A stretch of DNA of 64,000 nt. Source: Natronomonas salina. GTDB lineage: Archaea; Halobacteriota; Halobacteria; Halobacteriales; Haloarculaceae. Shown piece by piece: positions 1-64,000 of the stretch. The notes under the pieces are model-generated. The model had not been told where the DNA came from and made no database searches. It worked only from the letters and a program-made list of their open reading frames with translations. The stretch is taken from assembly GCF_013391105.1 (NCBI RefSeq), contig NZ_CP058335.1, positions 1,364,001 through 1,428,000 of the forward strand, written 5' to 3'. Made by a program: the position numbers and the translations under genes. The stretch's first letter is position 1. Each line of letters begins with the position of its first letter.

Positions 1-15
1 TGCCACGAAAGCTCA

Positions 16-348
16 ATGCACGGAAACACGCCCCACGATGGCCCGGTAGAAACCGAGTTCGCCCCCGAGGACCGGCGTGCCCTGCGCCGCGACCTCGTCG
101 ACGTCGCCACGTCGACGCGCGACCTCCTCTCCGACGACTTCGTGGTCGGCGGCGAGATCTCCGACGACGACGGCGCCCTCCACGCCACCGTCGCCGTCCA
201 GCCGCCAGCCGGCTCCGTCGTCTCCGCCGGCTTCGACCCCGCTGGCGACGAGGCCGACGACGTCGAGTCGCTGGCCCGCGACCTCGCGGCCGGCGCCGTC
301 CTCGAGGCGAAACACGCCGCCCAGGACGTCAGCCGCGCCGCCCGATAA
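16..348 (+). CDS. Small haloarchaeal conserved protein, DUF5811-like
   Basis: A 110-residue acidic soluble protein with no signal peptide or membrane segment. The segment VAVQPPAGSVVSAGF near the middle and the Ala-rich C-terminal helix match my memory of the haloarchaeal DUF5811 family, which has no known function. The length is normal for that family. The ATG at 16 is the only sensible start. It stands alone, 78 bases before the next gene on the same strand, so co-transcription with the RuvC-fold gene downstream is possible. The family name comes from memory and not from a search. Confidence 0.8.
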   Translation: MHGNTPHDGPVETEFAPEDRRALRRDLVDVATSTRDLLSDDFVVGGEISDDDGALHATVAVQPPAGSVVSAGFDPAGDEADDVESLARDLAAGAVLEAKHAAQDVSRAAR

Positions 349-426
349 CCGGCCCCTTTTCGAACACCCCCGCACTTCGCCGCGCGGCGTCGCGCTTATG
401 CGGTCACGCCCGAAACTGCCCCGGTA

Positions 427-1152
427 GTGATCGTCGTCGCGACCGAGGACTTCGAGCTGTACCACGGCGTCGTCGAGGAGCTCCGCGAGCGCGGCGTCCG
501 GTTCACCACCGTCGAGCCCGGCGACGAACTCCCGGACGACGCCCGCGTCGCCGTCGTGGGCCCGGAGGACGAACACCCCGACCTCGAGACGGTCCGCGGC
601 GATCCGGAGAACCCCCGCCGCGTCGTCGACGAGGCCGTCGCGATCCTCCGCGGCGACGGCGGCCGAACGATCGTCGGCATCGACCCCGGCGACCGGCCCG
701 GCGTCGCGGTCCTCTCGGGTGACACCGTCGTCGCCGCGTTCCAGGTGCCCGCCGACGAGGCCGCCGGCGTCGTCGCCGGCGAGATCGAGGACGCCGCGGA
801 CCCGCTGGTCCGCATCGGCGACGGCGCTCGCCTGCAGGGCGCGAAGATCGTCGAGGCCATCGAGGACGTCCCCATCGAACTGGTCGACGAGACCGGGACG
901 TCGCCGTACCTCGGCACCGGCGCCCGCGGGATGGGCGACGTCCTCGCCGCCGTCAACATCGCCCGCCTGGAGGGCGAGGAGATCGAGAAGCGCGACGTCG
1001 AGCCGACCGCCGGGGAGATCCAGCTCATCAAGAACCGCTCGCGGGAGCGCAGCGACGACGACCGGACCATCGACGAGGAGCTGGCCCGGCGGGTCGCCGT
1101 GGGGGAACTGTCGATGGACGAGGCCCTGGAGCGACACCGGGGCGGCCGGTAG
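427..1152 (+). CDS. RuvC/RNase H-fold haloarchaeal protein
   Basis: A 241-residue protein starting at GTG 427, which encodes MIVVATEDF. Residues 84-98 read GIDPGDRPGVAVLSG. This is the first-strand signature of RuvC-like RNase H-fold nucleases, with Asp86 in the place of the first metal-binding acid. The N-terminal 70 residues look like a small alpha/beta domain. The C-terminal 50 residues are charged and helical (RSRERSDDDRTIDEEL). The family is conserved in haloarchaea, and a nuclease or pseudonuclease role is inference only. A second protein with the same motif, of the DUF460 type, lies at 53393-55372. Confidence 0.8.
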   Translation: MIVVATEDFELYHGVVEELRERGVRFTTVEPGDELPDDARVAVVGPEDEHPDLETVRGDPENPRRVVDEAVAILRGDGGRTIVGIDPGDRPGVAVLSGDTVVAAFQVPADEAAGVVAGEIEDAADPLVRIGDGARLQGAKIVEAIEDVPIELVDETGTSPYLGTGARGMGDVLAAVNIARLEGEEIEKRDVEPTAGEIQLIKNRSRERSDDDRTIDEELARRVAVGELSMDEALERHRGGR

Positions 1153-1233
1153 GAACCGACCGCTTCCAGGTCCCGCGGCCGGCGACGCCGGAACAGCAAT
1201 CCCTAACAACGCTGCACCCGTGGTCGGACGGTA

Positions 1234-2133
1234 ATGACAAAGCGTCACGTCTCGCTGCCGGCGGGGGCGGAGGAGGGCCTCGAGGCCTTCCTGGCGGACG
1301 TCGACCGGCGGCTGTCGAGCGACGAGGACACCTGCGCGGTCGTCGAGGACGTCCTCGTCGACCTCCACGGCGACCGCGAGGCCTACGAGCGGTGGCAGTC
1401 CGGCGAGTCGGTCTCGCCCGCCGAGCGCGTCCGCCTGCAGGGGTACGACCCCTGCAACGCGACCCTCGAGAGCGAGTACTACGCCGAGAAGGACGAAGAG
1501 CGGTTCAAGGAGTCCAAGCACCTCCAGTGGCTCTGGCGGCAGTTCGACGCGACGCCGATGGCCGACAACGTCGAGTTCGCGCTCCGTTTCCGCCAGATGC
1601 TCGCCAAGCACCTCTTCGACGAGTGCGGCGACGACTGTCGGTTCTTCAAGGGCATCTCGGTGACCTACGGCCACAACATCTCCGTCGGCGACAACGTCGT
1701 CATCCACGACGACGTCCACCTCGACGACCGCGGGAAGCTCACCATCGGCGACCGCGTCTCCATCTCCGACGGCGTCCACGTCTACAGCCACGACCACGAC
1801 CTCCTCGACCAGACTGAGGTGGAGAACTTCCACACCATCGTCGAGGACGACGTCCGCCTGACCTACGACGCGATGGTCCGCGCCGGCTGCAAGGTCGGCG
1901 AGAACGCCGTCGTCGGCGCCCGCGGCGTCGTCCAGTCCGACGTCCCCGCCCACCACGTCGCCGTCGGCCAGCCGGCCAAGAGCGTCCGGATCAAGCCCGG
2001 CTTCGAGGACGTCGCCGAGCCCCTCGACGCCGACCACCCCGACGGCCGCGACGACCGGCGCCTCCCCTACGAACTCCCCGACGACCTCGACCAGTTCGAC
2101 GAGTTCCAACGCGACCTCGAGCCCTCCGGCTGA
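1234..2133 (+). CDS. Left-handed beta-helix acyltransferase (hexapeptide, maltose/galactoside acetyltransferase-like)
   Basis: A 299-residue cytoplasmic protein. The first 110 residues are helical and charged. From about residue 145, hexapeptide repeats of the (LIV)GxxxX type are visible (SVGDNVVIHDDVHL, TIGDRVSISDGV, KVGENAVVGARGVV). These build the left-handed parallel beta helix of CoA-dependent O-acetyltransferases. The segment VYSHDHD contains the histidine expected to act as general base. The C-terminal tail is acidic and proline-rich. The acceptor substrate cannot be read from sequence; sugars or polysaccharide precursors are usual for the family. The N-terminal region is longer than in a minimal maltose acetyltransferase of about 185 residues. 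Confidence 0.85.
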   Translation: MTKRHVSLPAGAEEGLEAFLADVDRRLSSDEDTCAVVEDVLVDLHGDREAYERWQSGESVSPAERVRLQGYDPCNATLESEYYAEKDEERFKESKHLQWLWRQFDATPMADNVEFALRFRQMLAKHLFDECGDDCRFFKGISVTYGHNISVGDNVVIHDDVHLDDRGKLTIGDRVSISDGVHVYSHDHDLLDQTEVENFHTIVEDDVRLTYDAMVRAGCKVGENAVVGARGVVQSDVPAHHVAVGQPAKSVRIKPGFEDVAEPLDADHPDGRDDRRLPYELPDDLDQFDEFQRDLEPSG

Positions 2134-2136
2134 CCG

Positions 2137-3456
2137 TCAGGTAGCGCGACGGTACCGGTAGCCCTCGTAGGCCAGACCCACGCCCGAGGACAGCGCCGCG
2201 AGTATCGCCAGCAGCCCCGGGAGCCCGACCCAGTGGGGGAAGACGAACCCGATCCAGGAGTTCGCGTACGCGAGCGTCCCCCCGACGCCCTCCCCGTAGT
2301 ACGTCCCGTCGAGGTCGTCTCCCGGCGGGACGTGCTCCGGCTCCTCGCCGAGGTCCCGGTTCGGGCCCAGCCGATCGGCGTCGTAGACGATCGCCCGATC
2401 GTCGGTCATGTCGTGACCCCAGACGACGTCGCCGGTCGTGTTGACCTCGAGGACGCGGAAGTTCCGGGAGTCGACCACGAGCGTGTTGCCGTTCGGCAGC
2501 CGGTCGGCGTCGCGCGGCCACTGGAGCCGGTCGCCGTCGCTCGGGCCCTCGTACCGCCAGCGCTCTTCCATCGTCTCGGCGTCGTACTCGACGACGCGGT
2601 CGTTCTCGCTGTCGGAGACGATCAGGGTGTCGTGCAGCGACAGGTAGCTGGGGTCGTGTTGCTCCTGCATCAGGGAGTGGTTCCCGGGTTCGCCCATGAC
2701 CCGGACCACGTCGTCGGTCTCCGGGTCGACCTCGATCACGACGTCGAAGTTCCGGATCGACAGCAGGAAGTTGCCGTTCTCCAGGCGGTCGACGTCGTTC
2801 ATGTGGGTCCAGTCCTGGTTCGGCCCCTCGTAGCTGTGGTCGTCCCGGGACGTCCCCTCGACGTGTTCGGTCCAGAACGCCGAGCCCTCGTCGAGGTGCT
2901 CGATCGCCGACCACTCCCAGGTGACCTCCCCCGACCGGTCGACGGTGAAGACGCGGTGCTGGCCCATGTCGATGACGGCCGTCTCGCCGCTTTCCAGACG
3001 GTCGGCGTCGTGGACCTCGTGGTAGGACATGTAGCGGTCGTACCACGAGTGGGCCCACACGCGGTCGTTGGTCGCCGGGTCGACCTCCTCGACGACGTTC
3101 CGGATGCAGTGGTCCTGCGGCGTGTCGCGCCACCGCTCCGGGCAGTCCTCGTCGGGGATTCGCTGACCGTACGAGACCATCACGTGCCCGTTGTCCAGCA
3201 ACTCCGCGTCGAAGACCGCGGCGTCTTCTGGGCGGTACTCCCACTGCCGGTCGCCCGCCTCGTCGACGACGAACACCTCGCCGTTGTAGTTGCCGAACCA
3301 GCCGTACGCCTGGACCGACACGAGCGTCTCGCCGGGGTAGGGGTCGTCCTCCTCGACCTCGACGGGGTCGTCGGCGGTGACGGCGAGGGCGCCCAGGGCG
3401 ACCAGCGAGAGTGCGAGCACCGCTGCGAACCCAGCGGCCCGTCGTCGTCTCATCAC
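2137..3456 (-). CDS. Exported arylsulfotransferase-like beta-propeller protein
   Basis: A 439-residue protein. Residues 1-28 form a signal peptide (MRRRRAAGFAAVLALSLVALG). A propeller-like body follows in which the motif DxDRLxNGNxLV with an N/H...V-V core recurs at least three times (HDADRLESGE, NDVDRLENGN, RDADRLPNGN). The C-terminus has one membrane segment (GLPGLLAILAALSSGVGLAYEG) followed by basic residues. This resembles haloarchaeal members of the arylsulfotransferase (ASST) superfamily. Sulfotransferase activity is unproven, because many of these proteins may simply be extracellular propellers. The start is placed at ATG 3456. It is divergent from the gene at 3537. Confidence 0.8.
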   Translation of the reverse strand: MMRRRRAAGFAAVLALSLVALGALAVTADDPVEVEEDDPYPGETLVSVQAYGWFGNYNGEVFVVDEAGDRQWEYRPEDAAVFDAELLDNGHVMVSYGQRIPDEDCPERWRDTPQDHCIRNVVEEVDPATNDRVWAHSWYDRYMSYHEVHDADRLESGETAVIDMGQHRVFTVDRSGEVTWEWSAIEHLDEGSAFWTEHVEGTSRDDHSYEGPNQDWTHMNDVDRLENGNFLLSIRNFDVVIEVDPETDDVVRVMGEPGNHSLMQEQHDPSYLSLHDTLIVSDSENDRVVEYDAETMEERWRYEGPSDGDRLQWPRDADRLPNGNTLVVDSRNFRVLEVNTTGDVVWGHDMTDDRAIVYDADRLGPNRDLGEEPEHVPPGDDLDGTYYGEGVGGTLAYANSWIGFVFPHWVGLPGLLAILAALSSGVGLAYEGYRYRRAT

Positions 3457-3536
3457 GTTCCGCCTTCGGGCCGACCGGCAAATCCCTGACGGTCCCCCGC
3501 CGCGCGACTTTTCACCGTCGGCGCCAACACTCGGGC

Positions 3537-4265
3537 ATGCGGAGCGTCGCCATCAACGTCGGAGCCAACACGAACGTCCCGGGCTTCCGCGGCCCCGTCT
3601 ACGCGGACGGCCACTTCGAGTACGTCCCGATCCCGGAACCAGAGCCGACGCGCGCGGACGCCGACGTCCCCACCTACGCCGACCTCGACCTCTCCGATCG
3701 CGTGGACGTCAGCGCGGTCGCCGACGAACCGGTCCACCTCGACCCGACCTTCGCGGGCGTCCACGGCAGCGAGCGCTACACCTACGGCGACCCCTACGGC
3801 GTGAAGGCGCGACCGCTCCTGGAACTAGCGGCCGGCGACTACGTCTTCTTCTACGCGACGCTCTCGACCGTCGACGACGACCCCGAATCCTGGATCACCC
3901 CCGAGTGGGGGACGTACGTCATTGGCCACTTCCGGCTCGATCGCGACCCCCTGACGCCCGAGGCGTACCGCGACCTCCCGGCGGACGAGCGGGCCGTCTT
4001 CGCGGATAACGCGCACGCGAAGCGCGAGACGTTCGACGCCGAGGTCCTGCTGTGCGGCGACGACGGCGACTCGGAGCTGTACAACCTCGCCGTCCCGCTA
4101 TCCACGCGGGCGGCCGGCGCCGACGCCAACCGCCTCGTCACGGCCCTCTCCAGCGACTCCGGGAAGGGCCTGTGGTGGCGGCGCCCGATGAAGTTCGACC
4201 ACGAGGCGACCGAGGAACTGCTGGTGATCCACGACGACCGGGACGTCGGTCGGGCCTTCGAGTAG
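3537..4265 (+). CDS. Haloarchaeal conserved protein, possibly Nmad3-like
   Basis: The open frame extends further upstream, but the natural start is ATG 3537, giving 242 residues that begin MRSVAINVGANT. The N-terminal pattern INVGANTNVPGFRGPVY followed by FEYVPIPE resembles, from memory, proteins assigned to a nucleotide-modification-associated domain (Nmad3). The later segment DYVFFYATLS with WGTYVIGHFR suggests an alpha/beta fold. There is no signal peptide or membrane span. No DNA-modification genes lie nearby, so a role in nucleic-acid modification is only a suggestion. Confidence 0.75.
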   Translation: MRSVAINVGANTNVPGFRGPVYADGHFEYVPIPEPEPTRADADVPTYADLDLSDRVDVSAVADEPVHLDPTFAGVHGSERYTYGDPYGVKARPLLELAAGDYVFFYATLSTVDDDPESWITPEWGTYVIGHFRLDRDPLTPEAYRDLPADERAVFADNAHAKRETFDAEVLLCGDDGDSELYNLAVPLSTRAAGADANRLVTALSSDSGKGLWWRRPMKFDHEATEELLVIHDDRDVGRAFE

Positions 4266-4321
4266 CCGAGGAGTCGGGGTGGCGACCACCCGGTAAAGCG
4301 TGAGACAACGACGCACGACGG

Positions 4322-4347
4322 CCAGGAGGCTTATATCCGACTCCTGG
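4322..4347 (+). promoter_or_regulatory. TATA box flanked by a perfect 7-bp inverted repeat
   Basis: The sequence ccaggag at 4322-4328 and its exact inverse ctcctgg at 4341-4347 flank the AT-rich core cttatatcc. The core lies about 30 bases before the ATG at 4365, as expected for a leaderless or very short-leader transcript. An inverted repeat embracing a TATA box is a plausible repressor site. Which regulator might bind is unknown. Confidence 0.5.
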
Positions 4348-4364
4348 TTACCAGTTGGATTGCT

Positions 4365-4916
4365 ATGCCCGACGAATCACGCACGCTCCGGTACGTCCCG
4401 ACCTTCGAGGCGTCGGCCGTCCGTCGCATCGTCCGGACCGGCCTCGCGCTGGCGGGGCTGCTGTTCCTGCTCGGCCTGCTGGCGGTGCTGCCGGGTATCG
4501 ACCGGCTGCTGGCCGGGCTGGCGGTCCCCCTGGAGGCGCTCGGCCTCGCCGCGGCGACGGCGCTGGTCGTCGGCGCCCTCCTCCGGGTCGCCCCCGCGGT
4601 CGAGCGGATCGTCGAGGGCTCCCTCGACGGCCCCACGGGCTCGGTCGGCGACGCCGCCGCCGGTGCGAAGCTCCTCGTGGGGTTCGTCGCCGTCGTCGTC
4701 GCCTACCGCGGGTTCGCGCCGGCCGCGACCCCGACCTTCCGCGCGTTCGACGTCGGCGGCGTCTACCACCTCGGGTTCCTCGTCGTCGGCCTCGCCGTCC
4801 TCGCGGCGCTGGCGCGCCGGCTCTACCGCTGCTGGGGGCCGGTCACGGCGCTGGTGACGGAGTACGTCCTCGACGCGACGCGCGACCGCGCCCGCGCGGA
4901 CAGGGTCGTCGAGTAA
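4365..4916 (+). CDS. Small integral membrane protein, function unknown
   Basis: A 183-residue protein with a short basic N-terminus and about four predicted membrane helices: residues 25-45 (LALAGLLFLLGLLAVLPG), 52-75, 100-118 (AKLLVGFVAVVVAYRG) and 135-152 (YHLGFLVVGLAVLAALA). The C-terminus is charged and cytoplasmic-like. I recognise it only as a haloarchaeal-type conserved membrane protein. The start is ATG 4365, directly downstream of the TATA box and inverted repeat at 4322-4347. Confidence 0.75.
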   Translation: MPDESRTLRYVPTFEASAVRRIVRTGLALAGLLFLLGLLAVLPGIDRLLAGLAVPLEALGLAAATALVVGALLRVAPAVERIVEGSLDGPTGSVGDAAAGAKLLVGFVAVVVAYRGFAPAATPTFRAFDVGGVYHLGFLVVGLAVLAALARRLYRCWGPVTALVTEYVLDATRDRARADRVVE

Positions 4917-4963
4917 GAATCAGCGCTGGTCGGTTTCGACGCTCCGGCACCGCCGCCCGGACG

Positions 4964-5626
4964 TCAGTGGCTGACCGTCCGCCGCTCGGTCTCGACCGGT
5001 TCCTGCTCCTCCAGCGCCTCGTACCGGCCGTCCGCGCGAGCGGTGCCGACCCACCCGCACGTCTCGCAGGCGAAGAGCCCCTGACCGCTGACGAGGCGGC
5101 CGTCGCACTCCGGACAGTCGTCGGCGCCCGCCGGCCGCGCCTCGGCCGTCGAGAGCGGCCTGGGGAGCCGACCCGTCCGGATGGTCGCGATGGCGTCCTC
5201 GACGGTGTAGGTCTCTCCCGCCGCGGAGTGAGGGTAGACGCCCGTCAGGCGGCTCCCGTCGTACAGCGCGACGGCGATCAGCGGCGTCACGAGCCGCTCG
5301 CGGAACTCGCCGGTGACCGACGAGGTGCGCTCGCGGACCTCGAACGGCGGCCTGATGGACACGCCCTGGCGGTCGGCCCACGACTCGAACTCCTCGAACC
5401 GCTCGAGGACCTCCCGGTCGGGCGAGTCGTCCCCCAGCCGCACTTGCTCGGGCCAGCTCCGCAGCAGCAGGCTCTCGATGGTCCCCTCGCGCTCGCAGGC
5501 CCGCAGCGTCTCGACGTGCGCGTCGATCGGTTCCAGCAGCATCGGCGCCCGGACGTAGCACGCGACCGTGAGGTCCTCCGGTTCGGATTCGACAGCAGAT
5601 TCAGGTGAACGTTCGCTCCCACTCAT
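4964..5626 (-). CDS. Haloarchaeal conserved protein with C-terminal zinc ribbon (paralogue of the gene at 42456)
   Basis: A 220-residue soluble protein. Residues 20-150 contain the pattern VACYVRAPMLLEPIDAHVE, a central segment of the type SWADRQGVSIRPPFEVRE, and LIAVALYDGSRLTGVYPHS. The same layout appears in the 183-residue protein at 42456-43007 (HVCIALRSDGSLTGLYPRT). Only this copy carries a C-terminal zinc ribbon, C-P-E-C and C-E-T-C, near residues 170-190. This family is common in haloarchaea and is uncharacterised; some relatives are called HTH-domain proteins. No function is assigned. Three or more GGTAAC/GTTACC motifs lie in its upstream region. Confidence 0.75.
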   Translation of the reverse strand: MSGSERSPESAVESEPEDLTVACYVRAPMLLEPIDAHVETLRACEREGTIESLLLRSWPEQVRLGDDSPDREVLERFEEFESWADRQGVSIRPPFEVRERTSSVTGEFRERLVTPLIAVALYDGSRLTGVYPHSAAGETYTVEDAIATIRTGRLPRPLSTAEARPAGADDCPECDGRLVSGQGLFACETCGWVGTARADGRYEALEEQEPVETERRTVSH

Positions 5627-6188
5627 ACAGCCGTCGGAACGCCACTCCGGGATATGAACCCAGCAGACCGTCCACCCTGGTAACGCGGTCGTACCACCGG
5701 GTTATGAACGGTCATCCCGGGACGATGGAGGTCGACGGAGGGATGAATCGGAGCGAAAGTGCAGTGTTCACTGACCGATGGGTGATTTCGAGGCGGTGAG
5801 GAGACGGCAACTGGAAGGGGGATGGCGAGTCCCCAGAGAGGTAGATCGGGGGGATGGGGGTCGGTGGGGGGTTCTGCACACCAGGTAACCAGCCCGGCAG
5901 TTACCCACATCATCGTTACCGGAAATACGATTTGTTACCAGTCAATAATTATCGATTCGCAATAAGTTTCGGAATACCGGCTGAACGGACCTGGCGACGG
6001 AGTTTACGGCCGATCCAAGGAGAAGATCCCGGTCGGTAGTGAGTCGTTTCCGGGCGGATACCACGTCAGATATCGGCCGGCCCCTCGAAAAACGACCCCG
6101 CGACTCACTCCGTTCGGCCGGTCCCGGTTGCGACTTCCAGGGTTCGATCGCCCTGGCGCATCCGCTCCGGCCTACGTTCGTCGCAGAA
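5627..6188. other. 562-bp intergenic region with a cluster of GTTACC/GGTAAC hexamers
   Basis: No credible coding region is visible between the zinc-ribbon gene and tRNA-Gly. The stretch around 5900-5965 is unusually AT-rich. The hexamer GTTACC occurs at 5900, 5915 and 5934, and its inverse GGTAAC at 5679 and 5884. The spacing of 15-19 bp is close to one and a half helical turns. This could be a regulator-binding array or a promoter-proximal region, but no transcript is evident. Confidence 0.4.
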
Positions 6189-6259
6189 TGCGCCGTCCGG
6201 GAATTGAACCCGGGCTATTAGCTTGGGAAGCTAATGTCCTACCACTGGACCAACGGCGC
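6189..6259 (-). tRNA. tRNA-Gly (anticodon CCC)
   Basis: Read on the minus strand, the 71-nt sequence folds as a cloverleaf. The acceptor stem is GCGCCGT/ACGGCGC with discriminator A. The D-arm contains GGTCCAGTGGTAGGAC. The anticodon stem is TTAGC/GCTAA around loop TTCCCAA, giving anticodon CCC. The T-arm is CCGGG-TTCAATT-CCCGG. No intron is seen and no CCA is encoded. Confidence 0.95.
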
Positions 6260-6442
6260 GCACACGCTGTTCGCGCCCCGAGCCTCGCGACGTGGTCGCT
6301 CGGCGACGGCGCGCTCGGCCCAACGTATCCGGCGCCGGCACTTGAACGTAGCGCCTCGCCGCGGCCGCTCGAAACTGACGCCCGTCCAGTAACGGCGCCG
6401 CCACGCCAGCTTATTAGTGCGGACCCGGCGAATCCTCGGTCG

Positions 6443-7270
6443 ATGAGTGACGCCGAACCCCTTCTCGAAGGAACGAACGTCGATCTGGCCCTCTCGGAGG
6501 CCGAACTCGAGGCCCGCCGCGAGCACATCGTCGAGTTCATCGACGACACCGTCGCCGCAGCGGGCGCCGACGGGGCCGTGCTGGGCCTCTCCGGCGGCAT
6601 CGACTCGACGACGGTCGCCCACCTCGCCGTCGAGGCGCTCGGCCGGGACGGCCTCCACGGCCTGCTGCTGCCGAGCGAGGTCAACCCCGAGGCCGACCGG
6701 ACCGACGCCGAGCGGGTCGCCGAGGACCTCGGCATCGAGTACGACGTCGTCGAGATCGAGCCCATCGTGGACGCCTTCGTCGACGCCGCGCCGGCGGGTG
6801 CCGAGGACGACCGCACCGCACTGGGGAACGTCCGGGTCCGGACGCGGGGCGTCCTGAACTACTTCGTCGCCAACGCGGAGAACCGTCTCGTCCTCGGGAC
6901 CGGCAACCGCTCGGAGGCCGCCACGGGCTACTTCACGAAGTACGGCGACGGCGCCGTCGACTGCCACCCCATCGGCAACCTCTACAAGTGCCAGGTCAGA
7001 CAGCTGGCCCGCGACCTGGGCGTCCCCGAGGACCTCGTGACGCGGACGCCGACCGCCGCGATGTGGGAGGGCCAGACCGACGAGGAGGAGATGGGCCTCG
7101 GCTACGACGAACTGGACGCCATCCTCGCGCTCCACGTCGACGGCCCGTTCTCGAAGTCCGCGACGGTCCGGACCCTCGACGTGCCGGAGTCGGCCGTCGA
7201 GCGGGTCGTCGAACTGTACGAGAAGAGCATGCACAAGCGTGCGATGCCGCCCGCGCCCGAACCGCTGTAG
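6443..7270 (+). CDS. nadE: Ammonia-dependent NAD+ synthetase
   Basis: A 275-residue cytoplasmic enzyme that amidates nicotinate adenine dinucleotide to NAD+ using ATP and ammonia, the last step of NAD synthesis. The PP-loop LGLSGGIDSTTVAHLA lies near residues 49-64. TGNRSEAATGYFTKYGDG and the C-terminal KMHKR-type tail (KSMHKRAMPP) match NadE. There is no N-terminal glutaminase domain, so it uses free ammonia. Upstream codons in the frame cover the tRNA and are not coding. ATG 6443 gives the normal archaeal length, and a TATA-like cttattag lies at about 6410. Confidence 0.95.
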   Translation: MSDAEPLLEGTNVDLALSEAELEARREHIVEFIDDTVAAAGADGAVLGLSGGIDSTTVAHLAVEALGRDGLHGLLLPSEVNPEADRTDAERVAEDLGIEYDVVEIEPIVDAFVDAAPAGAEDDRTALGNVRVRTRGVLNYFVANAENRLVLGTGNRSEAATGYFTKYGDGAVDCHPIGNLYKCQVRQLARDLGVPEDLVTRTPTAAMWEGQTDEEEMGLGYDELDAILALHVDGPFSKSATVRTLDVPESAVERVVELYEKSMHKRAMPPAPEPL

Positions 7271-7288
7271 GCGAACGCCGGTCTGCGA

Positions 7289-7903
7289 CTACGTCTCGAC
7301 GACGACCCTGATGTGGTCGCCGCCACCCTGGCGCGCCTCCGCTTCGCTGACGCCGTCCAGGGTGTAGTCGGGGTCGACGGACTCGCCGTCGACCTCGAGG
7401 CGGATCTCGGCGCCCTCGCTCTCGCGGTAGGTCTCGTTCTCGAAGGTCAGCACGCTCCCGTCGTCGTTGACCTCCATCCCCAGCTGCCCGAGGGCGAACT
7501 TCAGCGTGACGGGGCTACCGTGGGTGTGCCACAACTGGACGTCCTGGCCCGGGTGGATGTGGAAGAAACCCTGCGAACTGGTGTACTTCGGCTGCGTGAG
7601 GTTGATCTCCTCGCCGTCGACGGTCGCCTCCATCATCCCGTGCTCGTGGGTGCCGTCGGCGACCGGCTGGGCGTCGGCCCCGGAGCCGCCCGCGATGAAG
7701 ACGACGTAGCCGACGATGCCGATGGAGACCAGCAGGACGACCCCGAGGGCGATGGGGCCGGTCGGCAGCCCCCCGTCGCCCCCGTCGTCGCCGACGCGGC
7801 GCTTGTCGATGGGACCGAGCTCGTCGCGGTGTTCGGCCGCGAGGTGGTCCAGTTCCGCCGCCTCGCTGTCGAAGGAGGCGCCGCAGTAATCACACTCTGG
7901 CAT
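7289..7903 (-). CDS. C2H2 zinc finger, membrane-anchored protein with His-rich outer domain
   Basis: From ATG 7903 the protein has 204 residues; a GTG at 7912 is an alternative start. Residues 4-25 form a C2H2 finger (C4, C7, H20, H25). A Gly/Asp linker follows, then a membrane helix at about residues 46-68 (GPIALGVVLLVSIGIVGYVVFIAG). The C-terminal 135 residues lie outside, with histidine clusters HEHGMM, FHIHPG and LWHTHG. This pairs a cytoplasmic finger with an exported, possibly metal-binding, domain. The function is unknown. It is convergent with nadE. Confidence 0.8.
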   Translation of the reverse strand: MPECDYCGASFDSEAAELDHLAAEHRDELGPIDKRRVGDDGGDGGLPTGPIALGVVLLVSIGIVGYVVFIAGGSGADAQPVADGTHEHGMMEATVDGEEINLTQPKYTSSQGFFHIHPGQDVQLWHTHGSPVTLKFALGQLGMEVNDDGSVLTFENETYRESEGAEIRLEVDGESVDPDYTLDGVSEAEARQGGGDHIRVVVET

Positions 7904-8014
7904 TCTTACCACCTATATCGATTCGAACGGCACAACGTTTACGGTAGGTAACACGACCGCTCGTCGCGCCGATTCGGCAGCCCTCCGGCCGCGTCTGTCG
8001 GCGACCGAGCGCAC

Positions 8015-8716
8015 TCACTCTCCGAGTTCCGTCAGGTCGTCGGCGTGGGCCTCGACGAGCGCCTCGAAGGCCGCGACCTCGGCGTCCTCCTGGTCGGCCT
8101 TCGACCCGCGGTCGCGGACCCGCTCCTTGAGCAGCCCCATCGCCATGTGGTCGTTCTCCGCCAGCGATTCGGCGACCGCCCGCGGGTCGTCGACCACCCG
8201 GGAGACCAGTCCCATTCTGAGGGCCTCCTCGGCGTCGACGACCCGACCGGACAGCGAGAAGTCCAGTGCGTCGCCGAGCCCGACCACCTCGGGCAGTCTG
8301 ACCGTCCCGCCCCAGGCACCGAAGAGGCCGAAGGTGACGCCGGGTTCGCCGAACGTGGCGTCGGGCGTCGCGAGCCGGAGGTCGCAGGCCAGGGCGAGCT
8401 CGACGCCGCCGCCGCGGGCCGCGCCGTCCACGCCGGCGACGACGACCGCCGACGCGCTCTCGATGGCGTCGGCGACGCGCTGGCCCCGGCGGACGAACGG
8501 CTCGACCTCGCCGCTGTCGGCGACGTCCGCGACCACCGAGAGGTCGGCGCCGGCGCAGAACGCCTCGCCTGCCCCCCGGAGGTAGACGACCGGCGCGGTG
8601 CAGTCGACGACCGCCGCCTCGAGGTCGTCGAGCGCCGCGGGGGTCAGGGCGTTGCGGCGCTCCGGACGGTCGAGCGTGACGACGCGGACGTCGTCCGCGT
8701 CCTCGATCCGAACCAT
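8015..8716 (-). CDS. Enoyl-CoA hydratase/isomerase (crotonase) family protein
   Basis: A 233-residue soluble protein with the crotonase layout. FCAGADLS forms the first oxyanion-hole segment. VDGAARGGGVELALACDLRLA is cited here by its core GGGVELALACDLR, where the Glu aligns with the first catalytic Glu (Glu144 of the rat hydratase). The segment FGEPGVTFG should hold the second catalytic Glu (FGQPE in rat), but here that position is Gly. Simple hydratase activity is therefore doubtful, and an isomerase or other crotonase chemistry is possible. It is somewhat shorter than the usual 255-260 residues. The electron-transfer flavoprotein genes at 21870-23629 would fit a fatty-acid oxidation context. 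Confidence 0.85.
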   Translation of the reverse strand: MVRIEDADDVRVVTLDRPERRNALTPAALDDLEAAVVDCTAPVVYLRGAGEAFCAGADLSVVADVADSGEVEPFVRRGQRVADAIESASAVVVAGVDGAARGGGVELALACDLRLATPDATFGEPGVTFGLFGAWGGTVRLPEVVGLGDALDFSLSGRVVDAEEALRMGLVSRVVDDPRAVAESLAENDHMAMGLLKERVRDRGSKADQEDAEVAAFEALVEAHADDLTELGE

Positions 8717-8775
8717 GTAGCGTCATCATTACCGTTTCCAAAGGTCTTTGCCCTTCGCTACTCTACGCATCGACA

Positions 8776-9462
8776 ATGGAGGAAGCCGCCGCGGTCCGGC
8801 GGGCGGCGTCCGAGGCGACGGCGGACGTCGTACCCGAGGAGCTCCGCGCGACCATCGACGAGTACGTCGCCGACGGGTCGGTCGTCCCCGGCGTGCTGAC
8901 GCTCCTGAGCGCCCGGACCGTCGCCGGCGACGACCCCGAGGGGCTCGCCCGCCAGGCCGCCGGCGTCCAGCTCATCTACGACGGCCTGCGGCTGACACGC
9001 GAGCTCGCCCAGGACAACCCCTGGGGTGACGCGACCGGCGGCTCGCCGGCCGACCGCGACGTCGAAGCCCAGGTCGACCGCGACGACGCCGACATGGCCA
9101 TCCTCGCCGCCGACGTCCTCGTCTCCCGGGGGTTCTACCTGCTGGCGCGGACCGAGGCCGCCGAGGACGCCGTCGCGGTCGTCCGCGCGTTCGGCCGCGA
9201 CCAGACCGACCGCGAGGCCGCAGACGAGGCGGGCGCCGCGGACCTCGACCGGAACCTCGAGGCGGACGTCCTCGAACTGGCCGTCACCACCGGCGTCGCC
9301 GCCGCCGGCGGCCGCCCGGACGACGCCGGCGGCCTCGCGACCGACTTCGCCCCCGAGCGCGCGGGGTTCGCCCCCGCCGACGCGTTCTTCGACGACGGCC
9401 GACGCGACCGCCTGTCCAGCCTGACAATCGATGGCGGGCGGGCGTTGAATCGAAACGATTAA
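8776..9462 (+). CDS. Haloarchaeal conserved alpha-helical protein (DUF7114-like)
   Basis: A 228-residue acidic protein starting at ATG 8776. It is predicted to be almost entirely helical, and its layout (GVQLIYDGLRLTRELAQ, then DADMAILAADVLVSRGFYLLART) vaguely recalls the isoprenoid-synthase fold. The Asp-rich metal motifs of true polyprenyl synthases (DDxxD) are not present. From memory, relatives are labelled DUF7114. I assign no reaction. It is followed 29 bases later by tRNA-Thr and is divergent from the crotonase gene. Confidence 0.75.
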   Translation: MEEAAAVRRAASEATADVVPEELRATIDEYVADGSVVPGVLTLLSARTVAGDDPEGLARQAAGVQLIYDGLRLTRELAQDNPWGDATGGSPADRDVEAQVDRDDADMAILAADVLVSRGFYLLARTEAAEDAVAVVRAFGRDQTDREAADEAGAADLDRNLEADVLELAVTTGVAAAGGRPDDAGGLATDFAPERAGFAPADAFFDDGRRDRLSSLTIDGGRALNRND

Positions 9463-9491
9463 CGGTGCATCCCGGCTACCACCGAGTGCCT

Positions 9492-9563
9492 GCCTGGGTA
9501 GCTTAGCGGTAAAGCGCGTCCTTGGTAAGGACGAGAGCCCGGGTTCAAATCCCGGCCTAGGCT
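9492..9563 (+). tRNA. tRNA-Thr (anticodon GGU)
   Basis: A 72-nt cloverleaf. The acceptor stem is GCCTGGG/CCTAGGC with one G-T pair and discriminator T. The D-arm includes TAGCTTAGCGGTAAAGC. The anticodon stem is CGTCC/GGACG around loop TTGGTAA, giving anticodon GGT. The T-arm is CCGGG-TTCAAAT-CCCGG. No intron or encoded CCA is seen. Confidence 0.95.
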
Positions 9564-9805
9564 CTGTTCGACTTCTAACAGGTCCGTTCTCCGATAGTCT
9601 CGACTTCGCAGGTGCCCGATACGGTACCTCCCTGTTCCGTTCGATATATCGAGAGACCACCATCGCCAACCTCGTACTGGCAGTACCGACGCGCGGCCAG
9701 CGAGCGGACGAAGCCGACGAGAGAGCTACCCACCCTGTCCGGCTACTACCCAGATAGCTACCGCCGCCGCCCGTCCTTTTCCGCCGCCGGGTCGTAGCCG
9801 CCTCC

Positions 9806-11119
9806 ATGCGGCTTCTACAGATATCGGTCGCCGACGACCGGTTGGACGCGGTCCTGGAGGTCCTGCGGGAGCGGGACCTCGGGTACTCCGTCAGCGAGGG
9901 CGCCGCCGAGCAGTCCGACCGCACCAACGTATCGTTCGTGCTGCCGGCGGACGCGGTCGAAACCGTCCTCGAGGACCTCGAGGAGGAGGGCTTCGACAGA
10001 GGTGAGTTCACGGTGTCGGTGAAGACCGAGTTCGCCCACTTCGATAAGGTCGACGAGGTGCAGAACCGCTGGGGGAAGACCCCGAACCGGCTCGCGCCGG
10101 CGGCGATGCGGTCGAAGGCCAAGGACCTGCGGCGGAACATGCGCTCGTACCTCTGGATGATGATCCTCAGCGCCGTCGTGGCGACGGCGGGTATCTTCAC
10201 GGGGTCGCCGGCGATCGTCGTGGGGTCGATGGTCATCGCGCCGATCGTGAGCCCGGTGCTGACCGCCGACGTCGGCGTGGTCCGTAACGACCGCGACATG
10301 CTCGTCGAGAGCCTCCACATGCAGCTGGTCGGGCTGGTCGTCGCCGTCGTGGCGTCGGCGGCGTTCGCGTGGTTCGCACGCGAGCTCAGCATCATCCCGA
10401 CGACGCTCTCCATCGAGCAACTGGAGCTGATGAGCGTCCGGGTCTCGCCGAGCATCCTCGCCCTCGTCGTCGGCCTGACCGCCGGGGCGGCGGGCGCCTA
10501 CGGCCTCGCGACCAAGGGCCAGGCGACCATCGTCGGCGTGATGATCGCGGCGGCCCTGATCCCGACCGCGGCGGCCACGGGCATCGGCATCGCGTGGGGG
10601 AACGCGGTCGTCGCCGTCGGCGCGCTCCTGTTGCTCGTCATCAGCATCGTCGGCGTCAACGCCGGCGGCGCCCTGATGCTGCTGTACCTCGACTACCGGC
10701 CCGACGACGTCGACGACGGGCTGTTCACCTTCGAGAGCGCCCGCCAGGCGGCCGTCGTACTGGGGACCATTCTCCTGGTGGTCGCCATCGTCGGGGTCGC
10801 CGGCATCACCTTCGCCGACCAGCACTCCTTCGAGCGGTCGACCAACGCCGCCATCTCGGACGTCGTCGGCCAGGAGGAGTACGGCGCCCTCGGCGTCCGG
10901 TCGACCACCATCCAGTACACGGCGCCGACGTTCTCCGACCGGACCGTCGTCACCGTGGTCCTGACGAAGACGAGCGGGGAGTCCTTCCCCGGGCTGTCGG
11001 ACGAACTCGCGGCGGCCATCGCCGAGCGGACCGACCGCGACGTGATCGTGCAGGTCCAGTTCGTCGACTACCAGCGCTCGAACGTCTCCGGATCGAACGC
11101 CTCCGCGGCGGGGGCCTGA
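9806..11119 (+). CDS. DUF389 (TIGR00341-like) multi-spanning membrane protein
   Basis: A 437-residue protein. Residues 1-75 form a soluble ferredoxin-like N-terminal domain (MRLLQISVADDRLDAVLEVL). It is followed by the DUF389 membrane core: SYLWMMILSAVVATAGIF, AIVVGSMVIAPIVSPVL, LVGLVVAVVASAAFAW, ILALVVGLTAGAAGAYGLA, and later helices up to about residue 345. The C-terminal 90 residues are outside the membrane. The signature APIVSP follows the second helix. The family is widespread and poorly characterised, and its substrate is unknown. It appears monocistronic. Confidence 0.9.
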   Translation: MRLLQISVADDRLDAVLEVLRERDLGYSVSEGAAEQSDRTNVSFVLPADAVETVLEDLEEEGFDRGEFTVSVKTEFAHFDKVDEVQNRWGKTPNRLAPAAMRSKAKDLRRNMRSYLWMMILSAVVATAGIFTGSPAIVVGSMVIAPIVSPVLTADVGVVRNDRDMLVESLHMQLVGLVVAVVASAAFAWFARELSIIPTTLSIEQLELMSVRVSPSILALVVGLTAGAAGAYGLATKGQATIVGVMIAAALIPTAAATGIGIAWGNAVVAVGALLLLVISIVGVNAGGALMLLYLDYRPDDVDDGLFTFESARQAAVVLGTILLVVAIVGVAGITFADQHSFERSTNAAISDVVGQEEYGALGVRSTTIQYTAPTFSDRTVVTVVLTKTSGESFPGLSDELAAAIAERTDRDVIVQVQFVDYQRSNVSGSNASAAGA

Positions 11120-11163
11120 GCGGTACTGCCGGAGCGGTCGTCCGGAATCCGTGAGCGCGGGCG

Positions 11164-11538
11164 TCAGCCCGTCGGGTTCTCCTGGTCGATGCCGCGCCGT
11201 TCGCCGAACGCGAGGTAGACGAACAGTGCGACCAGAACGACCTTCAGGACCGTATCGACGTAGCCGACCATCGTCATCGGCATGCCGGAGACGAACCAGA
11301 CGACGCCCATCAGGCAGACGTACCCCGCGCCCGCGAGGTAGTACTGGGGCTGCCAGAGGTCGGTGAAGTAGACGACGAAGCAGACGAGCAGCCCGAGGGC
11401 GAGGACCGCGAACCGGAGCTGGTCGGTCGACGTCGTCAGCGCGAAGTGCACCGTGGAGACGACGAGCATGAGCCCGGCGACCGCGAGTCTGGCGGGCGTC
11501 CAGTCGATCTCCCGGAGTTCGAAGTCCCCCTCGGCCAT
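11164..11538 (-). CDS. Small four-helix membrane protein
   Basis: From ATG 11538 the protein has 124 residues (MAEGDFELREIDWTPARL). Four hydrophobic segments follow one another: LAVAGLMLVVSTVHFAL, LRFAVLALGLLVCFVVYF, YYLAGAGYVCLMGVVWFV and VLKVVLVALFVYLAFG. The C-terminus is short and charged. The longer reading from 11565 adds nine residues without support. It is a conserved-looking haloarchaeal membrane protein of unknown role, convergent with the DUF389 gene. Confidence 0.7.
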   Translation of the reverse strand: MAEGDFELREIDWTPARLAVAGLMLVVSTVHFALTTSTDQLRFAVLALGLLVCFVVYFTDLWQPQYYLAGAGYVCLMGVVWFVSGMPMTMVGYVDTVLKVVLVALFVYLAFGERRGIDQENPTG

Positions 11539-11617
11539 CGTCGTCGCTTCGTGGACCGCGCACAAAAATGGCCGCCCTCCGGACGCCGCACGGACTCGCG
11601 GGACCGTGGACGGCGCG

Positions 11618-12265
11618 TTACCGGACGAGCGTCGACAGCACCTTCCCCTCGACCTTCCGGAGGTGCTCGCCGACGGTGCCGGCGGAGACGCCGACGACCT
11701 CGGCGATCTCCCGGTGGGTCGTCCCGCGCGGCACCTCGTAGTAACCCATCTCGACGGCGGCCTCGAGGATCTCCTGCTGGCGCGGCGTCAGCGCCGAGAA
11801 CAGCTCCTCGGACTCGGGGTGGTAGTCGCCGATGCCCTCCAGCGACAGCGAGAGGGAGTCCGGGATGGCGTCGACGACCGCCCGGATCGTCGCGTCGTCG
11901 CCGACGAGCGTCGTGCGGATGCTGCCGTCCTCGAGGCAGTCGATGGGCATCTGCAGGACGATCTCGTTGTCCTGCGGGATGGAGAGCAGTCGCTCGACGA
12001 CGTCGGTCGGCTGGAAGTGGACGTACAAAAGCCCCTCGCGCTCCCCCGAGACGTCGTAGGCGAACACGTCGTCCTGGCCGTCCAGGATGTCCGCCGCCCG
12101 CTCGAGGTCGCCGCGGACGCTGTAGAGCGTGACGCAGGTCCCGTCGTTGAGGAGGTTGATCTGCTGGATGCAGTCGCGGGTGACCGTCGGCTCCGCGGCC
12201 AGGGCCCGGTCCGCCGGCTGGAGGCCGTCTCCCGCCGGGGCGATGACGACGGTCGCGTATCGCAT
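11618..12265 (-). CDS. HTH_10 (Bat-like) transcriptional regulator
   Basis: A 215-residue cytoplasmic protein. The N-terminal 150 residues form a ligand- or sensor-type domain resembling the one that precedes HTH_10 in bacterioopsin-activator-like regulators. The C-terminal HTH_10 domain is clear: LTPRQQEILEAAVEMGYYEVP, quoted here by its start LTPRQQEILEAA, then REIAEVVGVSAGTVGEHLRK as the recognition helix region. It is divergent from the R2lox-type oxidase gene, with 105 bases between the starts. It is a good candidate regulator of that gene or of itself. The effector is unknown. Confidence 0.85.
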   Translation of the reverse strand: MRYATVVIAPAGDGLQPADRALAAEPTVTRDCIQQINLLNDGTCVTLYSVRGDLERAADILDGQDDVFAYDVSGEREGLLYVHFQPTDVVERLLSIPQDNEIVLQMPIDCLEDGSIRTTLVGDDATIRAVVDAIPDSLSLSLEGIGDYHPESEELFSALTPRQQEILEAAVEMGYYEVPRGTTHREIAEVVGVSAGTVGEHLRKVEGKVLSTLVR

Positions 12266-12370
12266 ACGCCTGCATGCGCGGCGAACTTCTTACCTGTTGT
12301 GTTACCGCGGATAAACTTCCCTCGAATCGCGGGCGACAGGACGATTGCTCGACGGCCACGATGTGGTGGC

Positions 12371-13321
12371 ATGACACAGGTCAGAGACACGAGCCGCGAC
12401 CTGCGAATCGACCCTGACAGCGTCGGCGGCGGCTACTTCAAGCACGCCGTCTACAACCACTGGGACCCCTACGAGGACATCGACGCGGTGAAGATGGCCC
12501 GGGACCGCGAGCGCATCGTCGAGAGCGACGCCATCGGCGAGGCGGAGTTCCAGGACCTGATGCAGACCGTCGCGCTGTTCGGCGCCGGCGAGGAGGCCGT
12601 CACCGAGGACCTCGCACCGCTGATGCTGACGCTGGAGGACATCAACGACCAGATGTTCGTCTCCAGCCAGATCTACGAGGAGGCCAAACACACCCAGTTC
12701 TTCGACCGCTACTGGCGGGAGGTCGTCCACCCCGTCGCCGAGGAGCAGGGCTGGGAGAAGGTGAACCCGACCGACCAGCGGTTCTTCGTCGACGGGTACA
12801 TCGACCTCTTCGACCGCACGGAAGCGGCGATGGAACGACTGCTCGAGGACGGCGAGGACACCCCGGAGAACCGCGTGCGTGCGTACTGTCACTACCACCT
12901 CGTCGTCGAGTCCGTCCTCGCCCAGACCGGCTACTACGGCATCACCTCCTCGATGTCGCCGCGCGGCGACCCCGACGTCCCGAAGAAGGACTTCCCCCAC
13001 CTGGAGGGGCTCGTCGAGGGCGTCTCCTACATCCGCAGCGACGAGGGTCGCCACGTCGGCTTCGGGATGCAGAAGGTCCAGCAGCACCTCGCCGAGGACG
13101 GCGTCGACGAACAGGTCGTCCGCGAAACCCTCCAGGACCTCATGCCCCTGGTCGCCGAGACGGTCAGCGCCACCGAGAAGGTCGTCAACCCGATGCCGCT
13201 GGTGAACTACGCCCGCGACAAGCTCACCCGCCGCATCGAGATCATCACGAGCAGCGACGCCGCGATCCCCGACGTCGAGGAGCTCGTCGCCCTCGACGAC
13301 GAACCCGCGGCCGCGGACTGA
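12371..13321 (+). CDS. R2-like ligand-binding oxidase (R2lox) or class I RNR small-subunit-like protein
   Basis: A 316-residue ferritin-like di-metal protein. The six expected metal ligands are visible: Glu74 (GEEAV), Glu104 and His107 (EEAKH), Glu180 (YHLVVE), and Glu225 and His228 (DEGRH). Val77 lies three residues after Glu74 and Tyr175 lies five before Glu180. These are the positions of the Val-Tyr ether cross-link in Mycobacterium R2lox (Val71, Tyr162). This favours R2lox over a true ribonucleotide reductase R2, although such genes are often annotated as nrdB. No large RNR subunit is nearby. The chemistry is an unidentified oxidation, probably with an Mn/Fe site. Confidence 0.85.
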   Translation: MTQVRDTSRDLRIDPDSVGGGYFKHAVYNHWDPYEDIDAVKMARDRERIVESDAIGEAEFQDLMQTVALFGAGEEAVTEDLAPLMLTLEDINDQMFVSSQIYEEAKHTQFFDRYWREVVHPVAEEQGWEKVNPTDQRFFVDGYIDLFDRTEAAMERLLEDGEDTPENRVRAYCHYHLVVESVLAQTGYYGITSSMSPRGDPDVPKKDFPHLEGLVEGVSYIRSDEGRHVGFGMQKVQQHLAEDGVDEQVVRETLQDLMPLVAETVSATEKVVNPMPLVNYARDKLTRRIEIITSSDAAIPDVEELVALDDEPAAAD

Positions 13322-13501
13322 GCGTCACCGTCGCAGCCCTTCTCGCAGTCGATTTTTGCGATTGGTCGGGGTCGCGCGGCGACGCCCGCGACGCCGCTTC
13401 GAGGTGCTAGAGAATGGCACTCCCTTAAGGAGTCAATACAGTCTAACCAGTATTAACATTAAAAATCATAAGGGTTTTGTATCACACTCCGGTCTCTACG
13501 G
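13322..13501. promoter_or_regulatory. AT-rich promoter region upstream of aceA
   Basis: The 336-bp gap between the oxidase gene and aceA contains a markedly AT-rich block at 13436-13482. The best TATA candidate is cattaaaaat at 13458-13467, which would place transcription start near 13488. This leaves a leader of about 170 bases before aceA that contains a short ORF (13502-13642). Confidence 0.45.
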
Positions 13502-13642
13502 ATGCATACGATGAGTGACCCGCAGCCCCGGTGCCGTCCGCGACGAGGCGTCCCCGAGTCGACGCCCGTCGACGGCGCCGGACTGCGCGATCTCAGGAAC
13601 GAACGCCGGTGTCTCGACCGCGCTGCGGTCCGAGCCCGGTAA
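13502..13642 (+). CDS. Candidate 46-codon leader ORF of aceA
   Basis: ATG 13502 (or ATG 13511) opens a frame of 46 (43) codons that ends in TAA at 13640-13642, fifteen bases before the aceA start. The predicted peptide is rich in Arg and Pro and resembles no known protein. It would be the first ORF of the aceA transcript if the TATA box at 13458-13467 is used. It may be a translated leader or chance; GC-rich DNA readily leaves such frames open. Confidence 0.25.
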   Translation: MHTMSDPQPRCRPRRGVPESTPVDGAGLRDLRNERRCLDRAAVRAR

Positions 13643-13657
13643 CCCCCGATACTAACC

Positions 13658-14728
13658 ATGGCACACGACAACGACGGAGAGGACAAGGTCGCAAGCCGAG
13701 TCCAGAACACCGAATCGATCGTCCGAGACGTCGACAACCCCGCTGCCCGCGAGCTCCGAGAGAAGTTCGACGAGCAGGACTTCACCTTCGCTCCCGGTCT
13801 CTACCACGCGCTCGACGCCCGCCTCGCCGAGATGGCCGGCCTCGACGCCGCGTACATGTCGGGCTACTCGACGGTCCTGGGCCAGTTCGGCTTCCCGGAC
13901 CTCGAGATGGTCACGATGACCGAGATGGTCGAGAACGCAAAGCGCATCGTCGAGGCGACCAACCTGCCGGTCGTCGCCGACTGTGACACCGGCTACGGCG
14001 GCATCCACAACGTCCGCCGCGCCGTCCGCGAGTACGAGAAGGCCGGCGTCGCCGCGGTCCACATCGAGGACCAGACGACGCCCAAGCGCTGCGGTCACAT
14101 CGCCGGCAAGAAGATCGTCTCCCGCGACGAGGCCGAGGCCCGCTTCAGCGCGGCCGTCGACGCCAAGCAGAGCGAGGACACCATCGTCATCGCCCGTACC
14201 GACGCCTACGGCTCCTCGAACGGCGACTGGGACGAGCACCTCGAGCGCGGCCGCCTCTACGCCGACTGCGGCGTCGACCTGGTCTGGCCCGAGATGCCCG
14301 ACCCGTCCCGCGAGGACGCCGTCGAGTACGCCGAGACCATCCACGAGACCCACCCCGACCTGGACCTGGCGTTCAACTACTCCAGCTCGTTCGCGTGGTC
14401 CGAGGAGGAGGACGCACTCACGTTCCAGGAACTGGGCGACCTCGGCTACCAGTACATCTTCATCACTCTCTACGCCCTGCACTCCGGCGCCCACGCCGTC
14501 TACGAGGACATGGCGAACATCGCCGAGAACGACGAGGAAGCGCAGTGGGACCTCGAGGGCCGCTACCTGGGCCACGAGACCGAGAGCCACCACGAGCTCT
14601 CCTTCGTCTCCCGCTTCCAGGACATCGAGGCGCAGTTCGACCCCGAGGCGAAGGAGCGGATGGAGAAGTCCGCCGGCTTCACCGAGGACGAGAACGAGCC
14701 GCTCACGTCGAACAACGACGACGACTGA
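13658..14728 (+). CDS. aceA: Isocitrate lyase
   Basis: A 356-residue cytoplasmic enzyme that cleaves isocitrate into glyoxylate and succinate, the first committed step of the glyoxylate shunt. [10 protein letters not shown] (near residues 106-115) is the Mg-binding segment of the isocitrate lyase/PEP mutase superfamily. The catalytic loop is [10 protein letters not shown] at 143-152, with catalytic Cys145. It is shorter than bacterial AceA (about 430 residues), as is typical of haloarchaeal enzymes. Malate synthase follows in the same direction, which strongly supports the assignment over other PEP-mutase-family lyases. Confidence 0.93.
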
Positions 14729-14826
14729 TCGAGCGGCCGCTCGACCCGCGTTTTCCCCTTCTTTCGCGCACCCGTAGTCCCGACTGTACGGCCCGCGTCG
14801 ACCGTCAAACGAGCCGATTCGGCCAG

Positions 14827-14834
14827 TTTTAATA
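14827..14834 (+). promoter_or_regulatory. TATA box of aceB
   Basis: TTTTAATA lies about 26 bases before GTG 14856 and 35 bases before ATG 14865. Malate synthase therefore probably has its own promoter and a leaderless or nine-base-leader transcript, in addition to any read-through from aceA. Confidence 0.55.
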
Positions 14835-14864
14835 CCCGCGGCCTGCTCCCTCCGAGTGACTGAG

Positions 14865-16178
14865 ATGACTGCAATCGACAAACGCTCCCACGACCGGAAG
14901 TTCGTGCGGACGTTCTTCACCACGCCGACCGCAGAGCAGGGAGAGGACGACTCCGCGAAGAAGCTCCGCAGCGCCATCGAGCTCCGCGGCATGCAGGCCC
15001 CCGACGTCTGGGTCCCGGACAACGAGGACGCCACCGCGCCGAACATGCGCGACGAGGGCGCCGAGAACATCGCCGAGGTCGTCGCCGAGGGCGGCGCCGA
15101 CTTCCCCGGCGAGATCCACCCCCGCGTCGTCTGGCACCGCGACAGCCCCGAGACCCGCTACCGCGGCTTCCAGCACATGCTCGAGATCGCCGACCCCGAG
15201 AACGGCGCCGTCGAGAACATCGACGGCTTCGTCATCCCCGAGGTCGGCGACATCGACGACTGGAAGAAGGCCGACGAGTTCATCACCATCGTCGAGAACG
15301 AGTACGGCCTCGAGGAGGGCAGCCTCGCGATGTCCGTCATCATCGAGTCCGGCTCCGCCGAACTCGCCATGGAGAAGCTCCGCGAGGAGATGGGCAAGGC
15401 ATCCAACAACCTCGAGCGGCTCTTCCTCTTGGTCGACGGCGAGGTCGACTACACGAAGGACATGCGCGCCATCACGCCGACCGGCGGCCTCCCCGAGTGG
15501 AAGGAGCTCCGCCACAACACCTCGCGTGCGGCCAGCGCGGCCGGCCTGATCTCCGTGGACGGCCCGTACGACGACATCCGTGACGTCGACGGCTACCACG
15601 AGCGCATCACCGCCAACAACGCGATGGGCATGCTCGGCATCTGGTCGCTCACCCCCGGCCAGGTCGTCGAGGCCAACCAGAGCCCGCTGCCGCCCGCCGA
15701 GGGCTACTGGATCATCGACGCCGACGGCCGCGAGGTCGAACTCGACGACGAGGGCGACGTCCAGGTCTACAACGGCGACCGCGTCGAGCTCGAGGAGGAC
15801 GGCGACGGCTACGAGCTCGAGGTCGGTAGCGACGAGATCTACGTCGAGAGCGAGGAGGACCTCCAGGCGGAGCTCCTCGACCTGCTCGACTACGTCCCCA
15901 GCATGGACGACATCGTCGACTCCATGGAGGAGTTCGAGGCCGCCAAGGAGGCCGGCAAGGGCGCCATCGCGATGACCCAGTCGGCCACCGTCGAGATCGA
16001 CGGCGTCCAGGTCGACGTCGCCAAGGACCGCATGTGGGACGAGGCGACCTACCAGGCCCTCATGACGCCGATCTCGCTGTTCCAGGACGTCTACCAGAAC
16101 CGTCCCGACCAGCACGACGACCTCGCGGAGCTGTACAGCGAGGACGTCGTCGAGCGCGCGATGGAAGTCGGCGAGTAA
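14865..16178 (+). CDS. aceB: Malate synthase, haloarchaeal type
   Basis: A 437-residue enzyme that condenses glyoxylate with acetyl-CoA to malate, completing the glyoxylate shunt. It resembles the distinct short malate synthase described in Haloferax volcanii: RSHDRKFVRTFFTTPTA at the start, then a TIM-barrel region with DNEDATAPN, GEIHPRVVWH, IIESGSAELAM and LFLLVDGEVDYTKDM. The C-terminus has YQALMTPISLFQDVYQNRP. GTG 14856 is an alternative start that would add three residues (MTE) and coincide with the predicted transcript start. It lies 136 bases after aceA on the same strand. Confidence 0.93.
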   Translation: MTAIDKRSHDRKFVRTFFTTPTAEQGEDDSAKKLRSAIELRGMQAPDVWVPDNEDATAPNMRDEGAENIAEVVAEGGADFPGEIHPRVVWHRDSPETRYRGFQHMLEIADPENGAVENIDGFVIPEVGDIDDWKKADEFITIVENEYGLEEGSLAMSVIIESGSAELAMEKLREEMGKASNNLERLFLLVDGEVDYTKDMRAITPTGGLPEWKELRHNTSRAASAAGLISVDGPYDDIRDVDGYHERITANNAMGMLGIWSLTPGQVVEANQSPLPPAEGYWIIDADGREVELDDEGDVQVYNGDRVELEEDGDGYELEVGSDEIYVESEEDLQAELLDLLDYVPSMDDIVDSMEEFEAAKEAGKGAIAMTQSATVEIDGVQVDVAKDRMWDEATYQALMTPISLFQDVYQNRPDQHDDLAELYSEDVVERAMEVGE

Positions 16179-16558
16179 GGAGCGTCGGTCCGCTACCGCT
16201 GTTTTCTTGATGGATTCTACCCTTCGAGAGTAGCCGCTGTAGCGATCGAGCGTGACGACGACGACGCCGAGGACACTACCCCGAAAGCCCTCGACCGCTC
16301 GCGGTCGCTCGCCCTTTCAGTCCACCGAGGGAGCGGGGCTCCCTCGAGCCCTCGCTCGTTTCACTCGCGAGAACGCCAGGAGTTCGATTCGTCCACCGGC
16401 CGTCGCGCTGCCCTTTCCCGGGTCGCGCGGTCGGCCTGGCGGCCGACACGCGCTCCCGGCCGATGGTGAATTGAGGCTGCGGCGTCCGCTCTAGATGGAT
16501 CTTCGGTCAGGTTATCAGACCGCTCGAAGAGGATTTCAGGAAGGGAAGCGAGGGCCGA
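16179..16558. repeat. 380-bp intergenic region with a haloarchaeal-type palindromic repeat
   Basis: No gene is seen between the convergent aceB and HemQ-ABM genes. At 16279-16330 the run ccgaaagccctcg, then ccgctcgcggtcgctcg and ccctttcag, is a back-to-back palindrome of GCTCGC-type units. From memory, close variants are scattered in intergenic DNA of many haloarchaea. A second inverted unit (gagggagc and gctccctc) follows at about 16324-16344. It may act as a transcription-end structure. Confidence 0.45.
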
Positions 16559-18829
16559 CTACGCGAGGAACACGTGCCGCGGCCGGTCGGCGAGGACGTC
16601 CCGCCCCCACTGGACGGTCTCGCGGAACGCGTCGGAGCGGAAGAACTCCATGGCGTCCTCGCGCTCGCGCCACTGGCTCGCGATGAACATGTCGTTCTCG
16701 TCGTCGACGTTGACGAGCAGGCTGGTCTCGAGGTGGCCCTCGAGGTCGGCCAGCTTCTCGCCGACCTCCTCGAAGGTCTCGACGAAGTCCTCGCGGTGCT
16801 CGGGCTTGACTGTGTAGAACATCCCCATCGTCCCGAAGTTGCTGGACTCGCCCGCGCGAGCGACGATGCCCGGGAGGTCCGAGAGGAAGCCGCCGGCCTT
16901 GTCGGCGGCGTCCTTCGTCTCCCAGACCGAGACGACCGCCGACCGGTCCCCGCCGTGTTCGTCCGCGTAGACGGCCGACGTCACGTGGGTGTCGTAGTGC
17001 TCGAAGCGCTCGGCGAGGTCGGCGAGCTCCGACTCCAGTTCCTCGGGGTCGGCCTCGGAGTACAGCACCATCGCGTAGACGTCCTCGCCGTGGGGCTTGC
17101 CCGCGTAGACGTCGAGGTCCGCGAGTTCGCCGCGGATGTCGTCGTCCTCGTCGGTGCCGTAGGGTTCGGACTCCCCGTCGCCGAGGTTCGCGCCGATGCC
17201 CGGGCCGGCCCCCGAGAGGTCCGAGAGGAAGCCCGAGGCGGTGTTCGCCGCTCGCTCGTTGGCCCACAGCGAGACGACCGCGGTGTCGCCGGAGTCGGCG
17301 CGGACCGTCGTCAGGACGTGGGTGTCGTAGTGCTCGAAGTTCTCGCGGAGCCCCTCGACCTCCTCGACGAGCTCCTCGGCGTCCGTCTCCGACCGGAACA
17401 GCAGCGCGTAGCCGGCCTCGGGGTGCTCGTCGAGGCTTACGCCGAAGCGGTGGACCCGCCGCTGGAACTCCTCGGGATCCAGTTCCTCGTGTTTGGCCTC
17501 ACCGCCGGGGCGGCCGCCTCCGCCCGAGGCCGACTCGTCGCCGTCGTCGTCTTCCTCGCCGGAGCCGTCCTCCGAATCAGCATCCAGCGACGCGCCGACG
17601 CCGCCGTCGACGCCGGGCAGCTCCGAGAGGAAGCCGGAAGCGGTGTTCGCCGCGCGCTCGTTGGCCCACAGCGACACCACCGCCGTCGTCTCGCCGTCGG
17701 AGTGGACGGTCGTCCCCGCGTGGGTGTCGTAGTGGTCGAAGTTCCCCGCCAGCTCCTCGACCTCGTCCTCGAGTTCGTCGGAGTCGGCGTCGGACTCGAA
17801 GAGCAGGCCGTAACCCGCGTCGCCCGCGTCGACGCCGAAGCGGTCGGCCCGCTCGAGGAACTCGTCGGCGCCGACCTCGTCGTGCTCGGCGTCGCCCGGC
17901 GAGGGGCGGCCGCCGCCACCGGACGACCCGGAGTCGGCGTCGCCGTGGTGTCGGCCGGAGTCCCGTCCGGACTCGGTCGGCGGGTGGCTCTCCTCGCCCG
18001 CACCGGGGGCGAGGTCCAGGGTGTCGCCCTCGAGCGACCGGTCGGTCGGGACGGCCTCGCCGTCGAAGACCGCCCGGAGGTCCTCCGGCGGGAACTGCCG
18101 GCCGACGTAGAAGGGGCCGAACTCGGCGAACCGCGAGGAGGAGGGGTCGAACCGCATCTCGTACAGCAGGTGCTTGATGTCCGTCGGGTCGTCGGCGAAC
18201 AGCGTCACGCCCCACTCGTGGTCGTCGAGGCCGACGCTGCCGGTGATGATCTGGGTCACCTTGCCGGCGTACTCCCGGCCGATGTCGCCGTGGGCCGACA
18301 TGTACTCGGCGCGCTCCTCGAAGGGGAGGTCGTACCAGTTGTCCTCGGGGCCGCGGCGCTTGTCCATCGGGTAGAAGCAGACGTGGTCGGCGTCCGGGAT
18401 CTCCGGGTAGATGCGCTGCTTCATGTAGTTGCGCATACCCGCGTCCTCGATGTCGTCGAGGCCGTCGGTAAGGTCCTCGTGCATGTACCCCGAAACCTCG
18501 GTGACCGAGACGTACGAGGAGGCGCGCTCGGTGACCTCCGCTAACGCGGTCGACTCGAAGCGCCGCTCGGCGCGATCGAGGTGCTCCAGCGTCGGCCGGA
18601 GGTGCAGTATCAGCAGGTCGGCCTTGTGGCCGACGATGGAGAAGACCGCCGACCCGCCCTCCTCGGCGTCCGCCAGCGCCGCGTGCGACTGCAGGTAGTC
18701 GATGCCTTCCTCGACGGCCCGCTCCCGCTCGCGGTCGGGGGCCGCCCGCCAGGAGTCCCAGTCGATGTGCCGGAGGTCGTGGAGGGCGTACCACCCCTCC
18801 TCCGTCCCCGGCGGTCGCCGTCGTACCAT
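16559..18829 (-). CDS. HemQ/chlorite-dismutase domain fused to three related modules and an ABM domain (PitA-like)
   Basis: The start at ATG 18829 gives 756 residues. Residues 1-250 form a Cld/HemQ domain: YMSAHGDIGREY with His180 as the expected proximal heme ligand, Gln193 at the distal position (Arg in true chlorite dismutases), then GSVGLDDHEWGVTLF and YEMRFDP. This pattern favours HemQ-type coproheme chemistry. Three related modules follow, at about 315-397, 437-528 and 554-645. Each contains HYDTH (366-370, 490-494, 601-605) and an AVVS-W...GFLS-L ending. The C-terminal ABM monooxygenase-like domain spans 659-750. Acidic, Gly-rich linkers separate them. PitA-type Cld-ABM fusions are known in haloarchaea; the number of middle modules looks expanded. 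Confidence 0.9.
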   Translation of the reverse strand: MVRRRPPGTEEGWYALHDLRHIDWDSWRAAPDRERERAVEEGIDYLQSHAALADAEEGGSAVFSIVGHKADLLILHLRPTLEHLDRAERRFESTALAEVTERASSYVSVTEVSGYMHEDLTDGLDDIEDAGMRNYMKQRIYPEIPDADHVCFYPMDKRRGPEDNWYDLPFEERAEYMSAHGDIGREYAGKVTQIITGSVGLDDHEWGVTLFADDPTDIKHLLYEMRFDPSSSRFAEFGPFYVGRQFPPEDLRAVFDGEAVPTDRSLEGDTLDLAPGAGEESHPPTESGRDSGRHHGDADSGSSGGGGRPSPGDAEHDEVGADEFLERADRFGVDAGDAGYGLLFESDADSDELEDEVEELAGNFDHYDTHAGTTVHSDGETTAVVSLWANERAANTASGFLSELPGVDGGVGASLDADSEDGSGEEDDDGDESASGGGGRPGGEAKHEELDPEEFQRRVHRFGVSLDEHPEAGYALLFRSETDAEELVEEVEGLRENFEHYDTHVLTTVRADSGDTAVVSLWANERAANTASGFLSDLSGAGPGIGANLGDGESEPYGTDEDDDIRGELADLDVYAGKPHGEDVYAMVLYSEADPEELESELADLAERFEHYDTHVTSAVYADEHGGDRSAVVSVWETKDAADKAGGFLSDLPGIVARAGESSNFGTMGMFYTVKPEHREDFVETFEEVGEKLADLEGHLETSLLVNVDDENDMFIASQWREREDAMEFFRSDAFRETVQWGRDVLADRPRHVFLA

Positions 18830-19052
18830 GGCGGCCGGTTCGAACGCGCGACTAATGGTGTTTGTGAGTTCCGCGGGTCGGGGCAGCGAAGCGGCCGGGC
18901 GAATCCCCTTCTCCCTCACGTCGACTCGTTACTCCCTCAGAGAATCCCTTGAAGGTTCTAAAAGAATCTGGAAGGGTCGTTAATGGTCGGAAGGTCGCCG
19001 GTAAAACGCGAACGGTTCCGCGAACGGAGTTGAACTGATGCTAACCCTCTCG

Positions 19053-19060
19053 CGTTTATA
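19053..19060 (+). promoter_or_regulatory. TATA box of the small membrane protein gene at 19100
   Basis: The sequence cgtttata followed by tgggg lies about 43 bases before ATG 19100. A GGAG-type ribosome-binding sequence (gcgaggagag) sits 8-15 bases before the ATG, so this transcript seems to have a short leader with a Shine-Dalgarno site. Confidence 0.5.
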
Positions 19061-19099
19061 TGGGGTGGGCGGGCCAAGGATGGAGCGAGGAGAGCCCCC

Positions 19100-19342
19100 A
19101 TGTCGAGCGCAACACCGTCACGTCAGACGTCAGCCCGGCCGGCTGGATTCCTCGCATCCTGCATCGAGCAGTGCTTCGCGGGTGTCCGCGCGATAGCGTT
19201 CTGGGCCGCAGCCCTGCTCCCGCTGCTGGTCCTCGTCGCGCTGGTCACCGGCGTCGCGGGTCGATACCCGTCCGCGCTGACTGGCTCGCTCGCCGTGAAC
19301 GTCGTCTGCGCCGTCATCGGTCACGGGCACTCGCCGAACTGA
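19100..19342 (+). CDS. Small membrane protein of 80 residues
   Basis: ATG 19100 follows a plausible TATA box and Shine-Dalgarno sequence. Residues 25-55 (QCFAGVRAIAFWAAALLPLLVLVALV, cited by its ends) form one long or two short hydrophobic helices. Residues 60-74 (ALTGSLAVNVVCAVIG) form another. The tail is HGHSPN. It resembles short haloarchaeal membrane proteins of unknown function. The promoter evidence is what separates it from chance. Confidence 0.6.
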   Translation: MSSATPSRQTSARPAGFLASCIEQCFAGVRAIAFWAAALLPLLVLVALVTGVAGRYPSALTGSLAVNVVCAVIGHGHSPN

Positions 19343-19463
19343 GTCGCGGCTCCGAGTCGCGCCGACGAGTCGCTCGCCGACGGCCGTCGCGGGGGCGACC
19401 GCTCCCCTTCCATCGCTGGCATACCCGCCCCCGGGTGGCCCGCCGCTCTCCTCGTTTACGTTC

Positions 19464-21233
19464 TCAGAGCAACTGCGGGACGAACAGCATCCCCAGCAGG
19501 CTCACGATCATCGTGACACTGATAGTGGTCGTCACCGCGCTCGCCAGCGTCGGCGTCGCCTCGATGGGGAGCCGCGCCAGGATCGCCTCGACGCAGGACC
19601 GGAGGATGTGCCCGCCGTCGAGGGGGTAGGATGGGATGCAGTTGAACAGCCCGAGGTTGATGTTCACCCACCCGGTCCAGAAGAGGACGTTCACCAGCCC
19701 GAATATCGCCCCGGCGCTCAGCGGGCCGGAGACCTCGTAGAAGTTCGCGACGCTGCCGTTGAAGCCCGCGAAGTTGTAGCCGAGGTTCGGGTCGACGACG
19801 CTCGCGAACGGCAGGACGAGCAGCGCGAAGGTCCGGGAGATGAACGTCACGAGCGGGTCGTCGCCCCAGCCGCCGCCGCCCAGCAGCGAGTGGTACTGCT
19901 CGGCGGGGTAGGTGTCGATGCCGAAGTCGTCGACGACGACGCCGCTGGTCCCCTGCTGGATGCCGCCGACGCCGAGGTAGCCGTGGTCGTCGGTGGGATG
20001 CTCGCCGAGTTCGACCTCGTAGACCTGGCGCTCGCCGTTCCAGGGGTCGGCGCCGTCGCCGTGGTAGGCGACGACCTCCACCGTCTGGCCGGGGTCGGTC
20101 TCGGAGAGGACGCTCGACAGCGCCTCCGGGGTCGGCGTCCGCTCCCCGCCGACGCTGTGGATCAAGACGGGCGTGTCGGGTGCCCCCGCCTCCGAGAGGG
20201 GGTCGCCGTCCGGCACGGTGCTGGCGAAGACGCCGACCGGGAACTGCGTCGTGCCGTTCTCCGTCTCGACCTCGACGGTCTCGCTGCCGTTCAGCGCCGC
20301 CTCGAAGGCCGACTCGGTGTAGACCGTCTCGCCGTCGACGGCCCGGACGGTCGTCCCGGTCCCGATCGGCGCGTCGACGACCGCGCGCGTGACGATGAGC
20401 TCCCGCTCGACGGTGACCGCCTCGCCGTCGCGGCGGTCGACGGTCACCTCCCGGTCGGCCTCGGCGAGCGCCGCCTCGAACTCCTCCTCGTCGGCGACGG
20501 GCTGGCCGTTCACCTCGGTCAGCACGTCGCCGCGCTCGATGCCGGCGTCCTCGGCGGCCGACCCGGGGAGGGCACCGCCGATGGCGACCCCGGGGACGAC
20601 CGCCACCGCGTTCGCGACGATAGCGAACAGCAGTGCGAACGCCAGAGCGGTGACGAGGAAGTTGTTCGTCACGCCGGCGGCGAACATCCGCACCTTGCTG
20701 CCGCGGTCGGCCGCCTCCTGGCTCTCCTCGTCCGGCTGGACGAACGCGCCCAGCGGGACGAGCGCGATGAGCGCGACGCCCATCGAGTCGATGTCGATGT
20801 CCTCGACGCGGCACAGCAGGCCGTGGCCCCCCTCGTGGACCACCAGGCCGACGAGCAGGCCGACGAGGATGTCGACCGCGGCCGCCCACGGCAGGAACTG
20901 GTTGACGCCGGGGATGACCAGCGCGTCCTGCGGGCGGACGAACCCGGTCGTCGCCTCCGGGTTCGTCGCGATGCTGACCGCCGAGAGCAGCACGGCGAAG
21001 AAGGAGCCGACCATGATGACGATGGCGACGCCCACCCCGAGGTTCCCCCAGGCCCGCCAGAGGCGCTTCGGCGTCGCCAGCCAGTTCAGGAACGAGCGCC
21101 CGCGCTGGGTGTGGATGGTGAGGATCGGTCCGGAGACCGTCAGCGACGACGGCAGCACCCCCCGGGACTTGAGGGCCATCGCCGCCGACGTGTAGAGGAG
21201 GATACCGACGAGTATCCAGAGCAGCGTACTCAT
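19464..21233 (-). CDS. Site-2 protease family metalloprotease (M50) with PDZ domain
   Basis: A 589-residue integral membrane protease. The zinc-binding motif HEGGH lies at 133-137 in a membrane helix (VGLVVHEGGHGLL). The second ligand motif is near the C-terminus (NCIPSYPLDGGHIL). A PDZ-like domain sits near residues 215-260 (ALPGSAAEDAGIERGDVLTEVNG), with a further non-membrane insert up to about residue 430. Seven or more hydrophobic helices are visible. Such proteases cut membrane-bound regulators or clear signal peptides; its substrate is unknown. The start at ATG 21233 gives a first membrane helix at once. Confidence 0.92.
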   Translation of the reverse strand: MSTLLWILVGILLYTSAAMALKSRGVLPSSLTVSGPILTIHTQRGRSFLNWLATPKRLWRAWGNLGVGVAIVIMVGSFFAVLLSAVSIATNPEATTGFVRPQDALVIPGVNQFLPWAAAVDILVGLLVGLVVHEGGHGLLCRVEDIDIDSMGVALIALVPLGAFVQPDEESQEAADRGSKVRMFAAGVTNNFLVTALAFALLFAIVANAVAVVPGVAIGGALPGSAAEDAGIERGDVLTEVNGQPVADEEEFEAALAEADREVTVDRRDGEAVTVERELIVTRAVVDAPIGTGTTVRAVDGETVYTESAFEAALNGSETVEVETENGTTQFPVGVFASTVPDGDPLSEAGAPDTPVLIHSVGGERTPTPEALSSVLSETDPGQTVEVVAYHGDGADPWNGERQVYEVELGEHPTDDHGYLGVGGIQQGTSGVVVDDFGIDTYPAEQYHSLLGGGGWGDDPLVTFISRTFALLVLPFASVVDPNLGYNFAGFNGSVANFYEVSGPLSAGAIFGLVNVLFWTGWVNINLGLFNCIPSYPLDGGHILRSCVEAILARLPIEATPTLASAVTTTISVTMIVSLLGMLFVPQLL

Positions 21234-21295
21234 TGTGCGAGATAGGGGCTCCGCGCGTCAAAAAGTCCGTCGTTGTGCGGCTCCGTTCGGATGGA

Positions 21296-21688
21296 CTAGA
21301 TGTAGCCGTCCGGAACGGCCGCGTCGTCGCCGTCCGTGCCCGACGCGATGCCCTCCTGGACCGCGGCGAGCTCCCGGCCCCGCTCGGTGAGCGACACCAC
21401 GTTCCGGTCGCGGTCGTGGGCGACGATCCCCTCGTCGGCCAGCTTTGGCACGTGACAGTGGTGCAGGGCGGCGTAGACGTCGGCGACCGTCTCGTGGCTG
21501 CTCTCCGCGACCGAGGGGTCGAGGTTCCGGGCGGCGACCTCCGCGGCGGCGTCGGCCATGGCGATCCCCTCCCGGCGGCCTCCGAGGCAGTCCACGAGCG
21601 CGCGGCGGTAGACGTGGCTCATGAGGCGGTAGGCGCTCGTTTCCTCGAGGGCATTCCGCTCCGATTCACGGTCTCGGTGGGTGCTCAT
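21296..21688 (-). CDS. Winged-helix DNA-binding protein, DUF7344-like
   Basis: A 130-residue soluble protein. The layout is MSHVYRRALVDCLGG (first helix), a variable insert, then TVADVYAALHHCHVPKLADEG and IVAHDRDRNVVSLTERGREL. This is the HTH plus beta-wing of the short haloarchaeal ArsR-like regulators that carry a conserved HxHxPxL-type segment (here HHCHVPKL). These proteins are numerous in haloarchaea and their targets are mostly unknown. It lies 63 bases upstream of the protease gene on the same strand, so the two may be co-transcribed. Confidence 0.8.
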   Translation of the reverse strand: MSTHRDRESERNALEETSAYRLMSHVYRRALVDCLGGRREGIAMADAAAEVAARNLDPSVAESSHETVADVYAALHHCHVPKLADEGIVAHDRDRNVVSLTERGRELAAVQEGIASGTDGDDAAVPDGYI

Positions 21689-21869
21689 TGCCCCTCGTTA
21701 CGGACCCACGTGGATGAGCCTCAGCCCTCTCACGGGAGGCCCATTATATGGACACCCGTACAGTGTGGTCGAGGGAGCCAGTCGATTTTCCGAGGGCAGA
21801 GAAGGTGATCCGGGCCGTCGAGTGGGCAGCTGCAGCCCGAACCGGGTCGCGGGAAAACGGGTACCGCCG

Positions 21870-22838
21870 TCAGATGTCGGGGGCCTCGCCGCCGAACTCC
21901 TCGATGAGTTCGGGGACGACCTCGAAGAGGTCGTCGACGATGCCGTAGTCGGCGAGGTCGTAGATGGGGGCGTTCGGGTCCTTGTTGATCGCGATGATGG
22001 TGTCGGCGCCCTTCATGCCCGCGACGTGCTGGACGGCGCCGGAGATACCGATGGCGATGTAGACGTCGGGCGTGACGACCTTGCCGGACTGGCCGACCTG
22101 GCGGTTCTTCGGCAGCCAGCCGTTGTCGACGATGGGGCGCGACGAGGAGAGGGTGGCGCCGAGGGCGTCGGCGAGCTCTTCGACGAGCGGGAGGTTCTCC
22201 TCCTCCTCGATGCCGCGGCCGATGGAGACGAGGACGTCGGCCTCCGTGATGTCGACGTCGCCGCCGCCGACCTCCTCGAAGCCGTTGACCGTGCTGCCGA
22301 GGGCGCTCTCGTCGATGTCGACGTCGACGGCCTCGATGGCGGCGTCGCCGTCGGCCTCCGCCTGCGGCCACTCGGCCGAGCGGATGGTGATGGCGAACTG
22401 GTCCTCGCCGATGTCGTAGGTCGTCTCGACCTTGCCACCGTACTGCTCGCGGGTGACCTCGACGGGCGAGCCGCCCTCGAGGCCGATGACGTCCGTGACC
22501 AGCGGCAGGTCGAGGCTCTCGGCGACGGCGGGCGCGTAGTCCAGCCCGTTGACCGAGTTCGGCATCAGCAGCGCCGACGGGTCGAGTTCGGCGTGGAGCT
22601 GCTCGATGGCCTGCGCGTAGATGCCGTGGTTGAACTCCTCGCCCTCGTCGACGGTGTAGATGGTGTCGACGCCCTCGCGGTTGACGTCGCTGGCGAAGGA
22701 GTCGACGTCGCCGCCGATGACCGCGAGTTCGAGGTCCTCGCCTAGCTCGTCGGCCAGTTCGCGGCCGACCGTGACGAGTTCGTAGGAGACGTCGCGGAGG
22801 CTCCCGCGGCGGTGCTCGGTGATCGCGAGGACGCTCAT
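21870..22838 (-). CDS. etfA: Electron transfer flavoprotein alpha subunit
   Basis: A 322-residue protein that carries the FAD. The C-terminal FAD-binding domain is clear from about residue 200: SRPIVDNGWLPKNRQVGQSG, then TPDVYIAIGISGAVQHVAGM and INKDPNAPIYDLADYGIV. The N-terminal half is the Rossmann-like ETF domain. With EtfB it accepts electrons from acyl-CoA dehydrogenases and passes them to the quinone pool. Its ATG at 22838 overlaps the etfB stop by four bases (ATGA), showing translational coupling. Confidence 0.95.
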   Translation of the reverse strand: MSVLAITEHRRGSLRDVSYELVTVGRELADELGEDLELAVIGGDVDSFASDVNREGVDTIYTVDEGEEFNHGIYAQAIEQLHAELDPSALLMPNSVNGLDYAPAVAESLDLPLVTDVIGLEGGSPVEVTREQYGGKVETTYDIGEDQFAITIRSAEWPQAEADGDAAIEAVDVDIDESALGSTVNGFEEVGGGDVDITEADVLVSIGRGIEEEENLPLVEELADALGATLSSSRPIVDNGWLPKNRQVGQSGKVVTPDVYIAIGISGAVQHVAGMKGADTIIAINKDPNAPIYDLADYGIVDDLFEVVPELIEEFGGEAPDI

Positions 22839-23629
22839 GACTCGACCACCCCCTTGTCGCGGAGGAATTCAGCGAGCTCCGAGGCCGTGTCGCTGGCGTC
22901 GCCCTCCCAGAGGGTCGCGTCGCCCTCGGACTCGGGTTCGTACATGTCGGTGCGCTCGACCGGGGACTCGACGACGTCGGCGTCGAGGCCGATGTCGTCG
23001 AGGCCCTGGGCGTCGAGCGGCTTCCGCTGGGCCTGCCGGATGCCGCGCAGGCTGGCGTAGCGGGGCTCGTTGATCCCGGTCTGGATGGTGAGCACGGCGG
23101 GGAGGTCGACGTCGGTCAGCTCCTCGACGCCGCCCTCGAGTTCGCGGCGGACGCTGGCGACGCCGGCGTCGGCGTCGAGGTCCAGGGCGTTGACGACCGC
23201 GGCCCACTCGAAGTCGAGCTTCTCGGCGAGGGCGACGCCGGTCGCGCCGTTGGCGTCGTCGCCGGCCTGGACGCCCGAGAGGATGAAGTCGGGGTCCTCC
23301 TCCTCGGCGACTGCCGCCAGGATCTCGGCCTTCGTGTCGACGTCGAGGAACTGGGCGTCCTCGAGGGAGTCGTCCCACACGCGGATCGCGCGGTCGGCGC
23401 CCTTCGCGAGCGCCATCCGGATGGTCTCCTCGGAGCGCTCGGGCCCGATGGTGACCGAGACGACCTCCACGTCGTCGTTGTCCTCGCTGATCTGTACGGC
23501 CTCCTCAACGGCGTAGTCGTCCCACTCGTTGAGGTCGTATTCGAGGGAGCTGTCGGCGATGTCGAGTCCGGAGATATCGAACTCGTCGTCGACCTCGGCT
23601 ACCTCTTTTACGGTGACGAGTATTTTCAT
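22835..23629 (-). CDS. etfB: Electron transfer flavoprotein beta subunit
   Basis: A 264-residue soluble protein with the typical start MKILVTVKEVAEVDDEF. It has the ETF-beta features DLNEWDDYAVEEAVQ, ALAKGADRAIRVWD, and the signature region LPAVLTIQTGINEPRYASLR. It is the first gene of the two-gene operon etfB-etfA, overlapping etfA by four bases. In haloarchaea EtfBA serves fatty-acid and related dehydrogenases; no FixC-like quinone oxidoreductase is seen beside it here. Confidence 0.95.
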   Translation of the reverse strand: MKILVTVKEVAEVDDEFDISGLDIADSSLEYDLNEWDDYAVEEAVQISEDNDDVEVVSVTIGPERSEETIRMALAKGADRAIRVWDDSLEDAQFLDVDTKAEILAAVAEEEDPDFILSGVQAGDDANGATGVALAEKLDFEWAAVVNALDLDADAGVASVRRELEGGVEELTDVDLPAVLTIQTGINEPRYASLRGIRQAQRKPLDAQGLDDIGLDADVVESPVERTDMYEPESEGDATLWEGDASDTASELAEFLRDKGVVES

Positions 23630-23744
23630 AGCGGCTAGTCGTCTGCAAGTGACGCCCGTTCGTGGTTAAACGTTTCCGAATCGTACGGTGTTTGCGCCCC
23701 GTTTATCGGGGACTGAACACTGTTCAACGCCGTACAGCGTCGGG

Positions 23745-24881
23745 CTACTCCTCGTCGTGGCCGGCCGCGAGATCGCCGACGTTCTCGCCGGGGAGGCTGA
23801 TGAGGTTCTCCCGGCCGATCCGGAGCTTGTCGATCCGTTCGTCGTCCTCCATCGACGACAGCAACTGGGAGACCTTCGCGTTCGACCAGCCGGTCTCCTT
23901 GACGATGTTCGCCTGCTTCATCCGGCCGCCGTTCCGCTCGAGGAGGTACTCGACGCGCTCCTCGTCGGAGAGTAACTCGAGGTCCTCCTCCTCGTCTTCG
24001 TCCTCGTCCTCGTCGGCCGCGCCGGCCGCGCCAGCCGCCGCGACCGCTCCTCCCGCGCCGTTCGCGCCGCCGGACTCCGCAGTCCCGCCGGTCTCCGCCG
24101 AGGCTTCGGCCGGAACGGGTTCGGGTGTCCGTTCGGAGTCGTCGTCCCGACGCCACAGCAGGAAGACGCCCAGGCCGAGCGCCCCGGCGCTCAACAACAT
24201 GGCGCCGCCGAGCAGGATGGTCGAGAGGTTCAGGGGCGGCAACGGCGAGTTGGTCGGCGGGTAGACGATCTCGAAGTACCCGGGCTCGAACGTCTGCTCG
24301 CCCTCCCACCGCAGGTCGCCCTCCTGGGCGCCGGTGGGGGCCGTCGTCGGGCCGCCGTAGCCCGGCGGTGACCTGATGACGAGCGTCTCCCCCTCGTCGA
24401 GGCCCGGGAGCCAGGTGCCGTCGGTCGTGTTGAACGCGTCGTCGACGTACATCGTCCCGTTCTCGTCGATGCGGGCGAAGGACGTCCAGGTGAACGAGAC
24501 GCGGAGCTTCCCGTAACTGTCGACCTCGCCGTCGTCGGTCTCGTTGACGATGGCGGCCGAGCGCTCCTCGGAACGGATCGACATGTCGCGCCCGCTGGCC
24601 ATCGAGGCCTCCGCCGCCGCCTGCCGGAATGTGTCGCTGCCGAGCTGGAAGTCGCGTTCGCCCTCCTCGAAGGAGTCGGCGAACGACCGGAAGTGCCGGA
24701 TGTCCTCGTCGTCCTCGAGGGGGACGGTGGCGACGATGCTCCAGCGCGCGTCGCCGTCGGACTGGAGCTGCGCCTCGAGGCGTAGCTCCTCGCTATCGGT
24801 CTGGGCGGTCGCTGGCGCGGCCCCGCACACAACCGCGGTCAGGAGGAGGGCACAGATCAGGAGGGGGACCCGACGCCGCAT
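23745..24881 (-). CDS. Membrane-anchored winged-helix regulator with exported sensor domain
   Basis: A 378-residue protein. Residues 1-26 are a signal peptide (LLICALLLTAVVCGAAPATAQ). Residues 27-220 are an exported domain with several Asn-X-Thr/Ser sites. A membrane helix follows at about 222-243 (ILLGGAMLLSAGALGLGVFLLW). Next is a long Ala/Gly and acidic linker. The C-terminal cytoplasmic wHTH has LSDEERVEYLLERNGGRMKQ and IVKETGWSNAKVSQLLSSME. The architecture is that of haloarchaeal one-component membrane regulators. The target is unknown; the divergent secreted-protein gene at 25034 is the first candidate. Confidence 0.85.
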   Translation of the reverse strand: MRRRVPLLICALLLTAVVCGAAPATAQTDSEELRLEAQLQSDGDARWSIVATVPLEDDEDIRHFRSFADSFEEGERDFQLGSDTFRQAAAEASMASGRDMSIRSEERSAAIVNETDDGEVDSYGKLRVSFTWTSFARIDENGTMYVDDAFNTTDGTWLPGLDEGETLVIRSPPGYGGPTTAPTGAQEGDLRWEGEQTFEPGYFEIVYPPTNSPLPPLNLSTILLGGAMLLSAGALGLGVFLLWRRDDDSERTPEPVPAEASAETGGTAESGGANGAGGAVAAAGAAGAADEDEDEDEEEDLELLSDEERVEYLLERNGGRMKQANIVKETGWSNAKVSQLLSSMEDDERIDKLRIGRENLISLPGENVGDLAAGHDEE

Positions 24882-25033
24882 GCGTGAGGTATGGACACCC
24901 CCGCGGGAAAACGCTTTCCATCAGGTGATAAAACGTCTCCACGCCCGATAAAGCGTCTCGATAGCTTTGCTCCGCTCGTTAGGGAGTGACTCGGGGCGGC
25001 GGCTTTTTGTTCTCCGACGACGACGCCCCCCAC

Positions 25034-26236
25034 ATGGACGGGACCCGCGCCATCGTACTCGCCCTCCTCCTCTGTCTGGCGCCGCTCGGCGTTATCTCCG
25101 CCGGCGCGATGCAGACCCAGCAGAACGCCACCATGACGGTCGTCCCCCAGGACGGCTCCGCGGAATACCTCGCACCGCCCGCCGACCGCGTCGAGCGGAG
25201 CAGCCTCGGGACGGCGTCGATAGACGTCGCCGGCGCCGTCGGCGCGAACGTCGGCCAGGTACGTTCCACCTACCACCGGGTCAGTTTCCAGCGGTCCTAC
25301 CGCGAGGCGGAGTCGCGGTCCGAGCGGCGCTCGATCGTCACGAACGGGACCGAACGCGTCGGCGACCGGGTCGACGAACTGGAGCAAAAAGAGCGGCGCG
25401 CCGTCGAAAGGTACAGCGCCGGCGAGATCGGCCAGCGGGAACTCGTCAGGAAGCTCGCCGTGATCGACCAGGAGTCCAGGACCCTCGAGTCGACGGTCGA
25501 CTGGCTGGAGACGCGCGCCGACAACCTCGGGATGTACGAGACCGAGAACGAACTCGCGCTCCACCGGAGCCGCCTCCGGCCGCTGCAGGGCCCCGTCCGT
25601 AGCAACGCCGAGGCGGCCATCAGCGGCCAGGACGACGCGCGCGTCCACGTGGACGTGAGCGCAGACGGGCTCGTCCTCGCCACGGTGGAGGAGACCAACG
25701 GGGAGCCCACCTACCTCAGGGAGGCCTACGACCCGTCGGCGCGGACGGACGAGTTCGACCAGCAGAGCGGCTCCGGGCTGTCGGCGGCCGAGGAGCGGCT
25801 CCGCGAACTGTACCCCTGGGTGACCAACAACAGCACGCCCACCGCGGCGCCGATCGGCCCCGACGGCGCGCGGCTCTGGCGGTTCACGTACTCCCACCCG
25901 CAGGGCAACCTGGAGACCTACCTCGACGTCGAGACGGACCGCGTCATGCTGGAGCACCAGTACAAGGAGCCCGACGCCGTCCCCACGACGACCGACGAGA
26001 CCGTCGAGGGCGACCTCCGGCTGGTCCTCAACCGGACGCGCGCCGGCGGCCCGCTCGGCGTGGCGCTCTACGACGACGACCGGGACGAACCGGTCGACGC
26101 GACGATCGAGGTCGACAACGAGTCGGTCGGCTCGACGGGGGGCGAGCGCCTCTGGACCGTCGCGCCCCGTGGCGAGACCACGATAAACGCCACCTACCGC
26201 GGCGAGACGGTGTCCTACGAGGCGACCTTCGAGTAG
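25034..26236 (+). CDS. Secreted or membrane-tethered haloarchaeal protein, function unknown
   Basis: From ATG 25034 the protein has 400 residues, beginning with a signal peptide (RAIVLALLLCLAPLGVISAG). The mature part contains a helical, charged segment at about 85-170 that could form a coiled coil (RVDELEQKERRAVERYSAGE). A mixed alpha/beta region with RLWRFTYSHPQGNLETYLDV follows, then a C-terminal Ig-like segment. Several Asn-X-Ser/Thr sites fit surface glycosylation. I recognise the general type (DUF7094/7096-like haloarchaeal surface proteins, from memory) but assign no function. It is divergent from the membrane wHTH gene, and a pilin-like gene follows 37 bases later. Confidence 0.8.
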   Translation: MDGTRAIVLALLLCLAPLGVISAGAMQTQQNATMTVVPQDGSAEYLAPPADRVERSSLGTASIDVAGAVGANVGQVRSTYHRVSFQRSYREAESRSERRSIVTNGTERVGDRVDELEQKERRAVERYSAGEIGQRELVRKLAVIDQESRTLESTVDWLETRADNLGMYETENELALHRSRLRPLQGPVRSNAEAAISGQDDARVHVDVSADGLVLATVEETNGEPTYLREAYDPSARTDEFDQQSGSGLSAAEERLRELYPWVTNNSTPTAAPIGPDGARLWRFTYSHPQGNLETYLDVETDRVMLEHQYKEPDAVPTTTDETVEGDLRLVLNRTRAGGPLGVALYDDDRDEPVDATIEVDNESVGSTGGERLWTVAPRGETTINATYRGETVSYEATFE

Positions 26237-26273
26237 GCGAACGTTCTTGTCCGAAGGCGCGGCCACCGGCCGC

Positions 26274-26729
26274 ATGACCGCTCGCGCTACCTCGCCCGTC
26301 GTCGGCGTCGTCCTGCTGACCGCTGTGACCGTCGTCGCCGCGGCGGCCGTCGGCTCCGCCGTCGTCGTCGACCCGCCGGACCCGGCGCCCACCGCGTCGT
26401 TCGACGCGACCGCCGACGCCTCCGGTGAGATCAGCCTCACCCATCAGGGCGGCGACGCGGTTGACCCCGACGCCCTCCGGGTGCGCGTCCGCGTCGACGG
26501 CGACCCGCTCGCCGAGCAACCGCCGGTGCCGTTCTTCTCTGCGCGCGGGTTCGAGAGCGGGCCGACCGGGCCGTTCAACAGCGCGACCGGCGGGGAGTGG
26601 CGAGCGGGCGAGACGGCGTCGTTCCGCGTGGCCGCGACGAACGACCCGGAACTGCGACCCGGGGCCGCGGTGGAGGTGCGGCTCTACGTCGACGACCAGC
26701 GGATCGCGCTCCTCGAAACGACGGTCTAG
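26274..26729 (+). CDS. Type IV pilin-like protein
   Basis: From ATG 26274 the protein has 151 residues. A short charged leader (MTARATS) is followed by the hydrophobic N-terminal helix PVVGVVLLTAVTVVAAAAVG. This is the pattern of haloarchaeal type IV pilin/archaellin N-terminal domains (SPVVGVVLLxAxTV). The rest is a beta-rich domain (ISLTHQGGDAVDPDALRVRV) also typical of haloarchaeal pilin-like proteins. It may be assembled in a surface filament or simply be membrane-anchored. No prepilin peptidase is nearby. Confidence 0.85.
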   Translation: MTARATSPVVGVVLLTAVTVVAAAAVGSAVVVDPPDPAPTASFDATADASGEISLTHQGGDAVDPDALRVRVRVDGDPLAEQPPVPFFSARGFESGPTGPFNSATGGEWRAGETASFRVAATNDPELRPGAAVEVRLYVDDQRIALLETTV

Positions 26730-27406
26730 GCGGCCTCTACGGACTCAGCGTCGGTCTCGGTTCCGTCGTCGCCGTCGGCTTCCTCGTCCGCCGGCACCGT
26801 CGCGACGGTGGTGATCGCCCGCGGCGTCCCCGGGGCGCGCTGCTGGATGTGGTGTTCGAACTCCTCGAAGCCGGCCTCGGCGAACATGCGGTCGGCCTCC
26901 GCCTCGTCGTAGAAGAGCATGATGGCGTCGGCGAGACGCTGGAACAGCGAGGAGTTCGGGTAGTCCGGCCCGACGACCAGGACGGTGCCGCCGGGCTTCG
27001 TCACCCGGCGGGCCTCCGCGAGGGCGGCGACCGGGTTCGGCCAGTACTCGATGGAGCCCGACGACCAGTAGGCGTCGAAGCTGTCGTCGGCGAAGGGGAG
27101 ACGCTCGGCGTCGCCGCGGTGGAACTTCACGGAGCCGCGCTTGCCGAACTTCCCGTAGGCCTTCTCCAGCTGGTGGGCCGACTGGTCGAGGCCCCAGACG
27201 TCGTCGGTGTGCTGGAGCAGCCCCTCCGTCGCGAAGCCGGTGCCGCAGCCGACGTCGAGGACGCGGTCGCCCGCCTCGAGGTCGAGCCAGCCGAGCGCCT
27301 CGTCGCGCATCTCCTCGTTCCAGATGAACGGGTTGATGGCGTCGTAGACCCGCGAGAGGTACTTGTAGAAGATGCGCGCGCGGCCCTTGTCTTCGAGGAC
27401 TCCCAT
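26726..27406 (-). CDS. SAM-dependent methyltransferase, MPBQ/menaquinone methyltransferase-like
   Basis: A 226-residue soluble protein. The SAM-binding motif is VLDVGCGTGFATEGLL near residues 49-64, followed by GLDQSAHQLEKA, RGDAERLPFADDSFDAYWSS and a post-core GGTVLVVGP. The N-terminal ARIFYKYLSRVYDAINPFIWN and the C-terminal NSSLFQRLADAIMLF resemble MPBQ/MSBQ methyltransferases of plastoquinone/tocopherol synthesis. Haloarchaea contain methylated menaquinones, so a role in methylmenaquinone synthesis is an attractive inference, but no other men genes are here. The C-terminal 20 residues are an acidic tail. It overlaps the convergent pilin-like gene by four bases. Confidence 0.85.
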   Translation of the reverse strand: MGVLEDKGRARIFYKYLSRVYDAINPFIWNEEMRDEALGWLDLEAGDRVLDVGCGTGFATEGLLQHTDDVWGLDQSAHQLEKAYGKFGKRGSVKFHRGDAERLPFADDSFDAYWSSGSIEYWPNPVAALAEARRVTKPGGTVLVVGPDYPNSSLFQRLADAIMLFYDEAEADRMFAEAGFEEFEHHIQQRAPGTPRAITTVATVPADEEADGDDGTETDAESVEAA

Positions 27407-27587
27407 TGGTCCCCGATACGCCCGGTCCGGTCATAATTGCCCCGGAATGGCGTCGGCGGGGCGGCACGGAGTGGCCTGTCGGCCCACGAATGGGCGTCCC
27501 CCGCGGGCCGGCGGAACCGCGCGGCGGCCGAAGCGCGGTTTCGCAACTACCAAATAGGCCCTTTCCGAACCTTCTGATGATATAATT

Positions 27588-27920
27588 ATGGCCAGGCCAG
27601 AGGTTCTTGACCGGATCAAAGAGGCCGAACGCGAGGCCGACGAGATCGTCGAAGATGCCCACGAGCAGCGGGAGGCGCGCATCCAGGAGGCGCGAACGGA
27701 GGCCGAGCAGATCCGCGAGCAGGCTCGCGAGGAGGCCCGGGAGCTGAAGTCCCGGCGCCTCGATGAGGCCCGCGAGGAGATCGAGGCCGAGCGCGAGGAG
27801 ATCATCGCGGAGGGCGAGGCCGACCGTCAGGCCCTCGAATCGCACGCCGAATCCCAGCGAAACGAGGTGGTAGGCTACGCGGTGAACCTGTTCACGGAGG
27901 CGGTAGATGCTCAGACCTAA
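27588..27920 (+). CDS. atpH: A-type ATP synthase subunit H
   Basis: A 110-residue, almost fully charged coiled-coil protein (DRIKEAEREADEIVEDAHEQ). With subunit E it forms a peripheral stalk that links the catalytic head to subunit I. It is the first gene of the operon. A TATA-like ccaaatagg lies at about 27549-27557. The stop overlaps the atpI start by 14 bases, so the two are translationally coupled. Confidence 0.9.
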   Translation: MARPEVLDRIKEAEREADEIVEDAHEQREARIQEARTEAEQIREQAREEARELKSRRLDEAREEIEAEREEIIAEGEADRQALESHAESQRNEVVGYAVNLFTEAVDAQT

Positions 27921-30123
27921 GCGGATGAGCCGGGTCTCGGTGACGGGATCCAAGCGCGTGATGGACGATGCCATCGAGGCCGTCCACGGTCTGAACCTGC
28001 TGCACGTCACGGAGTACGACGACACCTGGGCGGGCTTCGAGCCCGGCAACCCCGTCGAGGGCGCCGAGGAAGCCGCCGAGAAGCTCGTCACCGTCCGCGC
28101 GCTCCAGAGCACCCTCGACGTCACCGAGGAGGACGCCGGCCGGACCCGCATCATCGAGGACGACGAGCTCGACGCGGAACTCGAGGAGGTCCGCGAGCGC
28201 GTCAACGAACTCGACGACCGGCGGTCGTCGCTCGAGGACGAGCTCCGCGAAATCGACGACAACGTCGAGGCTGCCAGGCCGTTCGCCGAACTCGGCATCG
28301 ACCTCGACCTGCTGTCCGGCTACGACAACCTGACGGCGGCCGTCGGCGAGGGCGACCCCGAGGCGCTCCGCCGGGCGCTCGCGGACGCCGACGAGGTCGA
28401 GGAGTACGAGCTGTTCGAGGAGGGCGGCTACGTCGCCATCTTCGCGTACCCCGCGGTCGACCTCCAGGACGTCCTCGTCGGCGCCGCGTTCACCCAGTAC
28501 GAGGTCCCGGACCTCGGCGACAGCGACGAGGCGACCAGTCCCGAGGACTACGTCGAGGACCTCCAGCACCGCCGCGGCCAGGTGGAGTCGAAGCTCGAGA
28601 CCGTCGAGAAGGAGCTCGCCGAGACGAAACACGACGTGGCCGGCTTCCTGCTGGCCGCCGAGGAGAAACTCGCCATCGAGGTCCAGAAGCGGGAGGCGCC
28701 GCTGACCTTCGCGACGACGGAGAACGCCTTCGTCGCCGAGGGCTGGATCCCGAGCGAACGGTACTCGGAGCTGACCGACGCCCTGCACTCGGCCGTCGGC
28801 GACCACGTCGAGGTCGAGGAACTCGAACGCGCCGAGTACGACGAGCACGGCCACGCACACGAGCGAGAAGACGTCGGCGGGGCTGAAGGTCGCGGAGGTG
28901 CCGAGAGCACCGGCGACCCGGTCGCCGCCGACGGCGGGACCGCGATGAGCGGCGGCGAGCCGCCAGTCGTCCAGGACAACCCGAAGGGCGTGAAGCCCTT
29001 CGAGACGCTCGTCGAGGTCATCAACCGGCCGAAGTACACGGAGATCGACCCGACGTTCATCCTGTTCCTGACGTTCCCGCTGTTCTTCGGCTTCATGATC
29101 GGCGACCTCGGCTACGGGCTCCTCTACATGGGGCTCGGCTTCGTCCTGATGAGCCGCTTCGAGTCCGACGCCATCCGCTCGCTCGGCGGCGTCGGCATCG
29201 CGGCCGGGATCTTCACGGCCGTCTTCGGTGTGCTGTACGGTGAGTTCTTCGGGCTCCACCAGCTCGGAGAGATCGTCTGGGGCGGCTCCCCGCCGCTGCA
29301 CAAGGGGTTGACGCCCGAGCACGCCGACTACGCTCTCGGCTGGCTCGTCGTGAGCCTGCTGGCCGGCATGGTCCACCTCGCGATCGGGTGGATCATCGAC
29401 TTCTACGAGAACCTGGGTCACGGTCTCTGGGACGCCGTCACCGAGAGCGGCTCGTGGCTGCTGATGATGTTCGGCCTGTGGGCGTGGATCTTCGCCGACG
29501 CGCCGCCGACCGGTGCGTCCCCCGGCCTCCTCGTCGGCGGTGAAGAGACCACCGCCGTCTTCGACGGCGCGCCGTTCGCCTTCGGGTTCGCGGGCTTCCC
29601 GGAACTCGTCGGCTTCGCCGGCCTCGCCGCGTTCTTCGTCGGGGTCGTGCTGCTGTACCTCGGCGAACCGATCGAGGTCGTCGAGTTCCTGAACGTGCTG
29701 GTGAACGTCCTCTCGTACACCCGGCTCGCGGCGGTCCTCCTCGCGAAGGCGGGGATGGCCTTCGTCGCCAACCTGCTGTTCTTCGGCGTCTACGTCACCG
29801 AGGAACACCACCACGGCGAGACGGTCGAGGCGTGGCACTTCGGGACCGGCGGGATGCCCCAGGAGGCCGGCGTGATGTACCACGGCCACGAGGTCACCGA
29901 GATCATGTTCGGCGGCCTGCTCCACGGGGGCGTCGCGGCGGCGCTGGTCGGCATCCTCGTCCTGGTGCTCGGGCACCTGCTCGTGCTCGCGCTCGGTATC
30001 ACGAGCGCCGGATTGCAGAGCATCCGTCTCGAGTACGTGGAGTTCTTCGGGAAGTTCTACGAGGGCGGCGGCAAGAAGTACGCGCCGTTCGGTCACGAGC
30101 GGACGTACACTACCGAGGACTGA
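27907..30123 (+). CDS. atpI: A-type ATP synthase subunit I (a subunit)
   Basis: A 738-residue protein. The N-terminal 330 residues are cytoplasmic and coiled-coil rich, forming the stator connection. Residues from about 375 on form the membrane half with seven to eight helices. FILFLTFPLFFGFMIGDLGYG is the conserved first-helix region (cited by its core FPLFFGFMIGDLGYG). VLSYTRLAAVLLAKAG contains the Arg that faces the proteolipid Glu. The C-terminus is EFFGKFYEGGGKKYAPFG. An acidic, Gly-rich insert separates the two halves. A degraded copy of its 3' end lies 123 bases downstream. Confidence 0.97.
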   Translation: MLRPKRMSRVSVTGSKRVMDDAIEAVHGLNLLHVTEYDDTWAGFEPGNPVEGAEEAAEKLVTVRALQSTLDVTEEDAGRTRIIEDDELDAELEEVRERVNELDDRRSSLEDELREIDDNVEAARPFAELGIDLDLLSGYDNLTAAVGEGDPEALRRALADADEVEEYELFEEGGYVAIFAYPAVDLQDVLVGAAFTQYEVPDLGDSDEATSPEDYVEDLQHRRGQVESKLETVEKELAETKHDVAGFLLAAEEKLAIEVQKREAPLTFATTENAFVAEGWIPSERYSELTDALHSAVGDHVEVEELERAEYDEHGHAHEREDVGGAEGRGGAESTGDPVAADGGTAMSGGEPPVVQDNPKGVKPFETLVEVINRPKYTEIDPTFILFLTFPLFFGFMIGDLGYGLLYMGLGFVLMSRFESDAIRSLGGVGIAAGIFTAVFGVLYGEFFGLHQLGEIVWGGSPPLHKGLTPEHADYALGWLVVSLLAGMVHLAIGWIIDFYENLGHGLWDAVTESGSWLLMMFGLWAWIFADAPPTGASPGLLVGGEETTAVFDGAPFAFGFAGFPELVGFAGLAAFFVGVVLLYLGEPIEVVEFLNVLVNVLSYTRLAAVLLAKAGMAFVANLLFFGVYVTEEHHHGETVEAWHFGTGGMPQEAGVMYHGHEVTEIMFGGLLHGGVAAALVGILVLVLGHLLVLALGITSAGLQSIRLEYVEFFGKFYEGGGKKYAPFGHERTYTTED

Positions 30124-30246
30124 ACTCGGGCCCCCTCGACCCGGGAACGAACAGTTCTCCGATATTCTCCACGGGCGGTGTTCGAGCATCCCTAGCGGCG
30201 AGTGCGGAGTGTTCGCATACGGGGAATCAGGCCGCTCTCGGCGGTG

Positions 30247-30319
30247 TTTGGGAAGTTTTATGAAGCCAGTGGAAACATATCCGTCTGTTCGGAAGCGAGT
30301 AACCGCTACAGAGGACTAA
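30247..30319 (+). pseudogene. Decayed copy of the 3' end of atpI
   Basis: The segment aligns with the last 78 bases of atpI (30046-30123). tttgggaagttttatgaa matches ttcgggaagttctacgag codon by codon (FGKFYE). Later blocks GTTCGG, CGAG and GAGGACT-stop are shared in order, with a shift of frame between them. Differences fall largely at third positions and favour A/T, unlike the GC-rich surroundings. It ends six bases before the atpK start and may also supply the AT-rich promoter of atpK (ttttatga). Confidence 0.7.
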
Positions 30320-30324
30320 TAAAC

Positions 30325-30594
30325 ATGATGGAATTTGCTGATGTCGTGAGCAGTGTTGCACTGGTACTCCAACAGTCGGGCGGACAGGGCGGTCCGGCCC
30401 TCGAATCGTCGGGCGCTGCGGCACTGGCGGTCGGTCTCGCCGCACTCGGCGCCGGTATCGCGGAGCGCGGCATCGGTGCGGCGGCGATGGGCGCCATCGC
30501 GGAGAACGAGGACCTCTTCGGTCGGGGCCTGATCCTCACGGTCCTGCCGGAGACGCTCGTGATCCTGGCGCTGGTCGTCGTCTTCGTCGTCTAA
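30325..30594 (+). CDS. atpK: A-type ATP synthase subunit K (proteolipid, c subunit)
   Basis: An 89-residue proteolipid with two membrane helices. The Gly-rich first helix is at about 30-50 (AAALAVGLAALGAGIAERG) and the second at about 69-88, with the proton-binding Glu76 in LPETLVILAL. It forms the rotor ring. ATG 30325 and ATG 30328 are adjacent and either may be used. The frame is open upstream, but that DNA is the atpI remnant, not a real extension. Confidence 0.93.
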   Translation: MMEFADVVSSVALVLQQSGGQGGPALESSGAAALAVGLAALGAGIAERGIGAAAMGAIAENEDLFGRGLILTVLPETLVILALVVVFVV

Positions 30595-30616
30595 ACCGCA
30601 CCCAACTTTTCAAACA

Positions 30617-31198
30617 ATGAGCCTTGATACGGTCGTAGAGGACATCCGAGAAGAAGCCCGCGCGCGTGCGGAGGAGATTCGCTCCGAGGGCGAGGAGCGC
30701 TACGAGGAGATCGTCTCCGAGGCCGAGCGCGACGCCGAGGACATCAGGTCCGAGGCCGAGCGCGAGGTCCAGCGGACGATCGAACAGGAGCGCGAGCAGA
30801 AGCTCTCCAGCGCGAAGCTCGAGGCCAAGCAGCAGCGCCTCGAGGCACGCCGCGAGGTGCTCGAGGACGTCCGAGACGACGTCGAAGCACAGATCGCCGG
30901 CCTCTCCGGCGACGAGCGCGAGGAGCTGACCCGGTCGCTCCTCGACGCCGCCGTCGAGGAGTTCGAGGACGCCGAGTCGGTCCGCGTCCACGGCGCCGCC
31001 GACGACCAGGAGCTCCTGGAGTCGCTCGTCGACGAGTACGACGGCTACGAGGTCGGCGAGCCCGTCGACTGCCTCGGCGGCGTCGTCGTCGAGTCCGACG
31101 AGTCCCGCGTCCGGGTGAACAACACGTTCGACTCCGTCCTCGAGGACGTCTGGGAGGACAACCTGCGCGAGATCAGCGCGCGCCTCTTCGAAGAATGA
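30617..31198 (+). CDS. atpE: A-type ATP synthase subunit E
   Basis: A 193-residue protein. Residues 5-95 are a long charged coiled coil (EEARARAEEIRSEGEERYEE), and the C-terminal 90 residues are a globular alpha/beta domain (GGVVVESDESRVRVNNTFDS). With subunit H it builds the peripheral stalk. It starts 22 bases after atpK, and its stop overlaps the atpC start by four bases (ATGA). Confidence 0.95.
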   Translation: MSLDTVVEDIREEARARAEEIRSEGEERYEEIVSEAERDAEDIRSEAEREVQRTIEQEREQKLSSAKLEAKQQRLEARREVLEDVRDDVEAQIAGLSGDEREELTRSLLDAAVEEFEDAESVRVHGAADDQELLESLVDEYDGYEVGEPVDCLGGVVVESDESRVRVNNTFDSVLEDVWEDNLREISARLFEE

Positions 31199-32256
31199 AC
31201 GTCAGGACCGAAGGGAGTTCGAACTACGAATACGTCACGGCGCGAGTGCGCTCGCGGCGGGCGAAGCTGTTCGACGAGGACGACTACCGCAAGCTGGTCC
31301 GGATGGGGCCGGGCGAGATCGCACGCTTCATGGAGGAGACGGAGTACGAGAGCGAGATGAACGAGCTGGGCGCGCGACACTCCGGGGTCGACCTCGTCGA
31401 GTACGCGCTCAACCAGAACCTCGCGAAGCACTTCGACGACCTGCTGACGTACTCCACGGGGCCGCTGTACGGCTACATCGCCAACTACCTCCGGAAGTTC
31501 GACGCCTGGAACGTCAAGACGGTCATCCGCGGCGTCTACACCGACGCCGACCGCGACGACATCGGCGACGACCTCATCCGGACGGGCGAGTTCTCCGACC
31601 GGCTGCTCGACCGCCTCGTCGAGGCCGGCAGCATCGAGGAGGTCGTCGACCTCCTGGAGAACACCATCTTCGGCGGGCCGCTCGAGGACGCCTACGCGGA
31701 CTTCGAGAACCAGGGCGTCCTGGTGCCGCTGGAGAACGCGGTCGACCGCGCGTTCTACGCGCACCTGATGGACGAGGTCGGGACCCCCGAGCCCGACACG
31801 CCGACCGCGCTGTACCGGGAGTTCCTCCAGGCAGAGATCGACTTCCGGAACGTCAGGAACGCCCTGCGGATCGCCCGCAGCGGCGCCGACATCGACCCGG
31901 CGGCGTACTTCATCGAGGGCGGTCGACTCTTCCGTGCCGAGGAACTACGGCAACTCGCCTCGAGCACGGACGAACTCGTCGCCCGCATCCGGGAGAGCAC
32001 CTACGGCGACGACCTCGCGGTCGCACTGGAGGACCTCGAGGGTGCCGAGAGCCTGATCGGCTTCGAGCACGCCCTCGACGCGGCGCTGCTTGAGTACTCC
32101 CGGAAGCTGTCGAACCGCTACCCGCTGTCGGTGTGCCCGGTGCTCGCGTACATCCTCGCGAAGGAACGCGAGATCGAGAACGTCCGGGCCATCGCCCGCG
32201 GTCGCGAGGCAGGACTCTCCGTCGAGGAGATCGAAGAGGAGCTGGTGATAACATGA
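31195..32256 (+). CDS. atpC: A-type ATP synthase subunit C
   Basis: A 353-residue, mostly helical protein that sits on top of the proteolipid ring and receives the central stalk (V-type subunit d family). Recognisable segments include [17 protein letters not shown] at the start, [16 protein letters not shown], and the C-terminal [20 protein letters not shown]. Length and position agree with other haloarchaeal operons. It overlaps both neighbours by four bases. Confidence 0.95.
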
Positions 32257-32573
32257 GCCAGGAGATCGCCGTCGTCGGCAGTCCGGACTTCACGACCGGC
32301 TTCCGTCTCGCCGGCGTCCGCCGGTTCGAGAACGTCCCGGACGTCGAGAAGGACGAACGGCTCGACGACGCCGTCGAGACCGTCCTCGACGACGAGGGGG
32401 TCGGCATCGTCGTGATGCACGACGACGACGTCGAGGACCTCTCCCGCACCGTCCGACAGCGCGTCGAAACGAGCGTCGAACCGGTCGTCGTCACGCTTGG
32501 TGGCGGCACCGGTTCGGGCAACCTCCGCGAGCAGATCAAACGCGCCATCGGCATCGACCTGATGGACGAGTAA
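32253..32573 (+). CDS. atpF: A-type ATP synthase subunit F
   Basis: A 106-residue central-stalk subunit beginning [21 protein letters not shown], cited by its start [13 protein letters not shown]. It has the Rossmann-like core ([10 protein letters not shown]) of V-type F subunits and the C-terminal RAIGIDL tail. ATG 32253 overlaps the atpC stop by four bases. It is followed two bases later by atpA. Confidence 0.93.
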
Positions 32574-32575
32574 CC

Positions 32576-34333
32576 ATGAGTCAAGCAACAGACACAGAGA
32601 CCACGAGTGAGGGCGTCATCGAGAGCGTCAGCGGTCCTGTCGTGACCGCGACGGACCTCGACGCCCGCATGAACGACGTCGTCTACGTCGGCGACGAGGG
32701 GCTGATGGGCGAGGTCATCGAGATCGAGGGTAACCTCACCACCATCCAGGTGTACGAGGAGACCTCCGACGTCGCCCCCGGCGAACCGGTCGAGAACACG
32801 GGCGAACCGCTGTCCGTCGACCTCGGCCCCGGCATGCTGGACAGTATCTACGACGGCGTCCAGCGTCCGCTGGACGTCCTCGAAGAGAAGATGGGCGCCT
32901 TCCTCGACCGCGGGGTCGACGCGCCCGGCATCGACCTCGAGAAGACCTGGGAGTTCAACCCCGAGGTCTCCGAGGGCGACGAGGTGTCCTCCGGCGACGT
33001 CGTCGGTATCGTCCCCGAGACAGAGAGCATCGACCACAAGGTCCTGGTGCCGCCGGGCTACGAGGGCGGCGAGGTGACCAGCGTCGAGGCTGGTAACTTC
33101 ACCGTCGACGAGACGGTCGTCGAACTCGAGACCGGCGAGGAGATCGCGATGCGCCAGGAGTGGCCGGTCCGGGAACCCCGGCCGACCGTCGAGAAGGAGA
33201 CCCCGACGACGCCGCTGATCTCGGGGCAGCGCATCCTCGACGGCCTCTTCCCCATCGCGAAGGGCGGGACCGCCGCCATCCCGGGTCCGTTCGGCTCCGG
33301 GAAGACCGTCACCCAACACCAGCTCGCGAAGTGGGCCGACGCGGACATCGTCGTCTACGTCGGCTGCGGCGAGCGCGGCAACGAGATGACGGAGGTCATC
33401 GAGGACTTCCCCGAGCTGGAGGACCCGAAGACCGGCAAGCCGCTGATGAGCCGGACGTGCCTCATCGCGAACACGTCCAACATGCCGGTCGCGGCCCGCG
33501 AGTCCTGCGTGTACACCGGAATCACCATCGCCGAGTACTACCGCGACATGGGCTACGACGTCGCGCTGATGGCCGACTCCACCTCGCGGTGGGCGGAGGC
33601 CATGCGCGAGATCTCCTCGCGGCTCGAGGAGATGCCCGGCGAGGAGGGCTACCCGGCCTACCTGGCCGCGCGCCTCTCGGAATTCTACGAGCGAGCCGGC
33701 AAGTTCCAGAACATGAACGGCAGCGAGGGCTCCATCTCGGTCATCGGGGCCGTCTCGCCGCCGGGCGGTGACTTCTCGGAGCCGGTCACCCAGAACACGC
33801 TGCGCATCGTGAAGTGCTTCTGGGCGCTCGACGCCGACCTGGCGGAGCGCCGGCACTTCCCGTCGATCAACTGGAACGAGTCGTACTCGCTGTACACCGA
33901 GCAGCTCGACCCCTGGTGGCGCGAGAACGTCAGCGAAGAGTACCCCGAGGTCCGGCAGTGGGCCGTCGACGTCCTCGACGAGGAGGGCGAACTGCAGGAG
34001 ATCGTCCAGCTCGTCGGGAAGGACGCCCTGCCACCGGACCAGCAGCTGACCCTCGAGGTCGCCCGGTACATCCGGGAGGGGTGGCTCCAGCAGAACGCGT
34101 TCCACGACGTGGACACGTACTGCGACCCCGAGAAGACCTACCTGATGCTGACGGCCATCCAGCACTTCAACGACGAGGCCTTCGAGGCGCTGGAGGCGGG
34201 CGTCCCCGTCGAGGAGATCATCGACATCGAGGCGCTGCCGCGGCTGAACCGGATGAACACCCAGGAGAACTACGAGGAGTACATCGAGGAGCTGAAAGAG
34301 GACATCAGCGACCAGCTCCGGGAGCGATACTGA
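32576..34333 (+). CDS. atpA: A-type ATP synthase catalytic subunit A
   Basis: A 585-residue catalytic nucleotide-binding subunit. The P-loop GPFGSGKT is at about 237-244. [10 protein letters not shown] and [20 protein letters not shown] are the usual conserved blocks (quoted by [12 protein letters not shown]), and [20 protein letters not shown] is the catalytic-site region. No intein is present, unlike some archaeal copies. With subunit B it forms the A3B3 head that makes ATP from ADP and phosphate. It starts two bases after atpF. Confidence 0.98.
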
Positions 34334-34335
34334 CC

Positions 34336-35748
34336 ATGCAGAAAGAATACAAGACGATAACGGAGATCAGCGGCCCGCTGGTGTTCGCCGAGATCGACGA
34401 GCCCGTCGGCTACGACGAGATGGTCGAGATCGAGACGCCGGACGGCGAGACCAGGCGCGGACAGATCCTCGAGTCCACCTCGGAGTACGTGGCCATCCAG
34501 GTCTTCGAGGGGACCTCCGGCATCGACCGCAACTCGTCGGTGCGGTTCCTCGGCGAGACCCTGCAGATGCCGCTGACCGAGGAACTGCTCGGTCGGGTCC
34601 TGTCGGGCTCGGGCGAACCGATCGACGGCGGCCCCGAGATCGAACCCGACGAGGAGCGCCCGATCGTCGGCGCGGCGATCAACCCGACGGCCCGGGAGTA
34701 CCCCGAGGAGTTCATCCAGACCGGCGTCTCCGCCATCGACGGGATGAACACCCTCATCCGCGGCCAGAAGCTCCCGATCTTCTCGGGGTCGGGGCTGCCG
34801 CACAACGAACTCGCACTCCAGATCGCCCGCCAGGCGTCCGTCCCCGAGGAGGAGGCCGAGGGCGAGGAGTCCGAGTTCGCCGTCATCTTCGGCGCGATGG
34901 GCATCACGGCCGAGGAGGCCAACGAGTTCATGGACGACTTCGAGCGCACCGGCGCGCTGGAGCGGTCGGTCGTCTTCATGAACCTCGCGGACGACCCCGC
35001 CGTCGAGCGGACGGTCACCCCGCGGATGGCCCTCACGACCGCCGAGTACCTCGCCTTCGAGCAGGACTACCACGTCCTCGTCATCCTGACGGACATGACG
35101 AACTACTGCGAAGCGCTCCGGGAGATCGGCGCCGCCCGCGAGGAGGTCCCGGGTCGCCGGGGCTACCCCGGGTACATGTACACCGACCTGGCGCAGCTCT
35201 ACGAGCGCGCCGGCCGGATCGAGGGTCGCGAGGGGTCGGTCACCCAGATCCCGATCCTCACGATGCCGGGCGACGACGACACCCACCCGATTCCGGACCT
35301 CACCGGCTACATCACCGAGGGCCAGATCTACATCGACCGGGACCTCAACAGCCAGGGCATCGAGCCCCCGATCAACGTCCTGCCGAGCCTCTCGCGGCTG
35401 ATGGACGACGGGATCGGCGAGGGCTACACCCGCGAGGACCACGCCGACGTCTCCGACCAGCTGTACGCGGCGTACGCGGAGGGTGAGGACCTCCGCGACC
35501 TCGTGAACATCGTCGGCCGCGAGGCCCTCTCCGAGCGCGACAACAAGTACCTCGACTTCGCGGACCGCTTCGAGGAGGAGTTCGTCCAGCAGGGGTACGA
35601 CACCAACCGCGACGTCGCGGAGACCCTCGACCTCGGCTGGAAGCTCCTGAGCGACCTCCCCCAGGAGGAGCTCAACCGGATCGACGAGGAGCTCATCGAG
35701 GAGTACTACGTCGGCGACGAGCAAGAAGCCGTCACGGCCGACGACTGA
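34336..35748 (+). CDS. atpB: A-type ATP synthase regulatory subunit B
   Basis: From ATG 34336 the protein has 470 residues ([17 protein letters not shown]). It is the non-catalytic partner of AtpA. The P-loop position is degenerate ([18 protein letters not shown]), as usual for this subunit, and the conserved [19 protein letters not shown] region is present. The frame is open far upstream inside atpA, but that overlap is an artefact of GC-rich DNA. It starts two bases after the atpA stop. A 237-base gap follows before the HTTM gene. Confidence 0.98.
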
Positions 35749-35985
35749 CCGGTCGTCCGCGGTACGCGGCCAGTCTACTTTCTCTCGTGCGCCATCCCGG
35801 AGAGACGCATCCGGCGCCCTCCGCGGCGATATCGCACGGCGTCGGCGACACAAGGCTTATTTCGGACCCCTGAAGAGAGATAGCAACAGCCCTCCAAGCT
35901 GTCCGGACGCCCTCCGCGGTCGACTGCGGCGCCGCAGCCTGCGGTCCCGCGGTCGACGCCGGGCAGCCGGGAGGGAACTCGAATC

Positions 35986-37581
35986 ATGGAACGGACGCCG
36001 ACGCAGGGTGGGACGGTCGACGGCGACGAGCGGCGCCATCGGGCGGACACGGCGCTGGCGGCGCTCCGGCGGCGGGTCCAGTCGCGGTTCGCGGTCGACG
36101 CCCGGGCGCTGGCGGCGCTCCGGATCACCCTGGGCGTCGCCCTGCTGGTCGACCTGCTCACCCGCGCCCGGTACCTGGAGCTGTTCTACACGGACGCCGG
36201 CGTCTACCCGCGGGCCGTCATGACGGCGTCGGGTACTGGCGGGGAGTTCTCGCTCCACGCGCTGTCGGGGGCGGCGTGGTTCCAGTGGCTGCTCTTCGCC
36301 GTCGCCGGACTGTTCGCGCTCCTGTTCGTCGTCGGCTACCGGACGCGGCTCGTCGGGGCGGCCTCCCTGCTGCTGCTGTTCTCGGTGCAACTGCGGAACC
36401 CGGCGGTGCTGAACGGCGGCGACCGGCTGCTCCGGGTCCTGCTGTTCATCGCGCTCCTGGCGCCGCTGGGCGAGCGGTGGTCCGTCGACGCGCTCCGGCG
36501 CGGGACGGCCCGCCGGACGGTCGTCGGCGCCACGACCGTCGCGCTGCTCGTCCAGCCCGTCGCCGTGTTCACCTCGAACGCGCTGCTGAAGGCGCAGGGC
36601 GAGACGTGGTACGCCGGCGAGGCCCTGACCGTCGCGTTCGCCAACGACGCGATGACCATCGGGCTCGGAAACCACCTCGGCGAGTACCCCGCACTGCTCA
36701 CGACGCTGAACTGGGCGTGGGTCGTCCTCCTGGCGGGCTCGGCGCTCTTCCTGCTGGGGACCGACGGTCGGCTCCGGGCGCTCGCCGTGTTCGCGTACCT
36801 CGGCGCGTTCGCGGGGATGGCGGCGACGATGGGCGTGGGGCTGTTCCCGCTGGTGCTGGCGGCGTCGGTGCTGCCGTTCCTGACGGCGCCGTTCTGGGAG
36901 ACCGCGGGCCGACTCGTCCCCGACCGACTCGCCGAGTATCTCGCCGAGCGACGACCCACCGCGGCGTCGCTCGGGGCCCTCGCGGGACCGCCGCTGGAGC
37001 GTCGCGTCCTCGGGGAGTTCCGGCGACGCGGCCACGAGCGGGCGGCCGCCTACGCCGTCGACTACGCCCGGTCGCTGCTGACCGTCATCGGGGTGCTGGT
37101 CCTGCTGTGGATCGTCCTGTTCAGCGCGAGCCACGCAACCGGCGTCGACCTCCCCGACGCCGTCGAGTCGCAGGCGCCGAACGAGCAGCGGTGGGGCCTG
37201 TACGCGCCCGACCCCTCGACGGGCTACAGCTGGTACGTCCACGAGGCGGAACTGGGCGACGGCGGGACCGCCGACGCCCTCGGCGAGGGGAACGCGACCG
37301 TCGACCGCCCGCCGGACGTCGCGGCGACGTACGACTCGTTCCGCCACCGGAAGTTCATGAGTTCGGTCGACGCCGCCGCGGCCGACGAGGACGACCCCCT
37401 CGACGAGCGGTACGCCGAGTGGACCTGCGAGCGCGCGACCGAGGTCCACGGCGACGACGTCCGGCGGGTGACCGTCTACCGGGTGGCGCAGTACGACGCG
37501 CCGGCCGAGGACCCGCCCGCCCTCTCGGTCACCCCGCTCGTGGAGCAAAAGTGCTCCCCGTCGGCGACCGCAGCCGGGTGA
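35986..37581 (+). CDS. HTTM-domain membrane protein (vitamin K-dependent carboxylase-like)
   Basis: A 531-residue protein. After 40 charged residues, about eight membrane helices run from residue 45 to 300. The sequence has the horizontally-transferred-transmembrane (HTTM) look: ALAALRITLGVALLVDLLTR, then ARYLELFYTDAGVYPRA, and RNPAVLNGGDRLLRVLLFIA with MTIGLG later. One more helix lies near 365-385, followed by a 150-residue C-terminal domain. The family is related to gamma-glutamyl carboxylase, but its activity in archaea is unknown. It sits on the same strand between atpB and atpD, with its own TATA-like aggcttattt at about 35851-35860. Confidence 0.85.
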   Translation: MERTPTQGGTVDGDERRHRADTALAALRRRVQSRFAVDARALAALRITLGVALLVDLLTRARYLELFYTDAGVYPRAVMTASGTGGEFSLHALSGAAWFQWLLFAVAGLFALLFVVGYRTRLVGAASLLLLFSVQLRNPAVLNGGDRLLRVLLFIALLAPLGERWSVDALRRGTARRTVVGATTVALLVQPVAVFTSNALLKAQGETWYAGEALTVAFANDAMTIGLGNHLGEYPALLTTLNWAWVVLLAGSALFLLGTDGRLRALAVFAYLGAFAGMAATMGVGLFPLVLAASVLPFLTAPFWETAGRLVPDRLAEYLAERRPTAASLGALAGPPLERRVLGEFRRRGHERAAAYAVDYARSLLTVIGVLVLLWIVLFSASHATGVDLPDAVESQAPNEQRWGLYAPDPSTGYSWYVHEAELGDGGTADALGEGNATVDRPPDVAATYDSFRHRKFMSSVDAAAADEDDPLDERYAEWTCERATEVHGDDVRRVTVYRVAQYDAPAEDPPALSVTPLVEQKCSPSATAAG

Positions 37582-37695
37582 CGGGGAGGCCCGGGTAGCC
37601 GGACCGACTGGAGGCCAGGGCGACCGGGAGCCGGCGTGTTCGGCCGTCTCGACTGAAAAGGATTAACCCGGTGGGGACTCAAGGCCTCCACAAGA

Positions 37696-38382
37696 ATGAG
37701 CAAGGACGTCAAACCGACGCGGAAGAACCTCATGGCGATCGAGGACCGCATCGAGCTCTCCGAGCGGGGCCACGACACCCTCGAGAAGAAGCGCGACGGC
37801 CTCATCATGGAGTTCATGGACATCCTCGACCAGGCCCAGGACGTCCGGTCGGACCTCGACGACAGCTACGAGCGCGCCCAGCGGAACATCAACATGGCGC
37901 GGGCGATGGAGGGCGACGTCGCGGTCCGCGGCGCCGCGGCCGCGCTGAAGGAGCACCCCGAGATCACCACGCAGTCGAAGAACATCATGGGCGTCGTCGT
38001 CCCGCAGATCGAGTCGACGAAGGTCCAGAAGTCCCTCGACCAGCGCGGCTACGGGCTCGTCGGCACCTCCGCGCGCATCGACGAGGCCGCCGACGCCTAC
38101 GAGGAGCTGCTGGAGAACGTCATCCTCGCCGCCGAGGTCGAGACGGCGATGAAGAAGATGCTCGACGAGATCGAGAAGACCAAGCGCCGGGTCAACGCCC
38201 TGGAGTTCAAGCTCCTCCCCGAACTGAAGGGCGCCCAGGAGTACATCGAGCAGAAGCTCGAGGAGCAGGAACGCGAGGAGATCTTCCGCATGAAGAAGAT
38301 CAAGGCGAAGAAGGAGGAGGACGAGGCCGAAGAGGAGGCCGAGCGGGCGACCGAGGCCGAGCCGATCCCCGCCGACGACTGA
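37696..38382 (+). CDS. atpD: A-type ATP synthase subunit D
   Basis: A 228-residue central-stalk subunit. It is a long antiparallel coiled coil with [20 protein letters not shown] at the start and the paired C-terminal helix [20 protein letters not shown], typical of V-type D subunits. The last 35 residues are an acidic, Glu/Ala-rich tail. It is separated from atpB by the HTTM gene. A TATA-like aaaggattaacc at about 37658-37668 suggests a separate promoter. Confidence 0.96.
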
Positions 38383-38543
38383 CCGCGACCGACCGCCGAC
38401 GCCGCTCGTTCTCGCCGCGCCACCCGTTCTCGTCTCGTCTCGATGTCCGAGCGACCGTTCCGCGGGCGACCGCCTTATCCCTGGGTGCCTGACGGCCCCC
38501 GACGAACCGGTCGTCCTTTCCGGGCGCCTCCGCTGGTCCCCGT

Positions 38544-38933
38544 ATGGACTGTCCCAACTGCCAGGCCCCGATGGTGGCCTTCGACGTCCCGGAGCGGTAC
38601 CGCGAGCACGCCCCGGAGTCGTCGGCCCACGCCGCGCTCTGTCCGGAGTGCCTCACGCTCTCGGCGGCCGACGCGGCGCCGGCCGACCCGCGGTTCGACC
38701 GCATCAGCGACGCCTTCCCGACCGGCGAGGCGGCCGTGCCGCTGGCGCTGGCCGTCGGACTGCTCGACTCGCTGGCGCTCAACCGCAGCGACATCGAGGC
38801 GCTGCTCGATGCCGTCGCCGAGGCCGGCACCGACCCGCTGCTCGTCCTCGACCGACTGCAGGTCCAGGGCGGCGTCGACCCGGTCTTCGACCTCGAGCGC
38901 CGGCGCCACCAGGTCGAACAGCTGTTCGAGTGA
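38544..38933 (+). CDS. Small zinc-ribbon protein, DUF6276-like
   Basis: A 129-residue protein. CPNC near residues 3-6 and CPEC near 33-36 form a zinc ribbon. The rest is helical (AVPLALAVGLLDSLALNRSD, then DPLLVLDRLQ) with a charged end (ERRRHQVEQLF). From memory this is the haloarchaeal DUF6276 family of unknown function. The start ATG 38544 places the first CxxC at once, as expected. It is convergent with the aRF1 gene. Confidence 0.85.
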   Translation: MDCPNCQAPMVAFDVPERYREHAPESSAHAALCPECLTLSAADAAPADPRFDRISDAFPTGEAAVPLALAVGLLDSLALNRSDIEALLDAVAEAGTDPLLVLDRLQVQGGVDPVFDLERRRHQVEQLFE

Positions 38934-38974
38934 GCGGGGAAGAGAGATAGCGTCGTCCGTCGCGGCCGGCGCGA

Positions 38975-40216
38975 TCAGACGCCGGTGGAGTACCGCAGGA
39001 TGCCGGCGATGCCGCCGAAGGCCGTCAGCAGCTGTTCGCCCTTCTCGAAGTCCGTCGAGATGAACTTCACCTCGGTGCCGCGCTGTTCGGCGATCTCCAT
39101 GAGGTGGTCGATGGCGTCCTCCCGTTCCTCGACCTCGCCCTCGCCGCCGTCCTCGCAGGTGTGACTCGGCGTCTCGGCCCGGCGGTCGACGAGTTCGAAC
39201 TCCTCGCGGCCGCCGCAGTCGTAGGTGACGACGTCCTTCCGGAGGTCCTCGGAGATGAGCAGCCGGTCGACCGACCCCATCATGAGGTTCCGCCGGGTGG
39301 CGTCGAAGCCGTAGGTGGCCTTCTGGCCGTCGTGGAGCTGCTCGAAGAACTCCTCCATCTCGGACTTGTCCTTCATCACCTCCGTCTCGGCGAGGACGTC
39401 CTCGGCGGCGTCGACGAGGTCGTAGAGGCCGGACTCGTCGGTGTAGGAGACGTCGAACTTCCCGAGGACGTGGTCCTGCAGCTCGTGGTGGAGGTAGTCG
39501 CCGTCGAGGAACTCGTCCTTGGTCGGCGAGGGGCCGCCGACGAGGATGCCGTCGATCTCGTGGCGGCGCGGGACGAAGAGGTCGTCGGCCATCTCGGCGA
39601 CCTCCTGGTAGAAGTTGTCGATGGCCTCGAGCCGGAGGCGGGCGAACCGCTGTGCGGACTGGCCGCCCTTCCGCTGCTTGCCGGGGACGAGCGAGGAGGC
39701 CGACTTGACGGGTTCGACGCGCTTGCCCTTCAGCCAGCCGACGTTGGCCTCCCGCCGGTCGAGGACGATCAGGCCGTAGAGGCCCTTGTCGCCCATCATC
39801 TCCTGGAGGGGCTCGGTCAGGAAGTGGGAGTCGCAGTGGTAGCGGAACGACTGGATGGGTTCGGGCGGCGACTCGAGGACCTCGGTGACCATGTCGGTCT
39901 GGCCGCCGCCGGCGTCGACGGCCCCGGAGAACAGCACCATCCCGTTCTCCGGCGGGTGGACGTCGTAGTACTTCAGGCGGTCCTTGATGCTCTTGAGGGC
40001 GTCCTGGACCGCGGTCCGCGTCTGCTTGGACTTGATGTTCGACGCCTCGCTGTGCTCCTGGGTGACGTGCTGGACGACGTCGCTGATGAGCCGGTCCTCC
40101 GGGACGTAGATGGAGACGAGCTGGGTCCCCGAGCCCGAGTAGTCGTCGAGCTCCTCGATGACCTTCTTGAACTCGTATTTCTGTTTTTCGGACGGGTCCC
40201 CTTCCTGTTCGCTCAT
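38975..40216 (-). CDS. prf1: Peptide chain release factor aRF1
   Basis: A 413-residue translation terminator that reads all three stop codons and triggers peptide release. Domain 1 has NIKS at 60-63. Domain 2 has the catalytic GGQ at 184-186 (RKGGQSAQRFARLR). Domain 3 starts near 290 and has a partial zinc-like minidomain (YDCGGREE ... SHTCEDGG) before the C-terminal EVKFISTDFEKGEQL. It is of full archaeal length. The start at 40216 is supported by the nearby TATA box. Confidence 0.97.
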   Translation of the reverse strand: MSEQEGDPSEKQKYEFKKVIEELDDYSGSGTQLVSIYVPEDRLISDVVQHVTQEHSEASNIKSKQTRTAVQDALKSIKDRLKYYDVHPPENGMVLFSGAVDAGGGQTDMVTEVLESPPEPIQSFRYHCDSHFLTEPLQEMMGDKGLYGLIVLDRREANVGWLKGKRVEPVKSASSLVPGKQRKGGQSAQRFARLRLEAIDNFYQEVAEMADDLFVPRRHEIDGILVGGPSPTKDEFLDGDYLHHELQDHVLGKFDVSYTDESGLYDLVDAAEDVLAETEVMKDKSEMEEFFEQLHDGQKATYGFDATRRNLMMGSVDRLLISEDLRKDVVTYDCGGREEFELVDRRAETPSHTCEDGGEGEVEEREDAIDHLMEIAEQRGTEVKFISTDFEKGEQLLTAFGGIAGILRYSTGV

Positions 40217-40240
40217 TGGGTGGGGTTACAGGTCCGTGCG

Positions 40241-40248
40241 GTAAAACT
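40241..40248 (-). promoter_or_regulatory. TATA box of prf1
   Basis: On the minus strand AAGTTTTAC lies about 28 bases before the ATG at 40216. This is the position for a leaderless transcript. The same 93-base gap must also carry the promoter of the small plus-strand gene at 40310. Confidence 0.5.
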
Positions 40249-40309
40249 TCGTCCTTTCAACGCAGGCGAGAAAGCAAGGACTATCGGGCCGTTGCCCGTA
40301 CCCTCGCAC

Positions 40310-40444
40310 ATGGCAATGTCGGACCAGGAATCAAGCTCGAACGTCCCGCTGTCGTGGATCGCCATCTTCCTGCTGCTCGCCCTCGGACTCGGGGCGGCGG
40401 CCATCCTGGCAGTCGGCGGCGACCTGACGGCGGCCGCCCCGTAG
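40310..40444 (+). CDS. Small single-helix membrane protein of 44 residues
   Basis: ATG 40310 (or ATG 40316, giving MSDQESSSN) opens a short frame with one clean membrane helix (PLSWIAIFLLLALGLGAAAI) followed by a short outside tail. The divergent position relative to prf1 and the strongly biased composition suggest a real gene. Similar tiny membrane proteins occur widely in haloarchaea. The function is unknown. Confidence 0.5.
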   Translation: MAMSDQESSSNVPLSWIAIFLLLALGLGAAAILAVGGDLTAAAP

Positions 40445-40454
40445 TTCCGAGCGG

Positions 40455-40603
40455 CGGTCCCGCGGTATCTCCGGCGAGAGCAGCCGCGAGGGAGCGGAGC
40501 GACCGAGCGGTTCCCCGGCGGCGAGCGACCCCAGGGAGCGAGTCGCCGTAGCGCGCGCCTATTTACACCCGTGTTTTTGCCGCGGAGCGTGCAAAAACTG
40601 GGG
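40455..40603. repeat. Dispersed hairpin repeat, copy 1 (downstream of argS)
   Basis: This gap holds the same ordered blocks as the region at 55915-56175: GAGCGGTTCCCCGGCG, then GCGAGTCGCCGTAGCGCGCGC, cited by CGCCGTAGCGCGCGC, then tttttgc and gcaaaaa around a GC stem (40574-40597), then ctgggg. Both copies sit just after the stop of a minus-strand gene, in the same orientation. The hairpin with T/A-rich arms may serve as a transcription terminator. Confidence 0.6.
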
Positions 40604-40607
40604 GTAC

Positions 40608-42350
40608 CTACATCGAGTCGGGCGCCTCGACCCCGAGGACGTCGAGGGCGTTGGCGACGGCGTGCTTCGAGGCGGCGACGAGCGAGAGTCTCGCGGCGCG
40701 GGTGGCCGCGTCGTCGGCGGTCAGCACCGGACACTCCCGGTAGAAGCTGTTGAACCGGTCAGCGAGTTCGCGGGTGTAGGTGGCGACCTGGTGGGGCTCG
40801 AGGTCGGCGGCGGCCTCGTCGACGACGCCGGGGAACCGCGCGAGCACGCGGAGCAGTTCCCGCTCGGCGTCGGTGGTGAGTTCGGAGGCGTCGGGGTCGG
40901 GGTCGACGTCGCCCGCTTCACCGAGGATCCCACAGCAGCGCGCGTGGACGTACTGGACGTACGGCGCGGACTGGGCCTCGAAGTCCAGCGCCCGCTCCCA
41001 CTCGAAGGTGATGCCCTTGGAGGGCTGCTTGGAGACGATGTCGTAGCGGACGGCGCCGACGCCGACCTGGCGGGCGATGCGCTCGACGTCGTCGGCGTCG
41101 AGGTCGTCGTCGCGGAGGCGGTCGTCGAGGCGCTCTTCGACCTCGTCGCGCGCGCGGTCGATGGCCTCGTCGAGGAGGTCGTCGAGCTGGACGCCGGTGC
41201 CGCGGCGGGTCGACATCTTCCCCTCGGGGAGGTTGACGTACGAGTAGATGACGTTCTCCAGCTGGTCGGCGTCGTTGTCGAGCAGTTCGAGGGTCCGGCG
41301 GAGCTGTTCGGCCTGCAGCTTGTGGTCCTCGCCGAGGACGGTGACGGCCCGGTCGTAGTTGTCGAACTTCCACTCGTGGTGGGCGAGGTCGCGGGTGGTG
41401 TACAGGGAGGTGTCGTCGGCCCGCAGGAAGACGAGGTTCTTGTCGATGTCGTCGAAGTCGAGCTGCCAGGCGTCGTCCTCGTAGACGGCCTGGTCGAGCT
41501 CCTTGAGCCGGTCGACGACGTCGTCGGTCGAGCCGTCGCGCATGAACCGCGTCTCCTTGACGAACTCGTCGAACTCGGCGGGCAGCCGGGCGAGACACTC
41601 CCGCATCCCGCCGAGGACGGTGTCGACGACCTCGCCGACGCGCTCGTAGGCCTCCTCGTCGCCCGCCTCGAGCCCCTGGAGGATGGCCTGGATCTCGGCC
41701 TCGGCGTCCTCGACGTCGTCGGGGTCGGCCTCCTCGAGGTACTCGTTGCCCTTGCGATAGTAGCGGACCATGCGGTACTCCGCGCGGTCGCGGGCCGGTT
41801 CCGGGAGGTCGGACTCGTCGAAGGTCTCGTAGGCCCACGTGAAGACGGCGATCTGCCGGCCGGCGTCGTTGACGTAGTAGTGGCGGTCGACGTCGTAGCC
41901 GGCGTAGTCGAGCACGTTGGCGACGGCGTCGCCGATGATGGGGTTGCGCGCGCGCCCGACGTGGACCGGGCCGGTCGGGTTCGCGGAGGTGTGCTCGACG
42001 ACGACGGATGTCTCGCGGTCCGCGAGGGCGCCGTAGTCGTCGGCCTGGCCGGCCTCGAGGGCGCCCTGGAAGTAGGCGTCCGAGGGGAAGAAGTTCAGGT
42101 AGGGGCCGGTCGGCTCGACGCGGTCGACGAGGTCGTGGTCGGAGACGTCGACGTCGCCGGCCAGCTCGACGGCCACCTGCGGCGGGGGCGACTCGAGTTC
42201 GCCGGCCAGCCGGAAGGCGACGCTGGAGGCCAGCACCGAGTCGACGTCCTCCGGCGGCTCCTCGATGCCGAGGTCGTCGGTCGGCAGCCCGCGGGCCTGG
42301 AGGGCCTCGCGAAGCGCCGCCTCGACCGATTCGCGGAAGGTGAGGAACAT
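40608..42350 (-). CDS. argS: Arginyl-tRNA synthetase
   Basis: A 580-residue class I synthetase that charges tRNA-Arg. The HIGH-type motif appears as [12 protein letters not shown] near residues 120-131. The KMSKS-type motif is [11 protein letters not shown] near 362-372. The N-terminal 100 residues form the Arg-tRNA-specific additional domain, and the C-terminal all-helical anticodon-binding domain contains [12 protein letters not shown] and [20 protein letters not shown]. It is of typical length and ends right next to a dispersed hairpin repeat. Confidence 0.97.
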
Positions 42351-42455
42351 ACCGCCTCTTCCCGAGCGGCGGGTATAGGGATAACGGGTTCGGGGCGACG
42401 GCGAGGGTTACGGCGGCGGTCCGGGACGGACCGGAAAGCGGGGGAGGGTCGGCCG

Positions 42456-43007
42456 TCAGTCGGCCTTCGCCGCGTCGCTCGACTGCTCGATCTCCGCGGT
42501 CGCGGACTCGTCGTCCCTGACGTCGACGGACTTCACGGAGCGGTCCGGGCCGTACTCGACGTTCTCCGCGTGGTCGCCGGTCCGGAGCGCCCGGAGGCAG
42601 TCCTCGACGGTCTGCTCGTCGCCGTCCGCCGTCCGCGGGTAGAGGCCGGTCAGCGAACCGTCCGAACGGAGCGCGATGCAGACGTGCGGGACGTCCAGTG
42701 CGTTCCCGTCCGCCAGCTCCTCGAAGAAAGGATCCAGCGAACCGCCGCCGACGGCGTCGCGGAACTCGTTGAATCGCGCGCCGACGTCGGCGTCCTGCCA
42801 GGTGACGACGGACGGGGCGTCGATCACGCCGGCCGCCTCGAGCCGTTCGAACTCCGCGGTCACGTCGTCCTGTCGGTCCGCGGCCGCGCCCGACGCGTTC
42901 GCGTCGAGGAACACGGTGACCTCCGCGTCCACCGGGTCCCGGTCGGCGACCCTGATGATCGTCGGTTCGTCGTCGGCCGCGCCGCGCGCATCGATCCCTC
43001 TGAGCAT
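42456..43007 (-). CDS. Haloarchaeal conserved protein (paralogue of the gene at 4964, without zinc ribbon)
   Basis: From ATG 43007 the protein has 183 residues (MLRGIDARGAADDE). The middle has AEVTVFLDANASG, LEAAGVIDAPSVVTW, and HVCIALRSDGSLTGLYPRTA, followed by TVEDCLRALRTGDH. The same blocks occur in order in the 220-residue protein at 4964-5626 (ATIRTGRL in the last block), which adds a C-terminal zinc ribbon. This copy has an acidic tail instead. The longer reading from 43091 would start in the AT-rich promoter. No function is known. Confidence 0.75.
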   Translation of the reverse strand: MLRGIDARGAADDEPTIIRVADRDPVDAEVTVFLDANASGAAADRQDDVTAEFERLEAAGVIDAPSVVTWQDADVGARFNEFRDAVGGGSLDPFFEELADGNALDVPHVCIALRSDGSLTGLYPRTADGDEQTVEDCLRALRTGDHAENVEYGPDRSVKSVDVRDDESATAEIEQSSDAAKAD

Positions 43008-43183
43008 TGATTGGCCTTTCGTCCCGCCGAGCGGGTGAAAAACGTACCGTAGTAGGTGTTCAAACAATATTAGGCCGGGGTGAGTGAACAATCGCCACGG
43101 GACGTCGACGCCGGGCGGCGCGGACGGAGCCCCGCGGTCCGTCGAACCGCGGCCTTTAGGGCGCCCTGGCGGTAACGGCGAGT

Positions 43184-44146
43184 ATGCCCAAGCAGGTCAG
43201 CGACCCGGACTACCACAGCGAGAACCACACGGCCGCCCAGACCTGCGGGTGGACCGCCAACGCCCTCCGCGGCGAGGGCCGCTGCTACAAGAACCACTTC
43301 TACGGCATCCAGTCGCACCGCTGCATCCAGATGACGCCCGTCGTCAAGTGCAACGAGCGCTGCGTCTTCTGCTGGCGGGACCACGCCGGCCACGCCTACG
43401 AACTCGGCGACGTGGAGTGGGACGACCCCGAGGCCGTCGCCGACGCTTCCATCGAGCTCCAGCGGAAGCTGCTGTCCGGCTTCGGCGGCAACGACGCCGT
43501 CCCCGAGGAGGTCTTCGAGGAGGCGATGGAGCCCCGCCACGTCGCCATCTCGCTGGACGGCGAGCCGACGCTGTACCCATACCTCCCCGAGCTGATCGAG
43601 GCGTTCCACGACCGCGGCATCACGACGTTCCTCGTCTCGAACGGCACCCGGCCGGAGGTCCTCGAGGCCTGCGACCCGACGCAACTGTACGTCAGCGTCG
43701 ACGCTCCCGACCGGAAGACATTCGGCGAGGTCGTCAAGGCCGTCGAGGACGACGCCTGGGACCGGCTGATCGAGACCATCGACGTGCTCGCGGCGAAGGA
43801 GGAGACCCGGACGGTGCTCCGGACGACGCTGCTGGACGGGTACAACATGCGCCACCCCGAGTGGTACGCCGCGATGTTCGACCGCGCCGACGCCGACTTC
43901 GTCGAGATGAAGGCGTACATGCACGTCGGCAACTCCCGGGACCGCCTGGACCGCGACGTCATGCCCGACCACGAGGACGTCGTCGCGTTCACCGAGGCCG
44001 TCCAGGAGTACCTGCCGACCCACCCCGTCGTCCGCGACGTCGAGGAGTCGCGGGTCGCGCTGCTGGCCCGAGAGGAGGACACCTGGGTGCCGAAGCTCAA
44101 GGGCGGCAGCGAGTTCTGGCAGGCCGACCCCTACGCCAGTTCCTAG
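43184..44146 (+). CDS. twy1: 4-demethylwyosine synthase TYW1 (radical SAM)
   Basis: A 320-residue enzyme that converts N1-methylguanosine-37 of tRNA-Phe plus pyruvate into 4-demethylwyosine. The radical SAM motif CNERCVFC is at 56-63. Three further cysteines at 21, 34 and 47 have exactly the 13-residue spacing of those that hold the second iron-sulfur cluster in the Methanocaldococcus enzyme (26, 39, 52). SLDGEPTLYPYLPELIEAFH and LVSNGTRPE match the family. The start ATG 43184 gives MPKQVSDPDYHSENHTAAQT, as in other haloarchaea. Confidence 0.95.
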   Translation: MPKQVSDPDYHSENHTAAQTCGWTANALRGEGRCYKNHFYGIQSHRCIQMTPVVKCNERCVFCWRDHAGHAYELGDVEWDDPEAVADASIELQRKLLSGFGGNDAVPEEVFEEAMEPRHVAISLDGEPTLYPYLPELIEAFHDRGITTFLVSNGTRPEVLEACDPTQLYVSVDAPDRKTFGEVVKAVEDDAWDRLIETIDVLAAKEETRTVLRTTLLDGYNMRHPEWYAAMFDRADADFVEMKAYMHVGNSRDRLDRDVMPDHEDVVAFTEAVQEYLPTHPVVRDVEESRVALLAREEDTWVPKLKGGSEFWQADPYASS

Positions 44147-45102
44147 GGCAGCACGACCTGGAGGTTGTCGGAGAAACCGTCCTCGGAGACCATATCCTTG
44201 CAGCGGTCGATGGTCGTCCCCGCCGTCCCGTTCGTCGTGATGTGGGTCAGGACGCCGGCCGAAGGTCCGCCCTCGTAGGACGTCAGGTCGGTCGCGGCGG
44301 ACAGCGCCGACCCGGAGTCCCCCGGCGTCGCGCGGATGCCCGCGATCCAGCTCCCCTCGCTCGGACCGGCGCCCAGGGAGAGCCCGCGGCTCCCCTGCGT
44401 GAGGTACGTCTCGCCGTTGACGACGCCGGCGCCGTACTGGACGACCGGGTCGCCGGCCGGGACGACGCCATCGACGGTGCCCGTCGGGCCGCCGAACTGC
44501 GGCAGCGACGGGTCGACGAGGTGCTCTGCCTCGGCCGGTATCTCGACGAGGCCGAAGTCGTGGCCGACGCCCTCGCCGCCGCCGAGTTCCTCCTGGCGGG
44601 CGTAGACGACGTCGCCGAGTTCGACGCCCTCGCCCTGGACCACGTTCATCCCGGTCAGCCCGCCGAAGGTGCAGTCGATGCAGACCGTCACCGTCACGTC
44701 GGTGACGTCGTCGCCCTCGCCCTGGGCGTATTCGGAACTTGCCGGCGCGTCCCCGAGGAAGCAGTGGCCGGCCGCGCCGAGGTACTTCGTCCCGTCGCCG
44801 TCCTCCCAGACGAAGTTCGCCGAGCAACCGCCGACCGTCCCGTCGCGCTCGACGAGGATCTGCGAACCCGGGCGGATGCCGGTCGCCCGCTCCGGGAACG
44901 CCGTCGGCGCGACGGTCTGAACCTGGTCGTCGACATCGAGCAGCGGAATCCGCTCGACGATGGAGACGTCGGTCGTCGAGTCGAGCGTGTCGGTGACGTC
45001 CGTCAGTCCTGCCGCCTGTCCGGTGAGCCCCGCGGCGCCGAGCGCGCCGGCCGCCCCGGCGCGGATGATGCTCCGTCGCGTGATATCGTCACGGTCTGAC
45101 AT
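44143..45102 (-). CDS. Tat-exported trypsin-like serine protease
   Basis: From ATG 45102 the protein has 319 residues. The N-terminus MSDRDDITRRSIIRAGAAGA is a twin-arginine signal with RR at 9-10. The chymotrypsin-fold triad is visible: His113 in AAGHCF, Asp182 in HDFGLVEI and Ser263 in TPGDSGSAL. Cysteines at 93, 114, 141 and 144 could form disulfides after folded export. The frame is open further upstream but has no support there. It overlaps the convergent twy1 gene by four bases. Its substrate is unknown. Confidence 0.88.
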   Translation of the reverse strand: MSDRDDITRRSIIRAGAAGALGAAGLTGQAAGLTDVTDTLDSTTDVSIVERIPLLDVDDQVQTVAPTAFPERATGIRPGSQILVERDGTVGGCSANFVWEDGDGTKYLGAAGHCFLGDAPASSEYAQGEGDDVTDVTVTVCIDCTFGGLTGMNVVQGEGVELGDVVYARQEELGGGEGVGHDFGLVEIPAEAEHLVDPSLPQFGGPTGTVDGVVPAGDPVVQYGAGVVNGETYLTQGSRGLSLGAGPSEGSWIAGIRATPGDSGSALSAATDLTSYEGGPSAGVLTHITTNGTAGTTIDRCKDMVSEDGFSDNLQVVLP

Positions 45103-45127
45103 ACCACCACTCCCGCGTGTCATTCCA

Positions 45128-45136
45128 TTAAGTAAT
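45128..45136 (-). promoter_or_regulatory. TATA box of the serine protease gene
   Basis: On the minus strand TTACTTAAT lies about 30 bases before the ATG at 45102, as for a leaderless transcript. The remaining 190 bases of the divergent gap, up to ribK at 45329, contain several GTTACG/GTTACC-type motifs and the AT-rich cacttttacc but no gene. Confidence 0.45.
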
Positions 45137-45328
45137 TTCCACTTAGATTCCGGGTTGTCCGTGCTTACCACCCGCGCACCCCCGTGAAACGTTGCCAGAC
45201 TCGGCACACTTTTACCGGCGGCGCGGGGAGTTACCACTGTAAACCGTTCGCGGTGCGCGTCTCGTTCCACTTCTGTTACGCATGCCAGTTCCGTTACGGT
45301 TAAGGGTGCGTCCCGCGTACCACCGGGT

Positions 45329-46057
45329 ATGTCCCAGTCAACCGGGCGCGTCGGCCACGACGAGCTGGCGACGCTGAAGCTCGTCGCCCTCGACGGCGCG
45401 CTCGAGGGCCGGGCGACGGTGACCTGCGCCGCGCTCGCCGACCGGCTCGACGCCTCCAACCAGACCGCCTCCCGGCGCCTCCAGCGGCTCGAGGACGCCG
45501 GCCACCTCGAGCGGGAGATGACCGGCGACGGCCAGCGGGTCGCCGTCACGAGCGAGGGCGAACGGGCCCTCCAGCGGGAGTACGCCGACTACCGCCGGCT
45601 CTTCGAGGGCGACGCGGACGTCTCCCTCTCCGGCGTCGTCACCAGCGGGATGGGCGAGGGCCGCCACTACATCTCGCTGTCCGGCTACATGGAGCAGTTC
45701 CGCGACCGCCTCGGCTACGAGCCCTTCGCGGGGACGCTGAACGTCGAACTCGACGAGGAGAGCGCCCGGGCCCGCGCCCGGATGGACGCCCTCGACCCCA
45801 TCGGCATCGACGGCTGGGAGGACGACGACCGCACCTACGGGCCCGCGTTCTGCTGGCCGGCCACCGTCGAGCACGTCGGCCCGGAGGGGCGACGGAACGG
45901 AGCCGACGGCGACCGATACGCGGACGCCCACGTCATCGCGCCGAAGCGGACCCACCACGGCGACGACCAGCTGGAGATCATCGCCCCCGAGAAGCTCCGC
46001 GACGAACTGGCACTCGACGACGGCGACCACCTCACCATCCATGTCTCAGAGCAGTAA
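45329..46057 (+). CDS. ribK: CTP-dependent riboflavin kinase with N-terminal HTH domain
   Basis: A 242-residue protein. Residues 10-95 form a winged-helix domain ([20 protein letters not shown], LTxEGE-like SEGERALQ). Residues 100-240 are the DUF120 kinase domain with [16 protein letters not shown] and [13 protein letters not shown]. Archaeal RibK uses CTP, not ATP, to phosphorylate riboflavin to FMN. The HTH domain suggests that it may also regulate flavin genes. It overlaps the ribB start by 17 bases, a clear operon. Confidence 0.95.
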
Positions 46058-46766
46058 CACCGCCCGGTCCCGGCGCGGCGTCGACGCCGCCGTCGCGGCC
46101 TTCGCCGCCGGCGAGCCGGTCCTCATCCACGACGCCGCCGACCGCGAGGGCGAGGTCGACCTCGTCTACCCCGCCGCCGCCGTCGAGCCCGAGGACGTCG
46201 CCCGCCTGCGCAACGACGCCGGCGGCCTCGTCTGCGTCGCGCTCTCCGATACGGTCTGTGAGACCTGGGCGCTGCCGTTCGCCCAGGAGCTCGTCGACCA
46301 CCCCGCCGGCGCGTCCCACGACCTCGGCTACGACGAGCGCTCGTCGTTCTCGCTGACGGTCAACCACCGGGACACCTTCACCGGCATCACCGACGACGAC
46401 CGCGCGCTCACCATCTCGAAGCTCGGGGCGGCCGCCGGCGCCATCGACCAGGCGACCACCGTCGCCGGCGACGACGCCGCCGACGCCATCGCCCCCGACG
46501 CCGAGGGCTTCGCCGAGGCGTTCCGCGCGCCCGGCCACGTCCACCTGCTCCGGGCCGCCCCCGGCGGCCTCGAGGACCGCGAGGGCCACACCGAACTCGG
46601 CCTCGCGCTGGCCGACGCGGCCGACGTCGCCCCCGCCGTCGTCGTCTGCGAGATGCTCGACGACGAGAGCGGCGAGGCGCTCCCGCCGGCGGCCGCGCGG
46701 GCCTACGCGGACCGCAACGGGTTCGCCTACGTCGAGGGCTCCGAACTGATCGCCCGCTTCCGGTAG
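46041..46766 (+). CDS. ribB: 3,4-dihydroxy-2-butanone 4-phosphate synthase
   Basis: A 241-residue enzyme that converts ribulose 5-phosphate to 3,4-dihydroxy-2-butanone 4-phosphate and formate, supplying the four-carbon unit of riboflavin. [18 protein letters not shown] holds the Mg-binding acidic residues. [31 protein letters not shown] and the GHVHLLRA region complete the site. There is no fused GTP cyclohydrolase II domain, as usual in archaea. The start is ATG 46041, inside the end of ribK. Confidence 0.95.
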
Positions 46767-46849
46767 TCTGCCGACCGTTCCGTCGTTTTCCGTATTTTCG
46801 AGTTCCCGATCGGTCTGACTGCTGCACCCGAGAGTAACGAAGAGGGCGA

Positions 46850-47584
46850 CTACCGCTCGACCGGATCGGCCTCGAGGACGTCCCGGTACCGGTCGAGGGC
46901 GTCGGCCTGCGCGGGCCCGTCGTACTCGATCTCGCCGTCCACCAGCACGGTCACCCGGTCGAGCACGTCGTCGAAGGACTCGACGTTGTGGGTGGAGACG
47001 ACGATGCTGCGGTCCTCGGTGCAGTACTCCCCGAGGAACGAGACGATCCGCGCCCGGGAGTGGTCGTCGACGTCGGAGAGCGGCTCGTCCAGCAGGAGGA
47101 AGTCGGGGCGCTTCAGCATCGCGAGCGCGAGGTCGAGCTTGGTTCGGAAGCCGCCGGAGAGGTCCCTACCCGGCCGGTGGGCGGCGGGTTCCAGCCGGAG
47201 GGCCTCGAGCAGGGTCGCCGTCCAGTCGGCCGGCGGCGGGTCGGCGGCGAACGACCGGAACACCGAGAGGTTCTCGCGGACGGTGAGGTCGGGGTAGAAC
47301 CGCGGCTGCTGGAAGCCGACGCCGACGCGCCCCGGGTCGGGGCGGCGGACGGTCCCCGCCGACGGCCGGGCGAGGCCGGACAGCAGGTGGAACAGCGTCG
47401 TCTTCCCGGAACCGTTCGGACCGACGAGGCCGTGGACCTGTCCGGGCCGGACGGCGAGGTCGACGCCGTCGAGCGCCGTGACGTCGCCGTAGCGCTTCGA
47501 GACGCCGTCGACGACGAAGCCGGCCCGGGCGTCGGCGTCGGACTCGTCGGAGGCGCTTCCGCCGCCCGCCGCCCGGTCACTCAT
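46850..47584 (-). CDS. ABC transporter ATP-binding protein
   Basis: From ATG 47584 the protein has 244 residues. It has Walker A GPNGSGKT, a Q-loop FQQPRFYPDLT, a signature LSGGFRTKLDLA, Walker B FLLLDEPLSDVD and the switch His in VVSTHNVES. It is most like the NatA/CcmA type of ATPase that pairs with ABC-2-like permeases. The start overlaps the end of the permease gene by eight bases. It is the third gene of the lipoprotein-permease-ATPase operon. Export of an unknown substrate is likely. Confidence 0.93.
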   Translation of the reverse strand: MSDRAAGGGSASDESDADARAGFVVDGVSKRYGDVTALDGVDLAVRPGQVHGLVGPNGSGKTTLFHLLSGLARPSAGTVRRPDPGRVGVGFQQPRFYPDLTVRENLSVFRSFAADPPPADWTATLLEALRLEPAAHRPGRDLSGGFRTKLDLALAMLKRPDFLLLDEPLSDVDDHSRARIVSFLGEYCTEDRSIVVSTHNVESFDDVLDRVTVLVDGEIEYDGPAQADALDRYRDVLEADPVER

Positions 47585-48653
47585 GGACGCCACCCCGCTC
47601 GTAGTGCCGCAGCGAGACGCCGAGCAAGAGCAGGGCGACCAGGACGCTGGCGGCGAGCCACCCGAGGTAGTCGCCGTACAGCGACAGGGGGGCGTCCCGG
47701 AGCATCGTCCCGCGGAGCGTCACGATCGAGTAGTGCGTCGGCAGCGAGCGCGCGATGGTCTTCCGGACCTCGGAGTAGAACCCGACCGGGTAGAGCAGCC
47801 CGGACAGCGCCAGCGCGCCGATGGCGAGCCCGAGGTTGACGAACACCGCGGCCTGCCGGAGGCGCATGAAGAAGAGGACCGCGAGGCCGGCGGCTGCGAG
47901 GTACAGGAAGGTCAGCGCGAGCACGAGCAGCGTCTCCGGGGCGAGCGCGCCGAAGCCGTACTCGAAGTACCGGCCGGCCGCGGAGACCGTCGCCGCCGGC
48001 AGGACGACCAGCGCGCCGTAGAACAGCAGCTTGCTCGCGACGACGAGTTCCAGGCTGGTCTCCGTCCGGAGGCGGTCCATGACGCGCCGCTCCTCGCGGA
48101 CCTGGTAGGGCAGGTACACCAGCGCGTAGAGGACGACGAGCGCGAACAGCGCCGACGGGAGCATGAACGCCGACAGCGACCGCTCGGTGCCGAACCCCTC
48201 CATCTCGAAGGTCACGTCGGCCGGCGCCAGCGCGTCGAACTGCGTCGCCAGCATCTCGAGGGCGAGTTCCGCGGGGTCCTGCAGCGGCGCGTTGGTCCGG
48301 TCGGAGAGGACGGTGACCGTCGCCTCGTTGCCCGCCTCGGTCAAGCCGGGCGGCACGAGGAACGCCATGTACACCTCCTCGCGCTCAAGGGCGCGGGTCG
48401 CGGCCTCGCGGTCGTCGTAGGCCTCCGGCTCGGCGAAGAACTGGACGGCGCCGCGGACCAGCGAGAGGTCCTCCTCGGCGGTCGCGTCGTCGGCCGGCGC
48501 GACCGCGACGGGGACGTCCTGGGGGACGGTCTGCTGATATGCGGCGGTGCCGGCGGCCAGCGCCGCCGGGACGACCACGAGGAGGACGACGAACAGCCCG
48601 AGGTTCCGGCGGACGGTGAGAAGCTCCTTCTTGAGGAGCGCCAGGGCCGTCAC
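47577..48653 (-). CDS. ABC-2-type transporter permease
   Basis: A 358-residue membrane protein starting at GTG 48653 (MTALALLKKELLTVRRNLGL). One N-terminal helix (LFVVLLVVVPAALAAG) precedes an outside domain of about 140 residues. Five further helices then run between about residues 175 and 350 (ALFALVVLYALVYLPYQ, TLLVLALTFLYLAAAGLAVL and others). This is the NatB/ABC-2 exporter layout. The GTG start overlaps the stop of the lipoprotein gene by four bases (GTGA), and its end overlaps the ATPase gene. Confidence 0.88.
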   Translation of the reverse strand: MTALALLKKELLTVRRNLGLFVVLLVVVPAALAAGTAAYQQTVPQDVPVAVAPADDATAEEDLSLVRGAVQFFAEPEAYDDREAATRALEREEVYMAFLVPPGLTEAGNEATVTVLSDRTNAPLQDPAELALEMLATQFDALAPADVTFEMEGFGTERSLSAFMLPSALFALVVLYALVYLPYQVREERRVMDRLRTETSLELVVASKLLFYGALVVLPAATVSAAGRYFEYGFGALAPETLLVLALTFLYLAAAGLAVLFFMRLRQAAVFVNLGLAIGALALSGLLYPVGFYSEVRKTIARSLPTHYSIVTLRGTMLRDAPLSLYGDYLGWLAASVLVALLLLGVSLRHYERGGVHE

Positions 48654-49720
48654 ATCTGGCCGAGCCAGCCGGCCAGCGTCGCGGTGCCCTCGGCGTCGCT
48701 CCGGTAGTCGACCGTCACCACCGAGCCGTCGCGCTCGACGGCGACCCGCGCCAGCTCCTCCAGGACCGCCTGGTCCTCGGCGGTGCTCCGGAGGACCGCC
48801 AGGATGGTGCCGGTGAAGTCCCGGACACTACCCGCCGTGTCCTCGTCGGGCGCCTGCAGGTCGACGTCGATGGCGACCTCCCCGGCGCCCGCGGCGTACG
48901 TCGCGGTCGCGGTCTCGAGTTCCTCGTAGAGGTCCAGCGACACCCCCGCCGGCACCTGCTCGCTGTCGTCGTCCGGCAGGTACCCCCGCGGTCGGTCGGT
49001 GGCGGAGGCGACGTACTGCTGGAGGGCGTCGCCGCCGGTCTCGCCACCGCCGGTCTCGTTGCCGCTGTCGGTCCCGTTCTCGCCGCTCTGCCCCTCGGTC
49101 CCGGAACCACCGCCGCCCTGCTCGGCCCGGACGTTCTGGAAGGCCCCCTCGAGTGGGTCCTGGAGGCCGTCCTCGTCGCCTGCGAAGACGTCGAGGGCAG
49201 TCTTGACGTCGGCCTCGTCGCCGACCACGTACTGGCCCTCGGCGATGGTGCCGACGGAGGGGGCCTCCGGGTCGTCGGCGCTGTACACCGTCCCGTTGTC
49301 GTGGTCGACTTCCTCGTAGTCGGCGTCGCGGCGCTCCTCGGCGGCGCTGCGGGCCTCCGACTCGTCGAGGTCGGCGGCGACGACCAGCGTCTTCCGCTCG
49401 GCGCCCGGTTCCTGGGAGAAGACGAGCACCTCGTCGACGTCCTCGGGGTCGACGCCGGTCTCCCGTTCGACCTCGGCGACGAGGTCCTCGTCGTCGCCGG
49501 CGTGGGCGGCCAGGAGGTCGCGGGTCGCCCGGCTCTCGGTCAGCGCCATGTCGGCGTGGACGACGGCGCCGGCGCTCGCGGGGACGTACGACGACAGGTC
49601 GTCGGGCTCGGCGCGGTCGCCGCCCTCCTCGTTGCAGCCGGCCAGGCCGACCGCCAGGGCAGCCCCGCTCGCGAGTACGGTCCGTCGGTCGAGTCGGACG
49701 CCGCCGGGAGCGTCTGTCAT
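48650..49720 (-). CDS. Tat lipoprotein associated with the ABC exporter
   Basis: From ATG 49720 the protein has 356 residues. The N-terminus has RRTVLASGAALAVGLAGC, a twin-arginine signal ending in a lipobox with the lipidated Cys. The mature protein has two related halves of mixed alpha/beta type separated by a Gly/Thr/Asn-rich linker around residues 215-235. Many Asp and Glu residues mark it as exposed to high salt. It is the first gene of the operon with the permease and ATPase, so it probably works with the exporter. No domain is recognised. Confidence 0.8.
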   Translation of the reverse strand: MTDAPGGVRLDRRTVLASGAALAVGLAGCNEEGGDRAEPDDLSSYVPASAGAVVHADMALTESRATRDLLAAHAGDDEDLVAEVERETGVDPEDVDEVLVFSQEPGAERKTLVVAADLDESEARSAAEERRDADYEEVDHDNGTVYSADDPEAPSVGTIAEGQYVVGDEADVKTALDVFAGDEDGLQDPLEGAFQNVRAEQGGGGSGTEGQSGENGTDSGNETGGGETGGDALQQYVASATDRPRGYLPDDDSEQVPAGVSLDLYEELETATATYAAGAGEVAIDVDLQAPDEDTAGSVRDFTGTILAVLRSTAEDQAVLEELARVAVERDGSVVTVDYRSDAEGTATLAGWLGQM

Positions 49721-49762
49721 GGTAGAAATGTCACCGTTGCTGGACAAAAACCTGTGGGACGG

Positions 49763-50689
49763 TCACTCCGGGTAGGGGACGTCTAGCTCGTCGCCGTCGT
49801 CGGGGACGAACGCCCGCCGTCCCTCGAATATCTCCCGGGCCTCCCGCTCGAGGGGCGTCGGGTTGCCGGCGTACCGCGAGGAGACGTGGACGAGCGCGAG
49901 GCGCTCGGCGCCGGCCCGGTTGGCGATCTCCGCCGCGCTGGCGGCCGTCGAGTGGCCGGTCTGGCCCGCCCGTCCCGCGTTGTCGTCGGCGAACGTCGCG
50001 TCGTGGATCAGCAGGTCCGCGTCCTCGGCGGCCTCGACGGTCGCCCCCGTCGGCCGGGTGTCGCCGGTGTAGACGACCGTCCGGCCCGGTCGGGGGTCGC
50101 CGACGACCTGGTCGGGCTCGACGACGGTGCCGTCCTCGAGTTCGACGGCCTCGCCGGCGTGGAGCCGCTGGAACTTCGGGCCGACGGGGACGCCGAGCTC
50201 CTCGGCGCGCTCGCGGTCGAACCGGCCCTTGCGGTCGTCCTCGACGAGCGCGTAGCCGACCGACCGGGCGTCGTGGTCGGTGTCGAAGGCCCGGACCTCG
50301 TAGTCGTCGGCCGACAGCGCGACGTCGCCGGCCTCGACGCCGTGGACGCGGACCGGGAAGTCGGGGTCGGTCCCGGTGGCGCCGACGAGCCGCTCGACCT
50401 CGCGCCGGGTGCCCGCGGGGACGTGGACGGCGATCGGGTCGTCCCGCTCGTTGAAATCCATCGTCTGCAACAGGCCGGGGATGCCGAGGACGTGGTCCCC
50501 GTGGAGGTGCGTGACGAAGACGTGCGAGACGGCGAAACCGGTGCCGAACCGCATCATCTGCCGCTGGGTGCCCTCCCCGCAGTCGAACAGCAGGCGGTCG
50601 CCCTCCCGGCGGACGAAGACGGCGCTGGTGTTCCGCTGGGTCGTCGGCACGGCCCCGCTGGTCCCGAGGAACGTCACGCACAGCGACAT
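49763..50689 (-). CDS. rnz: Ribonuclease Z (tRNA 3'-processing endonuclease)
   Basis: A 308-residue metallo-beta-lactamase-fold enzyme that cuts pre-tRNA after the discriminator base; neither tRNA in this window encodes CCA. The zinc motif is THLHGDHVLGIPGL, a HxHxDH pattern near residues 61-66. Later ligands are in VYTGDTRPT, LIHDATF and LVHVSSRY. The start MSLCVTFLGTSGAVPTTQRN matches RNase Z. It is typical in length. It is divergent from the response regulator gene. Confidence 0.96.
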   Translation of the reverse strand: MSLCVTFLGTSGAVPTTQRNTSAVFVRREGDRLLFDCGEGTQRQMMRFGTGFAVSHVFVTHLHGDHVLGIPGLLQTMDFNERDDPIAVHVPAGTRREVERLVGATGTDPDFPVRVHGVEAGDVALSADDYEVRAFDTDHDARSVGYALVEDDRKGRFDRERAEELGVPVGPKFQRLHAGEAVELEDGTVVEPDQVVGDPRPGRTVVYTGDTRPTGATVEAAEDADLLIHDATFADDNAGRAGQTGHSTAASAAEIANRAGAERLALVHVSSRYAGNPTPLEREAREIFEGRRAFVPDDGDELDVPYPE

Positions 50690-50858
50690 ACCGGAGACCA
50701 GACGCGGCGGTGATAAACCGGTGTCGGACCGCGGCCGACGTGGCGGCCACGGATCGCCGCGCCGGCCGCGACCGGTCCCGGCCGGATTCTCTCCTCGTGA
50801 AACCGCGCTGCCACGTATTTAGGGGTCGGTCTCTCAGAGGCGGGTAGGAAACGCCGAG

Positions 50859-51440
50859 ATGGACCCGACCACGAACGAACCGACGGTACTCGCTGTCGAC
50901 GACGACGAATCGCACCTGGAACTGTTCGAGATCTGGCTCGAGGGGGCCTACGACGTCCTGACGGCCGCCGACGGCACCGAGGCCCTGGAGCGGTTCGACC
51001 GGACCGTCGACGTCGTGTTGCTCGACCGGAACATGCCGGGCCTGAGCGGCGACGAGGTGCTCACCCGCGTGCGCAGCCGGCCCGGCCACTGCCGCGTCGT
51101 GATGGTGACGGGGGCGGACCTCGACGGCGAGGCCGTCCCGCTGCCGTTCGACGACTACCTCGTGAAGCCGGTCACCCGCGACGACCTCGAGGCGGCCCTC
51201 GAGCAGGCGCTCAGACACGCCAACTACGGGCGACTGCAGGACGAGCTGTACACCGTCGCCTCGCGGATCGCGGTCCTCGAGACCCACGTCGACCGCGGCG
51301 AACTCGAGGGGAACGCCGACTACCGCGCGCTCCAGGACCGGTTCGAGGAGCTGCAGGCGGAGTTCGACGCCCTGACCGGCGACGTCGGCGACTGGGAGTG
51401 CTGGGACGAGTTCGACCGCGAGCCCGCCGCGGGCGACTGA
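50859..51440 (+). CDS. Response regulator with HalX domain
   Basis: A 193-residue protein. Residues 8-117 are a receiver domain with the acidic pocket VDDDES, phosphoacceptor Asp56 (VLLDRNMPG), Thr84 and Lys103 (YLVKPV). The C-terminal helical part (RLQDELYTVASRIAVLETH, then FEELQAEFDAL) is the HalX domain typical of haloarchaea. There is no DNA-binding domain. It probably receives phosphate from a histidine kinase encoded elsewhere, since none lies next to it. Confidence 0.93.
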   Translation: MDPTTNEPTVLAVDDDESHLELFEIWLEGAYDVLTAADGTEALERFDRTVDVVLLDRNMPGLSGDEVLTRVRSRPGHCRVVMVTGADLDGEAVPLPFDDYLVKPVTRDDLEAALEQALRHANYGRLQDELYTVASRIAVLETHVDRGELEGNADYRALQDRFEELQAEFDALTGDVGDWECWDEFDREPAAGD

Positions 51441-51453
51441 GTTCGAGGCCGCC

Positions 51454-52383
51454 TCAGACCTCGAGGAACCAGTCGCCGTAGCCGTCGAGCCGCCCCTCCA
51501 CGAGGTCGAAGAACTGCTGTTGGATCTCCTCGGTGACGGGGCCGCGCGAGCCGGTGCCGATCTCGGTGTCGTCGACGCTGCGGATCGGCGTCACCTCGGC
51601 GGCGGTGCCGGTGAAGAACAGCTCGTCGGCGGTGTACAGCTGTCCGCGGGCGATGGCGGCCTCGTCGTGGACGGTGTAGCCCAGGTCGCGGGCCAGCTGG
51701 ATGACGGTGTCGCGGGTGATGCCGTCGAGGATGGACTCGGAGAGCCCGGTCGTGTAGATCTCGCCGTCGTTGACCATGAAGATGTTCTCGCCGGGCCCCT
51801 CGGCGACGTTGCCCTCCTTGTTGAGGACGATGGCCTCGACGTAGCCGTTGGTGCGGGCCTCCTCGCCGGCCAGCATCGAGTTGATGTACGGGCCGGTGGC
51901 CTTGACGTTCGTCGGGATCTGACTGGAGGCGTGCTTGCGCCACGAGGAGACCATCACGTCGACGCCGTTCTCGATGGCGTCCTCGCCGAGGTAGGCGCCC
52001 CACGGCCAGCAGGCGACCATCGTCTTGGTCGGGCAGTCCTTCGGCGAGACGCCCAGGGAGTTGTAACCGTAGTAGACCAGCGGCCGGATGTAGCAGGACT
52101 CGAGGTCCTGGCTGCGGATGAGCTCCAGGGTCGCCTCCGTGATCTCCTCGCGGGTGTGCTCGATGTCGTGGTCGAGCACCTTCGCGGAGTCGAACAGCCG
52201 GTCGAGGTGTTCCTCCCAGCGGAACAGCTTCGGGCCGTGCTCGGTGTCGTAGCAGCGCGCCCCCTCGAAGACTGCAGTCCCGTAGTGCAGCGAGTGGGTC
52301 AGCACGTGGGTCTGTGCGTCGTCCCAGTCGACGAACTCGCCGTCCATCCAGATGGTGTCGACGTCCATCTCCTCGAAAGACAT
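51454..52383 (-). CDS. ilvE: Branched-chain amino acid aminotransferase
   Basis: A 309-residue PLP enzyme of fold type IV that interconverts Leu, Ile, Val and their 2-oxo acids. It has VLTHSLHYGTAVFEGARCYD, YIRPLVYYGYNSLGVSPKDC, the PLP lysine expected in WRKHASSQIPTNVKATGPYI (cited by SSQIPTNVKATG), and EGPGENIFMVNDGEIYTT. The length is typical. The start at 52383 gives MSFEEMDVDTIWMDGEFVDW. Confidence 0.95.
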   Translation of the reverse strand: MSFEEMDVDTIWMDGEFVDWDDAQTHVLTHSLHYGTAVFEGARCYDTEHGPKLFRWEEHLDRLFDSAKVLDHDIEHTREEITEATLELIRSQDLESCYIRPLVYYGYNSLGVSPKDCPTKTMVACWPWGAYLGEDAIENGVDVMVSSWRKHASSQIPTNVKATGPYINSMLAGEEARTNGYVEAIVLNKEGNVAEGPGENIFMVNDGEIYTTGLSESILDGITRDTVIQLARDLGYTVHDEAAIARGQLYTADELFFTGTAAEVTPIRSVDDTEIGTGSRGPVTEEIQQQFFDLVEGRLDGYGDWFLEV

Positions 52384-52495
52384 ACTCCGTCCCTAGCGGG
52401 GCCCCGTAATGAGTCTTGACGATTATTGCCACCCGCTGGCACGCACCCGGCACGGGGACCGTGCCCCTATCGACGTCCAGCTAGTCGTGCCGGCA

Positions 52496-52780
52496 TCACC
52501 GGTCGGACGGGTCGTCGGCCGCCGCCTCCTCGACCGCCTCGGCCTGCGACTTGACATCCGAGAGGGCCGACTCCTGCTCGTCGACGGTCAGCCCGCCCGT
52601 CTCGACCTGCCAGCCGCCGTACTGCCAGGCGGGAACGAAGTCCCACGTCCGGACCTGCCCGTCGTCCTCCGTGTCGCCGTCGGCGTCGTCGACGGCGTCG
52701 GGGCCGCCGTCGTCGGTCGCGAACGGCCAGAGCCGGGACAGGGGACCCCATACCATGTGATAAACTAACACGCGATCCAT
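52496..52780 (-). CDS. Small acidic haloarchaeal protein
   Basis: A 94-residue protein. It begins MDRVLVYHMVWGPLSRLWPF; an internal ATG at residue 9 could be the real start. The middle has TWDFVPAWQYGGWQVETGGL, and the end is helical and acidic (SALSDVKSQAEAVEEAAAD). The pattern of Trp residues looks conserved and not random. No function is known. It is preceded by the AT-rich actaacacgc/acttgtaact region at 52767-52790. Confidence 0.65.
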   Translation of the reverse strand: MDRVLVYHMVWGPLSRLWPFATDDGGPDAVDDADGDTEDDGQVRTWDFVPAWQYGGWQVETGGLTVDEQESALSDVKSQAEAVEEAAADDPSDR

Positions 52781-52834
52781 ACTTGTAACTATCGCGAGTG
52801 GGACCGCCGGGTAGAAGGAACGACCCAGTACCGC

Positions 52835-53290
52835 CTACTCTCCGGCTTCGCGCCGTCGCTGCATGCCGAGTCCCTCCCACCGGATCACCAGTTCGTCGTC
52901 CTGGTTGTACCCGCGGGTCTCCATCCGGACGTGGCCGACCTCGGGTCGGCTCTCGGACTCCCGCTTGTCCAGGACCTCGACCTCGACGCGGAGGGTGTCG
53001 CCGGGGTGGACCGGCCGCTTCCACCGGAGTTCGTCGACGCCGCGGGCGCCCATCGACGTCTCGGGCTCGAGGAAGCCGTCGACGAGCAGGCGCATGCACA
53101 TCGACGCGGTGTGCCAGCCCGACGCGGCCAGCGAGCCGAAGATGGAGTCCCGTGCGGCCTCCTCGTCCAGGTGGAACGGCTGGGGGTCGTACTTCTCGGC
53201 GAACTCCTTGACCTCCGCCTCGGTGACCTCGTAGCGGCCGTCGAGCTCGTAGACGTCGCCGACCTCCGTGTCCTCGAAGTAGCGTGCCAT
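52835..53290 (-). CDS. MaoC-like hydratase (hot-dog fold)
   Basis: From ATG 53290 the protein has 151 residues, a single hot-dog domain. FAEKYDPQPFHLDEEAARDS contains the Asp and His of the (R)-hydratase catalytic site (YDPQPFHLD). FGSLAASGWHTASMCMRLLV is the helix, and GVDELRWKRPVHPGDTLRVE is the last conserved block. It may hydrate an enoyl-CoA, as in haloarchaeal beta-oxidation or polyester routes. The upstream part of the frame lies outside the gene. Confidence 0.92.
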   Translation of the reverse strand: MARYFEDTEVGDVYELDGRYEVTEAEVKEFAEKYDPQPFHLDEEAARDSIFGSLAASGWHTASMCMRLLVDGFLEPETSMGARGVDELRWKRPVHPGDTLRVEVEVLDKRESESRPEVGHVRMETRGYNQDDELVIRWEGLGMQRRREAGE

Positions 53291-53362
53291 CGACGGGGAG
53301 ACGAGCCGGGAGGACAAAAAGTCGTACCCCGGAGGGCCGCCGCCGTCCAACCCGGCACGGAG

Positions 53363-53369
53363 TTTATAC
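53363..53369 (+). promoter_or_regulatory. TATA box of the DUF460 gene
   Basis: TTTATAC lies about 27 bases before GTG 53393, fixing that GTG as the likely start of a leaderless transcript. The much longer upstream open frame runs through the opposite-strand hydratase gene and is not coding. Confidence 0.55.
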
Positions 53370-53392
53370 TCGCTGGCTCCCTACCGGGGGCC

Positions 53393-55372
53393 GTGAGCAC
53401 GCGAACGAGTGCGCTGGACGACGTCATCTTCGGCGTCGACGTCCAGAGCGGGGACGTCCGCGGGGACGCTCCCTCCTACGCCCTGGTGACCTTCGACGGC
53501 GAGTCGATCGAGCGGGACGTCGTCTCCCGGCGGAAGCTCCTCCGGCGCATCGACGCCGAGGAGCCGGCGATCGTCGCGACCGACAACACCTTCGAACTCG
53601 CCGCGGACAAGGACGCACTCGTCCACCTCCTGCGGGAACTGCCGACGGAGACGAAGCTGGTGCAGGTGACGGGCGACGAGCGCCCGGAGCCGCTCTCGCG
53701 GGTCGCCGGCCGCCACGGCGTCCCCTACGCCAAGCCGCCGATGAAGGAGGCGGAGGCGGCCGCCCGGCTGGCCGCCCGGAACGTCGGCTACGAGGTGACG
53801 GCCTTCACGAACACGACGCAGATCAAGGTCGCCCGCGGCCGCTCGACCGGCGGAGGCGGCGGCTGGAGCGAGGACCGCTTCACCCGGCGCATCCACGGCT
53901 CGGTGAAGCGAGCCGCCCGCGAGGTGGAGTCCAAGCTCGACGAGGCCGCCCTCGACTACGAGATGGACGTCACCGAGAAGTACGGCGGCTACTCGCGGGC
54001 CATCTTCGAGGTCGAGGCCAAGCCCTCCGAGATCCCGGTCTCCTCGCGGCGCTCCGGCGACACCCGGATCGAGATCGAGCGGGAGCGCCGCGACGGCATC
54101 GAGTACCGCCCGCTCGTGAAGCGCCGCGACCACGTCGTCGTCGGCATCGACCCCGGGACGACCACCGCCGTCGCCCTGCTGGACCTCGACGGCAACGTCC
54201 TGGACGTCTGGTCGACCCGGACGGCCGACACCGCCGAGGTCATCGAGTGGATCGTCGAGCACGGCCGGCCCGTCGTCGTCGCCGCCGACGTCGAGCCGAT
54301 GCCGGAGACCGTCGAGAAGATCCGCCGGAGCTTCGACGCGGCGCGGTGGATCCCGACCTCGGACCTCCCGGTCGACGAGAAGCTCCACCGCACCCGCGAG
54401 GAGGCCTACGACAACGACCACGAGCGGGACGCGATGGCGGCGGCGCTGTTCGCCTTCGACGACCACGCCGACCAGTTCGAACGCATCGCCGCCAAGACCC
54501 CGCCGCAGTTCGAGCGCGGCGAGGTCATCGCCCGCGTCGTCGCCGGCGAGGAGAGCGTCGAGGCCGTCCTCGACGACCTCACCGAGGACGACGAGCCCGA
54601 GGAGGAGGCCACCGAGCACGACCCCCGGGAGCTGACCGCCGAGGAGAAGGAGATCAAGCGGCTGAAGGCCCGCGTCGAGCGCCTGGAGGACCACGTCGAC
54701 GACCTCAAGGACACCATCGGCCAGAAGAACGAGCGCGTCGCGGAACTGGAGGACGAGCTCTCCGAGGCCCGCCGCGAGGAGCGCCGCGAGGCCCGCGAGC
54801 GCCGCGAGGTGACGCGACTGGAGCGGGAGAACGAGCGCCTCAAGCGCGAGCTCGCGGAGGCCGAACAGGCCAACGAGGAACTCGACGGGAAGCTCGAGCG
54901 GCTCAAGGAGCTCTGGAAGCTCGACCACTCGAACTTCGCCGACGTCGCCGGCGAGAAGGAGGACCTCGTCCCGGTCAAGCCGGTGGCGCAGTTCACCAAG
55001 GGCGCCATCGAGTCGGCCGACGCCGCCTACGGGCTGGCGGCCGGCGACGTCGTCTACCTCAGGGACGCCAGCGGCGCCGGGCGGACGACCGCCGAGCTAC
55101 TGGCCGACCGCGAGCCGCGAGTCGTCCTGCGCGACGGCGGCCTCTCGGAGCAGGCCGACCAGGTGCTGTTCGAACACGAGATCCCCGTCGGCCCCGCCGA
55201 CGACGTGACGATCCAGGAGATCGACGAGCTGGCCGTCGCCAGCGAGAGCGACGTCGAGGCGGTGATCGACGACTGGGAGCGCCGGGCCGAGGAGCGCCGC
55301 AAGGAGCAGAAGTCCGAACAGCTCGACCAGCTCATCAGCGAGCACCGGGCCCGGGACCCCGAGCACGGCTAG
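53393..55372 (+). CDS. DUF460 protein: RuvC/RNase H-like domain plus coiled coil
   Basis: The start at GTG 53393 gives 659 residues. Residues 12-130 resemble a degenerate RNase H fold (FGVDVQSGDVRG). Residues 130-220 contain a Gly-rich loop (GRSTGGGGGW) and basic residues. A second RuvC-like core starts near residue 250 with VVVGIDPGTTTAVALLDLDG and later VVVAADVEPMPE and DNDHERDAMAAAL. A coiled coil spans about 415-515 (RLKARVERLEDHVDDLKDTI). The C-terminal domain follows with VTIQEIDELAVASESD. DUF460 is archaeal and uncharacterised. A nucleic-acid-linked role is inferred from the fold. Confidence 0.88.
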   Translation: MSTRTSALDDVIFGVDVQSGDVRGDAPSYALVTFDGESIERDVVSRRKLLRRIDAEEPAIVATDNTFELAADKDALVHLLRELPTETKLVQVTGDERPEPLSRVAGRHGVPYAKPPMKEAEAAARLAARNVGYEVTAFTNTTQIKVARGRSTGGGGGWSEDRFTRRIHGSVKRAAREVESKLDEAALDYEMDVTEKYGGYSRAIFEVEAKPSEIPVSSRRSGDTRIEIERERRDGIEYRPLVKRRDHVVVGIDPGTTTAVALLDLDGNVLDVWSTRTADTAEVIEWIVEHGRPVVVAADVEPMPETVEKIRRSFDAARWIPTSDLPVDEKLHRTREEAYDNDHERDAMAAALFAFDDHADQFERIAAKTPPQFERGEVIARVVAGEESVEAVLDDLTEDDEPEEEATEHDPRELTAEEKEIKRLKARVERLEDHVDDLKDTIGQKNERVAELEDELSEARREERREARERREVTRLERENERLKRELAEAEQANEELDGKLERLKELWKLDHSNFADVAGEKEDLVPVKPVAQFTKGAIESADAAYGLAAGDVVYLRDASGAGRTTAELLADREPRVVLRDGGLSEQADQVLFEHEIPVGPADDVTIQEIDELAVASESDVEAVIDDWERRAEERRKEQKSEQLDQLISEHRARDPEHG

Positions 55373-55403
55373 GTTTTTGTCGGAGCCGGGTCCACCCCCG
55401 GTG

Positions 55404-55637
55404 ATGGTCCTGGACCTCGCCCTCCAGCTGGGTATCCCCGGCGGACCGGAACTGCTGGTGATCGCACTGGTCACGGTCGTCCCGTTCGTCATCGCTTACT
55501 GGGTGTACAACCACGCCGAGTCACGGGGTGAGGAGAACGCGGCCCTGTGGGCGGTCGTCGCCGGCCTCGCGAGCATCGTCGCGACGCCCATCGGTGGGAT
55601 GGTCGTGGTCGCGGTCTACGTCTGGCAGCGCGACTAG
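55404..55637 (+). CDS. Small two-helix membrane protein
   Basis: From ATG 55404 the protein has 77 residues. The helices are at about 14-33 (PELLVIALVTVVPFVIAYWV) and 49-72 (LWAVVAGLASIVATPIGGMV), joined by a charged loop (YNHAESRGEEN). It ends in VWQRD. It is conserved-looking but has no known function. It overlaps the convergent small membrane-protein gene by four bases and starts 32 bases after the DUF460 gene. Confidence 0.7.
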   Translation: MVLDLALQLGIPGGPELLVIALVTVVPFVIAYWVYNHAESRGEENAALWAVVAGLASIVATPIGGMVVVAVYVWQRD

Positions 55638-55843
55638 TAGAGGTCCTCGTAGTCCATGCCCAGGGACTTGAGGAACGACCCCATGAGGCCGTGCCCGACG
55701 AGGGCGTAGCCGAGGACGACGGCGATGGCGCCGAAGGCGGCGCGGCGGTTCTCGCGGAAGAGGACGAGGAACCCGACGACGATGGCGGCGACGCCGACCT
55801 GCCCCGTCTCCCCCAGCGACTTCTGGATGAACTCTCGGTCCAT
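55634..55843 (-). CDS. Small two-helix membrane protein
   Basis: A 69-residue protein (MDREFIQKSLGETGQVGVAA). The helices are at about 16-30 (VGVAAIVVGFLVLF) and 37-53 (FGAIAVVLGYALVGHGLM). The tail is KSLGMDYEDLY. The start at ATG 55843 is followed upstream by repeat DNA. The function is unknown. Its 3' end overlaps the convergent gene at 55404 by four bases. Confidence 0.7.
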   Translation of the reverse strand: MDREFIQKSLGETGQVGVAAIVVGFLVLFRENRRAAFGAIAVVLGYALVGHGLMGSFLKSLGMDYEDLY

Positions 55844-56191
55844 ACCGGAGGATTCCTCGCCGGGGAGTAAAAGGGTGCGATTCGCAAACGCGGCGGTTCA
55901 AGACCCCTGACAACCGTTCTCGAACAGTCGACCGGCATCCGCGAGCGCCGAAGGCGCGAGCGGTTCCCGGCGACGAGCGGTGCGTGGCGCGAACGAAGTG
56001 AGCGCCACGGATGCGAACGGCGAGTGAAACGAGCCGTGAGCAAAGCGCGAGTCGCCGTAGCGCGCGCGGACTGGAGCGAGCGCAGCGAGCGAAAGGAGCA
56101 CGCGCGCATATTTTCCCCAAGTTTTTGCCGGGGTGACCGAGCGAAGCGAGGTCACCCCGTGCAAAAAGTGGGTGCTAAAAAGTGGGTGTTA
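55844..56191. repeat. Dispersed hairpin repeat, copy 2, with a long terminator-like stem
   Basis: This 348-base gap has no gene. It is made of short palindromes of the GAGCGAAGCGAG type. The blocks GAGCGGTTCCCGGCG, CGCCGTAGCGCGCGC and tttttgc...gcaaaaa occur in the same order as in copy 1 (40455-40603). At 56122-56167 tttttgc, then the 10-base arm CGGGGTGACC, pairs with GGTCACCCCG and gcaaaaa. gtgggtgctaaaaagtgggtg then makes an 8-9 base direct repeat. It lies next to the adh stop, so it is read as a terminator on the minus strand. Confidence 0.6.
56122..56167 (-). terminator. Long hairpin with T-rich arm downstream of the alcohol dehydrogenase gene
   Basis: A 10-bp perfect GC stem (CGGGGTGACC/GGTCACCCCG) is extended by tttttgc/gcaaaaa, with one unpaired base and an 11-base loop. 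It begins 25 bases after the adh stop on the minus strand. T-rich hairpins of this kind fit transcription termination, but its presence in a repeat family also fits a mobile or selfish origin. Confidence 0.45.
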
Positions 56192-57295
56192 TTAGAACTC
56201 CGTGCAGACCGGGATGCCGACCGTCGAGTAGTCGTCCATGGAGGCGATGACGTCCGGGACGTCGTCGAGGCCGACCGTCTCGCTGACGATCTTTCCGGGG
56301 TCGATCTTGCCCTGCTCCATCATCGAGAAGATCTCCTCGTACTCGTGGGGCGGCATGCCGAAGGAGCCGACGAACTCCCGCTCCTCCATGACGATGGTGT
56401 CGACGGGCAGCGAGACCTCGCCCTCCTCCTCGCTCGTCGTGAGGCCGAGCTGGAGGTTCTGGCCGCCCTTGCAGAGGGAGTTCACGGAGTTGCGGCAGGT
56501 GTCGGCGACGCCGAGGGCGTCGACGCTGACCTCGGCGCCGCGGCTGGACGGCGTGTGCTTCTTGACGGCCTGCGGGACGTCCTGGACCTCGGTGACGTCG
56601 ACGGTGGCGTCGGCGCCGAGCTCGCGGGCCTTCTCGAGTTTGTCCTCGCCGAGGTCGACGGCGATGATGTTCGCGCCGAGGGCGTCGGCGATGTGGACCG
56701 CAGAGAGCCCGACGCCGCCGCAGCCGTGGATGGCGACCCAGTCGCCGGGCGTGACGTCGACGCGGTGGACGAGACCGTGGAAGGCGGTCGCGAACCGGCA
56801 GCCGAGGCCGGCGACGTCGACGGGGTCGACGTTGTCGGGCAGCTTGATGACGTTGTGGTCGGCGTTGCGGACCGGGAACTCCTCGGCGAAGGCGCCGGGC
56901 TGGAAGGAGACGAAGCCCAGCGGGACGACGCGCTCGCAGATGTTGGCCCGACCCTGCTTGCAGTAGCGGCAGGTGCCGTCGCTGAGGTTGAAGGGAACGC
57001 AGACGCGGTCGCCCTCGCTGAAGTTCTCGACGTCCTCGCCGACCTCGGTGACCCGGCCGACGGGCTCGTGGCCGAAGATGAGCCCTGGCGTCGGCATGAC
57101 CCCGACCCAGTCCCAGTCGCCCTGCCAGGCGTGCCAGTCGGACCGACAGATGCCGCAGGCCTCCGTCTCGACGACGATCCCCTCGGGGTCGGCCTCGGGC
57201 CGGTCGACCTCCTGGACCTCCATCTTCTCGCCGACCTCCTCGAAGACCACGGCTCGCATCGTCTCCGCCTCTTGCTCCGTGTCTGCAGTACTCAT
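56192..57295 (-). CDS. Zinc-dependent alcohol dehydrogenase (MDR family)
   Basis: A 367-residue medium-chain dehydrogenase. EACGICRSDWH holds the catalytic-zinc Cys, and GHEPVGRV holds the catalytic His/Glu. The structural-zinc lobe is DGTCRYCKQGRANIC: the first of the four usual Cys is Asp, as has been seen at this site in some archaeal enzymes. The Rossmann motif is GCGGVGLSAVHIADALG. The substrate alcohol or aldehyde is unknown. The start is ATG 57295; the nearby TATA box supports it, although an internal Met at residue 13 also exists. Confidence 0.92.
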   Translation of the reverse strand: MSTADTEQEAETMRAVVFEEVGEKMEVQEVDRPEADPEGIVVETEACGICRSDWHAWQGDWDWVGVMPTPGLIFGHEPVGRVTEVGEDVENFSEGDRVCVPFNLSDGTCRYCKQGRANICERVVPLGFVSFQPGAFAEEFPVRNADHNVIKLPDNVDPVDVAGLGCRFATAFHGLVHRVDVTPGDWVAIHGCGGVGLSAVHIADALGANIIAVDLGEDKLEKARELGADATVDVTEVQDVPQAVKKHTPSSRGAEVSVDALGVADTCRNSVNSLCKGGQNLQLGLTTSEEEGEVSLPVDTIVMEEREFVGSFGMPPHEYEEIFSMMEQGKIDPGKIVSETVGLDDVPDVIASMDDYSTVGIPVCTEF

Positions 57296-57325
57296 AGACG
57301 ACGATACACACCGCGTCCAGGGGTT

Positions 57326-57335
57326 TAATCCTTGT
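57326..57335 (-). promoter_or_regulatory. TATA box of the alcohol dehydrogenase gene
   Basis: On the minus strand GGATTAAACC lies about 35 bases before the ATG at 57295, consistent with a short leader. Beyond it the divergent gap runs 190 bases to the eIF1A gene, which has its own AT-rich element (gaataaaggg) at about 57484-57500. Confidence 0.45.
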
Positions 57336-57523
57336 TACGCTATATTAATGGGCCGCGCTTGGCAGGCCGCGGGGTTATGCTGTCGAACCGGCGGCCGGCG
57401 TTCGCGGGCAAATGTTGGCGCTACTTCGTCGATTCCTCCGGCGTGGCGCGCTCGGGCGCGGTCGGTTCGGGCCGCCTCCCGTCTGAATAAAGGGTTAAAG
57501 GGTTCGCTGTCCAAGCGACCGAT

Positions 57524-57817
57524 ATGAGCGACAACGAGGGACGCAAGAACCTCCGAATGCCCGAGGACGACGAGGTGTTCGCCGTCGTCACGAACATGCT
57601 CGGGGCCAACAGGGTCAAGGTACGGTGCATGGACGGCCAGGAGCGGACCGCCCGCATCCCCGGTCGGATGCAGAAGCGGATCTGGATCCGCGAGGACGAC
57701 GTGGTGCTGGTGGAGCCGTGGGACTGGCAGGACGAGAAGGGCGACGTCACCTGGCGCTACGACAAGCAGGAGGCCGACCAGCTCCGCGAAGAGGGCCACA
57801 TCCAGGACAGCGTCTGA
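57524..57817 (+). CDS. eif1a: Translation initiation factor eIF1A
   Basis: A 97-residue single OB-fold protein that helps the small ribosomal subunit scan for and hold the start codon. [20 protein letters not shown], then [20 protein letters not shown] and [15 protein letters not shown] are the standard archaeal aIF1A segments. The length and start match other haloarchaea. A SWIM-finger gene follows 70 bases downstream on the same strand. Confidence 0.97.
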
Positions 57818-57887
57818 ACGCGTCTCCGCCGGTTTCGAGCGTCGAACGACCGAACCTGTTTTGCCGCGTGCGTCTCTAGGACCGAGT

Positions 57888-58235
57888 GTGAACGCGGTCG
57901 ACGAGTGGGAGGCGGCCCTCGAGGAGTCCGGCGAGCTCACGAGCGACGCCGTCGACCGCATCATCGCCACCCACGGCGACCGCGGCGTGAAGGCCATCGA
58001 GGCCGTCGGGGAGGAGCGGGTCAAGCAGTACCGCGACTTCACGGTCGTCGTCGGCCACTCCGAGGAGCACGTCGTCGAGGACGACGGCTGCGAGTGCGAC
58101 GACGCCCACTACAACCTCGACCCGGAGGACCCCACGGAGCTGTGCTGGCACGTCGTCGCCGCGAAGGTCGCCCGGCACATCGACGCCGTCGACCACCACG
58201 ACATGTGGTACTCGGAGGTCCGGGAGTTCCTGTAG
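57888..58235 (+). CDS. SWIM zinc-finger protein
   Basis: From GTG 57888 the protein has 115 residues. The zinc motif is CEC near residues 63-65 followed by CWH near 82-84, a CxCx(n)CxH SWIM finger. The N-terminal part is helical (WEAALEESGELTSDAVDRII). SWIM fingers bind DNA or proteins; haloarchaea have many small ones with no known function. It may be co-transcribed with eIF1A. The start at GTG is chosen because the upstream TTG frame is without support. Confidence 0.85.
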   Translation: MNAVDEWEAALEESGELTSDAVDRIIATHGDRGVKAIEAVGEERVKQYRDFTVVVGHSEEHVVEDDGCECDDAHYNLDPEDPTELCWHVVAAKVARHIDAVDHHDMWYSEVREFL

Positions 58236-58304
58236 CGGGTTCCGAGCGGAGGAGGAGGACGCGACGAGCAGTCGCGGCTGCGACGGATGTTCGGTCGTTC
58301 CTGG

Positions 58305-59135
58305 CTACAGGGAGAGGCCGGGGTCTGCCGACGACCCCAGGCCGGTCGCCATCAGGCGGCGCGCGACGACCACGAGACCGTTGGTGAAGCCCGTTCCGAA
58401 GATGGCCTTCTCGTCGGCGGGGGCGCCGCTGGCCGTCTCGTGGAGCGTGCTGACCAGGATGGCCCGCCGGTCGACCAGCAACAATCGACTGATCACGGTG
58501 TCGTCGCCCGTGTCGTCCATGGACTCGTTGAGCCACTCCAGCCCGGTGACGAACGTCTCCGCGTCCGGCAGGTCCGTCTGGACCCGCTCTCGGATCTCCT
58601 CGGTCAGCGTCCCGACGATGACGTCGACGCCGTCGTTCTGTCCGTCCTCCAGGGCGTCGAGGAGTTCCTCGGTGAGCACGCCCGGGTGGCCGACGACGAT
58701 GACGACCTCCTCTTCGGCGTCGTCGAGCAGCTCCAGCGTGCGGGTCCCGATGGCCGTCTCGCCGGAGAGCGACCAGACCTCGTGGGAGACGTCGGCGCCG
58801 TCCTCCGAAGTGGCGGGTTCGAGACCCCGGAGTTCCTGGAGGAGGTCGTCGGTCCGGTCGGCGAAGTCCTCCCGGAGCGTCGTGGCCGCCTCTTCGACGG
58901 AGACCGCGCGGAACTGCTTGGGGCTGGCGTGCTGGACCTCGACCAGCCCCTTCGCCTCAAGGACGCGGATGGCGTCGTAGATCCTCGTCCGCGGGACCTC
59001 GGAGATCTCGCTTATCTGTTTCGCGGTGCCGCTCGGGAGCCGGCAGAGCGCGACGAAGCACCGCGCCTCGTACTCCTTGAGCCCGAGCTGCTGGAGCAAT
59101 TCTATCGACTGTTCCCGTTTCGTGCGATCTGACAT
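58305..59135 (-). CDS. TrmB-family transcriptional regulator
   Basis: From ATG 59135 the protein has 276 residues. The N-terminal wHTH is clear: LLQQLGLKEYEARCFVALCR, then TAKQISEISEVPRTRIYDAI and VLEAKGLVEVQHASPKQFRA. The C-terminal 150 residues form the alpha/beta sensor region (EVVIVVGHPGVLTEELLDAL, then VISRLLLVDRRAILVSTL). It is shorter than sugar-binding TrmB proteins (about 350 residues), so the ligand may differ. The segment just before and including its start codon is exactly complementary to a loop of the candidate small RNA at 59312-59384. Confidence 0.9.
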   Translation of the reverse strand: MSDRTKREQSIELLQQLGLKEYEARCFVALCRLPSGTAKQISEISEVPRTRIYDAIRVLEAKGLVEVQHASPKQFRAVSVEEAATTLREDFADRTDDLLQELRGLEPATSEDGADVSHEVWSLSGETAIGTRTLELLDDAEEEVVIVVGHPGVLTEELLDALEDGQNDGVDVIVGTLTEEIRERVQTDLPDAETFVTGLEWLNESMDDTGDDTVISRLLLVDRRAILVSTLHETASGAPADEKAIFGTGFTNGLVVVARRLMATGLGSSADPGLSL

Positions 59136-59283
59136 GGTCCCAACCATCAACCGGCGGCCCCGGCTTCTTGGTAGGTTGTCGGGCCACACACAAGTGCGTT
59201 CCTGTCGCCGTGGGCGGCCGATTCGAGGCGATCACGGGGCACCGTCGTCCGGTTCGACCCTGTTACTCAAATTATCACAGTAA

Positions 59284-59292
59284 AGTTATACG
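59284..59292 (+). promoter_or_regulatory. TATA box of a candidate small RNA
   Basis: The sequence agttatacg, preceded by the purine-rich acagtaa (BRE-like), stands in an otherwise GC-rich gap. It would start transcription near 59312 on the plus strand. No plus-strand protein gene follows. Confidence 0.45.
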
Positions 59293-59311
59293 GGCTGACC
59301 CCGAATACACG

Positions 59312-59384
59312 AGCGGCGCCCGGCGGCCTGTGGTCCCAACCATCAGCACGACCGGGCGTCGAGCTGTCCTTGGACAGCTCTTTT
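59312..59384 (+). ncRNA. Candidate antisense small RNA facing the TrmB-like mRNA
   Basis: The predicted start (about 59312, from the TATA box at 59284) and a perfect 9-bp hairpin followed by TTTT at 59361-59384 bound an RNA of about 73 nt. Bases 59314-59323 pair with 59352-59361 (10 bp, one G-T). The 28-base loop contains tggtcccaaccatca at 59331-59345. This is the exact complement of the TrmB-like mRNA from -14 to +1, and three G-U pairs extend the match. Transcription has not been shown. A duplicated operator could give the same repeat. Confidence 0.4.
59361..59384 (+). terminator. Perfect 20-base palindrome followed by TTTT
   Basis: The arms gagctgtcc and ggacagctc are separated by tt. 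The run TTTT at 59381-59384 follows directly, as in intrinsic terminators. It would end a plus-strand transcript starting near 59312. Confidence 0.5.
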
Positions 59385-59485
59385 GTGAACGCGGCTCCGC
59401 GGCCCGCCGCCGACGTAGCCGACTGTCTGTTACCCCGAGAGCGACACCGACGTCGACCGGACCGGCCGATTCGCTGTGACCACGC

Positions 59486-60121
59486 TCAGAGGACGCCGAA
59501 GCGGACGTCCAGCAGGAGCGCGAACCCGGCGAGCCACGACTGGAAGATCACACTGCCGAGCGCCGACAGCGCCACGAACGTCCGGTCGTCCATGTCGGCC
59601 AGCCCGGCGGGGACCGTGAGCATCCCGCGGGTGAACAGCAGCGAGTTCGAGACCGGGACGGCCAGCGGCCCCCAGCGGTCGAACCAGCCGTCGAAGCGCT
59701 CCAGTTGGTCCCGCGAGACGCGGAACCACGACTGCTCGAGCAGGTACTCGCGGCCGGCCCGCTTCGCGACCGTGAACAGCGCGTACTGCCCCACCGTGGC
59801 GCCGAGGACCGCGACGCCGATGACCGTCGCGATGCCGACGTAATCGCCGGCGCCGCCCGTCAGCAGCGCGATACCCGCGGGGACGAGCGCCTCGCTCGGC
59901 GCGAAGTACAGCAGCATCGCGCCCTCGAGGACGAGGATGCAGAACAGCGCCGCGAGGCCGTAGCGGTCCAGCAGCCGGGCGGCGTACTCCGAGTCCGCGA
60001 ACAGGAAGAGGTAGATTCCGACGGCGGCGCAGGCGAGCGTGACCCCGCCCGCGAGATAGACTGCGTAGCGCTCGAAGAACCGCCCGAGCCGCTCCGTTCC
60101 GGTCGGGGTACCATGGGCCAT
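59486..60121 (-). CDS. DedA/VTT-family membrane protein
   Basis: From ATG 60121 the protein has 211 residues with five to six hydrophobic segments: [40 protein letters not shown], and then the SNARE-assoc (VTT) core with [36 protein letters not shown] and [20 protein letters not shown]. The re-entrant motif and the FxRWG segment are typical of DedA proteins, which act as lipid flippases or transporters in other organisms. Its substrate here is unknown. It is divergent from hemB, 99 bases away. Confidence 0.88.
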
Positions 60122-60220
60122 GCGTGCCCGTGTTCCGCCCACCGGCGTTATAGGCGTTTCCGTCGCCGAGGGGGTCCGCCGGAGCGACGCGCCTTTGACC
60201 CGCCGGCTCCGAGGGCCGGT

Positions 60221-61201
60221 ATGGACCCGACAGCCCGTCCACGGCGGCTCCGGTCGGACGGCGTTCGCTCGCTGGTCGGCGAGACGGACCTCCGCGCCTC
60301 CGACCTCGTTGCGCCCGTCTTCGTCGACGCGACGGCCGACGAGCGCGTGCCCATCGAGTCGATGCCCGGCCACGAGCGCGTGCCCGTCTCCAAGAGCGTC
60401 GCTCGCGTCCGCGAGGTGCTGGAGACCGGCGTCGAGGCGGTCATCGTCTTCGGCATCCCCGAGGAGAAGGACGCCGAAGGCTCCCGCGCGTGGGCGGAGG
60501 AGGGCGTCGTCCAGCGGGCCGTCCGCCGGATCACCGACCGCACGGACGCCTACGTCATCACCGACGTCTGCCTCTGTGAGTACACCGAGCACGGCCACTG
60601 CGGGATCCTCGAGGACGGCGCCCGCGAGGACGCCCGGCTGACGGTCGACAACGACGAGACACTCGAACTGCTCCAGCGCATCGCCGTCTCCCACGCGGAG
60701 GCCGGCGCCGACATGGTCGCCCCCTCCAGCATGACCGACGGGATGGTCGGCGCCATCCGGGAAGCCCTGGACGCGGCCGGCTACGAGAACCTCCCGATCA
60801 TGAGCTACGCGGCGAAGTACGAGTCGGCCTTCTACGGGCCGTTCAGGGACGCCGCCGACGGCGCGCCGGCCTTCAGCGACCGCCGCCACTACCAGATGGA
60901 CCCCGGGAACCGCCGGGAGGCGATCCGGGAGGTCCGACTCGACGTCGAAGAGGGCGCCGACGTGCTGATGGTCAAGCCGGCGCTGCCGTACCTCGACGTC
61001 GTCTCCGACGTCCGCCGGGAGTTCGATCACCCCGTGGCCGCCTACAACGTCAGCGGCGAGTACGCCATGCTCCACGCCGCCGCCGACCGGGGGTGGCTCT
61101 CGCTGGAGGCCGTCGCCCGCGAGTCGCTGCTCTCCATCAAGCGCGCCGGCGCGGACCTGATCGTGACGTACTTCGCCGAGGACGTCGCCCGGGAGCTGTA
61201 A
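60221..61201 (+). CDS. hemB: Delta-aminolevulinic acid dehydratase (porphobilinogen synthase)
   Basis: A 326-residue enzyme that joins two 5-aminolevulinate molecules into porphobilinogen for heme, siroheme and cobamide synthesis. The zinc cysteines are Cys117, Cys119 and Cys127 ([14 protein letters not shown]), so it is the zinc-dependent type. The catalytic lysines are Lys199 ([14 protein letters not shown]) and Lys252 ([10 protein letters not shown]). The start at ATG 60221 gives normal length. Heme-pathway genes other than the HemQ-like fusion at 16559 are not seen in this window. Confidence 0.97.
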
Positions 61202-61503
61202 GCGGGCGGTCCCTGCGCTGTCGAATTCTGCTGGTCTTGCACGTCCGCCCAGAGCATCGAGTCCGGCCCGACCTCGAACCCTCGGCGCGCGCGCCGCGAG
61301 ACGGGGGTGAGACGACCACCTGGCAAGTGTTGCACTCGACAGTCGTCCAATATTCGAGGAGATACCTGTCCGAATCCTCGACGATAGACCACCTTATACA
61401 CATATTATTGTACCCGATAACCGACGGTCGTCCATTAGGACGCGAAAGAATATCCCATCTTCAACTGCAGGATTTATGTAGTGGTATTCCATGAGGTGCT
61501 CAC
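61202..61503. promoter_or_regulatory. Intergenic control region of the amt gene
   Basis: About 300 bases without a gene. Bases 61340-61500 are AT-rich for this genome. A 7-bp inverted repeat, tcgagga (61354-61360) and tcctcga (61375-61381), precedes a TATA-like cttatac at 61392-61398. The nearest TATA box to the coding region is gatttatgta at 61471-61480, about 28 bases before GTG 61504. Nitrogen-responsive control would be expected here, but the regulator is unknown. Confidence 0.45.
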
Positions 61504-61620
61504 GTGAGTTGGAAGACAAACATGGTGCAATACGCAGAAAACATGGACGAATTTACACACGATTGCAGGAGTAGTATCGGAGTCGGACGTTCCGCGGTCG
61601 CGAACGGGGTGGTAGCATGA
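61504..61620 (+). CDS. Candidate 38-residue leader peptide of amt
   Basis: GTG 61504 lies about 28 bases after the TATA box at 61471-61480, the position for a leaderless start. The frame runs 38 codons and its TGA overlaps the amt ATG as ATGA, which would couple translation. The peptide has no similarity that I recognise. A second short frame (61490-61573, another phase) also exists, so this is only a candidate. The alternative is a plain 113-base untranslated leader. Confidence 0.35.
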
Positions 61621-63353
61621 TCGAGGCGACGCCGCTGCAGGCCGCGGACCTGGGGACGCTCGCCGAGGGGGTCAACTGGTTGTGGATCCTCGTGGTGACG
61701 TTCCTCATCTTCTTCATGCACGCGGGCTTCGCGATGCTGGAGGCCGGACAGGTCCGCGCGAAGAACGTCGCCAACCAGCTGACGAAGAACATGCTGACCT
61801 GGTCGGTCGGCGTCGTCACGTTCTTCCTGCTCGGCGCGGGGATCTCCGGGCTGGTCGGCGTCCTGACCGGACCGGAGACCGGAGCCGGCGCGCTGTCGCA
61901 GTTCGGCGCCGGTAACTTCGGCTGGATCGACTGGCTGTACGGCGCCGTCTTCGCGATGACGATGGCGACCATCGTCTCCGGGGCCGTCGCCGGCCGCGCG
62001 AAGCTCCGCGCGTACGTGACCTACACGTTCCTCGTCGCGGCGGTCATCTACCCGGTCGTCACCGGGCTGACGTGGGCCGGTGGCTTCGTCGCCGAACTCG
62101 GCTTCCACGACTTCGCGGGCGGCATGATCGTCCACGGCGTCGGGGGCATCGCCGGCCTGACGGCCGCCTACGTCCTCGGCCCGCGCATCGGCCGGTTCAA
62201 CGAGGACGGCTCGGCGAACGTCATCCCCGGTCACTCGATGACCTTCGCCGTCCTCGGGACGCTCGTGCTCTGCTTCGGCTGGTACGGGTTCAACGTCGGG
62301 ACGGCCGTCCCGGTGTTCGCGGTCAACGAGGCCGGCGAGTTCGTCGGCCTCGGCGGCGGCTGGGAGGTCGTCGGACGCGTCGGACTGAACACGACCCTCG
62401 GCATGGCGATGGGCGCCGTCGGCGCCGGACTCGTCGCCCTCGCCCGCACGGGCAAGGTCGACACGCTGTACGTCGCCAACGGCATGCTCGCCGGGCTCGT
62501 CGGCGTGACCGGCACCGCCGACGTCATCACCCCGATGGGCGGCATCGGCCTCGGCTTCCTCGCCGGCGCCCAGCTGCCCGTCGTCTTCGAGTTCGTCGAG
62601 AAGCGCCTGAAGATCGACGACGTCTGCGCGGTGTTCCCGGTCCACGGGAGCGCCGGGGTCCTGGGCGTCGTCCTCTACCCGCTGTGGTCGACGAGCGGGA
62701 CCGCCATCGGCGCCGGGCTCGTCCCGGAGGGCATCCTCAGCATCGAGGCGTCGATGTTCGTCCCGCAGATCGCCGGCGCGGCGATCATCACGCTGTGGAC
62801 GGTGCTCGCGACCCTCGTCGTCTGGGGGCTGTTCAAGGCCGTCGGTCAGGCCCGCGTCACCCCCGACCACGAGCGCGAGGGCCTCGACATCTCCGAGCAC
62901 GGCACCGACACCTACCCCGAGTTCGGTGCCGGCGACTCGGTCGCCACCGACGGCGGGTTCACCGAGCGGAACGGCATCGTCCGCCCCGACGGCGGCCAGC
63001 CGAACGACGGCGGCATCAAGATGGTCATGGCGTTCGTCCGCCCGGACAAGCTCTCCGACATCAAGGAGGGCCTCGCCGAGGTCGGCGCCCCGTCGCTGAC
63101 GGTCACCAACGTCTCCGGCCGCGGCAGCCAGCCCGCCAAGAAGGGCCAGTGGCGCGGCGAGGAGTACAGCGTCGACCTCCACCAGAAGGTGAAGATCGAG
63201 TGCGTCGTCGCCGACATCCCGGCCGCGGACGTCGCGGAGGCCATCCGCGACTCCGGGAAGACGGGCGAGCCGGGCGACGGCAAGGTGTTCGTCATCCCGG
63301 TCGAACAGGCCTACCAGATCCGCACCGGCGAGGTCGGCACCAGCGCGGTGTGA
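61617..63353 (+). CDS. amt: Ammonium transporter fused to a PII (GlnK-type) domain
   Basis: A 578-residue protein. Residues 1-415 are an Amt channel with eleven helices. The twin histidines of the ammonium path are present in [14 protein letters not shown] and [12 protein letters not shown]. After a linker of about 45 residues, residues 466-578 form a complete PII domain: [20 protein letters not shown], a T-loop ending [16 protein letters not shown] with the Tyr51 equivalent, a Walker-like [14 protein letters not shown] and [11 protein letters not shown] proteins normally block Amt as separate subunits; here the regulator is tethered. A regulator gene follows one base after the stop. Confidence 0.95.
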
Positions 63354-63354
63354 C

Positions 63355-63801
63355 GTGACCGAGTCGCTCGACAGGCAGATCGTCGCGGCGCTCTGTCGGG
63401 ACGGCCGCACCGACGTCCGGTCGCTCGCCGAGGGGACCGACGCGGTCGCGACGACGGTTCAGAAACACCTGCGGGCGCTCGAATCCGACGGCGTCATCGA
63501 GGGCTACGCCGCCCGGCTGGACTACGGCCGGCTCGGCTACGAGACGGCCGTCGTCGAACTGGCCGTCGAACTCGAGGCGGTCGACGACGTGGTGACGCGG
63601 CTCGGCGACCGACGCGAGTTCGTCACCGTCTACCAGACGACAGGCGAGTTCACCGTCTTCGCCGTCGGCAAGTTCGAATCCGAGGCGGCCGTCGCCGACT
63701 GCCTGCGCGATCTGCACGACGACCCCGACGTCGACTCGGTGCGGCTGAACGCGGTCTCGTCGGTCGTCCGCGAGGGCGGCTCGCCCCTCCTGGGCGACTG
63801 A
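63355..63801 (+). CDS. Lrp/AsnC-family transcriptional regulator
   Basis: A 148-residue protein starting at GTG 63355, one base after the amt-PII stop, so the two form an operon. The N-terminal wHTH is LDRQIVAALCRDGRTDVRSL with AVATTVQKHLRALESDGVIE as the recognition part. The C-terminal RAM/ligand-binding domain has AVVELAVELEAVDDVVTRLG and FTVFAVGKFESEAAVADCLR. It is probably a sensor of an amino acid or 2-oxo acid that adjusts nitrogen genes, perhaps the amt operon itself. It is typical in length. Confidence 0.92.
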   Translation: MTESLDRQIVAALCRDGRTDVRSLAEGTDAVATTVQKHLRALESDGVIEGYAARLDYGRLGYETAVVELAVELEAVDDVVTRLGDRREFVTVYQTTGEFTVFAVGKFESEAAVADCLRDLHDDPDVDSVRLNAVSSVVREGGSPLLGD

Positions 63802-64000
63802 CCACGCGTGCGGCCGTGGGGACGCGCGTGGGGATGCACGCCAGGCCGCTTCGAACGCGGCCACTTCTTTTCTCGCGACGAAGTGAGACCATAGCAACTA
63901 CGGTACCTACGCGATGCTGCGGTGGGGCTCCGGAGACGTACTCGTCCGAGCCGAATATCGGGACATTCCACGACCGTTATAGCGAGCCTCGAGATCGCCA

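Follow-up and report, generated by a model that had tools for sequence, protein, structure and literature searches.

A two-hairpin RNA encoded beside a haloarchaeal TrmB-like gene is predicted to pair with the leader of its mRNA and probably blocks translation initiation

What is encoded in the intergenic stretch between a TrmB-like regulator gene and a VTT-domain gene on the 3.75-Mb chromosome of the haloarchaeon Natronomonas salina, and what does a segment of it that repeats the regulator's start region do? In the 64,000 nucleotides of this chromosome that we analyzed (the window), the TrmB-like regulator, a protein of 276 aa, occupies positions 58305-59135 of the minus strand (PF01978, E 2.4e-21; its nearest solved sequence relative is TrmBL2, 5bpd, E 1.2e-10), and the VTT-domain gene lies at about 59486-60121, also on the minus strand. 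An earlier note on this DNA had proposed that the stretch between them yields a small RNA whose loop is complementary to the TrmB-like mRNA at its start codon. Our reading, which we consider probable, is that a two-hairpin RNA encoded beside the TrmB-like gene pairs with the leader of its mRNA and most likely blocks initiation.

Structurally, the predicted small RNA gene spans 59311-59384 of the plus strand (~74 nt) and is delimited by a match to a covariance model of the family (R1, below) and by its fold: the minimum free energy (MFE) of 59310-59387 is −44.1 kcal/mol (z = −4.75), and none of 200 shuffles was as stable. By MFE fold and family covariation, hairpin 1 runs from 59315 to 59360 of the plus strand and bears the C-rich loop UGGUCCCAACCAUCA. 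Its helix, the stem noted earlier, pairs 59314/15-59323 with 59352-59360/61 and includes one G-U, but the stem as proposed shared position 59361 with hairpin 2, and one base cannot serve both helices. The 28-nt loop described for this stem is present as well, but it is partly paired internally in the MFE fold, where the tip of the hairpin becomes TGGT-CCCA-ACCA. Hairpin 2 and its TTTT (59361-59384, plus strand) are terminator-like, the hairpin occupying 59361-59380, and this helix also covaries in relatives, although the terminator scan by itself performs as chance would, with 3 found and 3.0 expected in shuffles. The TATA box claimed for the RNA was found as TTATAC at 59286-59291 of the plus strand, with a predicted start near 59311-59314; most relatives have a TATA-like box at a conserved distance. 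Upstream of it lies an operator-like motif, TTACTCAAATTATCACA (59263-59279, plus strand), to which relatives match at the same ~22 nt spacing: the consensus TnACYCnnWTWATCACA precedes the TATA box of the RNA at 48 of 51 loci. Operator-like sequences resembling this consensus also occur in relatives' TrmB promoters.

Within hairpin 1, the antisense stretch of the loop covers 59329-59347 of the plus strand, and its central 15-mer (59331-59345) recurs exactly at 59135-59149. The loop (TGGTCCCAACCATC) is exactly complementary to the TrmB mRNA leader (GATGGTTGGGACCA) from −14 to +1, and when G-U pairs are allowed the predicted target extends over 59133-59151 of the minus strand (−16 to +3), a 19-nt pairing confirmed by counting contiguous runs. 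All of this agrees with what had been claimed from the letters, and in this genome the duplex would take in the start codon itself. The 15-nt match between leader and upstream region compares with a mean of 7.8 and a maximum of 12 in shuffled sequence, and the 19-nt duplex is the longest run among 98 leader/loop pairs that we compared across relatives. A search of 146 genomes of the family for the 14-mer ATGGTCCCAACCAT found it in 2, and the reversed control likewise gave 2 matches. The RNA locus and the leader lie 180-200 bp apart on opposite strands without overlap, so the RNA is not a cis-encoded antisense RNA.

Relatives of the RNA were reached via the protein. A DNA search with the 107-nt locus returned no relative because the sequence is too diverged, and we gathered TrmB-like loci purely by protein similarity, which gave 72 haloarchaeal loci, 55 of which carry the RNA; the viral contigs that we searched held no relative of the TrmB protein. 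From an alignment of 41 RNAs, most of them chosen by their loop core, we built the covariance model R1. In that alignment standard pairing accounts for 93.9% of the cells in the 13 pairs, 10 of which show changes on both sides; none of 500 shuffles reached any of these measures, and the covariation signal was lost when the pairing was slid by 1-3 columns. The helix of hairpin 1 has compensatory changes at five of its seven pairs. The loop core GTCCCAAC is invariant in all 41 aligned RNAs, partly by construction, since most were picked by that core; the stems were not so chosen. In the model-fitted alignment, G-U cells outnumber A-C cells 65 to 11, and since a G-U on this strand reads as A-C on the other, the excess identifies the strand antisense to TrmB as the one that folds. 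R1 matches 83 of 292 haloarchaeal genomes, in 30 of 76 genera, and scores the N. salina RNA, itself one of the 41 sequences behind the model, at 35.4 bits (E 1e-4) as the sole match in its genome. With compensatory changes thus above controls, we regard it as almost certain that the structured RNA is real. Rfam 15 gave no match at gathering score for this RNA or for seven relatives, the window yielding two tRNAs only, and no report of the family turned up in the literature that we searched; most subscription papers lay outside that search, so this silence is not proof of novelty. At three loci (L209, L210 and L226) the RNA family adjoins an Lrp/AsnC-type gene with no TrmB gene directly beside it, and ~870 nt beyond the RNA of L226 there is a TrmB gene whose leader matches. 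A Haladaptatus genome holds a second RNA copy close to the first (L046:5777-5853), with the variant loop GGATCCCAACC.

On the mRNA side, the TrmB leaders of relatives end in a near-invariant motif, with the consensus GGTTGGGAC(A/C)(C/A)-ATG; it mostly reads GGTTGGGACAC-ATG, and in Haladaptatus GGTTGGGACCC-ATG. The motif (GGTTGGGAC/CC) is present at 52 of the 55 loci with the RNA versus 3 of the 17 without (Fisher p 1.3e-9, a value that ignores relatedness). At three loci (L084, L085 and L097) with the full leader motif, no RNA was found in the flanks that we searched, and it may be encoded elsewhere. A second copy of the motif, in the same orientation and ~150-430 nt upstream, forms the loop of the conserved antisense-strand hairpin in relatives, with the operator-like motif and a TATA-like box before it and the second hairpin after it. 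The segment shared by leader and upstream copy is typically 11-15 nt long, against 6-9 nt in the opposite-strand control, with few exceptions.

Evolutionarily, leader and loop vary together, the RNA family co-evolving with the leader of a single TrmB subfamily. Matched variants are ACAC with GTGT, ACCC with GGGT, ACCA with TGGT and CC with GG, and the class of the leader agrees with that of the loop in 78 of 89 rows (ACA/ACA 52, ACCC/ACCC 13, ACCA/ACCA 7, CC/CC 6). In the column table of the leader/loop comparison a few rows (L071, L077, L206) are mis-anchored, which makes the mismatches counted in that table an upper bound. Two genomes (G293 and G186) each hold two pairs, ACAC with GTGT and ACCC with GGGT, both matched, and at a Halorubrum locus (L071) the leader GGGTGGGACAC stands opposite the loop GTGTTCCACTC, giving 11 pairs, two of them G-U. 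In the congeneric orthologs (L003-L007 and L215) the leader reads GAGGTTGGGACCA (GGGTTGGGACCA at L007), and the loop is TGGTCCCAACCTC or one near it. As full duplex energies are noisy because they permit long internal loops, we scored contiguous runs instead: 83 of the 98 leader/loop pairs can form an uninterrupted duplex of 10 nt or more (median 12), against a mean of 5.5 in control windows of the same loci. The remaining 15 (among them L051, L055, L068 and L205) have runs below 10, which suggests that pairing was lost in some lineages. In a permutation test none of 20,000 trials reached the observed value, although this test, too, ignores relatedness. On the TrmB tree we counted 7 class changes for the leader, 13 for the loop and 14 for the joint class, too few to give a phylogenetic sign test of independent co-change any power. 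Complementarity to the start region has thus been maintained in evolution, on few independent class changes, and independent divergence of loop and TrmB start, named earlier as the outcome that would speak against pairing, is the opposite of what the duplexes and classes show. We therefore rate base pairing between the RNA and the TrmB leader as very likely on these comparisons; much of the conservation of the loop core could serve another role, for example binding of a protein.

The suggestion that both partners form mini-hairpins and meet as a kissing complex fared unevenly. The apical loop on the RNA side is conserved in relatives, but the AUG mini-hairpin on the mRNA side is absent from most of them, whose mRNA has a GC hairpin upstream and leaves the leader motif unpaired. 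In N. salina the mini-hairpin ATGGT-TGGG-ACCAT is possible; as folded, it is predicted in the leader of a CxxC-protein gene (below) and not in the TrmB segment. The GC-rich hairpin of relatives' leaders sits directly before the motif, and a conserved promoter-like sequence, GAGTGACAATACCTATCCGT, lies farther upstream.

What follows the RNA differs among genomes. In many relatives, a second TrmB protein ORF (Pfam TrmB) begins ~70-90 nt past the loop, and in those genomes the RNA is thus the 5′ leader of the mRNA of this divergent paralog; in Haloarcula marina a divergent gene is annotated after it. No paralog ORF lies behind the RNA in N. salina, in Haladaptatus, or at L003-L007, L090 and L104. 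In these stand-alone copies hairpin 2 often ends in a T run, with T4-T6 tails in several, although an automated count of the T residues that follow hairpin 2 did not set them apart from the paralog-linked copies (2.62 versus 2.27 T per 8 nt). The N. salina genome holds several TrmB-like paralogs (eight matches), and the two nearest in sequence to our regulator (at 2108285 and 2951567) have no leader/RNA pair.

These observations have to be set against other explanations. The pairing may be real and its output different, with the RNA stabilizing or activating the TrmB mRNA, or the TrmB leader regulating the RNA or the paralog's leader through mutual leader-leader pairing. That the RNA is an mRNA leader before a divergent TrmB ORF in many genomes fits such an exchange, and stabilizing archaeal sRNAs have been mentioned (PMC5892119); the stand-alone copies lack a paralog ORF to be regulated, though, and in most loci the start codon is reached or abutted, which is the usual geometry of repression, so that we consider a different output unlikely. 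Less probable still is that the RNA acts only in cis, as an attenuator or riboswitch in the 5′ leader of the divergent regulator, with the match to the other leader secondary: the leader position in many genomes and the two hairpins ahead of the ORF would suit it, but it leaves unexplained both the matching motif in the other mRNA, which varies with the loop, and the copies that have no ORF behind them, and we regard it as very improbable.

From the perspective of DNA rather than RNA, the two copies might be direct-repeat binding sites of an autoregulatory TrmB-type protein instead of RNA partners. The repeats have the same orientation and a conserved spacing, the N. salina site is a near-perfect palindrome (ATGGT-CCCA-ACCAT), and co-change is equally expected of DNA sites. 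Operators, however, should show no bias towards one RNA strand, whereas the upstream copy invariably forms the loop of a covarying hairpin, and the stems that hold it carry the G-U excess that marks the antisense strand; most relatives lack the palindromy (GGTTGGGACAC), some changes are compensated via G-U (L071, L046), and the conserved motif ahead of the TATA box is a separate and better candidate for an operator. We therefore judge DNA sites improbable. That the repeat and the hairpins arose by chance could appeal to the regional terminator count, which equals that of shuffles, and to the empty 107-nt DNA search, but the repeats, the R1 matches, the covariation and the tie between leader motif and RNA refute it, as do the congeneric orthologs, which share the arrangement and have a matched loop, leaving chance a negligible standing.

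Functionally, then, we favor a trans-acting RNA. Position 59311-59384 of the plus strand would be transcribed as a short two-hairpin regulatory RNA beside, and not overlapping, its target; its C-rich hairpin loop would pair in the cell with the divergent TrmB-like mRNA at its 5′ leader and start codon; and since the loop would occupy the leader and reach or abut the start codon, initiation should be blocked. We infer that repression of translation is the likely main output, a somewhat less firm statement than the pairing itself. Action in trans on the neighboring mRNA would be the simplest account that covers stand-alone and paralog-linked copies alike, and where the RNA serves as a paralog's 5′ leader, the expression of the two regulators would be linked. 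The conserved operator-like motif before the TATA box is probably a TrmB-type operator and suggests that a TrmB-type protein may in turn control the promoter of the RNA.

A second target is conceivable in N. salina. The 12-mer TGGTCCCAACCA has three copies in the genome, and the third runs right up to the ATG (GATGGTTGGGACC-ATG) that starts a gene for a 53-aa CxxC protein (C1:2107080-2107238), in whose start region 14 nt are perfectly complementary to the RNA, so that the RNA would probably pair with this mRNA, too. The gene and its motif (C1:2107080-2107251; L035, L229), outside the window, lie ~1 kb from a TrmB paralog. None of 108 other genomes of the family has a match to the CxxC protein, and the motif is absent from its four paralogs; found in this genome only, control of the CxxC gene in trans is our guess for this lineage. 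The pattern GGTTGGGACN{0,3}ATG gave 40 matches in 31 genomes that carry the RNA versus 8 for the reversed control, and because most of these are the TrmB gene itself, no large regulon is evident.

Bacterial antisense RNAs with C-rich hairpin loops, such as the Rsa RNAs of Staphylococcus, target the Shine-Dalgarno sequences of many mRNAs. The haloarchaeal RNA resembles these in that its stable stem bears a UCCC-type loop, which would seed pairing at a G-rich start region, and differs in that GGTTGGGAC is not a Shine-Dalgarno sequence and that each RNA apparently serves one adjacent gene. By function, the nearest known system appears to be the Methanosarcina mazei RNA sRNA162, by which an mRNA for a transcription factor is masked in its start region (Jager et al. 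2012, PMC3510493). It is archaeal as well and, as we predict for the RNA described here, pairs at the translation start of such an mRNA and has another target that is encoded separately (PMC3510493); yet sRNA162 masks a ribosome-binding site in trans with a single-stranded linker and acts on a cis-encoded mRNA with its 5′ end, whereas the haloarchaeal RNA would use a hairpin loop against an adjacent, non-overlapping divergent gene with which it forms a co-varying pair. SHOxi and sRNA132 of Haloferax volcanii are likewise haloarchaeal intergenic sRNAs, with malic enzyme and a phosphate transporter operon as their proposed targets; these are other target classes, and SHOxi is listed with a length of 254 nt and a location on pHV3 (PMC12482152). 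OxsR, TrmBL2 and TrmB share the PF01978 DNA-binding domain with the regulated protein and are known as DNA-binding regulators; we found no sRNA control of any of the three in the literature searched.

Archaeal sRNAs with known targets are few, and target prediction for haloarchaeal intergenic sRNAs has been described as unreliable (PMC5892119). Here the RNA lies beside its presumed target, evolution has fixed the pairing region, and the natural variants ACAC, ACCC, ACCA and CC provide ready compensatory swaps, so that the way in which base-pairing RNAs control archaeal translation initiation where no Shine-Dalgarno sequence is present can be tested directly, and in lineages to which Haloferax belongs. 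On the sequence evidence, the RNA very probably acts as a switch on a TrmB-type regulator. At the level of the family, we lean, if only slightly, towards an RNA that ties two divergent paralogous regulators together, in which the leader of one paralog, or a related stand-alone RNA, may silence the other at its start codon; one genome could then hold several distinct specificities, and a second mRNA would be recruited occasionally.
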